Source: Acidaminococcus timonensis (GTDB taxonomy: Bacteria > Bacillota > Negativicutes > Acidaminococcales > Acidaminococcaceae). From it: a DNA stretch of 64,000 nucleotides. Under the pieces are notes generated by a model. The model did no database searches and was not told where the DNA came from. It saw nothing but the letters and a program-made list of their open reading frames with translations. Made by a program: the position numbers and the translations under genes. This document shows, in pieces, positions 1 to 64,000 of the stretch (its first letter is position 1; every line of letters starts with the position of its first letter). The DNA lies in NCBI RefSeq assembly GCF_900106585.1, contig NZ_FNWH01000006.1, positions 1,116,001 to 1,180,000 on the forward strand, in the 5' to 3' direction.

Positions 1-1952
1 ACGTCATAGCGGCTCACACCGTCGGCCAGGTGCCTGTACCGGTTGTAAGCCCGCACGTTTTTTACAGCCGGAATGTAATATTTTTTAATGGTGTACTCAT
101 ATGCCTTAACGCTGGCCAGGTCTTGCACACCGGCCCCGAAAACGTTAAAGGAAACAAACTTTAAGTATACTTTCTTTCCTATATCCTCGGACAAGAACGG
201 GATCCGGAGCAAACTTGCATCCAGGCGCGCAAACTGTGCCCCGGCGTCATGAGCCGCGGCCGTGGTCGTGTGCTGTCCGCGGATACAGCCGTCAAGCCGC
301 CAGTTCCCGTTGTCCAGCAGCGTGGCGCCCTGGTAACTCAAACACTCGCCGTCAATCCAGCACAGGGTGTTGCCGCGTTCCGCGTCCTGCTGACTGCCGC
401 TTAAAAACGTCCCGTTGCAGGCCACTTCCACGCTGGTATCCGTGGCCTTGATAGCTTTGGCCAGGGTCCCAACCCGGGCGCTGCTGGCAATGGTACCCGC
501 CGCCCGGTAATTTGTCCCGTCGTCAGCAACGTACACCTCACAGCCGCCCCACAGTTCGCCCTTGCCTTTTGCCCCGATCCACACTTCCAGGCCGCTGGTG
601 GTCAGCTCTGCGGGCGGCTGCATAATAAGCGGCGTATCCGTGTCGGGCGCGTCCGCGTTGTAGTCGATATACGGCCGGTCGCCCTCATGCACATCATACG
701 CCGGTTTACTTGCTTTCATCGGTGGTCGGCTGATGGCCGTGAACGTCAGCGTTCCATCCGTGTTTTCCGTTACGCTGTCAATCATAACCGGGGTTTTATC
801 AAGGCCCAGGGCGCTGTCAGTCAACGTCACCAGATCGCCCACTTCCAGGCGGCAAAACGCCCAATCAAGTTTAAACGTGAATTTATTCCGCCCATACAGG
901 GCGTCCCTTGCCAGCTGTTCGGCCACCTTAACGGCCCGCTCCTTCGTATAGAACCAGTGCGCCGTCGTGCTGCTGGCCTGCCGCAAGCCATATTCCGCTA
1001 TGTCGTCTTTCAGCTCATAGGCCACTGTTTCCGTTTCGTAGCTGTTTTTGCGGCTAATAAATTCTACTGGAAAACGGTTATAAATTTCTGAACTGTCCTT
1101 GCGCTGGCACGTTACTAGCGCCCCGTTGCTCTCCAAAAAATCGTCCGCGGTTAAATCGTATTGGATAGTTGTATCCGGTGCCCAGCTGCCCACGGGGCGG
1201 TCGGCCTTGCATACAATTTTGAATTTATTATTACTCCAAAACATATACGCGTTGGTCAACGTCATAAGCTCGTTGATGATGTCGTGTGCTGCCTTGGCTT
1301 CGGTGGTATCCGTTGGGCTGGAAATCAGTAAATCTGCTTCCCGGCAATACTTGCGGTAATTGTCCAGGCCGATAATTTCAACACTGGACAGACCTACCTT
1401 GTTCAGAATATCACGGATAACATCAGCCGGGTTTGCGTCGGTTCCGTCGCCCGTATCGGTCAGCATCCCGCGGACTTCAAAATTATAATCAGGCATGGAT
1501 CCGCTGTCGCCCAGGTCGATAACGCCCGCCATATAGGCTAGGTTCTCGTAGGTCAGCGCTTTGTCCGGGTGTTTTCCCTTGACGTACGGCCAGGGGGCTT
1601 TTTGACTCCCATCATACAAAGTCATACCGATCTGGTCAGAGGGATATTGGTATACGTCTTTGCCCAGCCAGACCTTGCCTATGCTATGGATAGGACCCTC
1701 ACACAGCCCCAGGATGACGGCAACGGTATACGTGTACGTTATGGACACGGACTTACTTTTACCGCCCTTCCCGGTCCGCTGCGTTTCCCGGTGCTCGTGG
1801 GCCGTGAAATCGTCGTAATAAATTACGTTGCCAGCCAGGCGGCTGGTGCCGTATACGACGGGGACCGCGCCGCCGTAACTGGCCGTTGCAACGGTAAAAT
1901 CTGAAATCTTGTTTGCCCTTGTGGTTACAGTCCGGCCTCTAAACAGCCCCAT
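1..1952 (-). CDS. Phage tail tip / host-specificity protein (3' part outside window)
   Basis: The reading frame starts with ATG at 1952 (MGLFRGRTVTTRANK), behind a GAGGTGA ribosome site, and stays open to base 1. The N-terminus (GGAVPVVYGTSRLAGNVIYY, then a glycine-rich loop and LGLCEGPIHSIGKVWLG) matches large phage tail proteins of the tail-tip J / GTA gp15 type, which form the distal tail fibre hub and contact the host. It overlaps the NlpC/P60 gene by 14 bp and closes a cassette of tape measure, DUF2460, DUF2163 and NlpC/P60 genes, the usual order for this class. About 650 residues are visible and the C-terminus, where receptor binding would lie, is missing. The tail role is well supported by context; exact receptor function is unknown. 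Confidence 0.85.
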   Translation of the reverse strand, partial: MGLFRGRTVTTRANKISDFTVATASYGGAVPVVYGTSRLAGNVIYYDDFTAHEHRETQRTGKGGKSKSVSITYTYTVAVILGLCEGPIHSIGKVWLGKDVYQYPSDQIGMTLYDGSQKAPWPYVKGKHPDKALTYENLAYMAGVIDLGDSGSMPDYNFEVRGMLTDTGDGTDANPADVIRDILNKVGLSSVEIIGLDNYRKYCREADLLISSPTDTTEAKAAHDIINELMTLTNAYMFWSNNKFKIVCKADRPVGSWAPDTTIQYDLTADDFLESNGALVTCQRKDSSEIYNRFPVEFISRKNSYETETVAYELKDDIAEYGLRQASSTTAHWFYTKERAVKVAEQLARDALYGRNKFTFKLDWAFCRLEVGDLVTLTDSALGLDKTPVMIDSVTENTDGTLTFTAISRPPMKASKPAYDVHEGDRPYIDYNADAPDTDTPLIMQPPAELTTSGLEVWIGAKGKGELWGGCEVYVADDGTNYRAAGTIASSARVGTLAKAIKATDTSVEVACNGTFLSGSQQDAERGNTLCWIDGECLSYQGATLLDNGNWRLDGCIRGQHTTTAAAHDAGAQFARLDASLLRIPFLSEDIGKKVYLKFVSFNVFGAGVQDLASVKAYEYTIKKYYIPAVKNVRAYNRYRHLADGVSRYD

Positions 1953-2415
1953 GCGCTCTCACCTCGTCTCGCTTTTTCGTACTAAATCGATACACGCCCC
2001 GGAGGCGGCTGTTGCCGCGTGCGTCCAAAAAATCAACGTCATTTACGGAGGACAGGATAACGCCCTGCTCCACCCTGGCATGACAAACAACGCCGTTGCC
2101 CATATAAACGCCGCCGTGACTGACGCAGCGGCCATACTGATACAGCAAAAAATCGCCCCGCTCCATGGTTTCCACCTTGTCGCAATACCGCTCCACGATG
2201 GATTTAAACCATTCTTCTCCGTGGCTCAAATGCCACATATTGGAGTAATGCTTCACCTTGATTTCGCCGCGTTTTACCAGTCCGGCGTCCTCCAGGCTGC
2301 AAATTAGCAGCATACCGCAATCCACGCCGTGCCCTTTGGCCTTTGCTTCGTTCACATGGGGCGTGCCCAGCCAGGTTAATGCGGCAGCGGCGATCCGGTC
2401 GCCTTGGTCACTCAT
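1939..2415 (-). CDS. NlpC/P60 tail peptidase (tail assembly / cell-wall hydrolase)
   Basis: The 158-residue protein has the circular NlpC/P60 pattern: catalytic Cys near residue 33 in GVDCGMLL and His near residue 100 in CVSHGGVYMGNG. Members of this family on phage tails cut peptidoglycan peptides to help DNA entry, or act in tail-tip assembly like lambda K. The neighbours on both sides are distal tail genes (DUF2163 upstream with a 4-bp overlap, tip protein downstream with a 14-bp overlap), so the genes are translationally coupled. It has no signal peptide, as expected for a virion protein. The family call is firm; whether it is structural, enzymatic or both is inferred. Confidence 0.88.
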   Translation of the reverse strand: MSDQGDRIAAAALTWLGTPHVNEAKAKGHGVDCGMLLICSLEDAGLVKRGEIKVKHYSNMWHLSHGEEWFKSIVERYCDKVETMERGDFLLYQYGRCVSHGGVYMGNGVVCHARVEQGVILSSVNDVDFLDARGNSRLRGVYRFSTKKRDEVRAHGAV

Positions 2416-2993
2416 AGCAGCACCTCCTTGCGCGGGATATACGGCGCAATCACGGCGCTGCTGTCCGTGCTGGACGCTGTAACCACGCCGCCGGAACCGG
2501 TTGAAAAGCTCCCTTGCGGGTAATATTTCCGGATGGGGAAATTCATGTTTAACCCGCTCGTTTCCGCCTTGATGGACAGTTGTAGCTGCAGCCCGCCCGC
2601 GTTCTTGATTTCGATTTTCCCGGCAAATAAATCAACCGTTCCCACCACGGCGCCGTCACGGAAAAAGCAGCGTTTCAGGTGCAGCCGCGCCCGGTCCATG
2701 GTCCCGTCCAGCGCGGCCTGCATGATGGGTTTACTCTCGATCATGTCGGTTTTCCCGGCGTAAATGGTGACGCTCAACGTGTCCACGGTCAGGGTAGAAT
2801 TTAATTTAATCTGCTGCCGTTTAAATAGCAGCTTGCCGTGCTGGTAAACCGTGCCGCCGTTGTTGATGTCAATATCTGCGTCGGTGTAATAGTAGTGATT
2901 GCCGTTGGCCAGAATAATGTCGTATAAGTCACAACTCTGTATTTGCTTTTGTGTGTTTAAGTAAGCCGTCAGGCTCGTGTCTACTTGTTTCAT
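2412..2993 (-). CDS. DUF2163 / BR0599-family tail protein
   Basis: A 193-residue protein whose N-terminus (SCDLYDIILANGNHYYYTDAD) and central segment (LTVDTLSVTIYAG) fit the BR0599/DUF2163 family, a distal tail or baseplate-hub component found between DUF2460 and NlpC/P60 proteins in siphoviruses and gene transfer agents. The C-terminal third is rich in Gly, Ser and Thr and includes IRKYYPQGSFSTGSGG. Start and stop overlap the neighbouring genes by 4 bp each. No enzymatic motif is visible. Function as a tail hub component is inferred from family and position. Confidence 0.8.
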   Translation of the reverse strand: MKQVDTSLTAYLNTQKQIQSCDLYDIILANGNHYYYTDADIDINNGGTVYQHGKLLFKRQQIKLNSTLTVDTLSVTIYAGKTDMIESKPIMQAALDGTMDRARLHLKRCFFRDGAVVGTVDLFAGKIEIKNAGGLQLQLSIKAETSGLNMNFPIRKYYPQGSFSTGSGGVVTASSTDSSAVIAPYIPRKEVLL

Positions 2994-3559
2994 CTCACCA
3001 CATCCATTTTAAAGCTGCTGGAATTGTTAACGTTTTCAAAAACTCTGGTTAACTCTCCCCCATCGTCGGAAAACCGAACCTTAAACCAATACGTATAATC
3101 GGCCGTGACAACGGCGCCCGTTGCCTGTGCCGTGGAAAAACTGATGACGCCGCCGGACACACTGTAGCCGCTTGTCTGCTTTTTGCCGTCCACGTAGACG
3201 GTCACGTCCTCAATGTAATCCGCCGGTTCCACGTATCCGTCCAGGCTCCAAACCGCTTGGTATTTTCCTGGCACGATTGCAGGCAACGCCCGGCCGGTTT
3301 CCCGATTTAACGTATGGTCCAACCATAAAAACGGCTCATAACCGCCCTTGACGCTAGCAATAAATGCCATTAATTTATCGGCCGTATCGTCATCCAGCAG
3401 CCCAAACGTTTCCGTAATGGTCCATTGGGGATAAAGCTGGTTGGTCAACGTCCGGATCATTCCGGATCCGGACGTCTGTACCTGTGTGTTCCACTTTTGC
3501 TTGAATTTGCTGTTCCAGGTTAAATGTTTAATTTCTTGCGGAAATTTTTTTAAGGCCAT
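2990..3559 (-). CDS. DUF2460 distal tail protein
   Basis: The 189-residue protein resembles the DUF2460 family: the pattern FGLLDDDTADKLMAFIASVKG followed by PFLWLDH and a C-terminal beta domain ending in KVRFSDDGGELTRVFEN is typical of this distal-tail ring protein, which connects the tail tube end to the hub. I chose ATG 3559, which overlaps the tape-measure stop codon by one base (TAATG) and lies 5 bases after GGGGTG; a GTG at 3565 is an alternative. The gene is immediately followed by DUF2163 and NlpC/P60 genes, the same order as gene transfer agent tail genes. Confidence 0.8.
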   Translation of the reverse strand: MALKKFPQEIKHLTWNSKFKQKWNTQVQTSGSGMIRTLTNQLYPQWTITETFGLLDDDTADKLMAFIASVKGGYEPFLWLDHTLNRETGRALPAIVPGKYQAVWSLDGYVEPADYIEDVTVYVDGKKQTSGYSVSGGVISFSTAQATGAVVTADYTYWFKVRFSDDGGELTRVFENVNNSSSFKMDVVR

Positions 3560-6285
3560 TACCACACCCCGCTATCGGCGGCAAAATTACGATTATTATC
3601 AAAAAGCGCCTGCTTGATGGCATCCAGGCCGCCGCGCTGTAAAAATGCGCTAAATCCGGACGCGTCAACCGCGGATACATTTAGCGTTACATTGCCGCCG
3701 GAAATCGCGGTAACACCGCCGCTGCTGCCCAGGTCGGGGACGCGTCCGGCGTTGATGGCGTCCAGGTTGTCCCGCCCAATGCGGTTTACCGCTTGAGACG
3801 TTATGACGTACTCCCCGTTGCTCAACATCGCCGGGATGGAATCGCTTGTTCCGGTGCCGGGACCGGCAACGTATCCGCCGGTCGCAAAACCAAACTTGCC
3901 CTTGGTCACACCGCCGAAATCCATACCAAACAGGGTATGACCTGCCCAACGGGCGGCTAGTTTCGGGTCGCCTACAATAGAGTAGATAGCAAACAGGCCC
4001 AGCCATTCCGTGGCAATTTTTAACGCGTTCTGAAAAATTGTTTTGACGAAATCACCCAGGGCAGCACTCGCGGATTTCGTCCCCGTTAAAATGCTGCTAA
4101 AAGCCTCTCCCATGGATTTGCCAGCCTCTTGCCAATAACTGACCATAGCATCCTTCCAGCTTTTCGTATTTTTAACCTGGTTCGTTTCGGCTTCCCCGGC
4201 GTCAACTAATTTTTGTTTATAGCTGTCGACAAATTCCTGCAATGTCTCATTTTTCGTGGCCAGTTCTTCTTTGATGGCTTCTGGACTCATACCCAGGACC
4301 TTTGCCAGGCCATTAATGCCCGCTTCCTGGTCCTCGCCCGCCGTAGCCATAGCCTGGTCGATTTCAGCCATTGCATCCGTCACGGTTGTTTTTATAGCGT
4401 CGATGTATGCCTTAACACTGTTCGGGTCAGCCCCAAACGTGGCCATCAATTCCTTGCTGTTGGCCTGCTGCTGTTTATAGCGTTCGGCGTATTGCAGTGC
4501 TTCGATTTGTGCCATGTAAAGCTCTTTGGCGTTTCGTTCTTGCTCACTAATACGGTCAGCAACAGCCTGTCTGGTTTCGTCATTTTCGATTCCTTCGGCC
4601 AGCTTGATTTCCTTTTCGTAACTGTCGATAAGGTCATCATACTGTTTTTTATATTCCGCCAGCTTAACTGCTCGATCGGCATCCGCCTTAGCCTCACCGG
4701 TCAGCATTGTTGCCCGGACCTTCATTTCTTCGATGGCTGCTTTTTCGTTTGCCTGTCTAATAGCGATCCAGTCGGAGTATTTTTTTATAAGCGCTTCAAT
4801 TTGACGCTGTTCTTCGGTAAGTTTTTCTTTCTTTTCTTTGGGTTCCTTTGTATCTTTTTCTTCTTTTGGTGCCCGGACGGCGGTGTGGAAGTGGTTGTCG
4901 TCCTCGTTGTATTCCTTCGGTACGCCTTTTCTAGGTCCAACCAGTTCATCCCACGCGGTCCCGACGTATTCCTGGACAGCTCCGCCCAACGTGGACACGA
5001 TAGATTTTACTTTGTCCCAAATAGCTTGCAGCGGTCGGAGAATTGGTGCCAGATACCCAGCAATGGCGCTCCCGATACTCCTGGCGGCATCATTGAGCTT
5101 GTAGAAAATCACGATCACGGCCTTAATGGCTGTTCTGACGACTTCCAACCCGTCGTCGATTACGTCCAGCGCCCATTGCCCAATGCTGGCAAATTCGCTA
5201 AATGCACTGGTGCCGTCGCTCCACACAAGGTCCAATAAATCTTGGGTAAAGTCAATCAGGGTTTGCACGATACCGGACTTGTCAAACGCTTCAAAGATGG
5301 CGCCGCCAATGCTTGCGCAGATGGTCGTCATGTTGCCCTCGACGTCGCCCCATTCGTCAATGATGTTCTGTTTAGATTCAGCCATTGAGCCGTCGAACGT
5401 GTGCATGTAGTCGGTTAAGCTGGCCACGGCGTCCTGGGCGTTCAGTGTTCCGTCATCCATGGCGTCCATGGCTTCTTCGGCGGTCATGCCTACGGACTCG
5501 AAAGCCTTGTCCATGTCCAGGCCGGATTGCTGTAACTCCTTCATCTGCCTACTGGATACTTGCCCCGTTGCCTGGATTCTTGCCAGAGTCCGGATCAGTG
5601 TTTCGGCGCCTGCCTGGCCTTTGCCCAAACCGGCGGCCGTGTCGGCGCACAGCTTAATCATGCGGGCGGCGTTGTTTGCGCTATAGCCCAGGTTAACCAG
5701 GTCCATGCCCCATTGCTTAACGGCGCTCAGGTCGTAGTTGGTATCACGCCCCACCGTGTTAAACAGCACCAGGGACTGTGCCGCGTCGTCGGCTGCCGGT
5801 TTCCAGGCAGCAAATACGGCCGCGGACTTTTCAGCAGCCGCCCCCATGGCGGCAACGTCCTGGACAAACTGCGCAAGGGCACCGGCTACTTTGGTGGCCA
5901 GAGTCCCGGCAAACATCCCGGCGGCAACGTCCAGGGACGTAAACGCCGCGGTATTAATGCCCAGTTTCCCGGCTACGTTGTTTAAAACGGTTTCCAGGGC
6001 GCTGTGTTTTTCCTCTACGTTGCCCAGATGGTGTACCGTCTCCTTGATCGCTTTGTTGTATTCCGCATTGACCTGCTTCTGGGCGGTTAATTTCTCCCGC
6101 AAGTCCTGCATCGCTTTGGCCTGTTCGGCGGTGGCGTTGGTGCCGGACTGCGTGGCCTTTTCCAGGTCCCGCAGCTCCTTTTGCATCGCGGCGGCGGCCT
6201 GGGCACCTTCTGCCAGGGCGCTGTTCAACCGCTTTAACCCTTCGTCATTGGTAAAGGTTTCAAGATTAATTTTTGCGTCGGCCAT
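3559..6285 (-). CDS. Tail tape measure protein
   Basis: A 908-residue protein sets the length of the tail tube and is ejected with DNA. The first 110 residues are coiled coil rich in Ala, Glu and Lys; residues around 190-270 contain the tape-measure core segment (LVNLGYSANNAARMIKLCADTAAGLGKG, split here as LVNLGYSANNAARM and LCADTAAGLGKG); hydrophobic helices follow near residues 320-430; a second long coiled coil rich in Lys and Glu spans about 460-700; the end is glycine rich (FATGGYVAGPGTGTSDSIP). The start has a strong AGGAGGTGG site. It is the largest gene of the tail block and lies just before the distal tail cassette. Confidence 0.92.
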   Translation of the reverse strand: MADAKINLETFTNDEGLKRLNSALAEGAQAAAAMQKELRDLEKATQSGTNATAEQAKAMQDLREKLTAQKQVNAEYNKAIKETVHHLGNVEEKHSALETVLNNVAGKLGINTAAFTSLDVAAGMFAGTLATKVAGALAQFVQDVAAMGAAAEKSAAVFAAWKPAADDAAQSLVLFNTVGRDTNYDLSAVKQWGMDLVNLGYSANNAARMIKLCADTAAGLGKGQAGAETLIRTLARIQATGQVSSRQMKELQQSGLDMDKAFESVGMTAEEAMDAMDDGTLNAQDAVASLTDYMHTFDGSMAESKQNIIDEWGDVEGNMTTICASIGGAIFEAFDKSGIVQTLIDFTQDLLDLVWSDGTSAFSEFASIGQWALDVIDDGLEVVRTAIKAVIVIFYKLNDAARSIGSAIAGYLAPILRPLQAIWDKVKSIVSTLGGAVQEYVGTAWDELVGPRKGVPKEYNEDDNHFHTAVRAPKEEKDTKEPKEKKEKLTEEQRQIEALIKKYSDWIAIRQANEKAAIEEMKVRATMLTGEAKADADRAVKLAEYKKQYDDLIDSYEKEIKLAEGIENDETRQAVADRISEQERNAKELYMAQIEALQYAERYKQQQANSKELMATFGADPNSVKAYIDAIKTTVTDAMAEIDQAMATAGEDQEAGINGLAKVLGMSPEAIKEELATKNETLQEFVDSYKQKLVDAGEAETNQVKNTKSWKDAMVSYWQEAGKSMGEAFSSILTGTKSASAALGDFVKTIFQNALKIATEWLGLFAIYSIVGDPKLAARWAGHTLFGMDFGGVTKGKFGFATGGYVAGPGTGTSDSIPAMLSNGEYVITSQAVNRIGRDNLDAINAGRVPDLGSSGGVTAISGGNVTLNVSAVDASGFSAFLQRGGLDAIKQALFDNNRNFAADSGVW

Positions 6286-6297
6286 TCATTCCACCTC

Positions 6298-6711
6298 CTA
6301 CAGGTCAATGTGTTCTTTCAGGTAATTTAAAAGATAATCCGTAAAATATTGTTCAATCGCTTGCGCGTTTTTTTCGAAATAAGTCCCGTGTGGTGCATAT
6401 TCAGGGCCTTTCATGCCTTGCCGCGGTCCTCTCTTGCGGATTGCGCGTCCATAGGCCCCGGTATTGTACCAACGGGCAAAATAATTTGCGTAAACCGTTG
6501 CGTTAACAACGCCTACGTTTTCCACTGTAAATTTTCCTTTTTGTATATATTTGGCGATTTCCATCCCGCCGAACCCTGTCTGTGGATGGGTACGCCGGAT
6601 ATAGTCGCATGTCGCGTTTTGTGCTTCCCGGGCGGCTTTCACAACGTCCGCGGTAAACCCTGCGTCTGTATATTTCTGGACTTTTGCCTGCAGCTCTGCA
6701 ATGGTTTCCAC
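6298..6711 (-). CDS. HK97 gp10-like tail completion protein (putative)
   Basis: This 137-residue protein starts at GTG 6711 behind GAGGTGATCGC. It has an N-terminal helix (MQSIA-like start METIAELQAKVQKYTDAG), a central basic stretch (AIRKRGPRQGMKGPEYAP) and a helical C-terminus, similar in size and layout to HK97 gp10-type head-tail joining or tail completion proteins. In most HK97-like phages the gene in this slot, between tube and tape measure, encodes the tail chaperone; here the chaperone pair sits elsewhere (9153-9877), so position does not help. The family assignment is therefore tentative. Confidence 0.5.
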   Translation of the reverse strand: METIAELQAKVQKYTDAGFTADVVKAAREAQNATCDYIRRTHPQTGFGGMEIAKYIQKGKFTVENVGVVNATVYANYFARWYNTGAYGRAIRKRGPRQGMKGPEYAPHGTYFEKNAQAIEQYFTDYLLNYLKEHIDL

Positions 6712-6735
6712 GCGATCACCTCATAATAATAAATA

Positions 6736-6755
6736 AGGGCCGCGGCGGCGGCCCT
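6736..6755 (-). terminator. Stem-loop after the tail tube gene
   Basis: AGGGCCGC and GCGGCCCT form a perfect 8-bp GC stem with a 4-base loop, followed on the minus strand by the AT-rich stretch TTATTTATTATTA. It lies between the tail tube gene and the gp10-like gene. It could partly terminate transcription so that the highly needed tube protein is made in excess over downstream tail proteins. Confidence 0.6.
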
Positions 6756-6761
6756 GTTCAG

Positions 6762-7262
6762 TTATTCACCGGTGGTAAACCCGGTTTTCGTTTCCGGCTT
6801 CCCGGTGCCGGTTGCCTTCATGCTGTATTCTACCAGGTCCTCCGCTGCACTGGTTTCTTCAAAACTCGTGACGACGGCGGTAAACTGCATATATTCCTTG
6901 CTGTCAACGTCTACATAGGCAAATTGCAGCGCGTTTTTATCGGTGCACTTGTCGTCATAAACGAAAGATTTCAGGACGTTCTGGCCAACATCGTTCGCGA
7001 TTGCCACCAGCTTAGAAGAGATTTCAAAACTCTTGCCGGTCGGGGCCGCGATGGACCAGCCGCCGCTGTCTTTGGTGGTCTTGCTTTGGGTGTTAACGGT
7101 CGGACTCATGGTAAAATCTTCGGCCCCGCCAATAAGAGTCCATTTCGGGGATTCTGCGGTGGCACCGTTCCCATAGTTTACGTACAACAGGCGCTTTTTA
7201 CCGGAAATACCGGTGGCGCCGTCAAATTGCGGCAAGTTTTCCGCAGTAATAGTCACGCTCAT
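6762..7262 (-). CDS. Major tail tube protein
   Basis: The 166-residue protein begins MSVTITAENLPQF and carries the phrase SPKWTLIGGAEDFTMSPTVNTQ followed by a Ser/Thr-rich beta region and LVEYSMKATGTGKP, which resembles siphovirus tail tube subunits of the TP901-1/HK97 type. These polymerise as hexameric rings into the tail tube. The gene follows the DUF3168 tail terminator gene and is followed by a strong stem-loop, consistent with a high-copy structural product. No Ig-like C-terminal extension is present. Confidence 0.8.
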   Translation of the reverse strand: MSVTITAENLPQFDGATGISGKKRLLYVNYGNGATAESPKWTLIGGAEDFTMSPTVNTQSKTTKDSGGWSIAAPTGKSFEISSKLVAIANDVGQNVLKSFVYDDKCTDKNALQFAYVDVDSKEYMQFTAVVTSFEETSAAEDLVEYSMKATGTGKPETKTGFTTGE

Positions 7263-7267
7263 TTAAA

Positions 7268-7729
7268 TTAGTCCTCCTTTAGCTGTCCTACACGGATTTT
7301 CAGGTTTATGCTTCCGTTTTGCCATTCCCCGGCGTCTCCTACAATCGGTAAACTGATGGATACGGCGCCGATAGTCAGGTCCACCAGGGTAAAACCGTCG
7401 TCGTTTAAGCTCTTGTTTAACGCCGCTCGCCCTTCTGGGCTTGCCAGGCGGCAAAATGTGGCTTCCAGCTTTTCGGCAACGTCTTTCCGTCCGCGGTAGT
7501 TGCTGTAAATTTGCAGGTTAATGGTCATGGTCCACACGGGGCCTGTTTTTGTGTCCCGCGCGTCCATGTCGGCCGCGCCCAGGATGCCGTAGGCAAACTC
7601 GGCCTGGCTCCGAAAATAATCTTCAATTTCCGAAATCGGTACCGCGCTGTCGAACCACTCCAGCCCTTGCCCGTTTAACGTGGCATATAATGCTTTACTG
7701 ATAGCGGTAAATGGCAATTTGTACGTCAT
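7268..7729 (-). CDS. DUF3168-type tail terminator protein
   Basis: A 153-residue protein that begins MTYKLPFTAISKALYATLNG, with the middle segment VWTMTINLQIYSNYRGRKDV and the later SLNDDGFTLVDLTI; this layout fits tail terminator/completion proteins of the DUF3168 class (lambda gpU-like), which cap the tail tube at the head-proximal end. It overlaps the upstream head-tail adaptor gene by 4 bp and precedes the tube protein gene, the expected position. The family call rests on pattern and context. Confidence 0.68.
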   Translation of the reverse strand: MTYKLPFTAISKALYATLNGQGLEWFDSAVPISEIEDYFRSQAEFAYGILGAADMDARDTKTGPVWTMTINLQIYSNYRGRKDVAEKLEATFCRLASPEGRAALNKSLNDDGFTLVDLTIGAVSISLPIVGDAGEWQNGSINLKIRVGQLKED

Positions 7730-8088
7730 AGTTTACCGCCTCCCGTGATGGCCGTTGCTGTAATCTGAACATAAGCCGGGCGGCTTTCGTCAATCAGCAA
7801 AACGTCGTTGATTTTATACGCCTTTCCGCCCCATTCCAGGCGCCACGTGCTGTCCAGGTCCGGGCACGTTTTCCTGGTGTCCCGCACCAGGAAATAACGG
7901 GTGTCAACGGTCACATAGTCGCCAATAATCTGCTGTTTGCTTTGGCTTTTGACGGTCACAAGTGCCCGTAGCTTTAAAAAATCCGTATAGGTTATTGCAC
8001 TGACGCCGCCCAGGGCGTCCCGTTTAGGGGCGCTGGGCTTCATCAGCTTCACAGTTTCCGTAAATCGTCCCGGGTTGCGCCGGAACAT
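7726..8088 (-). CDS. Head-tail adaptor (joining) protein
   Basis: A 120-residue protein with the typical beta-barrel pattern of phage head-tail joining proteins (SPP1 gp16 / HK97 gp7-like): an N-terminal RFTETVKLMKP, a central LRALVTVKSQSKQQIIGDYV and VDTRYFLVRDTR, and a C-terminal WRLEWGGKAYKINDV. It forms the ring that closes the capsid below the connector. It follows the major capsid gene directly (gap 1 bp) and overlaps the next gene by 4 bp. Confidence 0.8.
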   Translation of the reverse strand: MFRRNPGRFTETVKLMKPSAPKRDALGGVSAITYTDFLKLRALVTVKSQSKQQIIGDYVTVDTRYFLVRDTRKTCPDLDSTWRLEWGGKAYKINDVLLIDESRPAYVQITATAITGGGKL

Positions 8089-8089
8089 C

Positions 8090-9220
8090 TTATGCCCCGG
8101 TCTTGGTCAGGACGGTAAAGCATTTACCGTAGGTGTTCAGGTCGGTAAATCTAGCCACCGCGCGAACTACGGTACTGTTCGTTCTGAACCCGGCTTCCGT
8201 GCTGGCCTGTACTTCCAGAGCGGGGTACGCGATATGGTACAGTGCCCGATAGTCACCAATCACGGCCGTATTATCAGCCAGGGCGGCACCTTCCACCACG
8301 TGAATAGGACGGCTTTCAATCTGCCGCACGGTTTCGTTGTTGGCGTCACGTGCCAGCAGGTAACGGTCCTGGGTGTCTTTTGCCAGTGCCATAGCTGCGA
8401 ACGTATTCTGGTTGACAACAACGGACGCGTTGGCGCCTGCATCCAATGGGCAGGTAATGATGGCCTTCTTAATTGCGTCGATGGCAGCGACGGTCCCGAA
8501 ATCGGCAACGGTGTTCTTCTTGACGTCGGTCGGGGCAACGGCTTTAGCCAGGATGTCCTTGTTTACGTCATTGATATAGATACGGTTAAACAGGGTAGCG
8601 ATCAGGGCCACAATGTCCGTTGCACTATCACGAATTAGTTCGTTAGATACGGGAATCAGCGCTCCCTTGCTAGCCAGGGTAAATGCCAGTTGGGTAAATG
8701 CTGCCTTGCCTTCTTTAATGCTGTTGTTTTCGTCAAACGCTTCCAGAGTCACGCCTGCCTGGTTCGCATAATCAATGACGGGGATTTTACCGGAACGGGT
8801 GCCCACGGTTACGCCGGTCACGATGGATCTCAGGTCTACACCCTGCCGGTCATTTTCGACGATGGGCAGCAGAATTTCCGGAATCAGGAAACCGCCGTCA
8901 GCAGATACGGCACCATTCTGGCCGGTAGCAGCTGCCTGGAACGCTGCTTTCATGGTGGCGTCCAGCTGGTTCATTTTTTCGCGATCGCCCCGCAGGAAAT
9001 CTTTCAGGGCGGCGTTAATCATTCCTCTAGTTACTTTTTCCATATTCGTTTTCTTTCCTTTCTCCGCGGTTTCCGCGGCAACGGCGTTTTTATATTCGTC
9101 CAGGGCGGCCTGCAGGCGCTGCTGTTCCTCAGCGCTCACCGGCTCCTGGTTTTCAACCTTCTTTTTCAGGCTGGCCTGGATGGCGGCCAGCTCCCTTTTT
9201 AATTCCAGGGAGTGCAACAT
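8090..9220 (-). CDS. Major capsid protein, HK97 fold, with N-terminal delta domain
   Basis: A 376-residue HK97-type capsid subunit. Residues 1 to about 100 are helical and charged (LELKRELAAIQASLKKK and EEQQRLQAALDEYKNAV), the delta domain that scaffolds assembly and is cut off by the prohead protease. The body begins near GAVSADGGFLIPEILLPIV, a hallmark of the fold, and ends in YGKCFTVLTKTGA. Translation starts at ATG 9220 behind GGAGG, 68 bp inside the end of the T-like tail chaperone frame, which is unusual because chaperones normally lie next to the tape measure gene. No separate scaffold gene is visible. Confidence 0.92.
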   Translation of the reverse strand: MLHSLELKRELAAIQASLKKKVENQEPVSAEEQQRLQAALDEYKNAVAAETAEKGKKTNMEKVTRGMINAALKDFLRGDREKMNQLDATMKAAFQAAATGQNGAVSADGGFLIPEILLPIVENDRQGVDLRSIVTGVTVGTRSGKIPVIDYANQAGVTLEAFDENNSIKEGKAAFTQLAFTLASKGALIPVSNELIRDSATDIVALIATLFNRIYINDVNKDILAKAVAPTDVKKNTVADFGTVAAIDAIKKAIITCPLDAGANASVVVNQNTFAAMALAKDTQDRYLLARDANNETVRQIESRPIHVVEGAALADNTAVIGDYRALYHIAYPALEVQASTEAGFRTNSTVVRAVARFTDLNTYGKCFTVLTKTGA

Positions 9221-9530
9221 TGAAAAATTTCCTCCATTTCTCAGCCAGGGCGGGGTCCATCTTCCCCGGCGCTTTGTTTTTCCGCCGGTAGGCGGTCAGT
9301 TGCTCATAGGTGGGAGCATGTTTCCCTAACATTGACTGATACACGGGCAGGGATACGCGCCTGATAAGTATATCTTCTTCCCGATCTACCCTCCGCATGT
9401 ATCCTTCAAATAGGGCGTCTAGCTCCCCAACCGTCAGCCGTTCAAATTCCCACGGCTTTAGGTTCAGTTCTCCATAAGCGATTTTTTCCAGTTCCGTTAC
9501 CAAATCGGTAACGGAATCATAGGATTTTAT
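9153..9530 (-). CDS. T-like domain of tail assembly chaperone, made by -1 frameshift
   Basis: This frame has no ATG or GTG start near its beginning (a TTG at 9503 lies inside a hairpin and lacks a good ribosome site). It is open through the end of the upstream G-like gene in the -1 frame from about 9530. Its sequence (LKPWEFERLTVGELDALFEGY, then MRRVDREEDILIRR) resembles the T domain of siphovirus tail chaperones. With the slippery run at 9530-9535 it would be expressed as a G-T fusion of roughly 240 residues that binds the tape measure and recruits tube subunits. The end overlaps the capsid gene by 68 bp. The family call is by pattern; frameshifting is inferred. Confidence 0.7.
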   Translation of the reverse strand: MKSYDSVTDLVTELEKIAYGELNLKPWEFERLTVGELDALFEGYMRRVDREEDILIRRVSLPVYQSMLGKHAPTYEQLTAYRRKNKAPGKMDPALAEKWRKFFNVALPGIKKGAGRHPGQPEKEG

Positions 9531-9541
9531 TTTTTGGTCCC
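9492..9541 (-). promoter_or_regulatory. Programmed -1 frameshift signal (A6 slippery run plus hairpin)
   Basis: On the minus strand the G-like gene ends GGG ACC AAA AAA TAA. A run of six A (9530-9535) allows a one-base backward slip into a frame that avoids the stop. Thirteen bases farther begins a perfect 10-bp inverted repeat, TTCCGTTACC (9507-9516) and GGTAACGGAA (9492-9501), with a 5-base loop. Slippery run, adjacent stop and downstream stem are the known elements of gpG/gpGT frameshifting in dsDNA phage tail chaperones. The spacer is somewhat long. Confidence 0.7.
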
Positions 9542-9877
9542 CTGGGGCAGGTTTTTTGGCACTTTGCCAAACGTGCCGGACTTCATCAGCGCGGGCACCA
9601 GTACCTTCATATACAAATCCTGTGCGCTCATTTCAGCCAGGGCGGCGCCCCAGATTTCGTCAAACGTTTCTGCCGGTGTGTTTTCCGGCATCCCGCCGCC
9701 GATAAGCCCCCATTTTAGCATGATGTAAAAATTCGTCAGGCTGGCCGTTGCCACGGCTTTAAAAAGGCTGTTTCCCGGCAGTTCCTGTTCTGCCCCCATG
9801 ACGGCTTTCAGCGGAAAACATACGCTGTATTCCTTTTCACCAGCTTTAAATTTTACGGTCTTGTCAATTGTTGCCAT
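9527..9877 (-). CDS. G-like tail assembly chaperone
   Basis: The 116-residue protein starts at ATG 9877 (MATIDKTVKFKAGEKEYSV) behind AAGGAGGAG; an upstream in-frame codon would add 17 residues but lacks this site. Size, composition and the segment NSLFKAVATASLTNFYIMLKWG suit the G domain of tail chaperones. It overlaps the end of the portal gene by 14 bp. Its last codons hold the slippery A run that links it to the T-like frame. It lies between portal and capsid genes instead of beside the tape measure gene. Confidence 0.68.
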   Translation of the reverse strand: MATIDKTVKFKAGEKEYSVCFPLKAVMGAEQELPGNSLFKAVATASLTNFYIMLKWGLIGGGMPENTPAETFDEIWGAALAEMSAQDLYMKVLVPALMKSGTFGKVPKNLPQGTKK

Positions 9878-11096
9878 TTTCTCCTCCTTCGTTTCCTTGT
9901 TCGTCGCCCGGGCTGTCACCCAGGGCACCGGTGCCGCCCCGCTGTGTCAGCATATCAGCCTCCGGCGTATCCAGGCGCGGGTATTTCAAACTGGCCCTGG
10001 CTTCGTTAGGCGTCAGGATACCGGCGCCGGTGTAGCTGCACAGCACGGACGCCTTGCTTTGAGCATCCAGGGTATCAAACACATCATTCACGGTTCCGAA
10101 ACGTAACCCGGCTTCCCGTTGCCGTTCGGACAGCAGCTTAACAGACAGCTCCGCGGCGTATTGTTCCAGAATCGGGGCGATGGTCTGACTAAAAAACTGC
10201 ATCATCTGGGACGCGGAAAACGTTGCCGCGCCGGTCCCGCCCATCCGGTTCAGCATGGCCAACGGGATACCAAACAGGGCGGAAATGTCTTCCGCTTTGG
10301 ATTCTTTAACGATCTGGTAGTAACTTCCCACGTCGTTTGTGATGTTGCTTGCTTCCATGCCAGCAGGCAACGGCAGAATCGTGGCGTTGCTGTTGGACAG
10401 TAGCTCCTTGATCTGTGCTTGCAGCTCTTTCTGCTTTGTCTTGCTCAGGTCGGACGTGTACGTTAAAACGATGGTTCCAGAAAAACCGTTAGAAATGGTG
10501 CTCCGGATAGCGCCTTCCGCTTCCGCGTTGGCTTGCAGGGTGTCGCGCAATACGACGCCCGCCGGGCGGCCCAGAATCCCGTTGGTGGAAAACGCCCGGA
10601 AATGCAAGATTTCCTCCGGTAGGATGGTGTACGTTGCACCGTTCCGCGGGTCCGTGTACCGGTAAACCAGCTTACGCTGTCCGTCCAGGACATTGACATC
10701 ATCCCACACTACCTGCATACTTCCGGCGTCCAGGGGCACCAGGGCGGCCAGGGCCGTTGTACGGTCGCAGTTGATGTACGCGAACGCGTTTCCGTATAAA
10801 AGCCGCTGTTTTTCCATGTATTCCCAAAACGTATACGCATTAATCCCCGGATACGGCTGGTAATTCATTACATTGGCACTTCCCGGCACGGCAGCAGGTT
10901 CCGCCGTAGAATCCGGGCGGTAAACCGTCCACCGGAATTGTGCCAGGTTTTGAGCCAGGATTTTTACACACGTGGCAAAAATCACATCGGAGTTCGGACT
11001 GATGTTAAACGCGCGGCCGTATCCTACCGGGGCCAGGTTCCGGTACTGTTTCGCCGGGGGATAACCACGAATGTAAGCCTTGATTTTTTCAAACAT
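9864..11096 (-). CDS. Portal protein, HK97 family
   Basis: A 410-residue portal subunit; twelve copies form the DNA channel at one capsid vertex. Recognisable segments are the N-terminal VFATCVKILAQNLAQFRW-like stretch (VIFATCVKILAQNLA), the YTFWEYMEKQRLLYGNAFAY block, EILHFRAFSTNGILGRP, and the C-terminal SKAEDISALFGIPLAMLN. The last 40 residues are Gly/Asn/Glu rich and probably disordered. The start follows GGAGG immediately after the protease stop, so the two are coupled. It lies after the protease, the reverse of the common HK97 order. Confidence 0.93.
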   Translation of the reverse strand: MFEKIKAYIRGYPPAKQYRNLAPVGYGRAFNISPNSDVIFATCVKILAQNLAQFRWTVYRPDSTAEPAAVPGSANVMNYQPYPGINAYTFWEYMEKQRLLYGNAFAYINCDRTTALAALVPLDAGSMQVVWDDVNVLDGQRKLVYRYTDPRNGATYTILPEEILHFRAFSTNGILGRPAGVVLRDTLQANAEAEGAIRSTISNGFSGTIVLTYTSDLSKTKQKELQAQIKELLSNSNATILPLPAGMEASNITNDVGSYYQIVKESKAEDISALFGIPLAMLNRMGGTGAATFSASQMMQFFSQTIAPILEQYAAELSVKLLSERQREAGLRFGTVNDVFDTLDAQSKASVLCSYTGAGILTPNEARASLKYPRLDTPEADMLTQRGGTGALGDSPGDEQGNEGGENGNN

Positions 11097-11855
11097 TTAC
11101 GCCTCCAGTTCCCGGTCAACGCTGGCAAATAAAGCAACTAGGGCGGGTGGGACAACGTACGCCTGCGGCTTTTTATCATCCTCGCTGGTATCCGGATCCG
11201 GCTTCTTTTCGTCGTCCTCGTTATCATTCTGTTCAGGGTTTTCCGGCTCTCCTTCGTCAGGTTCCGCGGGTTCATCGTCGCCGCCCCCTTCCGGTTCATC
11301 GTCTGCTTTTGCTCTAGATTTAATTACCAGGTCATACAGGCTCCCGACGGCGGCCAGGGAACCATCGGGGCGTTCCACTTTCTTGACTACCACATTATCA
11401 AAGTATTCCGCGGCTTCATCAGCAGTCATCCAAAAATCCCCGGCGTCCATGGCCGCGCTTACCTTGTCAATGTCCCGGCAATGGGCAGCCAGGATGTTCC
11501 GCTGGATGGCGTCAATCCGCTTCATGGCTTCCACGGCGTTCTGCAATTCCTCTTTGTTCCCGTCGGCAACGGTCCAGCAATTATGCAGCATCACGACGCT
11601 GTTTTCATCTACTACCACCTCGTCACATGCCAGGGCGATGATGGCGGCAATGCTTGCAGCCATAACATGTACGTTCGCCGTTGCCTTGTGTTCGCTATTT
11701 TGGATAGCGTTTACAATGGTCAGCCCGGCGAATACGTCGCCGCCCGGGCTGTTGATGTCCAGGCTGTAATCTTCCGCGGTCCCCTGGATACTAGCGACAA
11801 GGTCATCGGTTTCCATGCAATCATAAACAGGTCCGATTAAAGCAATATTTTCCAT
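11097..11855 (-). CDS. ClpP-type prohead protease with acidic tail
   Basis: A 252-residue protein of the ClpP/S14 prohead protease family. The sequence INSPGGDVFAGLTIVNAI carries the oxyanion segment, the nucleophile lies in MAASIAAIIAL (Ser), and the catalytic His in MLHNCW. The C-terminal third (about residues 185-235) is a very acidic Asp/Glu/Pro-rich linker, followed by a short helix. The enzyme would process the capsid delta domain. The acidic tail might help scaffold assembly, which is inference. It is followed with no gap by the portal gene. Confidence 0.9.
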   Translation of the reverse strand: MENIALIGPVYDCMETDDLVASIQGTAEDYSLDINSPGGDVFAGLTIVNAIQNSEHKATANVHVMAASIAAIIALACDEVVVDENSVVMLHNCWTVADGNKEELQNAVEAMKRIDAIQRNILAAHCRDIDKVSAAMDAGDFWMTADEAAEYFDNVVVKKVERPDGSLAAVGSLYDLVIKSRAKADDEPEGGGDDEPAEPDEGEPENPEQNDNEDDEKKPDPDTSEDDKKPQAYVVPPALVALFASVDRELEA

Positions 11856-11859
11856 TTCC

Positions 11860-12156
11860 TCATTCCTTTCTATACAGCTGTAACTGGGTAATCATAGCGC
11901 GGGCGCGCGGGTCCATCCCGGCGCTTCCTTCGGCCCATCCACCTTCCCGGTTGTCGTAAGCATCCGGCAGCCAGAAATCCAGCACCCAGGCGTCCGCCTT
12001 ATTTTTAAAATTTTCGTTGCTGTCATAAATCGCCTGGAAATCGTCTATAGCATCTTCCAGGTATCCGTACCCGGCGGAAATTTCCCGGGTTAAAATCCTG
12101 TCGTCGTCGCTCCCCACGATATTTAAATATTCCTTGACTTCATCAAGCGTGACCAT
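11860..12156 (-). CDS. Head-tail connector, HK97 gp6-like
   Basis: A 98-residue helical protein starting MVTLDEVKEYLNIVGSDDD, with a helix (LEDAIDDFQAIYDSNENFK) and WVLDFWLPDAYDNRE, the pattern of gp6-like connectors that sit below the portal and join the head to the tail. In HK97 this gene follows the capsid gene; here it is between TerL and protease. It abuts the TerL stop codon and precedes the protease gene by 4 bp. Confidence 0.75.
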   Translation of the reverse strand: MVTLDEVKEYLNIVGSDDDRILTREISAGYGYLEDAIDDFQAIYDSNENFKNKADAWVLDFWLPDAYDNREGGWAEGSAGMDPRARAMITQLQLYRKE

Positions 12157-14004
12157 TTACTCACCCCTTACCATTTCCAGCCAGTCATCCACGATCTCGT
12201 TTCCGTCAACGTCGCCCCGGCTCCAATCGATATACGGGGCGATGAACCCGGTCAGCATGGCGTCCACCGGGTCAATGCGGACGTTGCTGTCAGCCCTCAG
12301 ACTGATTTTTTCCAGGCTGTAATAGCCCGTCGGGTTCTTGACCATTACCGCGTTCATCATGGCTTTTTCTAAAATATCTTCGTTTCCGGCGCTGTAGATA
12401 ATGGATTTATCTTTCCAGAGTCCGGACAAAATCTCGATGTATTGACTCAGTGCCTTGGGGCTTTGGTTTTGCAGGATGAACGTGTCGCACATCTCGGCCA
12501 GCTGCTCCTGTATGCCCGCAATCCCGTAGGGGTCCGCGGCGATGGTTACATAATGCAGGCCGTGCTTCTCCATCGTTGCCCGGATGTATTCCAGGACTTG
12601 CCCGGCGTCGATATTCTCGCCGCCTCCGCCGGTGCAAAGAAATAATTCTCGGTCCACATAATCACGGTAGGGAAATTTATCCGCGTCCACGTGCATCTGT
12701 AATTTATTCTTTGGCATCCAGGACACAACGTGGCAAAACATCCGCGGGGTTCCCTTTGGACTTTCAGCCTTTAATATTTTCCCGTCCTGTTCCTTGACGA
12801 TCGCCCCGAACCAAACGGACGTTAAATCCAGGGTGTGGGACAGGTCAATGCCCAGATACCAGTCTTTGTAGCCCTTGCCCACAACATCAGCAAAACCGAC
12901 GGGCGCGCCGCACGCTTTCATCTGTTCAAACGTGCACAATCCGCGGTCCTCAGCCGAATACCACACGTTGCATTGCTTCGTCGCGAATGATTGCAGTTCA
13001 AAGCCTTTAACCTCGTTCGCTGCCCGCGCCTTTGCCGTGTAGGATTTTTTAATGTAGTCCTTGACGGTATAGCCGTCCTGCTGAAAAAGCAGCACCGGGT
13101 TTGCCTTGCCCCATACCTTGATAGAAGAAAAATCTTTTTTCGCTATATCTTCTTTGTCCGGCTCGCACAAAAACAGGAAATTTTCGTCCGGCAGCGTTCC
13201 CTCGAATAGGTTCTTCTCCAGGCTTAACCATTTTTTATGATTCGTTCCACCGATCTCAAACTGCGCCGTGCTCATAGTCACTAGCAATTTATCTTTGTAA
13301 TGACCTTGCCCGTCCTGGATGGTTTTCGTTATGATTTCGTCGCATAACATCTCTTCATCGATTACCGCCACACGGTTAGTAAATCCATCCAGGGATTTTT
13401 TCGCGCCGCTCCCGGTCCGGAACATATCCAGTTTATTGTTCGTAATCCGGCTTTTCGCCCAGCAGGCTGTCCGGTTCACGTTAGTATACGTTTCCGCCAG
13501 GTACGGGTCATTATCGATAAATTTCACAAATTCGTCAAAACAGATTTCCGCGTTCTGCCCCTTGCAGCTGGCTAGGATGATATTCTCATTCCGGTATTTG
13601 CTCATGGTCATTAGATAATGCAGGACGCCGGACAATAAAAAGGATTTTCCGTTACGCCGGGCAACGTAAATATTTGCCGTGTTCACCAGATATCCGCCGT
13701 CCGGGCGGCGCAAACCGAAAATCCCGCACATGATAAATTTCTGCGCCGGATATAATTCCAGGTGCTTTGCCCGTCCATCTTGATCCACATAAATCAGCAG
13801 GTTCAAAAATTTAAACATCATGGCCATTTCATCGGCAGCAAAACGGTATTTTTTCGCAAGGTCCAGAAAACGGGTGAAGCACAGCAGCTCCGCCCGCCCC
13901 AGCAATCCCTTCTTATCGCGTTCAACCAGTGCCCGGTAGTAGTCGCCTATGCAGTTTTTGAGTTCCGCGGGGACCTTTGCCGATCGCAGTTCCTTTTCAT
14001 ACAT
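12157..14004 (-). CDS. Terminase large subunit
   Basis: A 615-residue packaging motor. The ATPase has a Walker A variant at about residues 114-121 (VARRNGKS), an adenine-binding motif before it (LYPAQKFIMCGIFGLRR) and a Walker B motif NRVAVIDEEM. The C-terminal nuclease domain contains GIDLSHTLDLTSV and VTIAADPYGIAG with the acidic metal ligands. It belongs to the Terminase_1 (HK97/phage P27-type) group. Start and stop abut the neighbouring HNH and connector genes. Together with TerS and an HNH protein this suggests cos-type packaging. Confidence 0.95.
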   Translation of the reverse strand: MYEKELRSAKVPAELKNCIGDYYRALVERDKKGLLGRAELLCFTRFLDLAKKYRFAADEMAMMFKFLNLLIYVDQDGRAKHLELYPAQKFIMCGIFGLRRPDGGYLVNTANIYVARRNGKSFLLSGVLHYLMTMSKYRNENIILASCKGQNAEICFDEFVKFIDNDPYLAETYTNVNRTACWAKSRITNNKLDMFRTGSGAKKSLDGFTNRVAVIDEEMLCDEIITKTIQDGQGHYKDKLLVTMSTAQFEIGGTNHKKWLSLEKNLFEGTLPDENFLFLCEPDKEDIAKKDFSSIKVWGKANPVLLFQQDGYTVKDYIKKSYTAKARAANEVKGFELQSFATKQCNVWYSAEDRGLCTFEQMKACGAPVGFADVVGKGYKDWYLGIDLSHTLDLTSVWFGAIVKEQDGKILKAESPKGTPRMFCHVVSWMPKNKLQMHVDADKFPYRDYVDRELFLCTGGGGENIDAGQVLEYIRATMEKHGLHYVTIAADPYGIAGIQEQLAEMCDTFILQNQSPKALSQYIEILSGLWKDKSIIYSAGNEDILEKAMMNAVMVKNPTGYYSLEKISLRADSNVRIDPVDAMLTGFIAPYIDWSRGDVDGNEIVDDWLEMVRGE

Positions 14005-14418
14005 TTAACCACCACCAAAACGTTTTCTAAATTCCATAATACCTGCCTGGATTCTTTCCAGGGCTGCTTCTTTGTCCTTCTTGTACATGGCATGGATTTC
14101 CGCGTGGCTCTCAATGCTTACCGTAATGAGATTGTCCAGGCGGTAGGCTAGCTCCGGCGCTTCGTCCCGCTCTATGATATGATGGACCACTGGCCGCGCG
14201 GGGCGGGAGTAAATCCCAATGCCCATCATCCATATATCGTAACCCATGTATTTAATGAGCACGTTTTTACGGCACTTCTCCCATTTCCGGCTGCCGTACA
14301 TTTTCCTCGCTTCGTTTTCTTGCATCCGTTTATTTTGATACTTCCGGGTACAGACGGGGCAGCGCTTCCCTTCGTATAGCTGATGGCACGTTGGACAGCG
14401 TTTTTTAATCGCTCCCAT
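14005..14418 (-). CDS. HNH endonuclease (terminase-associated)
   Basis: About 137 residues. The N-terminus has a zinc ribbon CPTCHQLYEGKRCPVC; the C-terminal half has the HNH nuclease pattern (ARPVVHHIIERDEAPEL, then LDNLITVSIESHAEIH). HNH proteins next to terminase genes are required for cos cleavage in HK97 and related phages. I prefer ATG 14418 (MGAIKKRC), 12 bases after GAGG; an in-frame ATG at 14430 directly abuts that site. The gene overlaps the end of the TerS gene by 14 bp and ends one base before TerL. Confidence 0.9.
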   Translation of the reverse strand: MGAIKKRCPTCHQLYEGKRCPVCTRKYQNKRMQENEARKMYGSRKWEKCRKNVLIKYMGYDIWMMGIGIYSRPARPVVHHIIERDEAPELAYRLDNLITVSIESHAEIHAMYKKDKEAALERIQAGIMEFRKRFGGG

Positions 14419-14749
14419 TTTTCCGCGCATCCTCTAATAGTTCAAAGTATGGGTTTTTATCGGCTTTCAGTTCCTCTTTTATGGAGTCAAATTTCAAGGT
14501 CTTGTATAGTGCAATGGCGATCTTATTAAATTCTTTGTACAGCCCGATCAGTGTTGCCAGCTCGTCCGGTTCCTTGACGCCTAGCCCGTCCTGGATTTCC
14601 TTTGATACTTCATTGCTCATGATGGTAAAGCGGCAATATTGCAAGATTAGATCCTTGTTAACGTCGTTGATACTGTCACACTTATTCTTTAGACTGTATA
14701 TAAATTGATAAAGATTATTAATTTCTCTTGTTCTGCTTGCTTTTGCCAT
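14405..14749 (-). CDS. Terminase small subunit (putative)
   Basis: I take ATG 14749 (MAKASRTREINNLYQF), 8 bases after AAGGTGG, giving 114 residues; the frame is open farther upstream but without a ribosome site. The protein is helical (YKEFNKIAIALYKTLKFD) and ends in KNGSD. P27-like small terminases have this length, helix content and position before HNH and TerL genes. It would recognise the packaging site and load TerL. Sequence alone does not prove the family; context is strong. Confidence 0.65.
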   Translation of the reverse strand: MAKASRTREINNLYQFIYSLKNKCDSINDVNKDLILQYCRFTIMSNEVSKEIQDGLGVKEPDELATLIGLYKEFNKIAIALYKTLKFDSIKEELKADKNPYFELLEDARKNGSD

Positions 14750-14980
14750 TTCCGTTAACCACCTTGAGAAAAAATGGAAACCCACCTCCGAATTGCAAAC
14801 CTCGTGCCAACTTTTCCGAACCATACCCCCTATCGCGTGAAATCTTTGTGAACAATTTGTGCAATAAAAATACCGTGCCAATTAATGACACGGTATTTTT
14901 ACGGAAGTCTTTGCTGTCAGAGTAAGAGGGGAATCTTAAACTGAAAACCATATGAAAGGGATAAACCTACATAATACATT
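14750..14980. promoter_or_regulatory. Early/late boundary region of the prophage
   Basis: No convincing gene lies in these 231 bases. The stretch at 14866-14900 is a terminator-like hairpin, AAAAATACCGTG paired with CACGGTATTTTT, with T runs on both sides. It separates the late regulator gene from TerS, so the head and tail operon probably starts between 14750 and 14865, and a cos site would be expected here. I see no clear sigma-70 promoter on the minus strand, which fits activator-dependent late transcription. Confidence 0.55.
14866..14900. terminator. Bidirectional terminator before the late operon
   Basis: A 12-bp perfect stem (AAAAATACCGTG / CACGGTATTTTT) with an 11-base loop. T runs follow the stem on both strands. 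It would end early transcription coming from the late regulator gene. Confidence 0.8.
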
Positions 14981-15403
14981 TTACCTCTTTTGTGGTCGCC
15001 AGTCTACCAATGCTTTGCACAGCTCCGCTTTAGCTGCTGCATAATCCCGACGCAATGTTGTGTATGGTGTCTTAATGGTATTGGATATAGTAAGCAGAGG
15101 CACCCCATACATACCATGGGTATACAGTAGATACCTGTAATGCTCGTTATCAATCCGTTTAACATATCCTTGCATCACCATTAACTCCCGCTTTAACGCT
15201 TTAATGCGCTGTGTATTGTCCTCCAGCCTTGCCACATCATCAGCCATATCATGAGCGGCCCCGCCTTGCACGTAGTCACGGCTGGGGTCTACGGCTGACG
15301 GGGAAGAGATGGCGAGGATAAATTCCTCACGCTCTTCTTCCAGCTTTTTCAGCCGTTGCACAACCCCAGCCGCTGCTTCCAGGAATTGATCAGCTACGTT
15401 CAT
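14981..15403 (-). CDS. Phage late-gene regulator (DUF1492/ArpU-like, sigma-region-4-like)
   Basis: A 140-residue protein from ATG 15403 (MNVADQFLEAAAG), 6 bases after GGTGG. The N-terminal half is coiled coil (VQRLKKLEEEREEFIL); the C-terminus has a sigma-70 region 4-like helix-turn-helix (YGVPLLTISNTIKTPYTTLRRDY). Such proteins are positioned last in early operons of Firmicutes phages and act as late transcription activators. It is immediately upstream of the terminator and TerS gene, matching that role. It overlaps the upstream gene by 14 bp. Confidence 0.72.
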   Translation of the reverse strand: MNVADQFLEAAAGVVQRLKKLEEEREEFILAISSPSAVDPSRDYVQGGAAHDMADDVARLEDNTQRIKALKRELMVMQGYVKRIDNEHYRYLLYTHGMYGVPLLTISNTIKTPYTTLRRDYAAAKAELCKALVDWRPQKR

Positions 15404-15797
15404 TGGCTTCCACCAGTTCGGCAAGCTCTTCCAGGCATTTGATGGCCTTTCTGATGTCCTTGCTCCCGCCTTTCTTGGGATAACGGTACAGATATTTCAC
15501 GTTGTCATAAATGTACGGCGCTTCTTCTGCCGTGCTGCCCCACGCCATAATGCGCTGAATTTCCCGGCACTCTATCCCGTCCCTCCAGGTGTACCGATCT
15601 GCTGCATCCTTGCCGGTGTTATCAGTCTTGCCAGCTGGCACCCGTTTTGCTGCCGCGATGACGGGGCACTCGTCCACCATGGACAGCGGCGTTCCGCACG
15701 TGCTGGTTACATGGCAACGGGGATCCACGCGTTTTTTATCCTCGTCAATTTTAAATGTACAATACTCACAGGTTTTACAGATTTTAATATCCATCAT
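15390..15797 (-). CDS. Zinc-motif plus DUF3310 protein
   Basis: A 135-residue two-part protein. Residues 1-45 contain Cys pairs (CKTCEYCTF, CHVTSTCG, DECPV) likely to bind zinc. The C-terminal half (DGIECREIQRIMAWGSTAEE, then IYDNVKYLYRYPKKGG) is the DUF3310 domain, common in phage nucleotide-metabolism or replication regions, function unknown. ATG at 15797 or 15794 both follow AGGAGG. It overlaps the small zinc-finger gene upstream by 14 bp and the late regulator downstream by 14 bp. Confidence 0.75.
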   Translation of the reverse strand: MMDIKICKTCEYCTFKIDEDKKRVDPRCHVTSTCGTPLSMVDECPVIAAAKRVPAGKTDNTGKDAADRYTWRDGIECREIQRIMAWGSTAEEAPYIYDNVKYLYRYPKKGGSKDIRKAIKCLEELAELVEANERS

Positions 15798-15954
15798 GTT
15801 GCCTCCTCGTTAAGAAATTTCTGTAGCACTCGCGGCCGCAAAAATAAATCTTTTTGCCGCGCCGGTCTTTTGTCCACCATTTCCAGGTCGGGGTGCAGCG
15901 GAAAACACCGCCGCAATCACCGCACGCCCGGAAAACATCAGGTTTTACATACAT
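15784..15954 (-). CDS. Tiny zinc-ribbon protein (56 aa)
   Basis: A short gene starting ATG 15954 (MYVKPDVFRACGDCG), behind GGAGGCATT. It has two Cys pairs, CGDCG and FCGREC, separated by a basic aromatic stretch (WKWWTKDRRGKK), so a zinc ribbon or treble clef is likely. It overlaps the genes on both sides by 14-17 bp, as real phage genes in compact operons do. It shares layout with its upstream neighbour (CDKCG ... FCSDHC), suggesting duplication. Function is unknown; a small DNA- or protein-binding role is possible. Confidence 0.7.
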   Translation of the reverse strand: MYVKPDVFRACGDCGGVFRCTPTWKWWTKDRRGKKIYFCGRECYRNFLTRRQHDGY

Positions 15955-16138
15955 AATGCCTCCGCCCCAATCTGTCCTCGGTCAGTCTCTTGCAATGGTC
16001 GCTGCAGAACCAATAGCGCTTATGTCTGTAATAAAATGTGTACGGATACTTGCCCACTAGGGGTACGATAAACTCCTTGCCGCATTTGTCGCAAACATGG
16101 CGCCTGGCCTCAATGCTCCCCGCTCTCGTTGTCCCCAT
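15938..16138 (-). CDS. Tiny zinc-finger protein (66 aa)
   Basis: Start ATG 16138 (MGTTRAGSIEARRHVCDKCG) overlaps the TGA of the gene before (TGATG), so it is translationally coupled. Two Cys pairs, CDKCG and FCSDHC, with basic aromatic residues between (YYRHKRYW) suggest a treble-clef or FYVE-like zinc fold. A longer frame upstream exists but would overlap the small membrane-protein gene. It resembles the next gene (15784-15954). Function unknown. Confidence 0.68.
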   Translation of the reverse strand: MGTTRAGSIEARRHVCDKCGKEFIVPLVGKYPYTFYYRHKRYWFCSDHCKRLTEDRLGRRHYVCKT

Positions 16139-16254
16139 CAGATGGCGCGCCCCCAATCCGTATAGCCAGACAGCCCTACTATGGCAATAATCGCGGCAAT
16201 CAGGATATACAAAGCAATGCCAGCCATAGCAATCTCTGCCCTCCATTCGTGCAT
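16138..16254 (-). CDS. Small membrane protein (38 aa)
   Basis: Start ATG 16254 (MHEWRAEIAMAGIALYILIA), with AGGTAGGTG 5-6 bases before. One membrane segment spans roughly residues 9-29 (AMAGIALYILIAAIIAIVG), followed by a short polar tail. The stop TGA overlaps the next start by one base. Its coupling to phage genes on both sides supports it being real. Role unknown. Confidence 0.6.
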   Translation of the reverse strand: MHEWRAEIAMAGIALYILIAAIIAIVGLSGYTDWGRAI

Positions 16255-16255
16255 T

Positions 16256-16858
16256 TTAAACACCTACCTTTCCTAAATAAAATAATTCATCGGTCAACGG
16301 TTTGGCGTATTTTTTAAACATCTTCAGACTCTCCTGATAAACGTCTTGACGTTCGCAGGGAACGATCCGGAAGCCGAATTTGTCGTTCTTTTCCAGCCTT
16401 GCCCCGCAATCCCGTACGGCAAACAGCGCGCCGAATAGCTCTCGGCAATCACTGGAAAAGGTCAGCAGCTTTAACCATAAATCCGAATCATCCGGCAGCC
16501 GTTCCGCGGCCGGGTCCATGACTACCAGGCCCATACCGTCAAAAATAGCATCGTTGACCATTTTTAATGCGTCGTCTACGCTGTAGGCAACGCAAGCCAG
16601 GGCGCCGGACGATTTGGCCATATGGATAAACCGCAGCTGCTCTTCCGTCGGCTTGTTCGGCTTTACTTTGACCTCGACAAAAAACATACGTCCAGTTGTG
16701 GGCAAAAATCCGGACAGGTCCGGGCGGCCTTTAGGCGCGCCGGTGGAAAACCACCGGCCGTCTTTGGTCTGGACCTTGCCAACGTTGATGCGCTCAACGT
16801 AGCAGCCGCGCTCTGATAAAGCGATCTCGATTTCGTGCATAAGGTCTGTTTCTGTCAT
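16256..16858 (-). CDS. VRR-NUC nuclease domain protein
   Basis: A 200-residue protein with an N-terminal VRR-NUC nuclease core: an early Glu (DLMHEIEIAL), then STGAPKGRPDLSGFLP and MFFVEVKVKPNKPTEEQLRF, which supply the D-(E-x-K) metal site and conserved Gln. The C-terminal half (from about residue 115) is not recognised. In phages such proteins are Holliday-junction or structure-specific nucleases placed near helicases. It overlaps the upstream gene by 4 bp. Confidence 0.85.
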   Translation of the reverse strand: MTETDLMHEIEIALSERGCYVERINVGKVQTKDGRWFSTGAPKGRPDLSGFLPTTGRMFFVEVKVKPNKPTEEQLRFIHMAKSSGALACVAYSVDDALKMVNDAIFDGMGLVVMDPAAERLPDDSDLWLKLLTFSSDCRELFGALFAVRDCGARLEKNDKFGFRIVPCERQDVYQESLKMFKKYAKPLTDELFYLGKVGV

Positions 16859-17103
16859 TTCTTGCCCTCCTGTTTGTAAACGTCAATATACAAAACACCA
16901 GGCATTCCGTCCCCTTCGCCACCAGCCATAATATTGTATACTTCATAATCAAGGAACGGCTCTACATCGTGATACTTCATTGCATCATAATAACCATCGA
17001 AAATAATTCCTTCTCCGTTTTCTTCCCCCTCGTAACATGGTCTACTAATAAACAGCTTGCCAGTAGTATTAACCACTTTTAATACATCTTCCAGTTTTAT
17101 CAT
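16855..17103 (-). CDS. Hypothetical phage protein (82 aa)
   Basis: Start ATG 17103 (MIKLEDVLKVVNTTGK) follows AAGGAGG and overlaps the helicase stop codon (ATGA). The protein is acidic, with alternating beta and loop segments (GKLFISRPCYEGEENGEG) and no membrane segment. I do not recognise a family. It sits between helicase and VRR-NUC nuclease genes, with 4-bp overlaps on both sides, so it belongs to the replication operon. Confidence 0.7.
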   Translation of the reverse strand: MIKLEDVLKVVNTTGKLFISRPCYEGEENGEGIIFDGYYDAMKYHDVEPFLDYEVYNIMAGGEGDGMPGVLYIDVYKQEGKK

Positions 17104-18497
17104 GCTTTCCTCCTTCTGAACCAACCCTCGCTGAATTTCCGTGCTACGCCCCTATATTTCGGGGGCATCTCCAAACCCATTTCCGCGGCCTTGTGCAAGC
17201 TCCAGCCAAATTTATACCCTTTCGCCTTGCGGAAAATTTCCAGCTCTGCCCAGGTTTTGCAGCGCTTGTAATCTCCATACGGTGATTCTTTGATTTCTTC
17301 CAACGTTAACCCGTCCACCGTTTCCTGCTCCCTGTCTTTATCGCCGCCGCTGCTGTCCCTCGCGGCTTTAAACTCATAGCCGCAATACGGACACGCGGGC
17401 GCCGGTTTAAAAACGTGGAAGCATACCGGGCACTGCGTTACTGTCGTTTCAGCCTGCTTTTTCCGTTTTTTAGGTTTTAGGCTCCACTCCCGGTCGTCGT
17501 CCGGGAACCCATGGCGGGTGTAGTTGCCCACATGGTCCAGGATGATGGCCTCTTTACCTGGATTGCCCGGGTCCGTCCTCATAGGCCGCATAGCTTGCTG
17601 GATATACAGCGTCAGGGATTTTGTGGGCCTCAGCAAACACACGACCTCGCAATCCGGGACGTCAAAACCCTCCCCGAACAGGTCCACGTTGCACAACACC
17701 AGGACGCGTCCGGCCCGGAAATCCTCAACGATCTTTTGCCGCAGCGCCGCGGGCGTCTGTCCGTCCAGGTGTTCCGCGGGTATTCCGGCGGCTTGAAACG
17801 CTGCCACCGTCCCCTTGCTTGACTTGATACTGGCGCAGTATACAATGGTCTTTTTACCGTCCGCGTAATGCTTCCAGTTCTTTACCGTATCGCCAAAAAT
17901 CGCGCCCTTTTCCATCAGCTCTGCCACTTCCTCTGGGGCGTAATCCCCGTTGCGCGTGTGCAGCCCTTTGGGGTCAGCCAGGGGCGCGGAGTACAGGTGA
18001 TACGGTGCCAGATAATGGTTATCAATCAACCATTTTGTTGATACCGACGTTATAAGTTGCTGAAACACCTTGCCCAGGCCGCCTTCTCCCATCCGCTGCG
18101 GCGTTGCCGTAAATCCAACCACCAGAGCCTTTGGGAAATACTCAATGATTTTCTGGTAGGTCCGGGACAGAATGTGGTGGGCTTCGTCCACGATAATCAG
18201 CACCGGCGGGGCCAGGCTGCGCAAACGGCGGCTGGCTGTCTGTACCATCATCACGTTGCACAGGTCCGGGTCCACGCCTTGCCGGTGCATGGTTCGCTTG
18301 ATCTGTTCTACCAGCTCCCGGCGATGGACCAAAAACAGCACCCGCGCCCCGTTGTCCGTGGACGCTCTGGCAATGGTGGCAATGATAACGGATTTACCGC
18401 CCCCACATCCCAGGACGGCACAAACGCGCTGGTTGCCGCGGTTAATAGCCGTCCGGATGTTATTCACAAGTTCCCTCTGATATGGCCGTAACTCCAT
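17100..18497 (-). CDS. SF2 DEAH helicase
   Basis: A 465-residue superfamily 2 helicase. Visible motifs: Q-motif region LRPYQRELV; Walker A GCGGGKS near residue 30; DEAH box in IIVDEAHHIL; motif III VGFTATPQR; motif V/VI in GEGFDVPDCEV and YIQQAMRPMRTD. Residues about 350-375 add a four-Cys zinc ribbon (CPVCFHVF ... CPYCGYEF). It would unwind DNA in replication or recombination, perhaps together with the VRR-NUC nuclease encoded downstream. It overlaps the downstream gene by 4 bp. Confidence 0.92.
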   Translation of the reverse strand: MELRPYQRELVNNIRTAINRGNQRVCAVLGCGGGKSVIIATIARASTDNGARVLFLVHRRELVEQIKRTMHRQGVDPDLCNVMMVQTASRRLRSLAPPVLIIVDEAHHILSRTYQKIIEYFPKALVVGFTATPQRMGEGGLGKVFQQLITSVSTKWLIDNHYLAPYHLYSAPLADPKGLHTRNGDYAPEEVAELMEKGAIFGDTVKNWKHYADGKKTIVYCASIKSSKGTVAAFQAAGIPAEHLDGQTPAALRQKIVEDFRAGRVLVLCNVDLFGEGFDVPDCEVVCLLRPTKSLTLYIQQAMRPMRTDPGNPGKEAIILDHVGNYTRHGFPDDDREWSLKPKKRKKQAETTVTQCPVCFHVFKPAPACPYCGYEFKAARDSSGGDKDREQETVDGLTLEEIKESPYGDYKRCKTWAELEIFRKAKGYKFGWSLHKAAEMGLEMPPKYRGVARKFSEGWFRRRKA

Positions 18498-18500
18498 TGA

Positions 18501-18677
18501 TTACCCTTCTTTCTTTTTCTCCTCCCGTTCCTTCATTCGTTTCTTCGCCCATTCTGCAAACGCTTTCAGGTCTTTCTTTGCCTGGTAACGGCGGTAAATG
18601 GTCCGGCCCTCCTCGACGGCCATAATTGCCAGGTCGATAATGGCCAAAAGCATCAGCGCTTTAAAAAGTACATCCAT
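18501..18677 (-). CDS. Small membrane-anchored basic protein (58 aa)
   Basis: Start ATG 18677 (MDVLFKALMLLAIIDLAIMA) lies 3 bp after the dUTPase stop with GGGGAG before it; it ends 3 bp before the helicase gene. One hydrophobic helix (residues 4-20) precedes a long basic amphipathic helix (KAFAEWAKKRMKEREEKKK). The tight fit between two genes supports expression. No family recognised. Confidence 0.62.
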   Translation of the reverse strand: MDVLFKALMLLAIIDLAIMAVEEGRTIYRRYQAKKDLKAFAEWAKKRMKEREEKKKEG

Positions 18678-18680
18678 GGT

Positions 18681-19220
18681 TTACTCCCCTTTCGCGTCCG
18701 GTTTATCAGCGCGCCCCGTGCTCCCGAAGCCGCCGTTGCCCCGCTCTGTTGGTGTCAGCTCGTCCACCTGCTGCAATTCCACCGGCACGTTAAACAGCAG
18801 CTGCGCGATACGGTCGCCGTGGTAGATTGCGTCGTCCTGCTTCCAGCTAGGGACGTCATAGTCGGGGTCTATCTCACGATACAGCATACAGACCTCGCCG
18901 CGGTAATCGCTGTCAATGAGTCCCACACCGATGGGACAAACCAGCATCGTTTTTACTCCCATGCTGGACCTTGCAAGGATAAACGCGTGGATACCCTCGG
19001 GCATCTCTAGTGCAAACCCTAACGGGGTTTTTGTGGTACATCCGTTAATTCCAGGGATATAATGCAGCTTGCGGTCGGTGTCGTAATACTGATCATCTCC
19101 TGTCCCGTCAATTCGGGCGTAACAGTCATAAGCCGCCGCGCCTTTGGTTTTCTTAACAGGCATATGCCCGCCTGGGAAAACCTTGATTTTAACCACGGGT
19201 AATTTGGTCGTTTTTCTCAT
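18681..19220 (-). CDS. dut: dUTPase (dUTP diphosphatase)
   Basis: Hydrolyses dUTP to dUMP and PPi, keeping uracil out of phage DNA and supplying dTMP precursor. All five trimeric dUTPase motifs are present in order: GAAAYDCYA, ARSSMGVK, VGLIDSDYRGE, GDRIAQLLF and RGNGGFGSTG (the P-loop-like C-terminal arm). At 179 residues it is longer than the usual 140-150 because of an insert between motifs 1 and 2 (about residues 35-62). It overlaps the upstream unknown gene by 32 bp. Function is certain by motif. Confidence 0.96.
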   Translation of the reverse strand: MRKTTKLPVVKIKVFPGGHMPVKKTKGAAAYDCYARIDGTGDDQYYDTDRKLHYIPGINGCTTKTPLGFALEMPEGIHAFILARSSMGVKTMLVCPIGVGLIDSDYRGEVCMLYREIDPDYDVPSWKQDDAIYHGDRIAQLLFNVPVELQQVDELTPTERGNGGFGSTGRADKPDAKGE

Positions 19221-19458
19221 TTTCTTGCTCCTTTCTTAATTCATACCGCGCCCGAACCAGCTTCCGGCGCTGTTCCTTAATGACATTTTTTACGGCGTCA
19301 AGATTCTTGATTGCCGTGTCAATGATTTCTTCACCCCTCTCCGGGTGGAATGTGATTTCATTCCGGCGGGCGCTCATAGAAGCCATGGTAAGCCGTCCCG
19401 CGTTCTCCAGTAAGCCAAAAGCCAACATAGCATTATTTATGGTTGCTTTCATACTCAT
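19189..19458 (-). CDS. Hypothetical phage protein (89 aa)
   Basis: Start ATG 19458 (MSMKATINNAMLAFGL), 6 bases after GGAGG; the frame is open farther upstream without a better site. The protein is helical with a basic C-terminus (IKEQRRKLVRARYELRKEQEN). It overlaps the dUTPase start by 32 bp and the upstream gene by 26 bp. Family not recognised. Similar length, basic helical ends and neighbouring position to 19433-19684 hint at related helper proteins. Confidence 0.62.
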   Translation of the reverse strand: MSMKATINNAMLAFGLLENAGRLTMASMSARRNEITFHPERGEEIIDTAIKNLDAVKNVIKEQRRKLVRARYELRKEQENEKNDQITRG

Positions 19459-19684
19459 ACTCCACCTCCTGCGTAATAGCATCTCGCAAACGATACCGCG
19501 CCAATCGTAAACGATCAATCACGTTGGCAATTTCTTCCTCTGCATCAAAAAGCCGTTGCACAGAGTCATTTAATCTCAGGTTGTACCCGTGTCGGTATCT
19601 CAGGTTCCAATTCAGCCCGCGCGCGATTTTTTGAGCATCGTGCATAGCCGTTTTGGCGTGGCATAAAGCCTTTTGGTTAATCAT
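19433..19684 (-). CDS. Hypothetical phage protein (83 aa)
   Basis: A helical protein starting MINQKALCHAKTAMHDAQK, with alternating acidic and basic helices (SVQRLFDAEEEIANVIDRL) and ending VEYEYESNHK. It overlaps the coiled-coil gene upstream by 4 bp and the next by 26 bp. No family recognised; it lies among nucleotide-metabolism genes in the early operon. Confidence 0.62.
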   Translation of the reverse strand: MINQKALCHAKTAMHDAQKIARGLNWNLRYRHGYNLRLNDSVQRLFDAEEEIANVIDRLRLARYRLRDAITQEVEYEYESNHK

Positions 19685-19887
19685 CTCTGTCCTTTCCTTT
19701 CCTTGTGAAGCGCTCGGGTCAACGCCAGGATAATCTTGTTGTCCTGGTCAATCGTTGCCCCCAGCCTGTGGTTTTCCGCTTCCAGTTCAGTAATGCGATC
19801 TTGCAAGGCTTCGTTTTCTCGTTCCAGGTCGTCAATGCGTTCCTCGTCCGCGTCTAACATTTCGCGCATTTCGTCAAATTCATCCAC
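19681..19887 (-). CDS. Small acidic coiled-coil protein (68 aa)
   Basis: Almost the whole protein is a heptad-patterned coiled coil (DDLERENEALQDRITELEAE), with an acidic start (MDEFDEMREMLDADEER) and a basic end (ALHKERKGQR). It is the first gene after the TCTACC repeat region and overlaps the next gene by 4 bp. Function unknown; it could be a scaffold or a regulator of the replication proteins. Confidence 0.6.
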   Translation of the reverse strand: MDEFDEMREMLDADEERIDDLERENEALQDRITELEAENHRLGATIDQDNKIILALTRALHKERKGQR

Positions 19888-19920
19888 TTTTTACACCTAC
19901 TTTCTTGTTTCTTCCGAAAG

Positions 19921-20193
19921 TCTACCATTTTGCACCCCCTTACGGTAGACTCCGGAACCCGCATCCTGCCTAGCTTTATGGCATTGTCTACCATGTCTAC
20001 CCTTTTTTCGTAGAGGGGGTAGCATAATATATAAATATATCCGGACCACCAATTCCTTCCGGAATTTTAATTTCCATATATATCTATATATGTATGGTAG
20101 ATATGGTAGAATGGTAGATATAGTAGTAAATATATAGGCGTGGTGCGGGTTTTCGGATTTTGAAAAGTCTACCCTACGTCTACCATCTCTACC
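19921..20193. repeat. TCTACC/GGTAGA iteron array around an AT-rich core
   Basis: Ten copies of the hexamer TCTACC occur in 273 bp: forward at 19921, 19987, 19996, 20168, 20179 and 20188, and reverse (GGTAGA) at 19944, 20096, 20105 and 20113. Many are paired with a 9-bp period (TCTACCATGTCTACCC at 19987; TCTACCATCTCTACCC at 20179; three in a row at 20096-20118). The middle (20024-20092) is AT rich. No gene fits. It lies between the primase gene end and the next gene, suggesting a replication origin or a multi-site operator. Confidence 0.75.
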
Positions 20194-20213
20194 CTTTCAG
20201 AATTTTCTTGCAA

Positions 20214-22802
20214 CTATTTACCAGTTACCAAAACCACATAAGACGCCCGAACTCCACAAATTGATTTAGTCCATAGCACCCTCCCATCCGGACGCGTCAA
20301 GATTTTCCCTGTTGCAGCCCATTTTTTCTTGACAGCGGTAAAATTGAATCCTTCATCGGCCATAAAACGCATTAGCACGGATCTGTTAATGCTCACTTCA
20401 TTTCCGCTTCGTCCGCCCCAGATACGGCCGTCGCAGTCACGGTGTTCTGCGTCGTCCTCATGGGCAACGTAAAATTTATCGGTGTTTTCCGCGATCCAGT
20501 CAACCACAGCACTATATGCCCGTTCGGAAACGTCTACCTGCTTTTTGCTCAGCAGGAACGGGGCAACGTCGGCAGGCATCAGCCCGGGAATTACGGATTT
20601 TAAAAAATAAATCCTAAAAATATCGTCTGCTACCATAAGCAGCGCCATCGTCATTGCCTGTTTGTCAGTCGTCCCCAGCTTCATCAGCTCCTGGAACGTA
20701 CCATCGTAGGCGGCGCGGACGTCAACTTGCAGGGCCTTCTTGATGTATTCCGGCCCCAATGTGCCGTAGTGCTCATTGATCGCCCTGACCACCTGATTGC
20801 CGTGTTCAACTACCGGCCCGTCGCACTCAATCTCAATCACGCGGTTTTTTACGCCGCCACCAGAACTTTCGCCGGTCACGGGTTCCTCCCCCGTAAAAAT
20901 AAATCCAGTGTTCCAGGTTTCGGGCTTTTCTACCCGCCGGTCGGCGGTCATGCGCGCCCGGCCTGTTTTTTCCGTAATGCGGTACAGCAATCTGTCATAG
21001 CCGTTAAAACGGTCTTTGATGGTCTGTAGTTCGTCGCCGAAAAACGGGATGTTGCGCAAGGTTGACGCAATGCCCACCAATGCGTTATCCGTCATGTTCA
21101 TGGTCCTAACCATTGCGCCAAATTGCGGGTTGCCCCACACGCTGGCCGCAACCATGATACCTACGGTCTTGCCGCTGCCAGTGCCGCCCCAGAGGTGAAA
21201 CACGTAGGGCAGCCCCTTAATGATTTCCAGCAGGGGCGCAGCAAGGCTAGCGGCAACGGTTAACCGCAGGTAGATGTTATCCATCAGCGGCCGCACAATC
21301 TTTAACCATTCGTCCAGGGTGCCCTTTTGCTGGATTGCATTAACCAGGGCGTCTCCTGTTGGCCCGGCGTCGATCGTCAACCCGTCAACATACGGGGCAA
21401 ACCAGCCGTCCTCCGTCCATCCGAAATGGTCGATATACGTTTCCCGCGGCATATCGGCCGGGTTTTCCGTCACGCACTCGCTGATATATTTAACCAGGTA
21501 CTGCGCGTTGTCCGTCGTGACTTCCAGTCCATTGTTGGCCAGGTTTACAATGCGGTTTTTGCTTGCCACATCGGCCCGGTCGGCCGTGATGTTGGACCAC
21601 TTGCCCGCCTTGTAAAAATCAAGGCGGATCCGCTCCTCGCCCGTTTCGGCGTTCACCAAAATTCCCGTAGGCATCGTGGGAATCCGGCTTGCCCATTGAT
21701 AGGTAAAATCGCCGCCGTTGCCCTTCGTGGTCATGCGCCGGATCCCTTCGTCATCGGCGATCCAGTCGCCGCAACGCAATGCCAGCGGCTGCCCGGTGAA
21801 ATGGGTGGTATTTTCGTTGCCGTTCCGGTTCTGTGCCAGTTTAATTCTGGCCGCTTGCAGGTTTTTACAAAACTCCCGTTTTATGGCCAGGTCACTGGCC
21901 CGGAACGTGGCCAGGCTTTCCGCCCGCTGCTGCTGCACCGGGTCGTCAATCTGAATCAGCTTTAAAAGGAAATCCTCTGAAACAAGGTCCGCCCTATCCA
22001 ATCCCTGGAAGTATTCCTCGGAAAATTCCACCGTGGGGAATTTGTACCCGCGGATTTTTTCCGGGTCCCCGCCTGCTTCCAGGTAATCGGCAACGTCACC
22101 TTTCACCGGGCACTCTGGCCAGATTTCCGGCAGCGGCAAAATCTTTGCCCCGCGTTCCGCCCATGCCTTGCCGTACACAGCGCCTGGATCGTCGTTGTCG
22201 GGAATAATAACTTTCCGGGCAAACTTCCCGACGGCTTTTCGGTCCGTCTCAGACAGGTTCGGGCTTTCCGCCCCCGTGTTGGTGCTGGTGGCCAGGAATC
22301 CCGCGTTGGTCATAGCGTCGGCGCATTTCTCGCCCTCAACGATGTACAGTGTCTCGGTTTTCTTTGCCGCCGTCAGACGGTCCAGGTTATACAGGTTGTT
22401 GCATGGCTTCGGCTTTTTATAAATCACCGTTCCGTCCGGACCGGTATACAAAAAGCTGAATTTTTTGTGCCCGTCTGCAAATTTTTCTCGGATTTTGCAA
22501 TAAGCCTCTTTCCCGTCCGGGTCCCGGTAGGTGTAGACTATCCGTTCCACCCTCCGCCCGTGATTTTTCGGCCTTGACGGCGCAACCGGTGCAGGCGGTT
22601 CCCCGCCCACATCCAGAGCCTTTAACACCGCCGGGAGGGACGCGTGGCACTTATGACAAAATGCCAGCGTTTTCTCCCCGTCCCGGCTGATGTACAGGTG
22701 GTCCTCGTCGCCGCACACCGGGCACTGCGCAACCAGGGCGCTGCCGCGTTTATGTACGTTATTCAGTTTCCCAAGGATTTCCTCATAACTCAGAACGGAC
22801 AT
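20214..22802 (-). CDS. Primase-helicase (zinc finger, TOPRIM, DUF927 ATPase)
   Basis: An 862-residue replication protein. Residues 27-52 hold a CHC2-like zinc finger (CPVCGDEDH ... CHKC). A TOPRIM domain follows around residues 150-240 (LYIVEGEKCADAM with catalytic Glu; VIIPDNDDPGA with the Asp pair). The C-terminal half is a DUF927-type helicase: VFHLWGGTGSGKTVGIM is Walker A near residue 540 and PFFGDELQ resembles Walker B. It can prime and unwind phage DNA. It overlaps the SSB-like gene upstream by 13 bp, and its 3' end borders the TCTACC array. Confidence 0.93.
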   Translation of the reverse strand: MSVLSYEEILGKLNNVHKRGSALVAQCPVCGDEDHLYISRDGEKTLAFCHKCHASLPAVLKALDVGGEPPAPVAPSRPKNHGRRVERIVYTYRDPDGKEAYCKIREKFADGHKKFSFLYTGPDGTVIYKKPKPCNNLYNLDRLTAAKKTETLYIVEGEKCADAMTNAGFLATSTNTGAESPNLSETDRKAVGKFARKVIIPDNDDPGAVYGKAWAERGAKILPLPEIWPECPVKGDVADYLEAGGDPEKIRGYKFPTVEFSEEYFQGLDRADLVSEDFLLKLIQIDDPVQQQRAESLATFRASDLAIKREFCKNLQAARIKLAQNRNGNENTTHFTGQPLALRCGDWIADDEGIRRMTTKGNGGDFTYQWASRIPTMPTGILVNAETGEERIRLDFYKAGKWSNITADRADVASKNRIVNLANNGLEVTTDNAQYLVKYISECVTENPADMPRETYIDHFGWTEDGWFAPYVDGLTIDAGPTGDALVNAIQQKGTLDEWLKIVRPLMDNIYLRLTVAASLAAPLLEIIKGLPYVFHLWGGTGSGKTVGIMVAASVWGNPQFGAMVRTMNMTDNALVGIASTLRNIPFFGDELQTIKDRFNGYDRLLYRITEKTGRARMTADRRVEKPETWNTGFIFTGEEPVTGESSGGGVKNRVIEIECDGPVVEHGNQVVRAINEHYGTLGPEYIKKALQVDVRAAYDGTFQELMKLGTTDKQAMTMALLMVADDIFRIYFLKSVIPGLMPADVAPFLLSKKQVDVSERAYSAVVDWIAENTDKFYVAHEDDAEHRDCDGRIWGGRSGNEVSINRSVLMRFMADEGFNFTAVKKKWAATGKILTRPDGRVLWTKSICGVRASYVVLVTGK

Positions 22803-23365
22803 TCTTCAACGCCCGTTTCAATGGGGGCGGTTGTTGCCGGGTTTTCAGCAGCGGGAGCGGGGGTGCTACCGTCGTTTCCTTTCAGCTTTTTCAAGTCCGG
22901 GACCTGGAATTTACCGGCGCGAATATCGGCCGCGGGCAGGGTATCGGCGATATATTGCCGTGTCTTGACCTTGCCGTCCTTGTTGATGTATTCTTCTTCC
23001 CCGATCACGGCGCCGAAAATTAAGCCGTTCAGGGCCGGTGCCTGCTGCGCGTCCGGCAAACTGTTCCAGCGGTCCATGGTCCAATCGCGGTTGGATTTTT
23101 CCAGGGCAATGAGAAAATGTTTCAGCATACCCAGGGCCGCCGGTTTGTAGCTCCGGAACAGCGCTGGCAGCCGCCAGCCGTTCATCGTTGCGTTTTTCTG
23201 GTTATGCCCGGCAAATTCTCCTTCGTTGTAATCCCACTCGATCTGGAAATACTGTTTTTCTGGCTTTTCGGTGGCGTTGACGATGGTCAACACATAACCC
23301 CCGACGGGCGGGCGGTTGCCGCCGTTTGTGGATTCGTTCACGTTATTCCAATCAACCTTTTGCAT
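22790..23365 (-). CDS. DUF669-like / SSB-like phage protein
   Basis: A 191-residue protein starting MQKVDWNNVNEST, with the sequence GGYVLTIVNATEKPEKQYFQIEW and EGEFAGHNQKN resembling DUF669-type proteins of phage replication modules. It ends in a Pro/Ala linker and the acidic-hydrophobic tip GVEECPF, like the C-terminal tip by which single-strand binding proteins recruit partners. It lies between a RecA-like ATPase and the primase gene, overlapping both. SSB function is inferred from tail and context. Confidence 0.68.
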   Translation of the reverse strand: MQKVDWNNVNESTNGGNRPPVGGYVLTIVNATEKPEKQYFQIEWDYNEGEFAGHNQKNATMNGWRLPALFRSYKPAALGMLKHFLIALEKSNRDWTMDRWNSLPDAQQAPALNGLIFGAVIGEEEYINKDGKVKTRQYIADTLPAADIRAGKFQVPDLKKLKGNDGSTPAPAAENPATTAPIETGVEECPF

Positions 23366-24005
23366 TTTCAGCTTCTCCCTTCACATTGTCTTTAATCGGT
23401 TTCATATCGTAGTATTCCCGGATCTCCGTATCGACTTTTTTCAAGTCGTTCTCGATTTTTTCGGGAAACAGCCCCATTGGGGACTTTGCCGGTGTAAAGC
23501 CGTCGCTCTGTGTGGTAAACCAATGGTTCTTACCATCCGTTTCAGCCAACAACACAATGGAAAACAGCCCCTCCACCGTCAGCTGGTTGTCTAGCATTTT
23601 CCCGGACGTTTTGGCCTTGATAAACCCGTTGTCGTCCCGCTCTGTGTGGTGCAGCAGGTAAACAATCACGTCCGGCGGGGTCTGCCGCACGATGAAGTCA
23701 ATCAGGTTTCGGAAATCAACGGCGCACTGGGTAAACTTCCCATATCCCATATCCTTTACATGGTCAAACAGGAAAAACGCCATCAGGTACTGGCTGTCGT
23801 CAATAACATAGGCTTTCAGCTTCGGCCGCTTTAACGCGGCTTCGATTTCCCTGTAACCCGCGTTATTAAATAACGGCAGCTTCTTCCGAAACGGCAACGG
23901 CTTCCCGGCAACGTTAAAGATACCGATTTCGTCAGGTTCAAAATTTCTCAAGCTAGCGGATTTCCCGCTGCCGCTGGCACCCAGGATTAAAACAGGCATA
24001 CCCAT
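23352..24005 (-). CDS. RecA-like phage ATPase (AAA_24 / Sak4-like)
   Basis: A 217-residue P-loop ATPase: Walker A at the very N-terminus (ILGASGSGKSAS), Walker B YVIDDSQYLM near residue 85, and a sensor segment VYLLHHTERDD. It matches compact RecA-core ATPases of phages, including Sak4-type single-strand annealing/recombination proteins that need an SSB partner. The SSB-like gene directly downstream and the Gam gene upstream support a recombination role. A general replication-loader function is an alternative. Confidence 0.75.
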   Translation of the reverse strand: MGMPVLILGASGSGKSASLRNFEPDEIGIFNVAGKPLPFRKKLPLFNNAGYREIEAALKRPKLKAYVIDDSQYLMAFFLFDHVKDMGYGKFTQCAVDFRNLIDFIVRQTPPDVIVYLLHHTERDDNGFIKAKTSGKMLDNQLTVEGLFSIVLLAETDGKNHWFTTQSDGFTPAKSPMGLFPEKIENDLKKVDTEIREYYDMKPIKDNVKGEAENAKG

Positions 24006-24007
24006 AG

Positions 24008-24541
24008 TTACACCACCTCACAAATAAATTTATCCGGCTGTTCTGTTACAGTCACGCCCGGCACGATTTCCCCGTCCGCCGTCACCATGTGGTCGCCGTC
24101 AGCCTTGCAGGTCTTTTTCAGGGCGGCCCAATCAACGGATTTTTTCACCTTGACGAACCCCGGCGCGCTGCTTTCGGCAAATTCCAGAAGGGCGGCTTCG
24201 TCACGGTCGATTTTTGCTGGGACCTTGCGGAATCCGAATTTCCCACCTGGCAAGGAAATGGTCCGTTTTTTCTTGCCGGTCAAGGCTTCTTCCGCGTATC
24301 CGGCGAGAAGGGCTTCGAAATGTTCGCAATCCCGGTTGTACGGCGCAATGGTGTTTTCCAGCCACTGATCCAGCTGCCGTTTCTTTGCTTCGTAAAATGC
24401 CCGGGCACCCATGATTTCCGCCTTTGCTTCGGAAATCTTTTCCAGGCACCAGTTCGCCTGGTCGTCGTTTTCCGGCTTCCAGTGCTCTCGGCTCTCAGCA
24501 GGGGCGGGGGCGGTAAAATCCAGGTAGTCAGATTCAAGCAT
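24008..24541 (-). CDS. Gam-like host nuclease inhibitor
   Basis: A 177-residue protein with a coiled-coil N-terminal half (KISEAKAEIMGARAFYEAKK and a helix around WLENTIAPYNRDCEHFE), then KKRTISLPGGKFGFRKVP and the C-terminal GEIVPGVTV, the pattern of Mu Gam-like DNA end-binding proteins. These protect linear phage DNA from RecBCD/AddAB nucleases. It is 2 bp upstream of the ATPase gene and its start overlaps the small gene before by 8 bp. The family call is good. Confidence 0.85.
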   Translation of the reverse strand: MLESDYLDFTAPAPAESREHWKPENDDQANWCLEKISEAKAEIMGARAFYEAKKRQLDQWLENTIAPYNRDCEHFEALLAGYAEEALTGKKKRTISLPGGKFGFRKVPAKIDRDEAALLEFAESSAPGFVKVKKSVDWAALKKTCKADGDHMVTADGEIVPGVTVTEQPDKFICEVV

Positions 24542-24680
24542 CCTTTTTCACCTCTTTCTGTTCCTCAGCCAGGGCTTTTCTCAGGTTTTCCACGTAGGCC
24601 GTCGGGACCTCTTTTAGGTCCTCAAACCGCGTTTCCCGTGTGTGTAACAGCAGCTCAACGGCTGCACTCTTCAGGCTCAT
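24534..24680 (-). CDS. Hypothetical small phage protein (48 aa)
   Basis: Start ATG 24680 (MSLKSAAVELLLHTRETRFE) stands behind a perfect AAGGAGGT site, and the gene overlaps both neighbours (26 bp upstream, 8 bp downstream). The product is helical, ending in a charged tail (EEQKEVKKDA). No family recognised. The strong ribosome site and tight overlaps make it very likely real. Confidence 0.72.
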   Translation of the reverse strand: MSLKSAAVELLLHTRETRFEDLKEVPTAYVENLRKALAEEQKEVKKDA

Positions 24681-25131
24681 CGACTCCAACCTCCTTTAAC
24701 AGCTCTTTATAATCCAGGCCCAAAACCTTACAGGCTAGGTAAGTGGTAGAGTCAGACGGCGCCCCGCCGACACAAATCATGTATGACCATGAGCCAGCAC
24801 TTAACCCGATTCTTTCAGACAGGGTAAAATTTGCGACACATTTAGCAATCCGGGCACGTTCCAGGATTTTCGCGGCTTTCTTGCGCTGTTCCCGGGACAG
24901 GAACGGCAGCTTCATGGGTGCCGTTTTTACCAGGCTGCGCATGGGTACACCAGGCGCGATATAGTCACGGATTTTTAAATATTGCCACGGCTCCAGGATT
25001 GTAGCCTGGGAAAGTTTCTCCCATCGCAGCAGCCAGGAGGGGTCGTGGTCTGCTTGTTTCGCAACCTCTGTAGCTGTAAATCGCCGCGTTATCCTGATGT
25101 AACGTTCCCAGTCCCGAAAATTATTGGCCAT
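24655..25131 (-). CDS. Putative DNA-binding protein with two helix-turn-helix units
   Basis: From ATG 25131 (MANNFRDWERYIRITRRF), with GGTGG 8 bases before, 158 residues result; an ATG at 25149 is possible but too close to GGGAGG. Two XRE-like segments are visible: FTATEVAKQADHDPSWLLRW ... LKIRDYIAPG, and a later FTLSERIGLSAGSWSYMI ... LACKVLGLDYKELL. The middle is basic (FLSREQRKKAAKILERARIA). It is probably a transcription or replication regulator of the early operon; the specific role is unknown. Confidence 0.6.
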   Translation of the reverse strand: MANNFRDWERYIRITRRFTATEVAKQADHDPSWLLRWEKLSQATILEPWQYLKIRDYIAPGVPMRSLVKTAPMKLPFLSREQRKKAAKILERARIAKCVANFTLSERIGLSAGSWSYMICVGGAPSDSTTYLACKVLGLDYKELLKEVGVDEPEECSR

Positions 25132-25402
25132 TTCGTTGTCCACCAGCATCACCTCCCTGTTCCAGCCATTCCAGGAAGTGTTCCCGGGTGGCCAGGTATT
25201 TCTTGCCAATCCGGAAAACTTTCAACCTCCCGGATTTCATGATTTCCCTTGCCCTGTATTCGCTGCAATCCAGGGCGTTCATCAACGCCTCTATATCCAG
25301 GACGGATGGCAACGCCGCGCCGAACACCGGCCCATGGAGTTGCGCTTCCAGATTCTTCACCCGCTGTTCCAGGATGGCAACGCGGGCATCAATGGTTTCC
25401 AT
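25121..25402 (-). CDS. Excisionase-like MerR/HTH_17 protein
   Basis: A 93-residue protein with an N-terminal coiled coil (RVAILEQRVKNLEAQL) and a C-terminal winged helix of the excisionase type (LDCSEYRAREIMKSGRLKV, then IGKKYLATREHFLEWLE). Such proteins bind DNA near attachment sites or early promoters. It lies in the lytic early operon, downstream of the Cro-like gene, where Xis-like regulators are common. Excision function is not proven; it could be a general activator. Confidence 0.65.
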   Translation of the reverse strand: METIDARVAILEQRVKNLEAQLHGPVFGAALPSVLDIEALMNALDCSEYRAREIMKSGRLKVFRIGKKYLATREHFLEWLEQGGDAGGQRNGQ

Positions 25403-25416
25403 AAAATCACCGCCTT

Positions 25417-25740
25417 TTAATTCAATAACGTGTCACGTAAAGCCAGGTTAATTCTGGCAACGACTTGGTTTATTTTTATTTTCCGATTGTATGACGGCCG
25501 CGGCTTCGTGGTCCTTTTAATCAGCCCTTCCAGCATGGTTACGATCATCACAAACAGCGTTTCTTCATCGGCTTCAATTTGCGTTACTGTTGTAATTGCT
25601 TCCGGGTCGCGTTCTGACTCTTCGACGATTTCCGCGGAGTCCTTGTAACCAGATATGGACAAAACGTACTGCCTCACACCGGCATCATTCAGGATTTCTT
25701 TCACCTTGTCCATGGTCTTGTTCAGCGCTTCCTCTTTCAT
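25417..25740 (-). CDS. Hypothetical early phage protein (107 aa)
   Basis: Starts MKEEALNKTMDKVKEIL. The stretch LNDAGVRQYVLSISGYKDSAE aligns by eye with LRNAGFKQVLIFATRLDSAD of the next gene upstream (25759-26115), and both continue with an acidic then hydrophobic helix region, so the two seem to be diverged paralogues. The C-terminus is basic (TTKPRPSYNRKIK). No known family recognised. Confidence 0.65.
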   Translation of the reverse strand: MKEEALNKTMDKVKEILNDAGVRQYVLSISGYKDSAEIVEESERDPEAITTVTQIEADEETLFVMIVTMLEGLIKRTTKPRPSYNRKIKINQVVARINLALRDTLLN

Positions 25741-25758
25741 AGGTTTATCCCCTTCCTT

Positions 25759-26115
25759 TTAATTCATGGCTTCCGGGTCATCGCCAATGACGGCATCAAT
25801 CAGCCTAGTAAGAAAATACGCTACATTTTTCTTTTCCTCTGGGTGGCTCTTGACCAACTCCTCGATATGGGACCCAACGGAAGCCAGCATACAAACAGTA
25901 TCCATCTTCTGAAAGACATGGGAGCCGTATTTCTTAAGTTCCCTTTTGTCGCTTACGTCGATTCTTTCCGCGTCGTCGGCGCTGTCCAGACGCGTTGCAA
26001 AAATTAACACTTGTTTAAACCCGGCATTTCGCAATACGCTGGCTGCTAAATTAAAGGGCGCCCTTTCCTCATGGCTCAAGGTCCCTTTCACCTTGTTCAT
26101 CGTTTCTTTTTTCAT
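25759..26115 (-). CDS. Hypothetical early phage protein (118 aa), paralogue of neighbour
   Basis: Starts MKKETMNKVKGTLSHEER. It has an alpha/beta pattern with VLRNAGFKQVLIFATRLDSA and later MDTVCMLASVGSHIEELV. It resembles the adjacent 25417-25740 product and probably arose by duplication. It lies directly after the LysM gene in the early operon. Function unknown. Confidence 0.65.
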   Translation of the reverse strand: MKKETMNKVKGTLSHEERAPFNLAASVLRNAGFKQVLIFATRLDSADDAERIDVSDKRELKKYGSHVFQKMDTVCMLASVGSHIEELVKSHPEEKKNVAYFLTRLIDAVIGDDPEAMN

Positions 26116-26127
26116 GGTTCATCCTCC

Positions 26128-26403
26128 TTATTGCTTAAATCGTATGGTAATCACGCGCCCGGGCTGTAATCGGCCCGGGTCGGTTATATCGTTGTCAACC
26201 CGGGTCCGGTCGATAATGGTTCTTATGTCCTCGCTGCTGTCCAGCCGGGAACATATATCCCATAGGCTCTGCCCCGGTTGGACTACCCGGGACACCATCT
26301 TGCAAGGCCGTTGCTCTTGTTCCACCGCGTCCACACCGTGACTCAAAAGAGTTAGGCCACACAGCACCAGGACCACGGCGGCCAGGCCGTTTCGTTTGTT
26401 CAT
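26128..26403 (-). CDS. Exported LysM-domain protein
   Basis: A 91-residue protein with a Sec signal peptide (MNKRNGLAAVVLVLCGLTLL, small residues then cleavage near VDAVEQ) and one LysM domain (VVQPGQSLWDICSRLDSSED ... GRLQPGRVITIRF). LysM binds peptidoglycan or chitin-like glycans, so the mature protein would sit in the periplasm or wall. Its place directly behind the Cro-like gene in the early operon is odd for a lysis or tail gene. It might modify the envelope early in infection or in the lysogen; this is inference. Confidence 0.8.
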   Translation of the reverse strand: MNKRNGLAAVVLVLCGLTLLSHGVDAVEQEQRPCKMVSRVVQPGQSLWDICSRLDSSEDIRTIIDRTRVDNDITDPGRLQPGRVITIRFKQ

Positions 26404-26423
26404 GTTGTTCCCCCCTCTCTTTC

Positions 26424-26441
26424 AGTGTCTTTTAGGACACT
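26424..26441. promoter_or_regulatory. Perfect palindrome AGTGTC-N6-GACACT at the end of the cro-like gene
   Basis: AGTGTC and GACACT flank six bases, and the 12-mer TTTAGGACACTT inside it (26431-26442) occurs again at 26671-26682 just upstream of the same gene. The repeat on both sides of the Cro-like gene suggests regulator binding sites; the hairpin could also stop transcription. Confidence 0.5.
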
Positions 26442-26644
26442 TTGACGTTAAAAAAAATACTCATGGTTTTGGCGTCACTCAGGTTTAGCACCTGGATGAT
26501 TTTCTGGATTTCCGCCCGGGTAAACTCAGACAGCCCGCGAATTTTCTTTGACCACGTGCTGCTGCTCATCCCGATTTTCTTTAGGAATTTCTTCATGGTC
26601 AGTCCTTCTAGCTTGATCGTTGCAATCAGTTCCAGAGCGTTCAT
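26432..26644 (-). CDS. Cro-like repressor
   Basis: A 70-residue helix-turn-helix protein starting MNALELIATIKLEGLT, with the recognition region MKKFLKKIGMSSSTWSKKI and the third helix RAEIQKIIQVLNL. It is transcribed divergently from the CI-like repressor at 26811, the standard arrangement of a lysis/lysogeny switch. A GGAGGTG site precedes its start. The stop codon lies inside a palindrome shared with the upstream region. Confidence 0.8.
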   Translation of the reverse strand: MNALELIATIKLEGLTMKKFLKKIGMSSSTWSKKIRGLSEFTRAEIQKIIQVLNLSDAKTMSIFFNVKVS

Positions 26645-26670
26645 ATCCGTTTCACCTCCTTGTTGTTTCC

Positions 26671-26682
26671 TTTAGGACACTT
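26671..26682. promoter_or_regulatory. Second copy of the TTTAGGACACTT operator-like 12-mer
   Basis: Identical to 26431-26442 and located 27 bp before the Cro-like start codon, in the divergent control region. It may be where Cro or CI binds to control the lytic promoter. Confidence 0.45.
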
Positions 26683-26717
26683 ATAGGATACCACACACGG
26701 GAATGGAAATCAAGCAC

Positions 26718-26783
26718 TTTTGGAAACTTTTTTCCCGTTTTTTACGGAAAAGTTGCCAAAAAGAAACTTTTTCGTGGTATAAT
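26718..26783 (+). promoter_or_regulatory. CI repressor promoter with inverted-repeat operator
   Basis: An extended -10 TGGTATAAT (TATAAT at 26778-26783) with TTGCCA at 26753-26758 as -35, spaced 19 bp. The arms TTTTGGAAACTTTT (26718-26731) and AAAAGTTGCCAAAA (26748-26761) form a near-perfect inverted repeat overlapping the -35; a third related half, AAAGAAACTTTTT, follows it. This fits autoregulation by the repressor encoded at 26811. Confidence 0.65.
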
Positions 26784-26810
26784 AATGATGTAATCAGAAA
26801 GGAGAAGCCC

Positions 26811-27419
26811 ATGAAAACCAATGAATTTATGGCAATACGGCGCAAGGAGTTGGGCCTGACGTTGGAAGAAGTTGCTCAACGTTGCGGCGTGGGAAAAAGC
26901 ACAGTACGGAAATGGGAAAAGGGATTAATTAAAAATATGGGGCGGGATAAAATCGACTTGCTGGCCAGCGTCTTGCAGGTGTCGCCCGTGCTGCTGCTAA
27001 AAGACGACTTCACCTCCGACGATCTGCAACGTCATTTTAAACGCGTCCCCATGCTAGGGTATGCAGCAGCGGGTGCGCCCCTGGAAGATGTTAACCAGGA
27101 CACGCCGTACTATGACGTGGATAACCGTTACAAGGTGGATTTCTGTATTACGGTGTGCGGCGACTCCATGGTCAATGCTGGCATTAATGACGGCGACATC
27201 GTTTTCGTCAAGCAACAACCCGAGGTGGAAGTTGGCCAGATCGGTTGTTTCGAAATCGACGGCGAACGGGTATGCTTAAAGCGTTTTTACAAAACGGATA
27301 CCGGAGTTATGCTGGTATCAGAAAACCCAAAATATGCGCCCATGGTTTTTAACTCTGATAATTGCAGGGATTTCCGCTGTTTAGGCCTTGCCGTGTTAAA
27401 ACAATCTGTTATTAAGTAA
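26811..27419 (+). CDS. CI/LexA-type phage repressor with S24 autoprotease
   Basis: From ATG 26811 (MKTNEFMAIRRKELGLTLEE), behind AAAGGAG, 202 residues. The N-terminal XRE helix-turn-helix (LEEVAQRCGVGKSTVRKWE) binds operators; the C-terminal S24 domain has catalytic Ser at about 119 (VCGDSMVNAGI) and Lys at about 156 (ERVCLKRF). The Ala-Gly bond in GYAAAGAPLED near residues 87-88 is a likely self-cleavage site upon RecA activation. It would keep the lytic operon silent and allow SOS induction. Confidence 0.93.
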   Translation: MKTNEFMAIRRKELGLTLEEVAQRCGVGKSTVRKWEKGLIKNMGRDKIDLLASVLQVSPVLLLKDDFTSDDLQRHFKRVPMLGYAAAGAPLEDVNQDTPYYDVDNRYKVDFCITVCGDSMVNAGINDGDIVFVKQQPEVEVGQIGCFEIDGERVCLKRFYKTDTGVMLVSENPKYAPMVFNSDNCRDFRCLGLAVLKQSVIK

Positions 27420-27433
27420 AGGAGGATATTATT

Positions 27434-28075
27434 ATGAGTAAGAAGAAAGTTGTTATTGCAGGAATTGGACTCCTAATCATTTTAGGCGTGTATGCCACAT
27501 CGCCGTCTGGAGGAAAATATGCTTTTGAGAACAATAAGATTACCAAAATAATGCAACTTAAAAACCAGAAACAGTTAGACGGTATAACGGCAGCGTTAAA
27601 ATCAACAGAAATAGATCCGGAGAAAATAAAGGCGTGGAAAGTAACGGACAGAGCGGACCCAAACGGAAGAAAATATTATAGCTTCTCTACGGACGGGAAA
27701 GGGTACAGCTATGGATTATGGTTGAATCCAAATTTCACAGTCCATTCCGTAATGTATTCAGGTGTAACATTGTATGAAGAAGGAAAGGTGCTTGAAAAAA
27801 TAACGGATAATATCCCATCCGAGAGAGAAATGCAACATATGCAAAAGCAAGTTGAAAAGGTAGTAAAAGCCAACTTGAAAGCACCTTCTACCGCAAAATT
27901 TAGCAATTTTAAGTTCAGAAAGATTCACGGCGTCGGGATCGTATCTGGCTTTGTTGACGCTCAGAATTCTTTTGGTGCTATGATCCGTACCCCTTTTAGT
28001 GCTTCGTTTGACTTTAAGCAAAACGGAACAATGACTAAAGTGGAAATTGACGGGAACGAGTTAGAAAAGGACTAA
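27434..28075 (+). CDS. Membrane-anchored prophage cargo protein (superinfection-exclusion candidate)
   Basis: A 213-residue protein with an N-terminal membrane helix (KKVVIAGIGLLIILGVYA) and the rest outside. The C-terminal domain (VKANLKAPSTAKFSNFKF, then GIVSGFVDAQNSFGAMIRTP) resembles small exported domains found on prophages and plasmids. It is cotranscribed from the lysogenic promoter between repressor and integrase, so it is expressed in the lysogen. That placement is typical of superinfection exclusion or other lysogenic conversion genes. Codon use is more AT rich than neighbouring phage genes. The function is inference. Confidence 0.65.
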   Translation: MSKKKVVIAGIGLLIILGVYATSPSGGKYAFENNKITKIMQLKNQKQLDGITAALKSTEIDPEKIKAWKVTDRADPNGRKYYSFSTDGKGYSYGLWLNPNFTVHSVMYSGVTLYEEGKVLEKITDNIPSEREMQHMQKQVEKVVKANLKAPSTAKFSNFKFRKIHGVGIVSGFVDAQNSFGAMIRTPFSASFDFKQNGTMTKVEIDGNELEKD

Positions 28076-28077
28076 TC

Positions 28078-29256
28078 ATGGAAATCATCCATTCCCCCAA
28101 CGGCACATGGGGCTTCCGTACCGTCGTTGGTCTTGACCCTGCAACGGGCAAGCGCAAACGTGTATCCCGGTTCGGCTTCCCGCGTCGCAAGGACGCGGAG
28201 GCCGCTTTGCGGGAAATCCAGGAATCCATCAAGAAACAACAATATGTTCCTGTATCCAACGTGACCTTTGAAGATTTTGCCGCTGACTGGCTGAAAATCT
28301 ATGCCCAGCAAGTCAAAATATCAACCGTCCGAATCCGGGAACATAATATCGCCTGGTTAAATCGCTATTTTGCGAAAATCCCATTGCAGCAGATCACCAA
28401 ACGTGATTACCAGATGTTTTTGCTGGACCTAAAAGATAAATTGCAGCCCAACACGATCTGCGGTGTCCATGCAGCGGCTAAAATGATTTTTAAGAAGGCA
28501 CGGGAGTTTGAGCTGATTTACAACGATCCTACGGAATTTGCCTCGCCGCCCCGCCCGTCACGGAAAATCATTGATCCGGAACAAGACATACCGCAATACC
28601 TGGAAAAGGCTGATCTGCAACGTTTTTTGGACGAATCCCGGCGACACACTCAGTACGGCGATTATACGGCGCTGTTTATGCTGCTGGCCTATACGGGGCT
28701 CCGTATAGGGGAAGCCCTTGCCCTGACCTGGGAAGATATTGATCTGGATGCCGCGACGCTCAAAGTCACCAAAACGCTGTACAATCCAACCAGCCGTTAC
28801 AATGCCTATACGCTCTTGCCGCCTAAAACGCGGACGTCGGCGCGGATTTTATCGCTGCCCACCCAGCTCGTTGCGGAACTCAAAAAATACCGCCTGGAAG
28901 CAACGGCGCGCCGGTTTACGTTTGGGGAATTATGGCATTATCCCGAAGGCAGCCGTGCCGGGTTTGTGTTTACGGCCCCCATGCACCCGGGATACCCAAT
29001 AACGCAACGTAGCGTCCAGCATCATATCGATCATATACAACAGGTTTTAACCCCGCCGCTCCCTTGTCGTGTACATCCTCATATTTTCCGCCACACACAC
29101 ACATCGCTGCTAGCCGAGGCGGGCGTTGACCTGGTGGACATCATGGAACGGTTAGGCCATTCCGACGATACTACCACCCGAAAAATATATCTACACGTGA
29201 CAAAACACATGAAACGCCGGGCGGCTGAAAAATTTTCCGAACTCATGGAACGTTGA
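28078..29256 (+). CDS. int: Tyrosine integrase
   Basis: A 392-residue site-specific recombinase. The N-terminal arm-binding region (residues 1-55: WGFRTVVGLDPATGKRKRV) is followed by a SAM-like core-binding domain (about 60-145) and a catalytic domain. Catalytic residues: Arg 209 (YTGLRIGEALALTW), His 335 and Arg 338 (HIFRHTHTSLLAE), His 361 (LGHSDD) and Tyr 371 (KIYLHV). It integrates and, with an excisionase, excises the prophage. It starts 2 bp after the cargo gene stop and marks the right end of the prophage. Confidence 0.95.
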   Translation: MEIIHSPNGTWGFRTVVGLDPATGKRKRVSRFGFPRRKDAEAALREIQESIKKQQYVPVSNVTFEDFAADWLKIYAQQVKISTVRIREHNIAWLNRYFAKIPLQQITKRDYQMFLLDLKDKLQPNTICGVHAAAKMIFKKAREFELIYNDPTEFASPPRPSRKIIDPEQDIPQYLEKADLQRFLDESRRHTQYGDYTALFMLLAYTGLRIGEALALTWEDIDLDAATLKVTKTLYNPTSRYNAYTLLPPKTRTSARILSLPTQLVAELKKYRLEATARRFTFGELWHYPEGSRAGFVFTAPMHPGYPITQRSVQHHIDHIQQVLTPPLPCRVHPHIFRHTHTSLLAEAGVDLVDIMERLGHSDDTTTRKIYLHVTKHMKRRAAEKFSELMER

Positions 29257-29327
29257 TTTTCCTACGGTTTCCCACTTTATCCCATTTCACCCCATTGTAT
29301 GGCATTGACAGACTGTTATTACAAACG

Positions 29328-29374
29328 CAAAAAGCCCGTAGAGTTAGGAAACACCTGGCTTTACGGGCTTTTTG
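29328..29374. terminator. Terminator after the integrase gene
   Basis: CAAAAAGCCCGTA (29328-29340) pairs perfectly with TACGGGCTTTTTG (29362-29374) around a 21-base loop, with A and T runs on the two sides, so it can work in both directions. Confidence 0.85.
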
Positions 29375-29752
29375 TTTAAAAGCATTGAAGAAAATGGGAA
29401 AAGCGGTACTTAACTATCATCCTACTGTCCTACTACTAGTGAAGGAGGATGATAACCATGAAGAAAATCCAAGGTCAACTCGTCGACAACCTGCACAACA
29501 CAGCAAAGGTCATGGAAGCCTTTGCCAACGACTATGCAAAGGCCAAAACCAAAGAAGAACAGGAGGAAATCCTGCGATTCGAGGCTCTATATCGTAAGCG
29601 CTAAAAAATCCGGTGTATGGAATTACCACCTTCAGTTTGAGATAATACGGATGTTAAAAATATCGCACGAAAAAAACGAATTTCTCTACAGTGCGCAACG
29701 TGTCGTTTTTTTCGAGCCATTTGTGTCACTCATCTCTGGAGGTGGTTTTGTT

Positions 29753-30109
29753 TTGGGTGAAATTCAACGCATAAAACATCAGAAGGCTCTGGAATACTGG
29801 AGCCAGATTCTAAAGGAGCAACAGGAAAGCGGCCTTTGCATCAAGGCGTTCTGTCGGTCACGTCAGATGAGCCATCATGCCATGTATTACTGGATCAAGG
29901 AACTGAGAGAGGAAGCGCTGTTGGTCAATCCTCAGGCACCCGCCCGTACTACTCAATTTGCGCCCGTCTCTCTGGCTCAGGAGCAACAGCATTCCTGCGG
30001 GAAGATGGTCGTCCACGTGGGCTCTGCTTCTCTTGAAATCCCTGAGGGAACCGCTGCGCCAGATTTGCAGCGTACGCTGCAGGTCCTCAAAGAGGTATTC
30101 TTGTGTTAA
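29753..30109 (+). CDS. tnpA: IS66 TnpA-like accessory protein
   Basis: A 118-residue protein (GEIQRIKHQKALEYWSQIL), probably started at TTG 29753, 10 bases after GGAGG. The helix-turn-helix region QESGLCIKAFCRSRQMSHHA and YYWIKELREE fit IS66 OrfA/TnpA, which is needed for transposition with TnpB and TnpC. It overlaps TnpB by 7 bp. No ATG is available between the ribosome site and conserved sequence. Confidence 0.85.
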   Translation: MGEIQRIKHQKALEYWSQILKEQQESGLCIKAFCRSRQMSHHAMYYWIKELREEALLVNPQAPARTTQFAPVSLAQEQQHSCGKMVVHVGSASLEIPEGTAAPDLQRTLQVLKEVFLC

Positions 30110-30459
30110 TCCGCAACATCACTGCCGACCATATCTACCTGGCCTGTGGATATACGGATATGCGCAAATCCATCGACGGGCTGGCTGCTCTGGTGGCTGC
30201 CCGTTTCCATCTGGATCCCCATCAGCCCGCCCTCTTTCTGTTCTGTGGCAGAAGGAAAGACCGGATCAAGGCTCTCTTGTGGGATGAGACTGGATTCCTG
30301 CTGCTGTACAAGAGACTGGAAAATGGCCGGTATCAGTGGCCAAATACTCCAGAAGATTTGGTGGAACTCTCCCAACAGCAGCTCCGCTGGCTCATAGAGG
30401 GTCTCTCCATCCATCAGCCAAAAGCTGTGCAGACGGTCCATCCGTCCCTGACCATCTGA
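30103..30459 (+). CDS. tnpB: IS66 TnpB (Orf2 family)
   Basis: A 118-residue protein with the highly typical IS66 Orf2 sequence: LACGYTDMRKSIDGLAALVA, LFLFCGRRKDRIKALLWDE and the TGFLLLYKRLENGRYQWP block. It is required with TnpA and TnpC for IS66 transposition; its biochemical role is not known. It overlaps TnpA by 7 bp and precedes TnpC by 93 bp. Confidence 0.95.
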   Translation: MLIRNITADHIYLACGYTDMRKSIDGLAALVAARFHLDPHQPALFLFCGRRKDRIKALLWDETGFLLLYKRLENGRYQWPNTPEDLVELSQQQLRWLIEGLSIHQPKAVQTVHPSLTI

Positions 30460-30552
30460 AAAAAGTAGGAATAGTAAGTCTGTGGATTTCCTGGATTTCA
30501 GTCCTTTCCTCCGGTATAATGGAGACATCATGAAACGAAGGAGACCGGAACC

Positions 30553-32112
30553 GTGGCCGAAGCAGGGAGAACCGAAGAACAGATCAAGGAACTGGAACAG
30601 AAAGTGGAACGTCTGTCCGAGGAGAACCAGAGACTCAAACAACAGCTGCATGCTCTGCGGCACACTGTCTTTGGTTCCCGCACGGAAAAGGCGGAAAAGA
30701 TTTGTCCGGACCAGCTCAATCTCTTCAATGAGGCCGAAGTGGAAGCCAAACCATCGGCACCGGAACCTGAAATCGAAGTCCCGGCCCACAAACGGCGCAA
30801 GAAGCAGAAGCGGGATTGGGCCGAGCTGCTGGAAAAATTTCCCCATGAAGAAAAACTGTATACTCTCCCGGAAGATGAACGGATCTGCAAACGCTGCGGC
30901 AGTCCCCTGGTCTCCATGGGCAAAGAGAAAATCCGCACAGAAGTGCAGTTCATCCCTGCCCAGGTCAAGATCATCGACATCTACCGGGAATCTTTCCAGT
31001 GCCTGGAATGTCGGAAGCAGGAACATTTTGTGGTTGAGAAGCCTCAAGTGCCTCACAGCGTCCTGCAGAATTCCATGGCCACAGCATCTGCCGTAGCCCA
31101 TGTCATCGTCCAGAAATACCAGATGGCCGTGCCGCTCCACCGTCAGGAACAGGAATGGAAGAATATCGGCCTGCCGCTTTCCCGGGCAACCATGGCCAAC
31201 TGGATCATCCGGTCTTCCCAGGACTGGCTGGCTCCCCTGGTCAGTGTCATGAAGGCAGAGCTGCTGAAGCAGGCGGTGATCCATGCGGATGAAACTCCGG
31301 TCCAGGTGCTGAATGAGCAGAACCGGAAAAACACCACCAAGTCCTTCATGTGGGTGTATACCAATGGGGAATATGAACAACTGAAAAAGATACGGATCTA
31401 CCAGTACTGCCAGGGCAGGAGCGGTGAGTTCGCCAGGAAATTCCTGGAGGGGTATCAGGGAATCCTGCAGACTGATGGGTATGCAGGATATGAGAAGGTC
31501 TCCTGCAAAGTCCATGCCCTGTGCTGGGTGCATGCCCGGAGGAAGTTCGTCGAAGCCATCCCAGCCGACATGCCCAAGGAAGAGGTTGCCCAGACCACCT
31601 GCGGCCAGGCCATCCAGAAACTGGGGGAAATCTTTGCCGAAGACAAGAAACTGGCGGAACTGGATCCAGAAAAGCGGAAAGAAGAACGTCTGCGGCTTGA
31701 AAGAAGCAAGCTGGAGGCTTACTTTGCGTGGCTGGAAACGAAAATGGACGAACAACCGAGCCTGAAGTCGCCGCTGGGCAAGGCTATCCAATATATTCTC
31801 CTCCACAGGAAGCAGTTGAGCGCCTACCTGGAATATGGAGAAGCTGCCATGACGAACAATATCTGTGAACGGGCCATCCGGAACTTCACCATAGGCCGGA
31901 AAAACTGGTTATTCAGCGCTTCTCCCAAAGGAGCAGAAGCCAGTGCCACGATTTACAGCATCATCGAGACCTGTAAGGCCAATGGCCTGGAGCCATACAC
32001 TTATCTGACCTACCTGTTCGAGAAGCTGCCCAACATGGATTTCAAGATCCATCCGGAACTGCTCCAGCAGATGATGCCCTGGTCTGAAGAAGTACAGAAT
32101 ATATGCAAGTAA
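30553..32112 (+). CDS. tnpC: IS66 transposase TnpC (DDE)
   Basis: A 519-residue DDE transposase starting at GTG 30553 behind GAAGGAG. It has the N-terminal leucine-zipper coiled coil (LEQKVERLSEENQRLKQQL), a zinc-finger-like CKRCGSPLV ... CLECRKQ segment, and the catalytic domain with VIHADETPVQVL, LQTDGYAGYEKV and NICERAIRNFTIGRKNW supplying the acidic triad. Full length and intact, so the element may be mobile. A long antisense frame overlaps it but is a shadow. Confidence 0.96.
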   Translation: MAEAGRTEEQIKELEQKVERLSEENQRLKQQLHALRHTVFGSRTEKAEKICPDQLNLFNEAEVEAKPSAPEPEIEVPAHKRRKKQKRDWAELLEKFPHEEKLYTLPEDERICKRCGSPLVSMGKEKIRTEVQFIPAQVKIIDIYRESFQCLECRKQEHFVVEKPQVPHSVLQNSMATASAVAHVIVQKYQMAVPLHRQEQEWKNIGLPLSRATMANWIIRSSQDWLAPLVSVMKAELLKQAVIHADETPVQVLNEQNRKNTTKSFMWVYTNGEYEQLKKIRIYQYCQGRSGEFARKFLEGYQGILQTDGYAGYEKVSCKVHALCWVHARRKFVEAIPADMPKEEVAQTTCGQAIQKLGEIFAEDKKLAELDPEKRKEERLRLERSKLEAYFAWLETKMDEQPSLKSPLGKAIQYILLHRKQLSAYLEYGEAAMTNNICERAIRNFTIGRKNWLFSASPKGAEASATIYSIIETCKANGLEPYTYLTYLFEKLPNMDFKIHPELLQQMMPWSEEVQNICK

Positions 32113-32153
32113 GCAATAGGCCCTGCCGGCTTTAGTCGGCAGGGCCTATTGCT
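32112..32153. terminator. Terminator hairpin after IS66 tnpC
   Basis: AGCAATAGGCCCTGCCG (32112-32128) pairs perfectly over 17 bp with 32137-32153 around an 8-base loop. It follows the tnpC stop directly, within the element. Confidence 0.8.
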
Positions 32154-32316
32154 TTATATGTTGTACACCTGATGATTTTGCGGTTACTCTATATCTTACT
32201 GACCGTGCAAAACATCTGGAAGAAATAGCCCGATACCTCGATGCCGTTGCCGATTTCCAGTAACTCCTATCCCCGTGCCTTATGGTGCGGGGATTTTCCT
32301 GTTATGTATAAAAATA

Positions 32317-32350
32317 AATACCCAGTGCATAATATACACGGGGTATTTTT
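32317..32350. terminator. Terminator near the prophage right end
   Basis: AATACCC plus GTG pair with CAC plus GGGTATT around a 9-base loop, with a T run on the plus strand after it and A run before. It ends transcription of the interrupted small gene. Confidence 0.7.
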
Positions 32351-32364
32351 ATGAAATTTTTTCG

Positions 32365-32397
32365 CCCAATTTCAGCCCAATTTCAGCCCAATTTCAC
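32365..32397. repeat. Three tandem 11-bp repeats CCCAATTTCAG
   Basis: CCCAATTTCAG at 32365 and 32376, then CCCAATTTCAC at 32387. Related CCCA-TTT spacing (CCCACTTTATCCCATTTCAC) follows the integrase stop near 29271. Direct repeats of this kind near an integrase end could be arm-type integrase binding sites beside attR. The 32264-32448 stretch holds otherwise only the terminator and no gene. Confidence 0.5.
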
Positions 32398-32448
32398 GGG
32401 CTTTCCAGCCCATGAACCTAGGCCTGGCGCGTGTTTCCGGGTTTCTAT

Positions 32449-32991
32449 TTACATCATCATCTGCATCATGGCGTCCCGCAAGGTGTAGTATACGGACGGG
32501 TTCACATCGGCTTCTTCCCAGAAACCGCCGTGCAGGTCATCGGTCTGATCCCAGGCGAAGGCATCCGGATCCTGATCCACCACCATATTCACCCGGTCGC
32601 AGGGCATGCCGTTCAGGAAGGCATCTTCGAAGGCCCGGTAGATGGTGGAAGCATCGGCGTCGGCTTTCAGGGCACGGGTACGGCCGAATTCCAGGGCCAG
32701 CTGTTCCAGCTGGGGCAGCAGATTGTCGTTATGATGCAGCAGGGCACCGGCCAACTGGGCATAACGGCCTTCGGCATCGTGGATGCGGCCCTGCAACCAG
32801 CCATGGATGTTCATGGTATCGATCAGTTCGTCCAGAGGACGGGTTTCGTTGTTCACATAGCTTGCGGCGGGTTTGTCGCCGGTGTTCCAGTGGTTCTTTT
32901 CAGCGGCATCAGCCAGAGCTGCAATGAAAGCTTCCTGCAGCTGGATCTTGCCGTACAGCCAATGATGGATGGGTCCCAGAAATGCGCTCAT
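32449..32991 (-). CDS. Conserved helical protein of unknown function, next to DUF1858 gene
   Basis: A 180-residue protein starting MSAFLGPIHHWLYGKIQLQE behind AAGGGGG. It is mostly helical with many His: the motif IHHWLYGKIQLQEAFIAAL recurs as IHGWLQGRIHDAEGRYAQL at about residue 65, an internal repeat. The C-terminus is RDAMMQMMM. It follows a DUF1858 gene with a 18-bp gap, so they form an operon. His-rich helical repeats suggest metal or cofactor binding, which is inference. It is the first host gene beyond the prophage and its 3' end faces the likely attachment site. Confidence 0.7.
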   Translation of the reverse strand: MSAFLGPIHHWLYGKIQLQEAFIAALADAAEKNHWNTGDKPAASYVNNETRPLDELIDTMNIHGWLQGRIHDAEGRYAQLAGALLHHNDNLLPQLEQLALEFGRTRALKADADASTIYRAFEDAFLNGMPCDRVNMVVDQDPDAFAWDQTDDLHGGFWEEADVNPSVYYTLRDAMMQMMM

Positions 32992-33009
32992 GTTCGTTTC
33001 CCCCTTCGC

Positions 33010-33216
33010 TTACGCCTTGGCGATGGCTTCGTTGACGGCGGCTACGACGGCTTCCGGATCCAGCCCATGGACGAAAGCGGCATCCTGCAGGGATTCCATC
33101 TGGGAAGAAGGGCAGCCCAGGCAGTGCATGCCCACGCCCAGCAGAGCCGGGATGGCTTCCGGATGTTCTGCACAGATTTTACCCACCAGCATATCTTTCG
33201 TAACTTTGTTTTCCAT
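33010..33216 (-). CDS. DUF1858 domain protein
   Basis: A 68-residue protein from ATG 33216 (MENKVTKDMLVGKICAEHPE) behind AAGGAGG. The DUF1858 pattern includes LLGVGMHCLGCPSSQMESL with the CxxC pair, and a helical rest. Such domains accompany hybrid-cluster, hemerythrin-like or DUF438 proteins in anaerobes. It is the promoter-proximal gene of a two-gene operon with the helical protein downstream. Function in redox sensing or cluster handling is plausible, unproven. Confidence 0.85.
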   Translation of the reverse strand: MENKVTKDMLVGKICAEHPEAIPALLGVGMHCLGCPSSQMESLQDAAFVHGLDPEAVVAAVNEAIAKA

Positions 33217-33339
33217 AATGATTTCCTCCTTATATGTACCCGTTGTGGTTTCCAATTCTCGGAAGTGTGTGGTTTCCTATGATTGGGAAGTGTTTGTTTA
33301 TCGCTTACAGTGGTAAGTATAAGGGAGGAATAAAAAAAG

Positions 33340-33361
33340 TTCCGTTGTTTAAACAACGGAA
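33340..33361. other. Perfect 22-bp palindrome
   Basis: TTCCGTTGTTT followed by its exact complement AAACAACGGAA. It lies upstream of the DUF1858 gene start region and just before repeat A, with A7 before and TTTTATTT after, so it may be a bidirectional terminator or an operator. Confidence 0.5.
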
Positions 33362-33375
33362 TGAATTTTATTTGT

Positions 33376-33485
33376 GTCCCCCTGAAAGGGGGAAAGGGCC
33401 CGCTTGCGGGTAGGGGGTCTCACACCAGGTGTATGACCCATCCACCATCCATGCGGATGGTCCCCCTTCCCTTTCAGGGAAGGAC
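33376..33485. repeat. Dispersed palindromic repeat family A, copy 1 (110 bp)
   Basis: Begins GTCCCCCTGAAAGGGGG and ends CCCTTTCAGGGAAGGAC, so its ends are inverted repeats; the interior holds CCCGCTTGCGGG and TCTCACACC. Copies with the same ends and interior occur at 34655-34782 and 48308-48435. It is non-coding and could fold into a long branched hairpin. Confidence 0.85.
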
Positions 33486-33489
33486 AAAT

Positions 33490-34578
33490 TTATTCTTTTG
33501 TCTCAGGTTCTGCCACTGCCTCCGGCTCCTTGTCCTCCACCCTGTTGGGGTACAGCATGGAGTCCCCTCTGCCCAGGGTCATTTCGTAACCGTAATGCTT
33601 CAAATAGCGGTACATGACCTCGATGGTGTGGAGCAGCTTCTTCCGGGCATCCTGGTTCAGGGAGTCCGGATCGGCCGGAGGCAGCATGGGCATGCGCAGC
33701 ACGTTGGCACCGCTCTGGACGCTGAGGATCTGGCCGTGGGCATGGATCCTCCGGATGGCCCAGGGTGCCACGATGTTGGCCCGGGGAAACAGGATCCGCA
33801 AAATGGCTGTGAGCCGCAGGTACTCTTCCAGGGCCATGCGCCTTTCCTGGCGGAACGGTGTACCGTCCTCAGGCAGGAAGGGTGTCAGGGTGATGTTGTG
33901 AGGTGCCAGTTCCTGGAGCAGTGTCAGGTCTTTCACCAGATAGTCCACCTGTTCATAGGGAGCCCCTACCAGGAATCCTGTATCCGTCTCATACCCCAGA
34001 TCCTTCAGATCGTTCACACAGTCGATCTTGGTGGAAAGGGAATGGGTGGGGGGATGGAGCCGACTGAAATGGAGAGGGGCCGAGGTCACGAAGCTGAGGA
34101 AGTACCGCTGGGCCCCGGCCTGGTGCAGCCGATGGTAGGATTTCTTCGTCCGTTCCCCCACAGAAAGGCCCAGGGCGCAGTCGGGGAATTCCTGCTTCAA
34201 GTTGGTCAGGATATTGCACAGGATCATATCCGTATAGTAATGATCCTCTCCCCCTTCCAGCAGAAAGGATCGGATCCCCAGCTCATAGCCCAGGGCGCAG
34301 GCCCCCCGGATCTGTTCCCAGTTCAGCCGGAAGCGGTGGAGTTCACCGTTCTCCTCCCGGCGGGGGCAGTACAGACAGTTCTGGGGGCAGTGGTTGCTGA
34401 ATTCCAGCACGCCCTGGAAGTACACCCTGCGGTGGAACACATAGTTCATGGCCTCCTGGGCACCCCGGAACAGTTTATCCCGCAGCAGAGGGTCCTCCGT
34501 CTGGAGCAGGGCCTTATACTCCTCGTCCGTGAGTACGGAATATTCCTTCAGCTTGTCCACCAGATCCACAATGCCCAC
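33490..34578 (-). CDS. HydE-like radical SAM protein
   Basis: A 362-residue radical SAM enzyme. The cluster motif CPQNCLYC follows FQGVLEFSNH, and LEGGEDHYYTDMILCNIL, PDCALGLSVGERT, GFLVGAPYEQVDYLVKDL and LTPFLPEDGTPF match the HydE family that helps build the FeFe-hydrogenase H-cluster. Differences from classic HydE (FVTSAPLHF where HETAD is usual) leave room for a HydE-like paralogue. HydF, HydG and hydrogenase genes are not in the window. It ends in an acidic tail (DKEPEAVAEPETKE). It lies between two copies of repeat A. Confidence 0.78.
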   Translation of the reverse strand: MGIVDLVDKLKEYSVLTDEEYKALLQTEDPLLRDKLFRGAQEAMNYVFHRRVYFQGVLEFSNHCPQNCLYCPRREENGELHRFRLNWEQIRGACALGYELGIRSFLLEGGEDHYYTDMILCNILTNLKQEFPDCALGLSVGERTKKSYHRLHQAGAQRYFLSFVTSAPLHFSRLHPPTHSLSTKIDCVNDLKDLGYETDTGFLVGAPYEQVDYLVKDLTLLQELAPHNITLTPFLPEDGTPFRQERRMALEEYLRLTAILRILFPRANIVAPWAIRRIHAHGQILSVQSGANVLRMPMLPPADPDSLNQDARKKLLHTIEVMYRYLKHYGYEMTLGRGDSMLYPNRVEDKEPEAVAEPETKE

Positions 34579-34937
34579 CCGTCCTTTCGATGCGTCAGTT
34601 AGATATATTTATTATAAAGCCTAACTGCCGGCCTTGTCCACACCTCCAAATTGTGTCCCCCTGAAAGGGGGAAAGGACCCGCTTGCGGGTAAGGGGTCTC
34701 ACACCCGATGTGCGGCTTACGTTTGATGGTAAACCCCTCCACCAGCCATTCGGCTGGTCCCCCTCCCCTTTCAGGGGAGGACAGAAAACACATACCATAT
34801 GGACAATTTACGACGGTGAGGACTTTTTCCGTGGCCTCCAAATATTGACATTCCTACGATTTCTTATTATTCTTATGGCATAAATATTTTGCATAATATC
34901 TTGCTTGTCATACATGCCCAGTGAAAGGAGCGTCCTT
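34579..34937. other. Intergenic region with repeat A copy 2
   Basis: These 359 bases hold repeat A (34655-34782) and the leader of the LysR gene at 34938. An AT-rich stretch around 34862-34905 contains an imperfect dyad, GGCATAAATATTTTGCAT, where the LysR protein might bind to control itself. No gene seen. Confidence 0.6.
34655..34782. repeat. Dispersed palindromic repeat family A, copy 2 (128 bp)
   Basis: Starts GTCCCCCTGAAAGGGGG and ends CCCCTTTCAGGGGAGGAC, an almost perfect terminal inversion. The interior carries CCCGCTTGCGGG, TCTCACACCCGATGT and CCAGCCATTCGGCTGG, the last being a hairpin. Very close to copy 3 at 48308. Confidence 0.88.
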
Positions 34938-35831
34938 ATGGAAATCCGCACCCTGAAATATTTCCTGGCGGTGGCCCGGGAACAGAACATGACCGAAGCC
35001 GCCAATTTGCTGTTCGTCACCCAGCCCACCCTGTCCCGCCAGATGGCCGACCTGGAAAAGGAACTGGGCAAGAAGCTGTTCATCCGCAGCAACCGCAGCA
35101 CCACCCTCACCGAAGAAGGGATGCACCTGCGCCAGCGGGCCGAAGAAATCCTGGCCCTGGTGGAACAGACGAAAAGCGAGATCAAGGATGAAGATCTGGA
35201 TCTGACCGGCTGCATCCGCATCGGGGCCGGCATCACCTATCTGGTCCACTATCTGACGGATACCTTCGCCGACCTGCGCAAGGAGAATCCCCACCTGACC
35301 ATCGAAATGATCACCGGCAACGCCGACATCATCCAGGAAAAGCTGGAACACGGCCTGCTGGATTTCGGCCTGTTCATCCAGCCCTTCAACGTGGAAAACT
35401 ACAATTATCTGGAGCTGCCGGGCAAGAACCGGCTGGGCATCGTCACCAGCATCCACAGCCCCTGGGCAAAGCTGGATGCCGTCACCCCGGAAAACATCCT
35501 GGGAATCCCCCTCATGACCTCCTCCCGGCACAACAACCGGACCTTCGACCTGGAAGGCTGGTCCAAGGGCAAGTTCTCTGTAGAGAAGCTGAACATCGTG
35601 GGCACCACGGACCTTTCCTGCAACACCAATCCCCTGGTCTTCCAGCAGGTGGCCAACTTGCTGTGCATAGACCGGCTGGAGCACCACGAATCCCCGGAAT
35701 TGAAATTCATCCCTCTGGAGCCAGCCTACGAAGTCTCCAGCCTGGTGGCCTGGAAAAAGTACCGCCTGCTCAGCCATTCCAGCCAGGTATTCCTGGAACG
35801 ACTGAAGGAGAAAGTCAATCCAGAAAAATAA
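34938..35831 (+). CDS. LysR-family regulator 1
   Basis: A 297-residue LysR protein from ATG 34938 (MEIRTLKYFLAVAREQN) behind AAAGGAG. The N-terminal winged helix (MTEAANLLFVTQPTLSRQMA) binds DNA; the C-terminal periplasmic-binding-like domain senses a small molecule. It lies at the left edge of the gene cluster 36201-47229 whose eight promoters share a LysR-type T-N11-A site, so it is one of two candidate regulators. It is transcribed toward the cluster. A terminator hairpin follows. Confidence 0.92.
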   Translation: MEIRTLKYFLAVAREQNMTEAANLLFVTQPTLSRQMADLEKELGKKLFIRSNRSTTLTEEGMHLRQRAEEILALVEQTKSEIKDEDLDLTGCIRIGAGITYLVHYLTDTFADLRKENPHLTIEMITGNADIIQEKLEHGLLDFGLFIQPFNVENYNYLELPGKNRLGIVTSIHSPWAKLDAVTPENILGIPLMTSSRHNNRTFDLEGWSKGKFSVEKLNIVGTTDLSCNTNPLVFQQVANLLCIDRLEHHESPELKFIPLEPAYEVSSLVAWKKYRLLSHSSQVFLERLKEKVNPEK

Positions 35832-35836
35832 TATCA

Positions 35837-35870
35837 AAAGAACCTGTCCTGTTTCCAGGGCAGGTTCTTT
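35837..35870 (+). terminator. Terminator after LysR 1
   Basis: GAACCTGTCCTG pairs with CAGGGCAGGTTC (one G-T pair) around TTTC, ending in TTTCCTTT. Confidence 0.85.
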
Positions 35871-35876
35871 CCTTTG

Positions 35877-35906
35877 GCTAGAGACTAGTGACTAGTGACT
35901 CGAGAC
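35877..35906. repeat. Heptad repeat family C (GACTAGT/GACTAGA)
   Basis: GGCTAGAGACTAGTGACTAG followed by TGACTCGAGACT: 7-bp steps of GACTAGw. Similar clusters occur at 36183, 41991, 42088, 44721, 54643, 54878 and 63408, each in an intergenic space next to gene ends. Confidence 0.7.
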
Positions 35907-35910
35907 TGTT

Positions 35911-36114
35911 TCAAGCTTGCTTCTCCAACTGGTACAGCAGATAATCCAGGTTCGTCAGCCGTTCCTGTTCCCGGTGCACCTTTTCCAGCAGGCAGCGCCG
36001 GTATTTCCGCAGCTCCAGGGTCTGCTGCTGTGTCCCCTCCAGCTGCTGGACTTTCCGGATGACCTCATCCGGGCATCCGGCAGCCTCCAGATTCTCACGG
36101 AGTTTTTCGTCCAT
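35911..36114 (-). CDS. Hypothetical small helical protein (67 aa)
   Basis: Starts MDEKLRENLEAAGCPDEVIR, with a GAGGTAACAGGT ribosome region. The N-terminal half is predicted helical; the second half is a coiled coil (LRKYRRCLLEKVHREQERLTNLDYLLYQLEKQ). It has two Cys, no membrane segment and no recognised family. It stands alone between two family C repeats and outside the eight-promoter regulon. Confidence 0.6.
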   Translation of the reverse strand: MDEKLRENLEAAGCPDEVIRKVQQLEGTQQQTLELRKYRRCLLEKVHREQERLTNLDYLLYQLEKQA

Positions 36115-36182
36115 ACCTGTTACCTCATCTTGATCTTGTTCTTTTCTTCAAAATTTGCCTGTGGCAAATTTTCTCCTTCGGC

Positions 36183-36196
36183 TGGTGACTAGTGAC
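36183..36196. repeat. Heptad repeat family C
   Basis: GGTGACTAGTGACT directly after the sequence TTCGGCT; related to the other GACTAGT clusters. Confidence 0.5.
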
Positions 36197-36200
36197 TGCC

Positions 36201-36641
36201 TCAAGCTTCGTACACTTCCTTCGCCAGCCGGAATGCTGCCCAGGCTTTGGGCCAGCCGGCGTAGAAGCCCAGCTGGGTGATGATCTGGACCATTTCTTCC
36301 TTCGTCACGCCGTTGTTCCTGGCGGACGTGATATGGTATTTCAGAGAACTGTCCGTGATGCCCTGAGAGATCAGAGCGGATACGGTGACGATGCTGCGGT
36401 CGTGCAGGCTCAGTTTGTCGTTGGCGCTCCACACTTCACCGAACAGGATGTCATCGTTGTAGCGGGCAAAGTCCGGGGCGAATTCCCCCAGCACGTCTCT
36501 GCCTGCGGTTTGCACGATTTTGACCGGTTTCTTCGTTTCATTTTCCATGGCTGCTGCCTCCCCAAAATGTATGCCCATACAAGTCGTCATGACCAGGGCC
36601 AGCGCGAAGCCAGCAAATTGTTTCAAGCGTTCGTCCATCAT
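36201..36641 (-). CDS. Exported carboxymuconolactone-decarboxylase-like protein
   Basis: A 146-residue protein with a Sec signal peptide (FAGFALALVMTTCMGIHFGEAAA). The mature part is a CMD-fold helical protein: SLHDRSIVTVSALISQG, then YHITSARNNGVTKEEMVQII and GFYAGWPKAW. It lacks the CxxC pair of AhpD-type peroxidase members, so it belongs to the non-redox gamma-CMD-like branch. It is driven by regulon promoter 1 (36672-36738). Export is unusual for this family. Substrate unknown. Confidence 0.82.
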   Translation of the reverse strand: MMDERLKQFAGFALALVMTTCMGIHFGEAAAMENETKKPVKIVQTAGRDVLGEFAPDFARYNDDILFGEVWSANDKLSLHDRSIVTVSALISQGITDSSLKYHITSARNNGVTKEEMVQIITQLGFYAGWPKAWAAFRLAKEVYEA

Positions 36642-36671
36642 GATTCCTCCTTCGGGTTATCTCTTGGGTGT

Positions 36672-36738
36672 ATCATAGCAAATCCGGACAGTCATGTTAA
36701 ATGCTTATCGTTTATCCATGGAAATAGGAAAAATGTAT
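36672..36738 (-). promoter_or_regulatory. Regulon promoter 1 (CMD-like gene)
   Basis: Minus-strand ATACATTTTTCCTAT (36724-36738) is the ATAC-N7-STAT LysR box; 15 bp later ATAAGCAT (36701-36708), then TTAACA and, after 17 bp, TATGAT (36672-36677). Same layout as seven other promoters in the cluster. Confidence 0.85.
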
Positions 36739-36780
36739 GAAAAAATGATGTGAAAAATCATACCTCTTCTCAGCTGTTTT

Positions 36781-37899
36781 TTATCCCTCGAAGGGTTTTA
36801 CGTCCTTCACCGCATCCGCCAGTGTCAGGGGCTGGCTGCCATGGTCCAGGTCCAGCAGCACATACCGGTCGCAGCCCATGCCCAGTTCCTTCATGTAGCT
36901 CAGCTGGCGCAGTCCGTGGCGGCTTTCCATCCGTTCCACCAGGGCGTGGCGATCTTTTTCCGGCAAGGCATAGACCAGGTCGACGGAAGCCTGGTCGGCC
37001 GCCAGGATGTCCGTGGACGCCAGGATACCGATGTTGGGCGTCACCACGGGCTGGGCCCCGGTCCCTTCGCAGTCACAGGATACGGACATATTGCGCAGCA
37101 CATTGATGTAGGCGATGTGATTGCCGAAATGGTCCGCCGTGGCCTTGGATGATTCCGTCAGCCGTTCCATGAATTCTTCCTTGTCGATACCCCACTGGCT
37201 GCCGCCCTCGCCGGAATGGATCATCTTCTTGCCAATGCGGCCGTCGGCACAGCCGATGCCGATGTTCTTGTCGGAGCCGCCGAAACCGCCCATGGTGTGC
37301 CCCTTGAAATGGGTCAGCACCAGCAGGGAATCGTAGTTCAGCAGATGGGAGCCCACGGACATTTCCGTGAACCACTTGCCCCCCTTGACGGGCAGCATGG
37401 TGGTCCCCTCTTCATCCAGGATATCCACCGGCGCGAAATCCCAGCCGTTCACGGCCAGGGTCTTCCGGTGTTCTTCCGTGGTGTACCGGGCTCCGCCGTA
37501 ATAGGTATTCGTTTCCACGATTTTCGCGCCGGGCAGACGGGCTTCCATGAGCTGCTTTACCCAGGGCCGGGGAATGATGTTGGGGCCATGGGGCTCGCCT
37601 GTGTGCAGTTTGATGCCCACTTTGCCGGTCATATTGCCGGCAACGGTCTCATAAATCTTCAGCAGGCCGGCCGCCGACAGGTCCCGGGTGAAGTACACCA
37701 CGGATTCATTGCCCTGCCGTTGTTCCGGCGGAATGTATTTGTCACCGCCCGTACCGGCCACTTTTTCCTTGCCGGTGGCGGAGCTGCCGCCGCCCGTCAG
37801 CTGTGCCGAAGAAGCCGTCTGTTTTGAAAAGCCACAGCTGCTCAGGACCAGGGCCAGTGCCCCCAGTCCGGACGTCTTCAAAAATTCTCTGCGGTCCAT
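36781..37899 (-). CDS. DUF362 protein with Tat lipoprotein signal
   Basis: A 372-residue protein that starts MDRREFLKTSGLGALALVLS followed by SCGF: a twin-arginine motif (RREFLK) plus lipobox Cys, so it should cross the membrane folded and stay lipid anchored. The body is a DUF362 domain (GKVGIKLHTGEPHGPN, VLTHFKGHTMGGFGGSDKN, NIGIGCADGRIGKKM); this domain is often fused to ferredoxins and may bind iron or metal via its Cys and His. It is second in an operon after the flavodoxin at 37964-38416 and shares its regulon promoter. Function unknown. Confidence 0.85.
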   Translation of the reverse strand: MDRREFLKTSGLGALALVLSSCGFSKQTASSAQLTGGGSSATGKEKVAGTGGDKYIPPEQRQGNESVVYFTRDLSAAGLLKIYETVAGNMTGKVGIKLHTGEPHGPNIIPRPWVKQLMEARLPGAKIVETNTYYGGARYTTEEHRKTLAVNGWDFAPVDILDEEGTTMLPVKGGKWFTEMSVGSHLLNYDSLLVLTHFKGHTMGGFGGSDKNIGIGCADGRIGKKMIHSGEGGSQWGIDKEEFMERLTESSKATADHFGNHIAYINVLRNMSVSCDCEGTGAQPVVTPNIGILASTDILAADQASVDLVYALPEKDRHALVERMESRHGLRQLSYMKELGMGCDRYVLLDLDHGSQPLTLADAVKDVKPFEG

Positions 37900-37929
37900 A
37901 AGGGATCCTCCTTTTCAAAAATGCCGAAA

Positions 37930-37956
37930 ACGGAGCTGTGAAATCAATCCACAGCT
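37930..37956 (-). terminator. Intra-operon hairpin between flavodoxin and DUF362 genes
   Basis: GGAGCTGTG pairs with CACAGCTCC around a 9-base loop, followed by GTTTTC on the minus strand. It probably reduces, but does not block, transcription into the DUF362 gene, which has no promoter of its own. Confidence 0.6.
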
Positions 37957-37963
37957 CCTATTC

Positions 37964-38416
37964 TTACGCCAGGTTCCCGGGAATGGAGCCGTTCAGCAGC
38001 ACCCCGTTCGTGATGTTCAGTTTCGGGTAGGCCTTGCGCAGGTCCTGGTACGCCTTGGAAATGCTGCTGCCCCCGCTGGTGGCGAACAATACGATGTCCA
38101 CGCCGGTCAGCTTGTTCTGTTCCAGGAAGCTGCGGATGATGTGGGGCGCCGTGTACCACCAGATGGGGAAGCCGATGTAAACCGTGTCGTACCCCGTCAG
38201 ATCCAGGCCGTTTTCCTTTAGTTCCGGACGACTGGCCGGATCGTTCATTTCCACCGTGCTGCGGGCCTTTTTGTTCGTCCAGTTCAGGTCCGCATTCGTA
38301 TATCTATCTTTGGGAGCGATTTCGTACAGGTCCGCCCCCACCACTTCAGCCAGTTTCTTCGCCTTGGCGGCTGTAACCCCGCTGGCAGAAAAATAGGCAA
38401 CCAGTTTCTTTTTCAT
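37964..38416 (-). CDS. Flavodoxin
   Basis: A 150-residue flavodoxin from ATG 38416 (MKKKLVAYFSASGVTAAKAK) behind GGAGGG; an upstream in-frame codon lacks a site. The FMN phosphate loop FSASGVTAAK and the aromatic loop GFPIWWYTAPHIIRSF, plus FATSGGSSISKAYQDL, fit the short flavodoxin_4 subfamily. It would pass electrons in the cytoplasm. It is the first gene after regulon promoter 2 and is followed by the DUF362 gene. Two more proteins of this family are in the same regulon. Confidence 0.9.
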   Translation of the reverse strand: MKKKLVAYFSASGVTAAKAKKLAEVVGADLYEIAPKDRYTNADLNWTNKKARSTVEMNDPASRPELKENGLDLTGYDTVYIGFPIWWYTAPHIIRSFLEQNKLTGVDIVLFATSGGSSISKAYQDLRKAYPKLNITNGVLLNGSIPGNLA

Positions 38417-38450
38417 CAGGAATTTCCCTCCTCCAGGTTCTTCTGCGTCC

Positions 38451-38518
38451 AGCATACCAAATCCTTGACACAATGTTAAATGCTTATTGCCGATACGTTG
38501 CCATAGAAAAATCGTATC
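38451..38518 (-). promoter_or_regulatory. Regulon promoter 2 (flavodoxin, DUF362)
   Basis: ATACGATTTTTCTAT at 38504-38518, 15 bp, ATAAGCAT at 38481-38488, TTAACA, 17 bp, TATGCT at 38451-38456. An additional dyad CGATACG ... CGTATCG spans the LysR box. Confidence 0.88.
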
Positions 38519-38525
38519 GTTTTCT

Positions 38526-38672
38526 CTAAATCAGTTGTTTTTCTTTCCAGGCTCCGCTCTGCCGCAGCTGCCGGTTGGAGAACAGCTTCTCCTTTGTATC
38601 CAGGGTCTCTTCCTTCCGGGGAAGGAGCAGGCTCTTCCAGGATTCCAGGGTCGCTGCCGCCGTCACCATCAT
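38526..38672 (-). CDS. Small hypothetical ORF (48 aa), possible gene remnant
   Basis: Starts ATG 38672 (MMVTAAATLESWKSLLLPRK) behind GAAGGAGG and ends just before regulon promoter 2. It is basic and helical, without recognised family. It is downstream of the SGNH gene in the same direction. The good ribosome site favours expression; the composition could also be a remnant of a longer gene. Confidence 0.4.
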   Translation of the reverse strand: MMVTAAATLESWKSLLLPRKEETLDTKEKLFSNRQLRQSGAWKEKQLI

Positions 38673-38691
38673 GCCTTCCTCCTTCTATCGC

Positions 38692-38742
38692 TTACAGGTT
38701 GGCCCCCAGCTGTTCTGCGCAGTTCAAGATGACGTCATGCAT
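38692..38742 (-). CDS. Very small ORF (16 aa) after SGNH gene
   Basis: ATG 38742 (MHDVILNCAEQLGANL) stands behind AAAGGAGG, 15 bp after the SGNH stop, and ends 19 bp before the next small ORF. It may be a true micro-peptide, a leader for the 48-residue ORF, or decay of an older gene. Confidence 0.35.
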   Translation of the reverse strand: MHDVILNCAEQLGANL

Positions 38743-38757
38743 GGACAAATTCCTCCT

Positions 38758-40077
38758 TTACACCCGTCCAGCCATAGCCGTGTTGATGGCCTGGGCCATG
38801 ATCTGTTTCATATTCCAGTCGCCATGGATTCCGTCCAGGGCCAGTTCCGTCGGAAGGTCCTTCTGCTCGTCGAACTGGGCCGCCACATCGATGTGGTCCC
38901 GGCTGCGGATGTAGTCGTTCACCTGGGCAAAGGACTGCCGCCAGTTTTCGTAGGTGGGTTCGTCAAAGGCCTTGTCGATGTTGGCCGGATTGATGGGCGG
39001 CAGCGTCAGGTAGATGGGGGTAATGCCTCGTTCCCGTGCCTTTTCTCCGATGGCCTCCAAATCCCGGATCACATCCTCCGCCGGTACGCCGGCCCGCAGG
39101 CTGTTGGTGCCGCCCATGATCAGCAGGTACTTCAGCCGGAAAGCCGGTACATCCCGGTCGAACCGTTCCAGCATCATGGCGCTGGTGTCCCCGCTCTGGG
39201 ACAGGTTGATGGTCCGGAAGCCCAGATAGTGGCTGTAGCTGTAGGAGTAATCCACGGGGCTGTAGGAAAGGTGCCCGCCGCCGTGGGAAATGCTGTCGCC
39301 GTAGATACCCACTTTGATGTCCCCTTTGGGCAGGGTGGTGAACTTCTGGGCTTCGCTCCATTCCCCTACGGGATTGCCGGCGTCGTCCATGCCCCGTACC
39401 CGCCAGTAGTAGGTGCCGATCCGGGGCTTTTCATCGTACAGGTCCGTCAGCTTCGTGGTCTGGGCAAACACCCGGTAGCGGGAAGGAGCCGTGCCATTGG
39501 GGTTTTCCGGCCGATGGTCCGTGACTTCCACCTCATACTGAGTGGCGCCGGGGTTGCCCGTATAGGCATATACAGGGTACAGCAGCTCGGAACCGTTGTC
39601 CTCCATGCTGCTGCGTGGTACGGGGGCATTCCGGGTCACCTTCTGGAGGCTGCCGCTGACGGGCTGCATCTGGGAGTAAGATCCCACCGGATTGCCGTCC
39701 AGATCGTAGGCCCGCACCCGGTAATACAGGAGCGGCTGCGTTTTTTTACCCTTCAGTTCCCCCATGGGCAACAGGATGGCGCTGCCATACACGTGGCCGT
39801 TGCGGTAGATGGCGTCCGGACTGGGTTTGTCCGGATCCAGGCTGGCGGGGATCCCATCCAGGATCTCCACTTCGCTGCGAACCGCATCCAGCCGCTGGGG
39901 CCACTGGAGCAGTCCCAGGTCCACGGTGGCCGTCTGGGCCGTTGCCTCCTGAGACATGGTGGTATCCGTAGAAAGCCCAAGGCTCCGGCGGACGGTGCAG
40001 CTGCTTCCCAAGAGCAGCGGGACCACCAGAAGTGCCAGCAGGCTGGCTTTTAAAGAGTGACGCACGGTCTTTTGCAT
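38758..40077 (-). CDS. SGNH/GDSL-family lipoprotein
   Basis: A 439-residue exported lipoprotein (signal LLALLVVPLLLGSSC). Residues about 80-250 look like fibronectin-type or carbohydrate-binding beta domains (YYRVRAYDLDGNPVGSYS; YYWRVRGMDDAGNPVGEWS). The C-terminal SGNH hydrolase has block I VGIYGDSISHGGG, block III MGGTNSLRAG and block V DGIHGDW, supplying Ser, Gly, Asn and Asp-His. It would deacylate a sugar or lipid at the cell surface. It is driven by regulon promoter 3. Confidence 0.88.
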   Translation of the reverse strand: MQKTVRHSLKASLLALLVVPLLLGSSCTVRRSLGLSTDTTMSQEATAQTATVDLGLLQWPQRLDAVRSEVEILDGIPASLDPDKPSPDAIYRNGHVYGSAILLPMGELKGKKTQPLLYYRVRAYDLDGNPVGSYSQMQPVSGSLQKVTRNAPVPRSSMEDNGSELLYPVYAYTGNPGATQYEVEVTDHRPENPNGTAPSRYRVFAQTTKLTDLYDEKPRIGTYYWRVRGMDDAGNPVGEWSEAQKFTTLPKGDIKVGIYGDSISHGGGHLSYSPVDYSYSYSHYLGFRTINLSQSGDTSAMMLERFDRDVPAFRLKYLLIMGGTNSLRAGVPAEDVIRDLEAIGEKARERGITPIYLTLPPINPANIDKAFDEPTYENWRQSFAQVNDYIRSRDHIDVAAQFDEQKDLPTELALDGIHGDWNMKQIMAQAINTAMAGRV

Positions 40078-40109
40078 GGCCTTTCAGCTCCTTCCTTTTT
40101 GTTGTCTAT

Positions 40110-40176
40110 AAAATAACACGGTGTCAGCGATATGTTAAATGCTTATGATATATCATTTGATATACGATTTTTTCAT
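40110..40176 (-). promoter_or_regulatory. Regulon promoter 3 (SGNH lipoprotein)
   Basis: ATGA-N7-GTAT at 40162-40176, 15 bp, ATAAGCAT at 40139-40146, then TTAACA and a weak -10 (TATTTT at 40110-40115). Spacing equals the other copies although the left half-site is less conserved. Confidence 0.75.
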
Positions 40177-40194
40177 CTCTATAAAATAAAAAAA

Positions 40195-40317
40195 GCCCTC
40201 GGAGGACCTGGGAACGGTCTCCCCTTTACGGGTAGACCCTACGAAATTTTACCGTACGGTATATTGTTTTCGTAGGGACGGCCCATCAGGGACGTCCGAA
40301 CCCAGGTCTGGAGGGTT
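40195..40317. repeat. Dispersed palindromic repeat family B, copy 1
   Basis: Outer arms GCCCTC ... GGACCTGGG and CCCAGGTC ... GGAGGGT pair with each other; inner arms CCCTACGAAA and TTTTCGTAGGG pair around an AT loop (TTTTACCGTACGGTATATTG). A related element is at 54728-54824. It lies in the 340-bp gap between tatC and the SGNH gene; the rest of that gap shows no gene. Confidence 0.75.
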
Positions 40318-40419
40318 TTATTCTTTATTCTTTGCCAGCGTGATCTGGCTTCCATCGGCTCATAGCCCTTGCCATCGCTTTCAGCGACAAGCAGATAGCC
40401 TCCGCTACATACCTGCCAT

Positions 40420-41136
40420 TTACCGTCCCAGCCCGAACCGGATCATGCCGTAGCTCAGCTCGTAGAGCAAAATCAGCGGCACGGCCAGCAGGCACTGGGT
40501 CACGATGTCCGTAGTAGGCGTCAAAATCCCCGCCGCCACGAAACTGCCGAAGATCACGAATCGTCTGGCCTTCCGCAGCTGCTCCGACCGGATGAGCCCG
40601 GCCAGGGCCAGGAACAGCAGCGCCAGCGGCAAGTTGAACAGCACCCCGAAAGGCAGCACCAGCATCACCATGAAATCCAGATAGCTTTCCAGGGAAAGCA
40701 ACGGCTGCACTGCCGGGGACGTGAACTCCAGGAAGAACGCCAGGCCCCGGGGCAGCACGATTTCAAAGGCGAAGACGCAGCCGCCCACGAACAGCAGCAC
40801 CGAAAAAGGGACGAAGGCCAGCAGGGTCTTCTTCTCTTTCTGTGTCAGCGCCGGCAGCAGGAACGCCCACAGCTGGTAGAACCAGACTGGAGAAGCCAGC
40901 AGCAGCCCGACCACCGCCAGCACCTTGAAATACGTCATGAAGGCTTCGGCCGGTTTCAAAAAGTACAGGGTCCCGGCCGAACGGGTGAGAAAGGCCATGA
41001 TCGGGTCCATGAAGAAGAACGCCGCCACCATGCCGATTCCCACGGCCAGCAGGGATTTCAGGATCCGCCGACGCAGCTCCTCCATATGTTCCACCCAGGT
41101 CATATCATCAGTCCTGCTTTGCGTCCGGCTTGCCAT
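40420..41136 (-). CDS. tatC: Sec-independent protein translocase TatC
   Basis: A 238-residue membrane protein with six predicted helices. TatC marks: WVEHMEELRRRILKSLLAVG at the start, the FLTRS ... YFLKPAEAFMTYFKV loop, ASPVWFYQLWAFLLPALTQKE and the later FGVLFNLPLALLFL. It recognises twin-arginine signals and forms the Tat receptor. I chose ATG 41136 (MASRTQSRTDD) behind AAGGTGGAAAGG, which overlaps tatA by 29 bp; ATG 41103 is an alternative. It is in an operon with tatA behind a broken flavodoxin gene. Two Tat substrates belong to the same regulon. Confidence 0.95.
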   Translation of the reverse strand: MASRTQSRTDDMTWVEHMEELRRRILKSLLAVGIGMVAAFFFMDPIMAFLTRSAGTLYFLKPAEAFMTYFKVLAVVGLLLASPVWFYQLWAFLLPALTQKEKKTLLAFVPFSVLLFVGGCVFAFEIVLPRGLAFFLEFTSPAVQPLLSLESYLDFMVMLVLPFGVLFNLPLALLFLALAGLIRSEQLRKARRFVIFGSFVAAGILTPTTDIVTQCLLAVPLILLYELSYGMIRFGLGR

Positions 41137-41305
41137 CCTTTCCACCTTCTTTTTCCCGGCTTTCCACGGGAGCATAGAAGGCCTCCTTGAACTCCCGGAT
41201 GCTCTTGCCCAGGGCGCTGCCAATGGTGGGCAGCTTGCCCGGTCCGAACACGATCAGCCCGATGATCAGGATCATCATCAATTCTGGTACGCCCAATCCA
41301 AACAT
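41108..41305 (-). CDS. tatA: Sec-independent translocase component TatA
   Basis: A 65-residue TatA/TatE protein: one membrane helix (VPELMMILIIGLIVFGP), the hinge FGPGKLPTIGSALGK and an amphipathic helix (SIREFKEAFYAPVESRE), then a polar Lys/Asp tail. It forms the translocation pore with TatC. ATG 41305 is 5 bases after GGAGG; ATG 41308 is too close. No separate TatB is present, as in other minimal TatAC systems. It follows the broken flavodoxin gene by 77 bp with no regulon box between. Confidence 0.93.
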   Translation of the reverse strand: MFGLGVPELMMILIIGLIVFGPGKLPTIGSALGKSIREFKEAFYAPVESREKEGGKDGKPDAKQD

Positions 41306-41382
41306 CATGTCCTCCTTCCGGATCCTTCCAAAATCCACACTGCGTTTCCGCTGATTCTTGGAATCACTTTACGAACTATTTC

Positions 41383-41886
41383 TTATGCCAGACAGGTTTT
41401 CACCTGTTCCAGCCAGGCTTCCACCTGCTTCTGGGGCGTCACCTGGGTACTGCCACCCTGAGAATCGAACTGTACAGCCAGCTCCGGTCCGAACTGGGCT
41501 CCGGGACAGGCCTTCTTCAAATCGTCCAGCACATGGGCCGGCCAGCCGCCATGGGTGGCAAAGGGGATCACCAGCTTGCCCTTCATATCCTCCTCATGGA
41601 GGAACGTCTTCATGGCCGGGGCCATGGTATACCACCAGGTGGGCGTGCCCAGGGCGATGGCGTCGTAATCCTTCACCTTAAAGAAACGGGGTGCCAGGAC
41701 GGGTTCGTAGCCCCGCTGCACATCCTTTTCCGCCTGATCCACCACCACCTGGTAGTCCTGATCTTTATAGGCGGTTTTCGTATCGATCCGGGCCAGGTCG
41801 CCGCCAGTAACCTTCTGCAGCTCCTCCGCGATCTTTTTGGTATTCCCGTTGGACTAGGAATAATAGACAATCAGCAGTTTCTTCAT
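41383..41886 (-). pseudogene. Flavodoxin with in-frame amber codon at position 11
   Basis: The frame starts ATG 41886 as MKKLLIVYYS, hits TAG at 41854-41856, and continues as SNGNTKKIAEELQKVTGGDL to a normal end at 41383 (about 167 codons). The amber codon falls inside the FMN phosphate loop, where Tyr or Thr is expected (YYSYSNGNT). Everything after it is intact (ALGTPTWWYTMAPAMKTFL). It follows regulon promoter 4 and leads the tatA-tatC operon. Most likely a recent nonsense mutation; readthrough or a sequencing error are alternatives. Confidence 0.85.
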
Positions 41887-41918
41887 AATTTATTTTCCCT
41901 CCTGTATCCGTTGTCTTC

Positions 41919-41985
41919 AGCATACCAGAAATCCGCAGCAATATGAAATGCTTATTGATTCTTATGCATGATACGGAAAATGAAT
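41919..41985 (-). promoter_or_regulatory. Regulon promoter 4 (flavodoxin pseudogene, tatA, tatC)
   Basis: ATTC-N7-GTAT at 41971-41985, 15 bp, ATAAGCAT at 41948-41955, TTCATA, 17 bp, TATGCT at 41919-41924. Confidence 0.85.
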
Positions 41986-41990
41986 GGATA

Positions 41991-42020
41991 AGTCACGAGT
42001 CTCGAGTCTCGAGTCTCGAG
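41991..42020. repeat. Heptad repeat family C (CGAGTCT units)
   Basis: CACGAGTCTCGAGTCTCGAG followed by TCTCGAG: three to four 7-bp steps of GAGTCTC, a variant of GACTAGT/GACTAGA clusters, followed by a hairpin GGACCCGCCC ... CGGACGGGTTCTT (42026-42056) that can end transcription from the lipoprotein flavodoxin gene. Confidence 0.6.
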
Positions 42021-42087
42021 CTTATGGAAAGGACCCGCCCTTAGCGGACGGGTTCTTCTGATTTTATTATTTAAATTTTCTCCATCG

Positions 42088-42119
42088 GCTAGAGACTAGA
42101 GACCATTGACTAGAGACTG
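42088..42119. repeat. Heptad repeat family C
   Basis: TCGGCTAGAGACTAGAGACC and then TTGACTAGAGACTGAG in the 80 bp after the lipoprotein flavodoxin gene. Confidence 0.65.
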
Positions 42120-42141
42120 AGAACCGCAGTGCGGCTCTCCC

Positions 42142-42768
42142 TTATTTCAGTCCCAGGCTGTCGACCCAGCTGTTCACCTTGCTGTCGTCGATACCGCCGG
42201 TGAAGCCCATGCCGCTCAGCCAGTTGCCTTTGCCGCCAGCCATGGCCTTCAACTTCTCCACGCTGCCGCCCATACCGCTGCTGGCGGAAGTGCTGAAGGG
42301 GATTACCGTCTTGCCGGTGAAATCGTTGCTCTTCACGAACTGGTTCAGAGGCCAGGCTGCTATGCCCCACCAGATGGGGTAGCCCACGAATACGGTATCG
42401 TAGTCTTTCCAGTTGGCCGGTTTGGCATTCTTCAGAGCCACATCCTGCAGTTTGGGATCCTCGTGTTCTTTATAAACACGGGCGCTCTTGTTGTTGTAGT
42501 CCAAGTCCGCTTCCGTGTAGGGCTGCTGGGGTTCCAGCAGGTACAGGTCGCCGCCGGTCTTCCTGGCGATGTCCCTGGCTACCTGTTCCGTCCGGTGGCT
42601 GTTGGTGTAGTACACTACCAGCACCTTCCTGGCTTTGGCCGGTGCCTTTTCCGCAGCGGCGGTCTGGCTGCCGCCACCCGTGGTATTGCTGGCCTGGCTG
42701 CCGCAGGCGGTCACGCCCAGCAGGCTTACGGCCATGCAGACGATGGCAAAGAATTTCTTCAGTTTCAT
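42142..42768 (-). CDS. Exported flavodoxin lipoprotein
   Basis: A 208-residue protein with a lipoprotein signal (FFAIVCMAVSLLGVTACGS), a Gly/Ala linker to about residue 45, and a complete flavodoxin_4 domain: VLVVYYTNSHRTEQVAR is the FMN phosphate loop, FVGYPIWWGIAAWPLNQF the aromatic loop and FSTSASSGMGGSVEKL a later cofactor segment. A flavodoxin anchored outside the membrane would move electrons at the cell surface. It is second in the operon after the cupin gene (gap 15 bp) behind regulon promoter 5. Confidence 0.9.
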   Translation of the reverse strand: MKLKKFFAIVCMAVSLLGVTACGSQASNTTGGGSQTAAAEKAPAKARKVLVVYYTNSHRTEQVARDIARKTGGDLYLLEPQQPYTEADLDYNNKSARVYKEHEDPKLQDVALKNAKPANWKDYDTVFVGYPIWWGIAAWPLNQFVKSNDFTGKTVIPFSTSASSGMGGSVEKLKAMAGGKGNWLSGMGFTGGIDDSKVNSWVDSLGLK

Positions 42769-42783
42769 TGTGGTTTCCTACCC

Positions 42784-43203
42784 TTATTTCAGCTTGTTGT
42801 ATTCGTCCGGATCCACGGCTTCGCACCATTCGTTGCTGCAGCCTTCTCCGGGGATTTCCAGGGCCAGATGCTGGAAGGCGCAATCCTTGGCAGCGCCGTG
42901 CCAGTGCTTCACTTCCGGCGGGATGTTCACCACATCGCCCGGTTTCAGTTCCCGTGCCGGCTGCCCCCATTCCTGGTACCAGCCCCGGCCGGCGGTGACA
43001 ATCAGCATCTGCCCGCCACCCTTTGTGGCATGGTGGATGTGCCAGTGGTTCCGGCAGCCCGGTTCGAAATTCACCACAGCCGTGGGCACCTGTTCCGTGG
43101 TCAGCATGTCCAAATAACTCTTGCCGTCGAAATATTGGGCATAGGCCGTATTTTCCTCGCCCAGGCCAAAAGGCGTATGTTTCAGCATTTCTTCCAGATC
43201 CAT
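42784..43203 (-). CDS. Cupin-domain protein
   Basis: A 139-residue single cupin from ATG 43203 (MDLEEMLKHTPFGLGEENTA) behind AAGGAGG. Metal-binding motif 1 is NHWHIHHATKGGGQMLIVTAG and motif 2 is GDVVNIPPEVKHWHGA, with His and Glu ligands present. It resembles cupins placed beside carboxymuconolactone-decarboxylase and flavodoxin genes. Enzyme activity is unknown; isomerase, quercetinase-like or detoxifying roles are possible. First gene after regulon promoter 5. Confidence 0.88.
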   Translation of the reverse strand: MDLEEMLKHTPFGLGEENTAYAQYFDGKSYLDMLTTEQVPTAVVNFEPGCRNHWHIHHATKGGGQMLIVTAGRGWYQEWGQPARELKPGDVVNIPPEVKHWHGAAKDCAFQHLALEIPGEGCSNEWCEAVDPDEYNKLK

Positions 43204-43252
43204 CGTTCTTTCCTCCTTCAAGAAATCCGGCGATTCTTTATCCGTTGGCTAC

Positions 43253-43319
43253 AGCATAGCACACCTCTGCTGCAATATAAAATGCTTATTTGGTTTTGTG
43301 CAATATACGGAAAGTGTAT
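43253..43319 (-). promoter_or_regulatory. Regulon promoter 5 (cupin, lipoprotein flavodoxin)
   Basis: ATACACTTTCCGTAT at 43305-43319, 15 bp, ATAAGCAT at 43282-43289, then an AT-rich -35 and TATGCT at 43253-43258. Confidence 0.88.
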
Positions 43320-43339
43320 GGTTGGAATTTTACAGGATT

Positions 43340-43369
43340 TTACAGGTTCTTCCCGGCTGCGAGAAGAAC
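43340..43369 (-). terminator. Terminator after the MBL-fold gene
   Basis: CAGGTTCTTC and GAAGAACCTG pair perfectly around a 10-base loop just downstream of the gene ending at 43402. Confidence 0.7.
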
Positions 43370-43401
43370 CTGACGAAGCGGCTGAAACTGGGATTGTAGA
43401 C

Positions 43402-44523
43402 TTACTCTTTCCACCACTCCCCGGAATCGGACGGTCTGTCCAGCAGCACCAGGGCCCCGATTTCCGGGGTCAACAGGCGGTACGCTTTCCCCCGGCTGGC
43501 CTGCCGCAGTTTTTCCATGGGCTCCTGCCAAGGATGACGGGCCAGGGCGAATTTGCTGTTGTGAGCGGGAATGACCAGTTTTGCTCCCACGTCTTCTGCG
43601 GCCCGGGCCGTTTCTTCCGGCAGCATGTGGATGGCATGCCAGGCCAGGTTGTACTGCCCGTTTTCCGCCAGCACACAATCGAACCCTCCGAACTTTTTCC
43701 CAATGGCCTTGAAATGACTGCCGTAGCCCCCATCCCCCGTATAGTAGAGGCTGCGTTCCGGGGTGAGAAAAGCCATGCCGCACCACAGCGTGGGGTTCTG
43801 TTTTAAGAAACGTCCCGAAAAATGCTGGGAGGGCAGGATATGGACCGTCAGCGTATCTGCCAGCCGGATCTCCGTATCCCAGTCCTCCTCGTGGATGATC
43901 TTGGGAGCAAAGCCCCACTGCTCCAGATAGGCACCCACACCCAGGGGGCAGACCACCTGACGGACCTTGGGCAGAAGAGCCTTCACCGTAGGGTAATCCA
44001 GGTGATCCCAGTGGTCGTGGCTGATTGCCAGCACATCGATGTCCGGGAAATCATCGGCCGTATACACGTTAGAACCGGGAAAAGCCTTGTTCACGAACCA
44101 GAGGGGTGAAGCGAAGCTGCTGAACACCGGGTCGATGAGGATGCGGTACCCGCCCATCTGCACGTAAAAGCTGGAATGGCCCAGCCACACCACGGCATCC
44201 TGCTGCCGGGGCAGGGCCTTCAGGTTCGTCTTTTCCGAAGGCAGGGACCCGTCGGGCCAGAGCCCCTTTTTATCACCGAACAGGAATTTCCAGGTGGCCG
44301 TGAAACGGTTTTCCCGTTCTCCTTCTTTCTGCGACATGACTGGCACCGGTACCAGGTTCTCGAAATGGTCCCCGTGATAATGGGGGGAAGCCTGCATGCG
44401 CCGCAGCCGGTCGCCGGTGGGCAGCTCGCCGAACTGGGGCAGATGCAGATACCGGTAGACTCCGCCCGCCGCGGTAGCGGCCAAAAGGCTCAGACAGGCC
44501 AGGATGAATTCACGTCTCGTCAT
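43402..44523 (-). CDS. Metallo-beta-lactamase-fold protein with Tat signal (NAPE-PLD-like)
   Basis: From ATG 44523 (MTRREFILACLSLLAATAAG) the product is 373 residues. A more upstream ATG (44571) overlaps the -10 of regulon promoter 6 and cannot be transcribed from it, so the shorter start is right. The N-terminus is a twin-arginine signal (RREF). The MBL metal site is ISHDHWDHLDYPTV near residue 168, with later His in ILPSQHFSGR and YYTGDGGY. The family includes N-acyl-phosphatidylethanolamine phospholipase D. It likely acts on a lipid-like substrate outside the membrane. Confidence 0.88.
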   Translation of the reverse strand: MTRREFILACLSLLAATAAGGVYRYLHLPQFGELPTGDRLRRMQASPHYHGDHFENLVPVPVMSQKEGERENRFTATWKFLFGDKKGLWPDGSLPSEKTNLKALPRQQDAVVWLGHSSFYVQMGGYRILIDPVFSSFASPLWFVNKAFPGSNVYTADDFPDIDVLAISHDHWDHLDYPTVKALLPKVRQVVCPLGVGAYLEQWGFAPKIIHEEDWDTEIRLADTLTVHILPSQHFSGRFLKQNPTLWCGMAFLTPERSLYYTGDGGYGSHFKAIGKKFGGFDCVLAENGQYNLAWHAIHMLPEETARAAEDVGAKLVIPAHNSKFALARHPWQEPMEKLRQASRGKAYRLLTPEIGALVLLDRPSDSGEWWKE

Positions 44524-44566
44524 AGGGTATGGGTTCCTTCCTGATAAAATCTTTTTCAGCATTTCA

Positions 44567-44633
44567 AGCATACCAGAAACGGGGCAGGAAAACCAATGCT
44601 TATTCGATCATCCTATCCATACGAAAAACGTAT
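44567..44633 (-). promoter_or_regulatory. Regulon promoter 6 (MBL-fold gene)
   Basis: ATACGTTTTTCGTAT at 44619-44633 is a perfect palindrome with the T-N11-A pattern; 15 bp, ATAAGCAT at 44596-44603, and TATGCT at 44567-44572. Confidence 0.9.
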
Positions 44634-44685
44634 CCTATCTATTTCAGCACTCCTGGGGCGGGTCGCCTTGACCCGCCCGCAAAAA

Positions 44686-44711
44686 AATCCGCCCGAAGGC
44701 GGATTTTTCCT
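44686..44711 (-). terminator. Terminator after the iron alcohol dehydrogenase gene
   Basis: AAAAATCCGCC, loop CGAA, GGCGGATTTTT. T runs on both sides. A family C repeat (GACTAGTGACCAGAGACTGG) at 44721-44740 lies between it and the gene. Confidence 0.88.
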
Positions 44712-44720
44712 TATGCTGCT

Positions 44721-44740
44721 GACTAGTGACCAGAGACTGG
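44721..44740. repeat. Heptad repeat family C
   Basis: GACTAGTGACCAGAGACTGG, three imperfect 7-bp steps. Confidence 0.5.
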
Positions 44741-44755
44741 TGGTAGCTGCTCCGC

Positions 44756-45925
44756 TCACATCGCCCGGCGGAAGATTTCCCGGATTTCTTCTTTCGTCAG
44801 TACCCGGTAGCCGCCGGTCAGGATCAGCGTACCGTTCACCAGGTCGTCCAGCATGTCTTCCGTGGCGCCCAGATCTTTCAGGTGCAGTACCAGACCCAGC
44901 TGCTGCATCCAGTCTTCCATCTTTTCCAGCCCTTCCTTGGCGATTTCCTCATCGGTCTTGCCTTCCGGCCGCACATCCCATACCACTTTGGCGAACCGCA
45001 CGAATTTGGGCAGCCCGTCCTTCAGGATGAACCGGTAGTAAGGCAGGGAAACGGCAGCCAGAGTCATGCCATGGGTGGCATTGGTAACACCCCCGGCAGC
45101 CTGGCCCAGCATGTGGACCATCCAATCTGTGGATTTTCCCTTGGCAATCAGGGTGTTCAAGGCCCAGGTGGCATCCCACATCAGGTTGGACCGGGCTTCG
45201 TAATCCTGGGGATTCTTGACGGCAGTCCGGCTGGCTTCCACCACATTGCGCATGAGGCCTTCGGCCAGGTAGTCGCTGGTATTATCATCCGTACCGGAGA
45301 AATACTGCTCGCAGATGTGGTTGAAGATGTCATAGATGCCGGCCACCATCTGGTACTTGGGCAGGGTCATGGTATAGACCGGGTTCAGGATGGAGAACCG
45401 GGGCATGATTTTTTCATCGGCGAATACCTTGCCCATCTTCAGCTTCTTTTCCGGATAGGTGATGACGGCCCCGGCATTCATTTCCGAGCCGGTCCCCACC
45501 ATGGTCAGCACCGTCCCCACGGGGATGGTTTCACAGGTGGGTTCTTCAAATCTCACGAAATATTTTTCCCAGGGGTCTTCGTCGCAGTTCACAGAAACGG
45601 ACAGGGCCTTGGAATAGTCGATGACGGAACCGCCGCCCACGGCCAGGATGAAATCAGCGCCGTGCTTCCGGGCAATGGCGATGCCTTCCCGCAGCTTGTG
45701 GATGGTGGGGTTGGACATAACGCCGGCGATTTCGGCCACGTCCTTGCCGGCTTCCGCCAAAATCTTCGTCACCGCATCATAGATGCCGTTCTTTTTGATG
45801 GAACCGCCCCCGTAGACCAGGATGACCTTCTTGCCATACTTGGCCAGTTCAGCCGGCAGGTTCTGCAAGGCATCCTTACCGAAGTACAGTTTCGTAGGGT
45901 TGCAGTAGGTGAAATTTCCTAACAT
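44756..45925 (-). CDS. Iron-containing alcohol dehydrogenase (YqhD/BdhA-like)
   Basis: A 389-residue group III alcohol dehydrogenase. NAD(P) site: VILVYGGGSIKKNGIYD and LAVGGGSVIDYSKAL; metal site residues in YDIFNHICEQYFSG and the later TNATHGMTLAAVSLPYY with two His. It resembles YqhD-type NADPH aldehyde reductases and butanol dehydrogenases that clear reactive aldehydes. It starts behind AAAGGAG and is the sole gene after regulon promoter 7. A detoxifying role for the regulon is inferred largely from this gene. Confidence 0.93.
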   Translation of the reverse strand: MLGNFTYCNPTKLYFGKDALQNLPAELAKYGKKVILVYGGGSIKKNGIYDAVTKILAEAGKDVAEIAGVMSNPTIHKLREGIAIARKHGADFILAVGGGSVIDYSKALSVSVNCDEDPWEKYFVRFEEPTCETIPVGTVLTMVGTGSEMNAGAVITYPEKKLKMGKVFADEKIMPRFSILNPVYTMTLPKYQMVAGIYDIFNHICEQYFSGTDDNTSDYLAEGLMRNVVEASRTAVKNPQDYEARSNLMWDATWALNTLIAKGKSTDWMVHMLGQAAGGVTNATHGMTLAAVSLPYYRFILKDGLPKFVRFAKVVWDVRPEGKTDEEIAKEGLEKMEDWMQQLGLVLHLKDLGATEDMLDDLVNGTLILTGGYRVLTKEEIREIFRRAM

Positions 45926-45970
45926 GATATTCTCTCCTTTGTAATCAGCAATTCTTTTTCCAATACTACC

Positions 45971-46037
45971 AACATAACAGAAACATGCGGGAAAATGAAA
46001 TGCTTATTGGGTTGGCCATTCCATACATAAACCGTAT
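45971..46037 (-). promoter_or_regulatory. Regulon promoter 7 (alcohol dehydrogenase)
   Basis: ATACGGTTTATGTAT at 46023-46037, 15 bp, ATAAGCAT at 46000-46007, TATGTT at 45971-45976. Confidence 0.88.
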
Positions 46038-46049
46038 GACAATGGAAGC

Positions 46050-46072
46050 GGGTCGATCAAAACGATCGACCC
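46050..46072 (-). terminator. Hairpin after the alpha/beta-hydrolase gene
   Basis: GGGTCGATC and GATCGACCC pair around a short A/T loop, 24 bp downstream of the hydrolase stop and just before regulon promoter 7. Confidence 0.6.
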
Positions 46073-46095
46073 CTGCTGTATTGCGTTACCGCAAA

Positions 46096-47229
46096 TCACT
46101 TCAAATACTTCTGGAAGAATGCCGTCATTGTATCGAAGGGAATCTTTTCCAGATTGTCGTAAAGATCCGTATGATTGGCCCCCGGGATGATCAGCAGTTC
46201 TTTGTTATCGCCTTTCAGCTTCTTGAAAGCATCTTCTCCGAAGTACCGGGAATGGGCCTTTTCCCCGTGGATGACAAGTACCGCACTTTCGATTTCATCC
46301 GCATAGGAAAGCAGCGGCATATTCATGAAGGACAGGGCACTGGTGGCATTCCAGCCTTCGTTGGAATTCAGGCTGCGGGGATGGTACCCGCGTTTCGTCT
46401 TGTAGTAGGCATAGTAATCTTTCACGAACTGGGGAGCATTGGCCGGTAACGGATCCACCACGCCTCCGGCCCGTTTGAACGTACCCGTGCGGAAGTCTTC
46501 CGTCCGCTGGGCATTGAGAGCCCTGCGACTTACCATCCGCTCCTTTTTCAGGGTGGCGGCATCTTTCGTATAATCGAAATATCCGTTGGCCATCACCCGG
46601 CTCATATCGTACATGGTGGAAACCACCGTGGCCTTGACCCGGGTATCGATGGCCGCATCGTTAAGTGCCATGCCGCCCCAGCCGCAGATGCCGATCAGGC
46701 CGATCCGGTTGGGGTCCACGTCTTTTTCATTGGACAGGAAATCCACCGCAGCGGAGAAATCTTCGGTATTGATATCCGGAGACGCCACATTGCGCACCCC
46801 GTTCACACCCCCGCTCTCGCCCGTAAAGGAGGGATCGAAGGCGATGGTCAAAAAGCCCCGTTTGGCCATTTCCTGGGCATACAGACCGGAAGCCTGCTCC
46901 TTGACCGCACCAAAAGGTCCGCTGACGGCGATAGCGGCCAGTTTGCCCTTCACATTTTTCGGCTCGTACAGATCGGCAGCCAGCTCGATGCCATACCGAT
47001 TGCGGAACGTCACTTTCCGATGATTCACTTCTTTGCTTTCTGGAAATACCTTATCCCATTCCTTTGTCAGTTTCAATGGACTTCCTCCCTGTTCCTTCGT
47101 CTGGACGGCTGCCTTAGCCTGTTTCGTCTGTGGAGCCGCCTGGGCCTCTGCCCCAAATACCCCCAGGGCACAGGTCATCCCCAGCACAGCCATTGCCAGG
47201 ACCCTCTGCAGTTTCTTTTTTCCGTTCAT
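46096..47229 (-). CDS. Exported alpha/beta-hydrolase (dienelactone-hydrolase-like)
   Basis: A 377-residue protein from ATG 47229 (MNGKKKLQRVLAMAVLGMTC) behind GAGGTG, with a Sec signal ending near AEAQAAPQ. The fold is seen in VTFRNRYGIELAADLYEP, PFGAVKEQASGLYAQEMA, the nucleophile elbow LIGICGWGGMAL, an acid in LVIHGEKAHSRY and the final His in IPGANHTDLYD. The nucleophile position seems to be Cys (G-I-C-G-W) and not Ser. It is the promoter-proximal gene behind regulon promoter 8. Substrate unknown. Confidence 0.85.
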   Translation of the reverse strand: MNGKKKLQRVLAMAVLGMTCALGVFGAEAQAAPQTKQAKAAVQTKEQGGSPLKLTKEWDKVFPESKEVNHRKVTFRNRYGIELAADLYEPKNVKGKLAAIAVSGPFGAVKEQASGLYAQEMAKRGFLTIAFDPSFTGESGGVNGVRNVASPDINTEDFSAAVDFLSNEKDVDPNRIGLIGICGWGGMALNDAAIDTRVKATVVSTMYDMSRVMANGYFDYTKDAATLKKERMVSRRALNAQRTEDFRTGTFKRAGGVVDPLPANAPQFVKDYYAYYKTKRGYHPRSLNSNEGWNATSALSFMNMPLLSYADEIESAVLVIHGEKAHSRYFGEDAFKKLKGDNKELLIIPGANHTDLYDNLEKIPFDTMTAFFQKYLK

Positions 47230-47284
47230 AAAAAACACCTCTTTCTGTATTCCAAACCAGTCATTTGCTCTTTCCACTGGTTTC

Positions 47285-47351
47285 AGTATACAGCAGGAGG
47301 TGATTTATTACCAATACTTATATGATTTTATTTGTTATGCTTAAAAAGCAT
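47285..47351 (-). promoter_or_regulatory. Regulon promoter 8 (alpha/beta-hydrolase)
   Basis: ATGCTTTTTAAGCAT palindrome at 47337-47351, ending 2 bp from the LysR 2 stop, then 15 bp, ATAAGTAT at 47314-47321 (one mismatch) and TATACT at 47285-47290. Confidence 0.82.
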
Positions 47352-47352
47352 A

Positions 47353-48246
47353 CTAATTGTGAGGTCCGAACACTTCCTCCAGCCGGGCATGGACCACGCC
47401 GGCAGCCCGGGAAAAGACCTGATTCTCCTTCCAGACCAGGTAGTTATGAGAATGCAGGGCCGGCTGCAGCGGCCGGAAGGTCAGCTGGGAATGGTGATCC
47501 CCATCCAGGGCCAGCAATCCCCCAAAAGAAAACAGCAGACCCATACGCTGCTCCGCAAGGAAAGCTGCATTATAGATCAGATTGTATGTGGCCCGCACGT
47601 TCAGCTTCTCCGCCTCGATTCCCAGCCAGTGGTTGAAGATATGATTGTTCAGCAGCTGGCGGGACAGGATAACCGACTCTCCGGCAATATCAGCCGCGGT
47701 AATGGCGTCCTTCCGGGCCAGAGGATGATCCTTGCGCAGATAGATTCCCCAGGTATCGTCATAGGGGATTTTGCGGTACACCACCCCTTCCGGCGGCGTC
47801 TCCAGGCACAGGAGCCCGAAATCCAGCGTCCCCCGCTGCAGCCCGTCAATGGTCTGTTCCTCGTTGCCACTGTAAAAATGGAAATGGACCTGGGGATAGG
47901 CACGGCCCAGGGGCGTCAGGGCTTCCATCACCTGCTTCATGGCCTCCGTCTCCCCGCCGCCGATGTACACATCTCCGGCCACGAACTCCTCCAGATGGGC
48001 GAACTGGTCCAGTGTCTTTTCTTCCAGGGTGGTCATTTCCTCAGCCCGGGCCTTGAGAAAAAGCCCGGCTTCCGTCAGTTCTATCCGGCGTTTGGACCGG
48101 ATGAACAGCGGCGCTCCCAGTTCCTTTTCCAGATCCTGGAGCTGCCGGGAAAGGGTGGGCTGGGTCACGTGGAGTGCCTCTGCCGCCCGGGTGATGTTCC
48201 CCTGCCGCGCCACCTCCAGAAAATACCGCAATACACGAAGTTCCAT
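47353..48246 (-). CDS. LysR-family regulator 2
   Basis: A 297-residue LysR protein, similar in length and N-terminus (MELRVLRYFLEVARQGN, ITRAAEALHVTQPTLSRQLQ) to LysR 1 at the other edge of the cluster. The effector domain follows residue 90. Its stop lies 2 bp before regulon promoter 8. Either protein, or both, could bind the eight T-N11-A sites. No regulon box is seen before its own start, where the ribosome site is weak (AAAGG, distant). Confidence 0.92.
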   Translation of the reverse strand: MELRVLRYFLEVARQGNITRAAEALHVTQPTLSRQLQDLEKELGAPLFIRSKRRIELTEAGLFLKARAEEMTTLEEKTLDQFAHLEEFVAGDVYIGGGETEAMKQVMEALTPLGRAYPQVHFHFYSGNEEQTIDGLQRGTLDFGLLCLETPPEGVVYRKIPYDDTWGIYLRKDHPLARKDAITAADIAGESVILSRQLLNNHIFNHWLGIEAEKLNVRATYNLIYNAAFLAEQRMGLLFSFGGLLALDGDHHSQLTFRPLQPALHSHNYLVWKENQVFSRAAGVVHARLEEVFGPHN

Positions 48247-48307
48247 GCCGGTTTACACCATCCTTTCAAGATACCGCGAGTCGATCACGACGATTGCCCT
48301 CTGCAGT

Positions 48308-48435
48308 GTCCCCCTGAAAGGGGGACAGGACCCGCTTGCGGGTAGGGGGTCTCACACCCGACGTACGTCTTACACCCGATGTTGAACCCCTCCACCAGCC
48401 ATTCGGCTGGTCCCCCTCCCCTTTCAGGGGAGGAC
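48308..48435. repeat. Dispersed palindromic repeat family A, copy 3 (128 bp)
   Basis: Same ends as copy 2 (GTCCCCCTGAAAGGGGG ... CCCCTTTCAGGGGAGGAC) and the same hairpin CCAGCCATTCGGCTGG. It fills the gap between the LysR 2 promoter and the nucleosidase gene. Confidence 0.88.
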
Positions 48436-48447
48436 AAGGATCGTTAT

Positions 48448-49263
48448 TCACTCTGCACTCTTCACTGCCTTAGACACCCACTCCTGCAGCGCCACCGCTG
48501 TATCCGGGTCAAAGGGTTCCCCCAGCCGGTTGTTGTTGGAGATCACCCGCACAGCCCCGAATGGGACTCCCAGACGGGCGGCCACTTCGCCGGCCGCCGC
48601 CGTTTCCATTTCTTCGCACAGAGCCCCCGTCTGCTGCTGCAGGGCCGCAATGGCATCCGGCTCGTCGTTCCACTGGTCCCCGCTGGCGATACAGCCCAGC
48701 ACGCTGCGGCCCCGGGTATAGTGCAGGCTTTCCCGGTCCAGCCAGGCCACCAGGTCCTGATTGCTGTGATGCAGGAACGGGTGGGACCCGGTGAATTCTC
48801 TTTCTTTGCTCTCCCCTTCCAGAGCCACCAGGTCCAGGAAATAGGTTTTCCCGTACCGGGCCCGGAACCGGGCATTGGCATTGTACCAGGTCTTTCCAAT
48901 GACCAGGTCATAGGGATGGAGATTTTCCGTATAACCACCGGCCGTCCCCTGGTTCAGCACCAGCGCAGGCTGGAACCGCTCACAGCCCAGAGCCGTAGCG
49001 GCAGCGGCCGCCGCTGTTCCGATGCCTGTCTGGCTGAGCACCACAGGGTACCTGCCCAGTTTCCCCTGCCAGAACTGGAAGCTGCCCACAGACTGCTCCT
49101 CCACCTCTGTCAGGGCTGCCAGCAGGGTTGAGATCTCCAGCTCCATAGCGCCCTGCAGCAAAATGGGATGTGAATCATTCACATCCCTGAAACCTTCTTG
49201 CTTTCTGTTCCTTTGTCCGCCGGCCCGGTTTTCCTGAGCCAGCCCTTGTTTTTCCCCTGCCAT
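48448..49263 (-). CDS. 5'-methylthioadenosine/S-adenosylhomocysteine nucleosidase-like protein
   Basis: A 271-residue PNP/UDP-family hydrolase that releases adenine or a related base. Key parts: ILLQGAMELEISTLL (the IGAMxxE start with catalytic Glu), SQTGIGTAAAAAATAL phosphate-site-like loop, NQGTAGGY, and the ribose-binding CEEMETAAAGEVAARLGVPF. ATG 49263 (MAGEKQGLAQENRAGG) is coupled to the gene before and adds a 35-residue extension; GTG 49182 gives the usual length. MTAN is the best call, futalosine hydrolase an alternative. Confidence 0.82.
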   Translation of the reverse strand: MAGEKQGLAQENRAGGQRNRKQEGFRDVNDSHPILLQGAMELEISTLLAALTEVEEQSVGSFQFWQGKLGRYPVVLSQTGIGTAAAAAATALGCERFQPALVLNQGTAGGYTENLHPYDLVIGKTWYNANARFRARYGKTYFLDLVALEGESKEREFTGSHPFLHHSNQDLVAWLDRESLHYTRGRSVLGCIASGDQWNDEPDAIAALQQQTGALCEEMETAAAGEVAARLGVPFGAVRVISNNNRLGEPFDPDTAVALQEWVSKAVKSAE

Positions 49264-49266
49264 CCG

Positions 49267-49986
49267 TTACTCCAGGGTCAGTGCAAAAAGGGTATCCACC
49301 CGCACCGTAATGGTAAGCGCGGTAGGCGCCAGTTCCGTTTCTGTAGCATCTTCCGCCGCATTCGCCCGGGCCAGTTTTGCCATCATGAGGGGCTGCACCT
49401 GGACCACGGACGTGGAAGGGATGCTGGCCTGGCGCAGGACACCCAGGCCCCGCCCACCGGCATTGGCCACTGCCGCCGCTGTATATTTGGCATTTTCCAC
49501 TGCCTGGGAGAGGAGCTGCCGTTTGATCAGGTCTTCATCCTGCAGGCCGAACTTCACATTGTCCATACGGTTGGCACTGGTAAGACCCTTGTCGATGAGA
49601 GTGCCCAGCTTGTCCAGGTTCCGCACCTTCACGCTCCAGTTGGCATTGACCTGATAGCCGTTCAATTTTTGGGCTCCATTCCGTTCATAGGTGTAGCGGG
49701 GAGAAATATTGTACCCGGTAGTGGCAATGTCGCTGCGGCTGATGCCCTGCCCCAGCATGGAATTGATGAATCTGGTGCTGGCATCGGCTCCGGCCTGGCG
49801 CACTTCTTCCAGGGTAGCGCCCTGCTTTTCAAAAGCGAAGTTCACCGTGGCCATGTCCGGATCCACCGTACGACTGGCCGTACCGGTGATCTGAATGGTG
49901 TCCAGAGGCTGGTCGGCCAGCGCAGGGGTGGCATGCAGGCTCAGGGCCAGCGCCGCAGCTGCAAAGATTGCTCCGATTTTTTTCAT
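49267..49986 (-). CDS. Exported SIMPL-domain protein (DUF541)
   Basis: A 239-residue protein from ATG 49986 (MKKIGAIFAAAALALSLHAT) with a Sec signal cleaved near ALADQ. The SIMPL domain pattern is ITGTASRTVDPDMATVNFAF, then DIATTGYNISPRY and LTITVRVDTLF. Such periplasmic proteins occur widely and are linked to oxidative stress and envelope functions; biochemical role is unknown. It is 3 bp upstream of the nucleosidase gene. Confidence 0.88.
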   Translation of the reverse strand: MKKIGAIFAAAALALSLHATPALADQPLDTIQITGTASRTVDPDMATVNFAFEKQGATLEEVRQAGADASTRFINSMLGQGISRSDIATTGYNISPRYTYERNGAQKLNGYQVNANWSVKVRNLDKLGTLIDKGLTSANRMDNVKFGLQDEDLIKRQLLSQAVENAKYTAAAVANAGGRGLGVLRQASIPSTSVVQVQPLMMAKLARANAAEDATETELAPTALTITVRVDTLFALTLE

Positions 49987-50072
49987 GGATATCACCTCAT
50001 TGGAAATATGTTGTAAGCATTATAACATATTTTAAGACGCAAAGGGCAAGGCTACCCTCTACAGCCTCGGAT

Positions 50073-50576
50073 CTAAAAATTTTTATGTTCTTCTCCACAC
50101 TGCTTATGCCAGGCAGGACAATCGCCAGTAAGGGCCCCATGGCACTCTTTCTGGCTGCGGAGCTGGGTCTCCACGATTTTTACGGTCACATCCCCCAGGG
50201 TGATCTTTTTCAAATGTTCCATACACAAAGCATCCATTTCCCGGTACAACCCATCGAACACAGAAGCCATGCCACTGCTGATGAAGCAGTTGTTCTCTTC
50301 GTTGCCACTGCGCCACTTGGTATCCACGAATACCGTCCCCATACCCTGGGCAATATCATATAAGGTGACTTTTTCCAGCCCTTCACAGGGACAGTATCCT
50401 CCTACATGTCCCTCCCGGGTGGTGATGATGCCCATTTTCTTCAATTTGCCCATGATTTTCCGGACCCGTGCCGGATTGGTGCAGATGTTCTCGGCCAGTT
50501 CTTCGCTGGAAGCCAGGCACCCCCGATGAGACAAATAGACCAACGCATGGACAGCTACAATAAAATCACTTTTCAT
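50073..50576 (-). CDS. Rrf2-family transcription regulator
   Basis: A 167-residue winged-helix regulator: MKSDFIVAVHALVYLSHR, then ENICTNPARVRKIMGKLKKM and the wing TTREGHVGGYCPCEG. Nine Cys, several in the C-terminal half (NNCFISSG, DALCMEHL, KECHGAL), could bind a cluster or sense redox stress as in IscR/NsrR/SaiR-like members. It is located just downstream of trxA-trxB in the same direction, so it may control or respond with thioredoxin. A hairpin in the 55-bp gap (50590-50619) may separate transcription units. Confidence 0.88.
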   Translation of the reverse strand: MKSDFIVAVHALVYLSHRGCLASSEELAENICTNPARVRKIMGKLKKMGIITTREGHVGGYCPCEGLEKVTLYDIAQGMGTVFVDTKWRSGNEENNCFISSGMASVFDGLYREMDALCMEHLKKITLGDVTVKIVETQLRSQKECHGALTGDCPAWHKQCGEEHKNF

Positions 50577-50631
50577 GATAATTCCAGAAAGACAGGACGG
50601 ACCATGGCCCGCCTGTCTTATTTTCCTCCTC

Positions 50632-51555
50632 TTATTTCTCGTTCAGATATTCTTCCGCAAAATGGACAGCCACAGCCCCATCAGCCGCAGCGGTGATGAT
50701 CTGTCGTACCTGTTTCGTCCGCACATCCCCAATGGCGAATACCCCGGGCACAGAAGTCTTTGTATCTTCACCGGCCACGATGTAGCCTGCTTTGTCCGTT
50801 GCCACCTGGCCTGCAACCAGGCTGTTTTCCGGCAGCTGGCCAATGGCCACGAACAGGCCGTCCGCCGGCAGCTTCGTCACTTCGCCGGTCTTCACGTTCT
50901 TTACGTCCACGGCCGTCAGCTTCTTATCGGCTTCCAGGCCGCTGATCACGCTGTTCCAGATGATTTCCACATGGGCATCTTTCAGGCGCTGCAGGTAGAT
51001 GGGCGTAGCCCGCAGGGTATCCCGGCGGTGGACCAGGTATACCTTCCGGGCCAGTTTGGCCAGGTACAGGGCGTCGCCCACAGCCGTGTTGCCGCCGCCG
51101 TTCACCACCACGGTCTTGTCTTTATAGAAGCTGCCGTCACAGGTGGCGCAGTAGGAAATGCCACGGTTCACCAGGTTCTCCTCCTGGGGCAGGCCCAGTT
51201 TCCGGGGATGGGCCCCGGTGGCGATGATCACGGTCCGGCCCAGATAGGTGCCTTCGCTGGTCTCCACCACTTTGGGGTCAGCCGCCAGATCCACTTTGGT
51301 CACTTCCGCATATACGGTTTCAGCCCCGGCCTGTTCAGCTCCCTGCTGCATCTTTTCGCCCAGTTCGAAGCCGTCCACCACCCCTGGGAAACCGGGATAG
51401 TTCTCCACATCGCTGGTGGTAGCCATCTGGCCTCCCGGGGAGAGTTTTTCCAGTACAGCCGTGCGGAACCCACTGCGGGCTCCATACAGGGCTGCCGTAT
51501 AGCCGGCCGGGCCGCCACCGATGATCAGGATGTCATAGAGATTCTTTTCACTCAT
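50632..51555 (-). CDS. trxB: Thioredoxin reductase
   Basis: A 307-residue low-molecular-weight flavoprotein. FAD site: ILIIGGGPAGYTAALYGAR; NADPH site: VVNGGGNTAVGDALYLA; active site ISYCATCDGSFYKD; C-terminal FAD motif VPGVFAIGDVRTKQVRQI. It reduces thioredoxin with NADPH. It overlaps trxA by 4 bp (ATGA), so the two are a coupled operon. Confidence 0.97.
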   Translation of the reverse strand: MSEKNLYDILIIGGGPAGYTAALYGARSGFRTAVLEKLSPGGQMATTSDVENYPGFPGVVDGFELGEKMQQGAEQAGAETVYAEVTKVDLAADPKVVETSEGTYLGRTVIIATGAHPRKLGLPQEENLVNRGISYCATCDGSFYKDKTVVVNGGGNTAVGDALYLAKLARKVYLVHRRDTLRATPIYLQRLKDAHVEIIWNSVISGLEADKKLTAVDVKNVKTGEVTKLPADGLFVAIGQLPENSLVAGQVATDKAGYIVAGEDTKTSVPGVFAIGDVRTKQVRQIITAAADGAVAVHFAEEYLNEK

Positions 51556-51878
51556 AATGCGCCTTTCTCCTGGAGCCAGGTCTTCACCGCTGCCTTGGAG
51601 GGCGGGTTCACCAGCAGTTCACTGCATTTTCCATCTTTCACCAGCATCAGGCTGGGAATGGTCTCTACCTTAAACTGTTCCGCCAATTCCCGCTGTTCGT
51701 CGATGTTCACGCTGCCGAAGGAAACCTTGTCGGCCACTTCTGCGGCCAGCTGGCCCATAGCCGGTTTCAGCCGTTTGCAGTAGCCGCACCAGGGAGCGGA
51801 GAAGCCCACCACGAACGGTTTGCTGCTTTTCAGTACGTCGCTTTCAAAATTGTCTTTATTCACGCTCAAAAATTCCAT
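51552..51878 (-). CDS. trxA: Thioredoxin with WCGYC active site
   Basis: A 108-residue thioredoxin: PFVVGFSAPWCGYCKRLKP holds the redox dithiol. The usual Pro between the cysteines' Gly is replaced by Tyr (CGYC), which is expected to change redox potential and partner choice. The cis-Pro loop ETIPSLMLVKDG and FGSVNIDEQRELA are normal. It starts behind GAAGGAGG and has its own promoter. Confidence 0.95.
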   Translation of the reverse strand: MEFLSVNKDNFESDVLKSSKPFVVGFSAPWCGYCKRLKPAMGQLAAEVADKVSFGSVNIDEQRELAEQFKVETIPSLMLVKDGKCSELLVNPPSKAAVKTWLQEKGAL

Positions 51879-51929
51879 GAGATGATACCTCCTTCAGATA
51901 CTCCAATGTCCGTTGAATTTGATACTGTA

Positions 51930-51958
51930 ATTTTAGCAAATACAGTTAGGAATGTCAA
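51930..51958 (-). promoter_or_regulatory. trxA promoter
   Basis: Minus strand TTGACA (51953-51958), 17 bp, TAAAAT (51930-51935), about 50 bp before the start codon. The -35 partly overlaps the terminator of the next gene pair. Confidence 0.8.
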
Positions 51959-51993
51959 TAGGGGGTGCCGCAAATTTGCGGCACCCCCTATTG
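51956..51993. terminator. Terminator after the NhaC-type antiporter gene
   Basis: A perfect 38-bp palindrome centred on GCCGCAAATTTGCGGC, 3 bp after the antiporter stop at 51997. It overlaps the -35 of trxA, so transcription of both may influence each other. Confidence 0.85.
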
Positions 51994-51996
51994 GTA

Positions 51997-53334
51997 TTAC
52001 TTATTCTCATGCGTCCCGAACTGGATGGTGATGCAAGTGGCAATCAGCAGGGCAAAGATGTAGTAGCAGTACTTCATCACGTCGAGAGGCGATGTGCCTG
52101 CCAGCTGGGTCACGATCAGCATGCCGCCGTCATGGGGCATCACACAAAGGAAGCTGCAGGCGAAGATATCCACCAGGCTGGCCAGACGCCTGGGTGCGAT
52201 GCTGTATTTGCCTCCCACCACCCTGGCAATGGGACAGGTAACGATGATGGCGATGGTGTTGTTCACCATGGCTGCGGACAAAATGCCGGACAGCAGGCCG
52301 ATGCCATATTCTGCGCCTTTGCGGCCGTGGATGTGTTTCGTAATCTTCCGGACCATCCATTCCACCCCGCCGTAATACCGTACCAGGGCGATGATACCGG
52401 ACACCAGGATGGCCACGATGCTGATGGAGAACATGTCCTCCATGCCGCTGCCAAGGCCCCTGGCCCAGGTAAAGATGTCCACCGTACCCTGGCTCAGGCC
52501 GATGATCCCGGTCATCAGGATGCCACCCAGCAGCACCAGGGCCACGTTGATACCCCTGAGAGCCAGTACCAGTACAAAGATGTAGGGTAGCACCTGCAGG
52601 AAATTATACTCCCCCACCTGGATGCTGCCCACCACCTGGCCGCTGACCAGGTAGTACAGCACCAGGCTCACCAGCGCAGCGGGCAGGGCAATGGCGAAAT
52701 TCATGCGGAACTTGTCCTGCATTTTGGAACCGCATCCTTCCGCAGCAGCAATGGTGGTATCGGAAATCATGGACAGGTTATCCCCGAAATAGGAGCCGCA
52801 GATCACGGCAGCGCATACAGCCGCCAGGTTCAAGCCGGCCCCCTGGGCCACGCCGATGGCCACAGGAGCCATGGCCGCAATGGTCCCCATGCTGGTCCCG
52901 ATGGCCGTGGAAATGAAACAGCACATCAGAAACACACCAGGGATCAGCAGGGAAGGCGGAATGAACTGAAGGCAGAAGTTCACCACGCTGGTCTTGCCGC
53001 CGATGGCAGCAGCCGCCCCCTGGAACCCTCCGGCCAGCAGGTAGATCAGCACGATCATCATGACCCCGGAATCCCCCATGCCGGTGCAGAACACCTTCAG
53101 TTTTTCATCGATGGGCCCCTTCCGCCACAGGTACAGGGCAACCAGCGTACCGGCCAGCAGTGCCACATGCCGGGGCAGGTAACTGAAGGGTTTTGGAAAC
53201 CCCATCAGGGTAAAAGTCATACCGGAACCGATATAGAGCACCAGGAACACCAAAAGAGGCAAAAAAGCCAGACCTCCCAGCTGCCGACCCGTATTTTCCG
53301 TATTTTCCGTATTTTCCCTGTTTTTTCCTTTCAT
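51997..53334 (-). CDS. NhaC-type Na+/H+ antiporter family protein
   Basis: A 445-residue polytopic transporter with about 11-12 membrane segments. NhaC family marks: GAAAAIGGKTSVVNFCL, IPGVFLMCCFISTAIGTS with GTSMGTIAAMAPVAIGVA, ICGSYFGDNLSMISDTTIAAA, and SAAMVNNTIAIIVTCPIA. Substrate could be Na+/H+ or a solute such as malate/lactate, as in family relatives. The N-terminus has the repeat ENTENTENT (three 9-bp repeats), a site of possible length variation. Followed by a perfect terminator. Confidence 0.88.
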   Translation of the reverse strand: MKGKNRENTENTENTGRQLGGLAFLPLLVFLVLYIGSGMTFTLMGFPKPFSYLPRHVALLAGTLVALYLWRKGPIDEKLKVFCTGMGDSGVMMIVLIYLLAGGFQGAAAAIGGKTSVVNFCLQFIPPSLLIPGVFLMCCFISTAIGTSMGTIAAMAPVAIGVAQGAGLNLAAVCAAVICGSYFGDNLSMISDTTIAAAEGCGSKMQDKFRMNFAIALPAALVSLVLYYLVSGQVVGSIQVGEYNFLQVLPYIFVLVLALRGINVALVLLGGILMTGIIGLSQGTVDIFTWARGLGSGMEDMFSISIVAILVSGIIALVRYYGGVEWMVRKITKHIHGRKGAEYGIGLLSGILSAAMVNNTIAIIVTCPIARVVGGKYSIAPRRLASLVDIFACSFLCVMPHDGGMLIVTQLAGTSPLDVMKYCYYIFALLIATCITIQFGTHENK

Positions 53335-53389
53335 CCACGCATCCGCTCCCTTCCTGCTTTGCCAAAAAGATCCAGAAATAGAAAAAGAG

Positions 53390-53417
53390 GGAAATGCTTG
53401 AAAGCATTTCCCTCCCC
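53390..53417 (-). terminator. Terminator after the OmpH-like gene
   Basis: GAGGGAAATGCTT and AAGCATTTCCCTC pair perfectly around a 2-base centre, 55 bp downstream of the stop. Confidence 0.75.
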
Positions 53418-53471
53418 AAGGCAGTTGACAAATGCCCTATTCCCTATTGTTGAGACACTGCAGCCAAAAAC

Positions 53472-53915
53472 TTATTTTGCACCGCAGGCTTTCATGACAT
53501 CATTGGTGATGTCCACACCGCCGTCAACCACTGCACCAGCGCTCAGGACGGTGTTGATGCCCTTTTCTTTGGCTACTTTATGCACGGCATCCAGGATTTT
53601 CTTCCGGATCGGGTTGAACAGATCCTGTTCTCTCTTGGCAATCCGTTCGGTCAGGGTGTTGTCCAGGGCCCGTTTGCCATTGTCGTCCAGGCTGGGAGCC
53701 TTCTGCTGGAATTCCTGCTGTGCTTTCTGCTGTTCCAGGTTCATAGCGGCCCGGGCAGATTCGAAATCAGGATGGTGGGAGAACACGGTATTTAAATCTA
53801 CATAACCGATGGTGTCTGCTGCGTAAGCCGTTGCCGGAACCACTGCTCCCGTGTAGCCGACGCACACCAGCAATGCCAATGCCATAGCCAAAAACTGCTT
53901 TTTCAAAATGATCAT
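53472..53915 (-). CDS. OmpH/Skp-like periplasmic chaperone
   Basis: About 147 residues. Sec signal (KKQFLAMALALLVCVGYTGA ... AYAADTIG), then the Skp/OmpH pattern: TIGYVDLNTVFSHHPDFESA, long coiled coil (LEQQKAQQEFQQKAPSL; LTERIAKREQDLFNPIRK), and KVAKEKGINTVLSAGAVVDG at the end. In diderm Firmicutes it helps deliver outer-membrane proteins. ATG 53915 abuts AGAGG, so TTG 53906, 9 bases later, is a possible start. It supports a diderm host. Confidence 0.85.
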   Translation of the reverse strand: MIILKKQFLAMALALLVCVGYTGAVVPATAYAADTIGYVDLNTVFSHHPDFESARAAMNLEQQKAQQEFQQKAPSLDDNGKRALDNTLTERIAKREQDLFNPIRKKILDAVHKVAKEKGINTVLSAGAVVDGGVDITNDVMKACGAK

Positions 53916-53989
53916 CCTCTCTTTAGTCCATTTTCGGAATGAAATCTTAACGAGAGTCATTATATCATGAGTGGATTGCGCGTGCAAGC

Positions 53990-54024
53990 GAAAAAAGCGA
54001 CACCCCAACTGGGATGCCGCTTTT
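53990..54024 (-). terminator. Terminator after the copZ-like gene
   Basis: AAAAGCGGCATCCC and GGGGTGTCGCTTTT pair (one G-T pair) around AGTT, with a T run at the minus-strand end. Confidence 0.8.
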
Positions 54025-54037
54025 CCATGGGTTGGAC

Positions 54038-54238
54038 TTATGCCAGTTCATACCCGGCTTCTTCGATGACTTTCTTGAATTCATCCTGAGGGATGTCCCG
54101 GTCAGCGGTCACTTTGGCTGTACCCTTCTCCAGGTCCACATCCACAGCGGATACCCCTGCCATGCCGGCCAGGGCATCATGTACGTGTTTCTGGCACATT
54201 TTACACATCATGCCTTTTACATTCAGTTCCTTTTCCAT
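54038..54238 (-). CDS. copZ: CopZ-like copper chaperone (HMA domain)
   Basis: A 66-residue heavy-metal-associated domain from ATG 54238 (MEKELNVKGMMCKMCQKHVH) behind GAAGGAGG. The metal site is GMMCKMC, preceded by Met, followed by HVHDAL. It carries Cu(I), probably to a CopA ATPase that is not in the window. It follows the csoR gene in one operon. Confidence 0.9.
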   Translation of the reverse strand: MEKELNVKGMMCKMCQKHVHDALAGMAGVSAVDVDLEKGTAKVTADRDIPQDEFKKVIEEAGYELA

Positions 54239-54280
54239 TGTCAATTCCTCCTTCATATATACACAAACAGATCTGGCTGG

Positions 54281-54574
54281 TTACTTCATGAGTTTCTGCA
54301 GCGTCTCGCACAGTTCGTCCACGACTCCGTCATTACCGGCCCGGATGTCATTCACCACACAGCTTTTGATGTGGTTGGCCAGCAGTTTTTTGTTGAAGGC
54401 GTTGAGACCATTGCTGATGGCGCTGACCTGGGTCAGGATGTCCACGCAGTAGCGGTCTTCTTCCAGCATTTTTTTCACTCCCCGTACCTGGCCCTCGATC
54501 CGGTTCAACCGGGTGATCAGGTCGCGGTACTCCTTACACTCTTTATCCCGCATGGTCTTTTCGTGTTCCATCAT
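54281..54574 (-). CDS. csoR: CsoR-family copper-sensing repressor
   Basis: A 97-residue helical repressor: ITRLNRIEGQVRGVKKMLEE is the family start and the Cu(I) site is Cys in DRYCVDILTQ with His and Cys in LANHIKSCVVND (the C-H-C set). It releases its promoter when copper binds. ATG 54574 follows GGAGGTATAGT. It is cotranscribed with copZ from a strong promoter. Confidence 0.9.
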   Translation of the reverse strand: MMEHEKTMRDKECKEYRDLITRLNRIEGQVRGVKKMLEEDRYCVDILTQVSAISNGLNAFNKKLLANHIKSCVVNDIRAGNDGVVDELCETLQKLMK

Positions 54575-54594
54575 ACTATACCTCCGTTACGTAT

Positions 54595-54623
54595 ATTGTA
54601 GTCAGAAGGAAAGGGATTGTCAA
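54595..54623 (-). promoter_or_regulatory. csoR-copZ promoter
   Basis: Minus strand TTGACA (54618-54623), 17 bp, TACAAT (54595-54600). It overlaps the dyad GGGATTGTCA/TGACAATCCC (54613-54635), a likely CsoR operator or terminator for the opposite strand. Confidence 0.8.
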
Positions 54624-54642
54624 GATGACAATCCCTTTCTTT

Positions 54643-54675
54643 TTGAAGTCTCTAGTCCCTAGTCTCTAGTCCCTA
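54643..54675. repeat. Heptad repeat family C
   Basis: CTCTAGTCCCTAGTCTCTAG then TCCCTAGCCGA: four 7-bp steps of CTAGTCy, the complement of the GACTAGw pattern. Confidence 0.65.
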
Positions 54676-54727
54676 GCCGATGGAACAAACTTGCTGAAGC
54701 AAATTTGCAAAACAATAAAACCTCCAT

Positions 54728-54824
54728 ACCTGGGACCGGATGTCCCTTATGGGCCATCCCTACGAAAATAACGAAATTTACGTGAAATGCGTAGGGGCTA
54801 CCCGTCAGGGGAGCCCGCTCCCAG
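54728..54824. repeat. Dispersed palindromic repeat family B, copy 2
   Basis: ACCTGGGACCGGATGTCCC ... CCCTACGAAAA and GCGTAGGGG ... GAGCCCGCTCCCAG, arms that pair with each other; related to 40195-40317. It fills the gap between csoR and ileS, where I see no gene. A family C repeat (CTAGTGACTAGTGACTGC) follows at 54878-54905. Confidence 0.65.
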
Positions 54825-54877
54825 TTCTCCCGGAAGGCAATTCCATTCAATGCCAGCATGTGCTGGCCCCCTTCAGC

Positions 54878-54905
54878 TAGTGACTAGTGACTGCAGACCA
54901 GTGAC
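54878..54905. repeat. Heptad repeat family C before ileS stop
   Basis: AGCTAGTGACTAGTGACTGC, then AGACCAGTGACT, ending at the ileS stop codon region. Confidence 0.55.
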
Positions 54906-57713
54906 TTAATCCTCCACAGCGGCACAGCACTTGGCACACAGGGTCGGATGTTTCGGATCCTGGCCTACAGTCTTGCTGTAGCACCAGCACCGTTCGCATT
55001 TCTCCCCTTCAGCAGCTTCCACAACCACCTTCAGGTCGTCCCGGCCGGTGGCTTCGCCGGCATCGGTCAGCCCTTCGTGGAGCACAGCCTGGGAAACGAT
55101 CAGCAGAGTCGGCAGGTCTTTTTCCACAGCCTTCAGTTCTGCCAGGGCATCGCCGGTGGCATACAGTTCCACCTTGGCATCCAGGCTGTTGCCGATGGTC
55201 TTGGCCCGGCGGGCGCCTTCCAGCACCTTGGTGATTTCACTGCGCAGAGAAATGAATTTATCCCATTTCTCTTCCAGATCCTTCTGGATATATTCCGGAT
55301 GAGCCTGGGGCCAGGGCAGCATCTGCACGCTCTTGGGCGCATCAGCCGGCTTGTTCATGAACTGGTACACTTCTTCCATGGTAAAGCTCAGCACCGGCAT
55401 CAGCATGACGATCAGTTCCCGCAGGATCTGGGTCATGGCCGTCTGGGCAGAGCGGCGGGCCTTGCTGTCCTTCTTGCTGGTGTACAGACGATCCTTGATG
55501 ATATCCAGGTAGAAGGAGCTCATGTCCACCGTGCAGAAGTCATGGATGGCATGGAACAGCACATGGAAATCGTAGGTTTCGTAGGCTTCGGTCACGTCCT
55601 TCTTCAGGCCTTCGAACCGCATCAATGCCCACTGGTCCAGTTCTTCCATTTCATGGAAGGGCACCTTTTCGGTTTCGTAATCGAAATCGTGGGTGTTGCC
55701 CAGGATGTACCGGATGGTATTCCGGACTTTCCGGTAGGCTTCCGCCAACTGCTTCAGGATCACCGGGCTGATCCGCACATCCTGCTTGTAGTCGGAAGAA
55801 GCGGCCCACAGCCGGACGATATCAGCGCCATACTGGTCGATGACTTCCTGAGGTACCACCACATTGCCCAGGGATTTACTCATCTTGCGGCCTTCCCCAT
55901 CCAGCACGTAGCCGTGGGTCAGTACGCTGCGGTACGGGGCTTTACCCGTTACAGCCACAGAAGTCAGCAGGCTGCTCTGGAACCAGCCTCTGTGCTGGTC
56001 GCTGCCTTCCAGATACATATCGGCTGGCCAGGACAGTTCCGGACGCCGTTTGCAAACGCCCATGTGGGAGGAACCGGAATCGAACCATACGTCCATGATA
56101 TCCTTTTCCTTGCGGAAGTGGGTGCCGCCGCATTTGGGGCACTTGGTACCTTCCGGCAGCAGTTCTTCAGCCGTATGTTTCCACCAGGCATCGCTGCCTT
56201 CTTTGTCGAATACGTTGGCAATCTTTTCCACCGTCTCTTCGTTGATCAGGGGTTCCCCGCAATCTTCGCAGTAGAAGATGGGGATGGGAACGCCCCAGAC
56301 TCTCTGACGGGAAATGCACCAGTCATGGCGGTCAGCCACCATGTTGTGGATGCGGCTTTCGCCCCAGCTGGGGATCCATTGCACGTCGTTGGCGATGGCT
56401 TTCAGGGCATCATCCCGGAAGCCGTCCACAGAAGCAAACCATTGTTCAGAAGCCCGGAAAATGATGGGGTTCTTGCAGCGCCAGCAATGGGCGTACTGGT
56501 GATGGATGCTCTTTTTGCCCAGCAGGGCTCCCTGTTCTGCCAGGTGTTTGATCACCAGGCCGTTGCTGTCGAACACGAACTTGCCTTCAAACAGTTCGCC
56601 GGCTTCTTTGGTGAAGCAGCCTTTGGTGTCCACCGGGCACAGGATGGGCAGATGGTATTTCAGACCGGTCAGATAGTCCACGTCGCCGTGGCCGGGAGCG
56701 GTATGGACGCAGCCGGAACCAGATTCCTTATCCACATAGTCGGCCAGTACCACCAGGGATTTCCGGTGATTGTATTCCGGGAAAGGATGTTCGCATTCGG
56801 CATTTTCAAAGGCACGGCCTTTGGTGGTCCCCAGCACGGGGCCGAATTCCACGCCACATTCCTGGGCCACTTTGTCCACCAGATCGGCGGCCATAATCAA
56901 TACTTCCCCGTTGTATTCCACCCAGGCATATTCAAAGTCAGGGTTCAGCGCCACAGCCACGTTGGCCGGAATGGTCCAGGGGGTGGTGGTCCAAATCACC
57001 ATGTAGGCTTTCTTTCCCTTGGCAGCTTCCGGAGTCAGGCCGTTGTCTTTGACCAGGGGCATCTTCACGAAAATGGTCGGGGTCTTCTGGTCGGCATATT
57101 CGATTTCAGCTTCGGCCAGAGCGGTTTCGCAATGGGGGCACCAGTATACGGTTTTCTTTCCTTTATAGATGTAGCCTTTGTTGGCCATGGACCCGAACAC
57201 GCGGATCTGTTCCGCCTCGAAGTGGGGATCCAGCGTCACATAAGGATGATCCCAATCCCCCAGCACACCCAGGCGTTTGAAATCCTTGCGCTGGGTGTCG
57301 ATCCACTGCAGCGCATATTCCTTGCACATTTTCCGCAGTTCCAGGGCGGACAGTTTATGCCGGTCCACCCCAGTGGCTTTCAGGCAGGCATGTTCGATGG
57401 GCATGCCGTGAGTATCCCAGCCGGGTACGTACGGGGTATCGAAGCCCTGTGCGTACTTATATTTCATGATGATGTCCTTCAGCACTTTGTTCAGGGCATG
57501 ACCCATGTGGATCTTACCGTTGGCATAGGGAGGGCCATCGTGCAGGACGAATTTCTTGTGGCCTGCATGGAGTTTCTGCTTTTCTCCATAGATATCATTT
57601 TTATACCAGAAATCCAGGAAATCCGGTTCCCGTTTGGGCAGGCCTGCCCGCATGGGGAAATCGGTTTCCGGAAGATTCAGGGTTGCTGAATACTTGTCAT
57701 CTTTCTTGCTCAC
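54906..57713 (-). CDS. ileS: Isoleucyl-tRNA synthetase
   Basis: A 935-residue class I synthetase charging tRNA-Ile. HIGH motif variant in GPPYANGKIHMGHALNKVL, editing domain in the middle (TPGHGDVDYLTGLKYHLP), KMSKS loop in GRKMSKSLGNVV, anticodon-binding helices, and a C-terminal zinc finger CERCWCYSKTVG ... LCAKC. It starts at GTG 57713 behind GGAGGTG. Upstream is an isoleucine T-box. Confidence 0.98.
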   Translation of the reverse strand: MSKKDDKYSATLNLPETDFPMRAGLPKREPDFLDFWYKNDIYGEKQKLHAGHKKFVLHDGPPYANGKIHMGHALNKVLKDIIMKYKYAQGFDTPYVPGWDTHGMPIEHACLKATGVDRHKLSALELRKMCKEYALQWIDTQRKDFKRLGVLGDWDHPYVTLDPHFEAEQIRVFGSMANKGYIYKGKKTVYWCPHCETALAEAEIEYADQKTPTIFVKMPLVKDNGLTPEAAKGKKAYMVIWTTTPWTIPANVAVALNPDFEYAWVEYNGEVLIMAADLVDKVAQECGVEFGPVLGTTKGRAFENAECEHPFPEYNHRKSLVVLADYVDKESGSGCVHTAPGHGDVDYLTGLKYHLPILCPVDTKGCFTKEAGELFEGKFVFDSNGLVIKHLAEQGALLGKKSIHHQYAHCWRCKNPIIFRASEQWFASVDGFRDDALKAIANDVQWIPSWGESRIHNMVADRHDWCISRQRVWGVPIPIFYCEDCGEPLINEETVEKIANVFDKEGSDAWWKHTAEELLPEGTKCPKCGGTHFRKEKDIMDVWFDSGSSHMGVCKRRPELSWPADMYLEGSDQHRGWFQSSLLTSVAVTGKAPYRSVLTHGYVLDGEGRKMSKSLGNVVVPQEVIDQYGADIVRLWAASSDYKQDVRISPVILKQLAEAYRKVRNTIRYILGNTHDFDYETEKVPFHEMEELDQWALMRFEGLKKDVTEAYETYDFHVLFHAIHDFCTVDMSSFYLDIIKDRLYTSKKDSKARRSAQTAMTQILRELIVMLMPVLSFTMEEVYQFMNKPADAPKSVQMLPWPQAHPEYIQKDLEEKWDKFISLRSEITKVLEGARRAKTIGNSLDAKVELYATGDALAELKAVEKDLPTLLIVSQAVLHEGLTDAGEATGRDDLKVVVEAAEGEKCERCWCYSKTVGQDPKHPTLCAKCCAAVED

Positions 57714-57721
57714 AGTTTTAC

Positions 57722-57973
57722 ACCTCCAAAAAAATAAGTCCCGTCCCCAAAGGGACGGGACAAAAGGGCCCGTGGTACCACCCTCATGACAGCCATGCTG
57801 CCACTCTGTATGAGATAACGATCATAACCCGGGTCCTTTACTGCTGATTCAAGGACCGGCTCCAGAGTGATGTTCGGTCATTTGGCTTCCTGCCCGGGCT
57901 CCCACCCTCCCCGGGTCGCTGTACCAGCCAGGTGGCGTACTGTCTCTGTCATCGCCTGTTGGTTTGAAATTCT
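57722..57973 (-). ncRNA. Isoleucine T-box leader of ileS
   Basis: The minus-strand leader holds the canonical T-box sequence AGGGTGGTACCACGGG (about 57770-57785) that pairs with uncharged tRNA CCA ends, and a terminator stem TCCCGTCCC ... GGGACGGGA (57733-57762) followed by a T run. In Stem I the bases GAACATCACTCTGG (about 57864-57875) present ATC, an Ile codon, at the specifier position (57869-57871). Uncharged tRNA-Ile should allow readthrough to ileS. Confidence 0.92.
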
Positions 57974-57978
57974 CTCCT

Positions 57979-58007
57979 ATTATAACAACAATAGTTACCT
58001 GTGTAAA
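57979..58007 (-). promoter_or_regulatory. ileS T-box promoter
   Basis: Minus strand TTTACA (58002-58007), 17 bp, TATAAT (57979-57984), partly inside the end of the methyltransferase gene. Confidence 0.85.
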
Positions 58008-58771
58008 GAGGACTCGAACAGCAAAATGCCGCCGGCGATGGCCACGTTCAGGCTTTCGGCGTGGCCGGCCATGGGAATCTTTACCTTCTGGTCCGCCTTG
58101 GCCAGTAACTCCCCACTGACCCCTTCGGCCTCGCTGCCCAGCACCAGGGCCACTTTATCCGGCCACTGGAGCTTCGTCACGTCTTCGGCTCCTTCCAGGG
58201 CCGTGGCCCACAGGGCGAACTGCCGTTTTTTGCACCAATCAGCCAGCTGGTCCACGCTCACCCCTGTGAAAACCGGCAAATGGAACAGGCTCCCCATGGT
58301 ACTGCGCACCACCTTGGGATTGTACAGGTCCGTCGTGTTTTCCAATAATACCACCGCTGCGGCGCCCAGGGCATCCGCCGTGCGGATCAGGGTCCCCAGG
58401 TTCCCCGGATCCCGGATCTGGTCCAGGACCAGCACCAGGCCTTTTTCCGGTGCAAAGGATTCCAGGTTGTCCCGGTGCAGCTCCACCAAAGCCGCCACAC
58501 GCTGGGGATCTTCCGTAGCCGTGATTTTCTGCAGCACAGGAAGAGATACCTGATACCAGGGCACTCTGCTGGTTTCTGCCTGTTCTTCCCAGCCTTCCGG
58601 AAGTTGGGTGTAAAACAGGCACTGGATCTTCCAGCCGGATGCCAGGGCCTCTTCCACGGCCCGTTTCCCCTCCAGCAGGAACAGCCCTTCCCGCTGGCGG
58701 TATTTTTTCACCTTCAGGGAAGCCACCCGCTTCACCAGGTCGTTTTTCAAAGAAGTGATGGTTTGGATCAT
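57995..58771 (-). CDS. TrmH/SpoU-family RNA 2'-O-methyltransferase
   Basis: A 258-residue SPOUT enzyme. The N-terminal substrate-binding domain (RQREGLFLLEGKRAVEEAL) is followed by the knotted catalytic domain: LDQIRDPGNLGTLIRTADAL, VVRSTMGSLFHLPV, LGSEAEGVSGELL and IPMAGHAESLNVAIAGGIL are the three SpoU motifs. It methylates a ribose of rRNA or tRNA with SAM. It overlaps the Ktr/Trk regulatory gene by 4 bp. Confidence 0.92.
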   Translation of the reverse strand: MIQTITSLKNDLVKRVASLKVKKYRQREGLFLLEGKRAVEEALASGWKIQCLFYTQLPEGWEEQAETSRVPWYQVSLPVLQKITATEDPQRVAALVELHRDNLESFAPEKGLVLVLDQIRDPGNLGTLIRTADALGAAAVVLLENTTDLYNPKVVRSTMGSLFHLPVFTGVSVDQLADWCKKRQFALWATALEGAEDVTKLQWPDKVALVLGSEAEGVSGELLAKADQKVKIPMAGHAESLNVAIAGGILLFESSLHR

Positions 58772-59427
58772 ATGCCGTCCTCCAGGGCTTCTACACTCTT
58801 TCTTGTCCCGATGACCACCAGCATATCCCCTTCCTGCATGGGCTGGTTGGGTTCCAGGGTCATCTCGCTGGTTCCGTCTTTGTGCTTGACGGCCACCACG
58901 TTCACATTGTACTTTCTCCGTACATCCATTTCCACAATGCTTTTCCCATACATGGCCGGTGTCAGCTTCACTTCCATAAGGCAGATGTTATCGGACAGCT
59001 CCACAAAATCCATGATATTGGTATAGGCCAGGTTGTGGGCCACCCGGCGGCCCATATCCCGTTCCGGGGAAATGATCTGGGTGGCACCCAGCTTTTTCAG
59101 CATCTTGGCGTGGATGGGGTTGGAAGCCTTGGCCACGATGGTCTTGACACCGGCCTCCTTCAGCAGCATGGTAGCCAGCAGACTGGGTTCCAGTGTACCG
59201 ATGGCCACAATGCCCACGTCGAAGTTCCGTACTCCCAGGCTCTTGACCGTTTTTTCGTCGATGACGTCGCAGACCACGGCATGGGTCAGTTTGTCCGCCA
59301 TATTCTCCACCACGTCTTCGTTATTGTCGATGCCCAGGACCTCGTGCCCCAGTGCCGTCAGCGTTTCCGCGATGCTGCTGCCGAAGCGGCCCAGGCCCCA
59401 GACGATGAATTGCCGTTTGTCTTTCAT
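58768..59427 (-). CDS. KtrA/TrkA-type K+ uptake regulatory subunit
   Basis: A 219-residue RCK protein: RQFIVWGLGRFGSSIAETL is the nucleotide-binding glycine loop, ILAKASNPIHAKMLKKLGA-like TIVAKASNPIHAKMLKKLGA follows, and a C-terminal RCK_C domain (MTLEPNQPMQEGDMLVVIG) binds a ligand. It gates the membrane subunit encoded at 59440 in response to ATP/ADP or c-di-AMP. Operon with the channel gene upstream and the RNA methyltransferase downstream. Confidence 0.92.
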   Translation of the reverse strand: MKDKRQFIVWGLGRFGSSIAETLTALGHEVLGIDNNEDVVENMADKLTHAVVCDVIDEKTVKSLGVRNFDVGIVAIGTLEPSLLATMLLKEAGVKTIVAKASNPIHAKMLKKLGATQIISPERDMGRRVAHNLAYTNIMDFVELSDNICLMEVKLTPAMYGKSIVEMDVRRKYNVNVVAVKHKDGTSEMTLEPNQPMQEGDMLVVIGTRKSVEALEDGI

Positions 59428-59439
59428 TTGTGACAGCTC

Positions 59440-60768
59440 CTAACCGATGATGATATTCTCTTTGGGATAATGGATATGCTTTTCCGGCTTTTGTGCCGTT
59501 AGCGCCAGGGCAAAGGTCATGAACCCTACCCGTCCGGCATACATGGACAGGATCAGGATGATCTTGCTGGCGGTGCAGATATGCTGGCTGAGCCCGGTGG
59601 AAAGTCCCACCGTTGCGAATGCCGACACCACCTCGAACAGGGCATACAGGAACGAAGTATCCTCCAGACAGGTCACCAGCAGGGTAGCAGACACCACCCA
59701 CAGGATGGACATGCTGGTGATGGCAAAGGCCTGGAAAATGGTATCGTTCCCCACCCTGCGGCCGAAGATTTCGCATTCGCTGCGGCCCCGGACCACCTGA
59801 GAGATGTTCAGAAGGATCAGCGCAAAGGTGGTGGTCTTGATCCCGCCGCCCGTGGATGCCGGGCTGGCCCCGATGAACATGAGCAGGATAATGAAGATCA
59901 TTGTGGGGATCCGCAGGGCATTCATATCGATGGTGTTGAATCCGGCTGTACGGGGGCTGACGGACTGCATGAAGCTGGCCCACAGGGCATCACTGCCGGA
60001 AAGGCTGCCCAACGTTCCCGGGTTGTGCCATTCCAGAAAAGCAATTACGGCTGTACCCACCACAATCAGGGTTGCTGTGACCGTAAGTACCAGCTTGCTG
60101 TGGAGCTTCAGCTGTCGGAAATTCCGTTTTTTCAGCACATCCCGCATAACCGCAAAGCCCAGGCCACCCAGAATGATACACAGACAGATGGAAAGGTTCA
60201 CCACGGGATCACCCACAAAGGCAGTCAGGCTCTGGTAATGGCCGAACAGGTCGAAGCCGGCGTTACAGAACGCTGACACCGCGTGCCAGTAGCCGAAGTA
60301 GATACCCTTGAGCCCGTATTCCGGAAAGAATCGCAGGGCCAGCACCGTCCCAAAAAATGCTTCAATGGCCGCCGTATATTTGGCGATCCGGAGACTCATG
60401 CGCACCACCCCATCCAGTTCATTCTGGTTCAGGGAAGCCTGGATGTTCAGCCGGGACTGGAGATCGATTTTCTTCCGCATGACCACCGAAAACAGCGTAG
60501 CGAAAAGCACAAGCCCCAGGCCGCCCAGTTGGATCAAAGCAATGACCACCAGCTGGCCGAACACAGAAAAATACGTCCCCGTATCCACCACCACCAGCCC
60601 GGTGACGCAGGAAGCTGAGGTGGCTGTGAACAGGGCGTCCACAAAGGACAGAGAGCTGCCGTCCGTGCTGGCGATGGGAAGCATCAGCAGCAGGGCACCG
60701 GCCAGGATCAGCCCCACGAACGTCAGGGCAATCAGCTGAGAGGGAGAAAACCGTCTAATCTGGTTCAA
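59440..60768 (-). CDS. KtrB/TrkH-type K+ transporter subunit
   Basis: A 442-residue membrane protein with four MPM repeats; selectivity filter motifs such as ATSASCVTGLVV, SAFCNAGFDLFGHY, SPRTAGFNTIDMN and SAFATVGLSTGLS are visible. It carries K+ (with Na+ or H+) under control of the RCK subunit. It starts at TTG 60768, behind AAGGTG; no ATG lies closer. KtrB length fits better than TrkH. Confidence 0.93.
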   Translation of the reverse strand: MNQIRRFSPSQLIALTFVGLILAGALLLMLPIASTDGSSLSFVDALFTATSASCVTGLVVVDTGTYFSVFGQLVVIALIQLGGLGLVLFATLFSVVMRKKIDLQSRLNIQASLNQNELDGVVRMSLRIAKYTAAIEAFFGTVLALRFFPEYGLKGIYFGYWHAVSAFCNAGFDLFGHYQSLTAFVGDPVVNLSICLCIILGGLGFAVMRDVLKKRNFRQLKLHSKLVLTVTATLIVVGTAVIAFLEWHNPGTLGSLSGSDALWASFMQSVSPRTAGFNTIDMNALRIPTMIFIILLMFIGASPASTGGGIKTTTFALILLNISQVVRGRSECEIFGRRVGNDTIFQAFAITSMSILWVVSATLLVTCLEDTSFLYALFEVVSAFATVGLSTGLSQHICTASKIILILSMYAGRVGFMTFALALTAQKPEKHIHYPKENIIIG

Positions 60769-60780
60769 GATGGCTGCACC

Positions 60781-61800
60781 TTATTTCCGGATCATGTCCG
60801 CAGTGATTTCCTTCAAAGAAGCAGCCCCGCACATTTCCATGGTATCGGCCAGTTCGGCGCCCAGCTTGTCTGCCAGGATCTTCACGCCTTCCCTGCCGCC
60901 ACCGTACACCGCGTTCACGAAGGGACGGGCAATCAGTACGGCATCAGCACCCATGGCCAGGGCCTTGAACACGTCCACGCCGCTGCGGATGCCACCGTCC
61001 ACAAAGATTTTCATGGTACCGCCCACCGCTACGGCAATTTCTTCCAGCACTTCTGCCGTGGCCGGGCTCTGGTCCAGTACACGGCCCCCATGGTTGGAGA
61101 CCACAATGGCAGAGGCACCGGCTTCTTTGGCCTTCAGGGCACCCTTCACGCTCATGATGCCTTTGATGATGAAGGGCCGGCCGGCCATTTGGATGATTTC
61201 TTTCATTTCCTCGACAGATTTGCTCCCCGCAGGAGGCACAAAATTCTTCAGGAAAGGCAATCCGGCCGCATCCACATCCATGGCCACGGCAAACGCATGG
61301 GAATCCTTCACCTGTTCCATCTTTTCAGAGATCATCTGGGTATTCCAGGGTTTCACCGTGGGCACGCCCAGGCCGCCGCAGGCCTTGATGGCAGCCGTGG
61401 CCCCCTGCATCACCTGGGGATCCATACCGTCGCCGGTGAAGGCGGCGATGCCCGCTTCGGCCGCACCGGGCACCAGTTCTGCATTGTACGTCACATCATT
61501 GTACTTGTCGCTGTAGTGCATGGCCACAGCCCCTACCGGGCCGGCAAAGATCGGGTATTTGAAGGTCTTGCCGAACAGTTCCAGGCTGGTATCCACCGGC
61601 CGTTTGGCACACAGGGTATCCATGACCACCCGGATTTCCTGCCACTTGTTATAGTTACGGATGGCGGTATCGCCCACACCCTTGGCTCCGGGTCCCGGAA
61701 TCGTATTGCGACAGGCCACCCCGTTGCAGACGGGACAGCCCTTGCACTTCCCCAGACATTTCCGTGCGTTTTCCATCAGTTCCTTATAATCCATTGCCAT
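60781..61800 (-). CDS. FMN-dependent alpha-hydroxy-acid dehydrogenase with Cys-rich N-terminus
   Basis: A 339-residue TIM-barrel flavoprotein of the lactate oxidase/glycolate oxidase family: YPIFAGPVGAVAMHY, KGIMSVKGALKAKEAGASAI, VVSNHGGRVLDQ (catalytic His and Arg) and VDGGIRSGVDVFKALAMGAD (FMN phosphate site). The usual start is replaced by KCLGKCKGCPVCNGVACRN with five Cys, which may bind an iron-sulfur cluster. It oxidises an alpha-hydroxy acid, likely passing electrons onward. The Ktr genes follow 13 bp downstream. Confidence 0.88.
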   Translation of the reverse strand: MAMDYKELMENARKCLGKCKGCPVCNGVACRNTIPGPGAKGVGDTAIRNYNKWQEIRVVMDTLCAKRPVDTSLELFGKTFKYPIFAGPVGAVAMHYSDKYNDVTYNAELVPGAAEAGIAAFTGDGMDPQVMQGATAAIKACGGLGVPTVKPWNTQMISEKMEQVKDSHAFAVAMDVDAAGLPFLKNFVPPAGSKSVEEMKEIIQMAGRPFIIKGIMSVKGALKAKEAGASAIVVSNHGGRVLDQSPATAEVLEEIAVAVGGTMKIFVDGGIRSGVDVFKALAMGADAVLIARPFVNAVYGGGREGVKILADKLGAELADTMEMCGAASLKEITADMIRK

Positions 61801-61913
61801 TCACTCCCCTTAGCGAATTGAAGACGGGAAATACCATCTTCTTACATCGTTATCCATTATACCACAGTTATTCCCGGAAGAAGCCATGCCGGATCCGCAA
61901 AACCATTTTCATC

Positions 61914-61942
61914 TTGCGTAAAATCCCATTATAGGATATAAT
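61914..61942 (+). promoter_or_regulatory. Promoter of the Na+ pump gene
   Basis: TTGCGT (61914-61919), 17 bp, TATAAT (61937-61942); start of RNA expected near 61949. Confidence 0.8.
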
Positions 61943-61948
61943 GCCTCT

Positions 61949-62075
61949 GTACCAATTGGATATGACCTTCCTGCGGATGGCACAGGGGTAGGAAGGGTTG
62001 GGAGGACCTGGCATTGAAAAATGTCCGGTCCTCTTTTTTATGGACCTGGCAGAAATCTTTCATGAGGTGATGGAT
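61949..62075 (+). ncRNA. Structured leader with intrinsic terminator before the Na+-pump gene
   Basis: The 127-base leader contains CCTTCCT (61966-61972) that can pair with AGGAAGG (61990-61996), and a strong terminator, GGAGGACC (62001-62008) paired with GGTCCTC (62037-62043) then six T (62044-62049), 27 bases before the start codon. Such an arrangement allows attenuation or a riboswitch. No known class is recognised with certainty. Confidence 0.6.
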
Positions 62076-63227
62076 ATGTCAAACGCAACAACTGTTTTCC
62101 GGGAACTGTTCGCCGGCGTCCTGGCCATGGGCGACTGGACCATCTGGGTCATGTTCCTGATCGGCGGCCTGCTGATTTATCTGGGAGTCCGCAAAGGGTA
62201 TGAGCCCGTACTGCTGTTTCCCATGGGAATCGGCTGCATCCTGGCCAACATCCCCGGTCATTTTGCCGTGGTGCCCACAGGGGGCGGGGAACCGGGATTC
62301 CTTACCGTACTGTACAAAATGGGCATTGCCAATGAGCTGTTCCCGGTACTGATCTTCATCGGCATCGGCGCCATGTGCGACTTTACGCCCCTTCTGCGGA
62401 AGCCCTATATGATGCTCTTTGCCGCGGCCGCTCACCTGGGCATTTTTGCAGCCACCCTCTGTGCGGCCCTGGTCGGTTTCCCCTTCAACGAAGCTGCCTC
62501 CATTGGCATCATCGGAGCCGCCGACGGCCCCACCACCATCTTTGTGGCCCAGAAATTTGCCACCGAAATGCTGGCCCCGCTGACTGTAACTGCTTTCTGT
62601 TACATGTCCCTGGTACCCATCATCCAGCCGCCGGTGGTAAAACTGCTGACCACCCGGGAAGAACGGCTCATCCGGATGCCCTACCAGGAAGAAAAACCTG
62701 TTTCCAGGACGGCCCTGTTCCTGTTTCCCCTGATGGTCACCCTGATTGCCGGGATCATCGCTCCCATTTCCGTACCCCTGATCGGGGCCCTGATGTTCGG
62801 CAATCTGCTGAAAGTATCCGGCTGTACCGACAGCCTGTCCAACTGTGCCCAAAATGAACTGACCAATCTGGTGACCCTGCTTCTGGGAATCACCGTAGGT
62901 GCCACCATGACGGCCGAAAACATCCTGACCCTGCAGGTATTGAAGATCCTGTGCCTGGGTGCGGTGGCCTTCATATTCGATACGGTGGGCGGCCTGCTGT
63001 TCGCCAAACTGGCCAACCTGTTCCTGAAACAGAAAATCAATCCCATGATCGGAGCCTGCGGCATTTCCGCCTTCCCCATCAGCGGGCGGGTGATCAGCCG
63101 GATGGCCCTGCAGGAAGATCCCACCAACTTCATCCTGCAGCCGGCCATCGGTGTGAACGTGGCCGGGCAGGTGGCCAGTGTGGTGGCCGGGGGACTGGTC
63201 ATGGCCCTGATCCCGGTGCTTATGTAA
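62076..63227 (+). CDS. Na+-translocating decarboxylase beta subunit (OadB/GcdB/MmdB family)
   Basis: A 383-residue integral membrane subunit that couples decarboxylation of a biotin-bound carboxyl group to Na+ export. From ATG 62076 (MSNATTVFRELFAGVLAMGD), 6 bases after GAGGTG. Family marks: IGIIGAADGPTTIFVAQKF (essential Asp), MLAPLTVTAFCYMSLVPIIQ, and ACGISAFPISGRVISRMA. The substrate is not shown by this subunit: in Acidaminococcaceae glutaconyl-CoA is likely, oxaloacetate or methylmalonyl-CoA possible. Alpha and biotin subunits are not beside it. Confidence 0.92.
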   Translation: MSNATTVFRELFAGVLAMGDWTIWVMFLIGGLLIYLGVRKGYEPVLLFPMGIGCILANIPGHFAVVPTGGGEPGFLTVLYKMGIANELFPVLIFIGIGAMCDFTPLLRKPYMMLFAAAAHLGIFAATLCAALVGFPFNEAASIGIIGAADGPTTIFVAQKFATEMLAPLTVTAFCYMSLVPIIQPPVVKLLTTREERLIRMPYQEEKPVSRTALFLFPLMVTLIAGIIAPISVPLIGALMFGNLLKVSGCTDSLSNCAQNELTNLVTLLLGITVGATMTAENILTLQVLKILCLGAVAFIFDTVGGLLFAKLANLFLKQKINPMIGACGISAFPISGRVISRMALQEDPTNFILQPAIGVNVAGQVASVVAGGLVMALIPVLM

Positions 63228-63243
63228 GGGAGGTGCTGGAACG

Positions 63244-63366
63244 ATGGATGCAATCACATCATCCCTGGAACTGCTCGTCATCGCCTATCCTCTGGTGTTC
63301 GTGGTCATGGCCCTGTTTGCAGCCCTGACCTACGGACTGACAAAGCTGTTTCCGGCGAAAGAATAA
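63244..63366 (+). CDS. Small membrane subunit, OadG/GcdD/MmdD-like (40 aa)
   Basis: Starts ATG 63244 (MDAITSSLELLVIAYPLVFV) behind GGGAGGTG, 17 bp after the beta subunit. One membrane helix (LELLVIAYPLVFVVMALFAA) then a short tail ending FPAKE. Decarboxylase gamma/delta subunits start with such a helix but usually are twice as long with a Zn- or Pro-rich tail; this one is only the anchor. Function in assembling the complex is inferred. Confidence 0.72.
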   Translation: MDAITSSLELLVIAYPLVFVVMALFAALTYGLTKLFPAKE

Positions 63367-63371
63367 CAAAA

Positions 63372-63402
63372 GGGGATGTGAAAAAATGCTTTTTCACACC
63401 CC
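63372..63402 (+). terminator. Terminator after the Na+-pump operon
   Basis: GGGGATGTGAAAAA pairs with TTTTTCACACCCC around ATGC. Confidence 0.8.
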
Positions 63403-63407
63403 GTCAC

Positions 63408-63432
63408 TGGTTACTAGTCTCCAGTCACTAGC
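63408..63432. repeat. Heptad repeat family C
   Basis: GGTTACTAGTCTCCAGTCAC followed by TAGCC, between two converging terminators. Confidence 0.5.
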
Positions 63433-63441
63433 CAAATGATA

Positions 63442-63472
63442 AAAATCGCTCCCTCAAAAGGAGCGATTTTTT
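63442..63472. terminator. Terminator after the nitroreductase gene
   Basis: AAAATCGCTCC and GGAGCGATTTT pair around a 7-base loop with T runs on both strands. Confidence 0.85.
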
Positions 63473-63479
63473 ATTATTT

Positions 63480-64000
63480 TTATTTTCTCACCCATACCCG
63501 CTCTCCGGCAGGCAGCTTTTCAATGGGTTTGGGATCTGCCACCGCTTCGCCAAAAGGCATCTGCGCCACCAGGACCCAGCTGTCCGGCACCTGGAATTCC
63601 TTTTTGATGGCATCATCGATAATGGGGTTGTAATGCTGGATATTCACGCCCAGTCCCAGATCCGTCAGGGCCGTCCACAGGGCAAACTGCAGCATCCCAT
63701 TCCCCTGGCTGGCCCAGATGGGGAAGTTGTCCGCATAGCCCGGGAACTGTTCCTGCAGCTTCTTCACCGTAGCCATCTCTTCGAAGTACAGCAGGGTCCC
63801 GTAGGCAGCGGCAAAGCCCTTCACCTTGGCTTCCGTGGGAGCGAATTTGTCTGCCGGTACAATTTTCCGCAGGGTCTCCATCACAATGTTCCACACGGCA
63901 TCATGCTTGCTGCCCAGGGCGATGATCACCCGGCCGCTCTGCATGTTAAAGGCCGAAGGGACCTCCCGTGTCACCTTCTCCACCGTTTCCACGATTTCCT
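63480..64000 (-). CDS. Nitroreductase-family protein (5' end outside window)
   Basis: The frame is open through the right edge, so the N-terminus is missing; about 173 residues are visible. REVPSAFNMQSGRVIIALG is the FMN-binding start typical of oxygen-insensitive nitroreductases (Ser-Phe-Asn-Xaa-Gln-Ser), followed by ASQGNGMLQFALWTALTDLG and a C-terminal LVAQMPFGEAVADPKPI. It would reduce quinones or nitro-aromatics with NAD(P)H. It ends with VWVRK before a clean terminator. Confidence 0.9.
   Translation of the reverse strand, partial: EIVETVEKVTREVPSAFNMQSGRVIIALGSKHDAVWNIVMETLRKIVPADKFAPTEAKVKGFAAAYGTLLYFEEMATVKKLQEQFPGYADNFPIWASQGNGMLQFALWTALTDLGLGVNIQHYNPIIDDAIKKEFQVPDSWVLVAQMPFGEAVADPKPIEKLPAGERVWVRK

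Follow-up and report, generated by a model that had tools for sequence, protein, structure and literature searches.

Introduction

Replication initiators (Reps) of SaPIs are described as recognizing, via their C-terminal domain, iterons located directly downstream of their own gene (PMC7581432), and pri-rep-ori segments of PICIs, in which two sets of iterons flank an AT-rich region, are reported to replicate autonomously (PMC6092414). According to the available text of the former study, the primases of SaPIbov1 and SaPI5 are of the AEP type, Cch is a DUF927 relative of the SaPIbov1 Rep, and Cch2, which belongs to another helicase family, binds with its C-terminal domain to direct repeats downstream of its own gene, namely three copies of AAGTG, and an origin for Cch itself is not indicated there (PMC7581432). 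TcpK, which acts at the oriT of plasmid pCW3, is described as reading tandem 9-nt boxes with its wing (PMC6137059), and for the Rep-iterons of geminiviruses it is reported that positions are conserved while sequences diversify, and that a matching iteron sequence is non-essential for replication (PMC12548392). Our own literature search, which had partial coverage and is weak as a negative result, found no description of this kind of origin in DUF927 phages or of a pairing between wing and iteron.

Here, we describe an array of hexamers beside a primase-helicase gene, termed rep in the following, in a stretch of 64 kb that was analyzed as a whole and is referred to as the window; it corresponds to G000:C6:1116001-1180000 in a genome of 2.3 Mb. 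A first-pass annotation had likened the array to an origin with initiator iterons or to a cooperative operator. The former proposal is strongly supported by the homology of Rep and by the conserved position and layout of the arrays: the region 19888-20213 is very probably the replication origin of a prophage, read by the C-terminal winged helix of the prophage's own Rep with a specificity that is largely set by the wing. This reading is built on the array itself, on its conserved layout, on the concerted change of its copies and on a surplus of amino-acid changes that near-identical Reps show in their wing, all of them observed at the level of sequence.

The Hexamer Array and the Adjoining Rep Gene

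The gap between rep and the gene of a small coiled-coil protein (19888-20213, 326 bp) contains exactly ten hexamers, six TCTACC and four GGTAGA, with distances of 23, 43, 9, 100, 9, 8, 55, 11, and 9 bp between consecutive copies (Table 1). Along the direction of rep, three copies pointing back are followed by three pointing forward, the 94-bp core, two back, one forward, and one back. First-order Markov shuffles of the gap had a mean of 0.2 copies and a maximum of 3, and in 2000 such shuffles 6-mers with at least three different letters reached 6 copies at most, which is also the count of the top 6-mer of this kind found per 300 bp elsewhere in the window. The composition of the core has to be seen against a G+C content of 53.8% in the window. 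These positions, shuffles and base composition confirm the ten copies, six forward and four reverse, and the AT-rich core of the first-pass annotation, which was also right in placing the coiled-coil gene on the other side of the array (it starts 33 bp from the first copy) and in letting rep adjoin it, with the distance from the last copy to the end of rep being 20 bp instead of the 21 bp given there. A 17-bp inverted repeat with AACCCGCA ends was absent from that annotation. Among mechanically derived frames of at least 60 aa, a single one (19736-19948, 70 aa) enters the gap. A check of GC skew, which had been proposed as well, was carried out and is uninformative at the array, as the surrounding genes all run one way and the cumulative skew falls nearly steadily without a turn at 20 kb.

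Table 1. Coordinates of the proposed origin and adjoining features in the window.
Feature	Position	Strand	Remarks
Coiled-coil gene, far side	19681..19887	-	68 aa; outside the origin on present evidence
Outermost iteron, far side	19921..19926	+	TCTACC, exact hexamer
Outer iteron, far side	19944..19949	-	GGTAGA, exact hexamer
Second constant-element arm	19956..19972	+	AACCCGCA
Inner iterons, far side	19987..20001	+	TCTACC at 19987, 19996
AT-rich core, proposed melting site	20002..20095	.	69% A+T; two degenerate hexamer copies (20010-20015, 20018-20023) within 20010-20023
Inner iterons, Rep side	20096..20118	-	GGTAGA at 20096, 20105, 20113
Constant-element arm between outer and inner iterons	20135..20151	-	AACCCGCA on the minus strand
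Third outer Rep-proximal iteron	20168..20173	+	TCTACC, exact hexamer
Outer Rep-proximal iterons, two of three	20179..20193	+	TCTACC at 20179, 20188; matches first triplet position of relatives (9/11 bp spacing)
Rep	20214..22802	-	Primase-like N-terminal part, DUF927 (MCM-like) helicase, C-terminal winged helix HTH_56
Wing patch, 13 codons	20262..20300	-	Rep residues 835-847; changes concentrate there when iterons change

Rep belongs to the Cch/SaPIbov1 Rep helicase family, which combines a DUF927 core with a C-terminal winged helix. PF06048 and PF18662 were found above cut-off, with HTH_56 ("Cch helix turn helix domain") spanning residues 757-858, and the N-terminal third matches primase families of PHROGs; this primase part, which has no Pfam match, we take to be of the TOPRIM type from its motifs. 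The sole significant sequence relatives of the single Rep among solved structures were 8tch (SaPIbov1 Rep, 1.6e-20 by phmmer) and 5dgk (SCCmec Cch), and a profile of 15 relatives reached 3e-66 and 2.1e-44 to them, respectively. Both were also the top fold matches of the full predicted Rep (pLDDT 74; E about 1e-20, TM to target 0.53-0.58) and again of the model of its C-terminal domain (pLDDT 86), a predicted winged helix. Named close relatives of Rep are found in Acidaminococcus massiliensis (93%) and A. fermentans (51%).

The genes around the array are those of an integrated phage and encode an integrase, a CI-like repressor, Mu Gam-like and Sak4-like proteins, a dUTPase, and a helicase. Since the same element encodes its own terminase large subunit, portal, head protease and major head protein in addition to the integrase and the CI-like repressor, its classification as a phage-inducible chromosomal island was rejected in favor of a prophage. 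Three frames beyond the integrase (29522-32112) resemble an IS66-type transposase set.

Arrays Downstream of Related Rep Genes

Related loci were examined over the 400 bp past the Rep stop, and an array was called significant when the repeat count of a 7-mer surpassed that in at least 198 out of 200 shuffles. A Rep match was present at 69 loci. Of these, 47 were distinct and had a closed frame, and the test was applied to the 46 whose downstream sequence was long enough; these include the window copy (L001) and near-duplicates (L022/L002, 99.8% identical; L122/L121, 97.6%). Significant arrays were found downstream of Rep at 39 of the 46 loci, compared to 13 passes among 567 control windows taken from these loci, where windows whose top 7-mer had fewer than 4 copies were scored negative without shuffling. 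At 40 of the 46, the downstream 7-mer count was higher than in every control window of the same locus. The shuffle test failed at seven of the 46 loci (L106, L107, L016, L135, L137, L138, and L017), although two of these, L107 and L137, still exceed their own control windows. From twenty further stretches, mostly of genomes with multiple Reps, 19 were testable, of which 13 passed and 6 failed.

Carriers of arrays include Anaerostipes phage AC844P2, Ruminococcus phage phiRg507T2_3, Thermoanaerobacterium phage THSA-485A, Faecalibacterium phage FP_Epona, and Geobacillus plasmid pSJEF4-2-2, while the arrays of Eubacterium callanderi plasmid p1_EUCAMar and Roseburia phage Jekyll are weak. In phiRg507T2_3, a small gene whose annotation reads "DNA binding regulatory protein" (4366-4542 of L103) is situated between the helicase gene and the array. 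Plasmid pSJEF4-2-2 (L108) comprises 13 kb with eight annotated features, of which five were inspected, encodes a Rep of this type and carries 16 TGTCACAA-type copies (at most one mismatch) in the 400 bp downstream of it; it is possible that this plasmid represents a minimal natural replicon of this Rep-array type.

A scan of viral contigs with the full-length profile A2 gave, among the best 80 of 472, mostly primase-only matches together with the nearer relatives L022 and L023. The 78 loci matching in the primase part only (L024-L101) were considered as negative control and rejected, because arrays are also present in 28 of the 60 that remained after exclusion of 18 lacking 400 bp or a closed frame; control windows inside the Rep loci were used instead. 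Downstream of these primase(-helicase) genes, which have no DUF927 match, words such as AGTTGGC and CAGTTGG occur. The rule of a downstream array may extend to other initiator families.

The arrays resemble each other in their layout. An outer triplet with spacings of ~9 and 11 bp was found in 21 of 43 arrays (3.9 expected by random placement), a pair-core-pair layout in 31 (3.0 expected), and both in register in 12 (0.0 expected), with the geometry classes having been defined after inspection of the arrays and one-mismatch sites being counted. The spacing, whose conservation in related phages had been suggested as a check in the first-pass annotation, is conserved. The core gap had a median of 97.5 bp in 40 relatives (sites with at most one mismatch). 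Staphylococcal PT1028, whose record says bacteriophage and which we take to be SaPI-like, carries AGTTCCC 3, 12, 23, 47, 90, 99, 196, 239, 263, 274, and 281 bp past the Rep stop, compared to 3, 12, 23, 78, 86, 95, 195, 204, 247, and 270 for the copies of the window after subtraction of 18. In this one record the outer triplet (3/12/23) is identical to that of the window and the other copies lie within ~10 bp; PT1028 passes the triplet test and fails the pair-core-pair test as coded.

On the Rep-proximal side, six is the most frequent number of sites; it was counted at 18 of 40 loci, compared to a random expectation of 17%, and 6+6 sites occur in 6 of 40. In the window itself, 7 and 4 sites are counted when one mismatch is allowed, and 6 and 4 by exact hexamers. 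The occurrence of 6+6 arrays is suggestive of one iteron per subunit of two Rep rings, and only suggestive, since one-mismatch sites enter the count and the figure for an individual locus may be wrong.

Between outer and inner iterons, a constant element (AACCCGCA) is present whatever the iteron word (L003, L004, L006, L008, L010, L102-L104, and L143-L146), with several relatives carrying CTCAACCATGCGG followed by G/C/T and TTT. The 9-mer AACCCGCAT occurs in 12 of 42 arrays, whereas any shuffled 9-mer reaches 6 at most; exact AACCCGCA is not listed for the more distant loci L120-L137. The element is possibly a priming site or the site of a second protein.

Iteron Sequences and the Wing of Rep

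In contrast to the layout, the iteron words differ between relatives. Locus L003 has TTCTACC, i.e., the hexamer of the window, and L004, L005, and L007, whose Reps are 93% identical to that of the window, have TTCCTACAT in the window's layout; the C-terminal domain of L004 (about residues 690-862) is found with identical sequence in A. massiliensis (L005). A second, prophage-type Rep in the genome of the window (L002, G000:C6:616839-619436; 51% identical) has its own array of TTCCTACCT, and the words of other relatives include TTTAAC, TTAGCTAAC, GTCTTACAT, GGTAACCG, AGGTGAAAC, and TTGTGACA. Across related loci, 42 arrays gave 32 distinct seed 7-mers or, after registers had been merged by eye, ~25 words (counted without correction for relatedness), some of which recur in distant loci (GTTCCC in PT1028, L107, and L130/L133/L136; TGTCAC in L018 and L108). 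An H-A-C on one strand is found in all 42 arrays with a defined seed, compared to 41.5% of the 7-mers in these gaps. According to the first-pass annotation, hexamers that are not conserved in related prophages would speak against its proposal. Taken literally, this is what was found, whereas position, number, orientation, and spacing are conserved. Judging hexamer conservation is therefore misleading in this case and would have wrongly dismissed the origin, as the repeat sequence is replaced in concert.

Six genomes with two or three Reps (G000, G035, G132, G303, G197, and G151) contain at least two Reps with arrays, and their words differ; G151 has a third Rep without array, one of two arrays in G163 is weak, G162 has two identical Rep copies on two contigs, and G165 and G184 were set aside. 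The differing words of co-resident Reps would fit selection against cross-initiation, which is a lead only, because chance alone would mostly give different words.

Three switch pairs, defined by helicase cores at least 95% identical and differing iterons, were compared: window-L004, L012-L013, and L144-L146, with the iteron change being small in the last. Residues 800-832, which include the recognition helix, are 100, 100, and 97% identical in these pairs, respectively, compared to 68, 72, and 80% for the wing (833-857). In the predicted model, the wing patch given in Table 1 comprises the loop that follows the recognition helix, together with most of the wing's first strand. Nonsynonymous/synonymous changes amounted to 5/1 in the patch versus 59/285 elsewhere in Rep for window-L004 (p 0.0009), to 7/2 versus 37/70 for L012-L013 (p 0.015), to 4/3 versus 17/97 for L144-L146 (p 0.017), and to 16/6 versus 113/452 for all three pooled (Fisher, p 3e-7). 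The control pair window-L003, which shares the hexamer, showed 2/3 versus 42/243 (p 0.17). As the 13 codons were chosen after the first two switch pairs had been viewed, L144-L146 provides the fairest, near-independent test.

Against this assignment, it might be argued that the array is an origin whose specificity comes from another part of Rep or from some partner, with the wing changes being due to drift or to recombination together with the array. The patch codons are situated only ~50-90 bp from the gap, and the nucleotide identity of the switch pairs drops from ~100 bp before the Rep stop and on through the array. In addition, a broad sliding-window partial rank correlation between iteron distance and Rep segments across 40 loci failed to point to the wing in particular, which was outscored by residues 415-434 over all pairs and by residues 729-748 among closer pairs. 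For 52 closer pairs, which are non-independent, iteron distance correlated with wing-minus-core identity (rho -0.62), but also, less strongly, with the corresponding measure for the segment before the helix (-0.51) and with core identity (-0.52). The wing also differs in some pairs whose words are identical or almost identical, namely L142-L015 (60% at 76% core identity), L010-L146 (46% at 68%), L143-L144 (64% at 85%), and L006-L008 (68% at 91%; both TTTAAC, with the next base differing). However, the excess in the switch pairs is nonsynonymous and concentrated in the patch, while the 15 codons from the patch to the array show 3 amino-acid changes in window-L004 and only 0 and 1 in the other two pairs, which makes simple hitch-hiking with the array unlikely. 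Moreover, same-iteron Reps of 83-86% core identity keep 96% of the wing (L011-L012, L011-L015, and L130-L136). Taken together, another source of specificity appears unlikely, and the best reading of the sequences is that iteron specificity is largely set by the wing and may be switched.

Structural comparison yielded TcpK as the next fold match of the Rep C-terminal domain after 8tch and 5dgk (Z 10.0, rmsd 2.9 over 89 residues). Together with the changes in the wing, this resemblance might point to a Rep domain that, comparable to TcpK, reads DNA with its beta-wing instead of the recognition helix. A profile built from the helicase-plus-domain alignment also matched TcpK (E 0.0028), but TcpK was not listed up to E 10 with a profile of the C-terminal domain alone.

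Alternative Functions of the Array

The array could also be a cooperative operator, at which a phage regulator (the double-HTH protein, the coiled-coil protein or the CI-like repressor) controls the early operon. Tandem hexamers at a period of 8-9 bp would suit a cooperative repressor, and HTH proteins are encoded nearby. However, the array is situated at the 3′ end of rep inside a co-directional block, and the sole promoter-like site in 19600-20500 (1.3 expected by chance) falls outside the gap. Furthermore, compared with the window, L004, which has other iterons, is 85% identical in the double-HTH and 89% in the coiled-coil protein, whereas L003, which has the same hexamer, is 79 and 77% identical. 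Both proteins are closer to L004 than to L003 and hence do not track the iterons. Arrays also stay beside Rep in phages and plasmids whose other neighboring genes differ, and an operator is accordingly regarded as quite improbable. From the three candidate readers of the first-pass annotation, i.e., the primase, the double-HTH protein and the coiled-coil protein, the primase is thus favored, with its C-terminal winged helix as the presumed reader, and the other two are disfavored because their divergence ignores the iterons. The double-HTH protein (184 aa, 24655-25209) had no Pfam or PHROGs match at 0.001, and a bZIP identity of the 68-aa protein, based on a Pfam match, was set aside as coiled-coil composition only.

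A structural or regulatory RNA, a terminator or a recombination site, for which the AT-richness and the inverted copies could be taken as an indication, is highly improbable, since the three Rfam matches obtained were all far below their thresholds (E 0.11 for the best one) and terminator-like sites were absent, and since copies changing together while the spacing stays is the pattern expected of protein sites.

Origin Model and Comparison With Known Systems

In the proposed origin, the hexamers are putative iterons that would be bound by the winged helix of Rep, whose gene is immediately upstream. Each of the two iteron sets flanking the AT-rich core would nucleate one Rep ring, and the two rings would melt the core so that replication can start. 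A short patch of the wing would largely set which iteron Rep reads, so that wing and iterons would change jointly. The steps of binding, ring loading, melting, and replication are deduced here by analogy from the work on SaPI Rep and Cch. In a more general form, for which we see about even chances, phage, satellite and plasmid replicons with a DUF927-HTH_56 Rep would share one fixed origin frame, in which the iteron is an exchangeable address: the H-A-C core would be read by conserved parts of Rep and the flanking bases by the 13-residue wing patch, and a change of patch and array would create a new compatibility group. If this were true, exchanged addresses would let several such prophages share one cell without firing each other's origins. 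The ~25 iteron words on one frame with matching Reps, including near-identical Reps with different iterons, form a natural data set for studying how a self-loading helicase recognizes its origin and which co-resident prophages or satellites can cross-initiate.

Among known systems, the origins of SaPIs and PICIs are the most similar ones. As in these, the array is located immediately 3′ of rep (with 20 bp between the Rep stop and the nearest copy), two iteron sets (six and four copies) surround an AT-rich stretch, and Rep is homologous to the SaPI initiator helicase, as seen from the matches to 8tch and 5dgk. In PT1028, the one record compared, the outer triplet is the same and the further spacing similar, although the pair-core-pair test fails there. 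In contrast to SaPIs and PICIs, the array of the window sits in a prophage that itself encodes a head protein, portal, protease, and terminase, its arrangement has the constant element in addition, and the helicase carries a fused primase part matching PHROGs primase families, whereas the primases of SaPIbov1 and SaPI5 are described as AEP-type. Reported to be restricted to phage-inducible islands, this origin design is common beside this Rep family in ordinary temperate phages and occurs in plasmids, which suggests that the islands may have taken their origin from phages, or the reverse.

Other systems share single aspects. SCCmec Cch2 is similar in having repeats downstream of its gene and a C-terminal domain described as binding them, and differs in its three AAGTG copies. 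TcpK has a winged helix fold similar to that of the Rep C-terminal domain and tandem 9-nt boxes as its DNA, but is described as a conjugation protein of 102 residues without helicase, which bridges two DNAs as a dimer. Iteron plasmids are a comparable system, in which the positions of repeats are kept while their sequences diversify. The same is described for the Rep-iterons of geminiviruses, which have, however, an unrelated initiator and rolling-circle replication. The best reading is that the array of the window marks a SaPI/PICI-type origin in an ordinary prophage, with the probably switchable pairing of wing and iteron as its new part.
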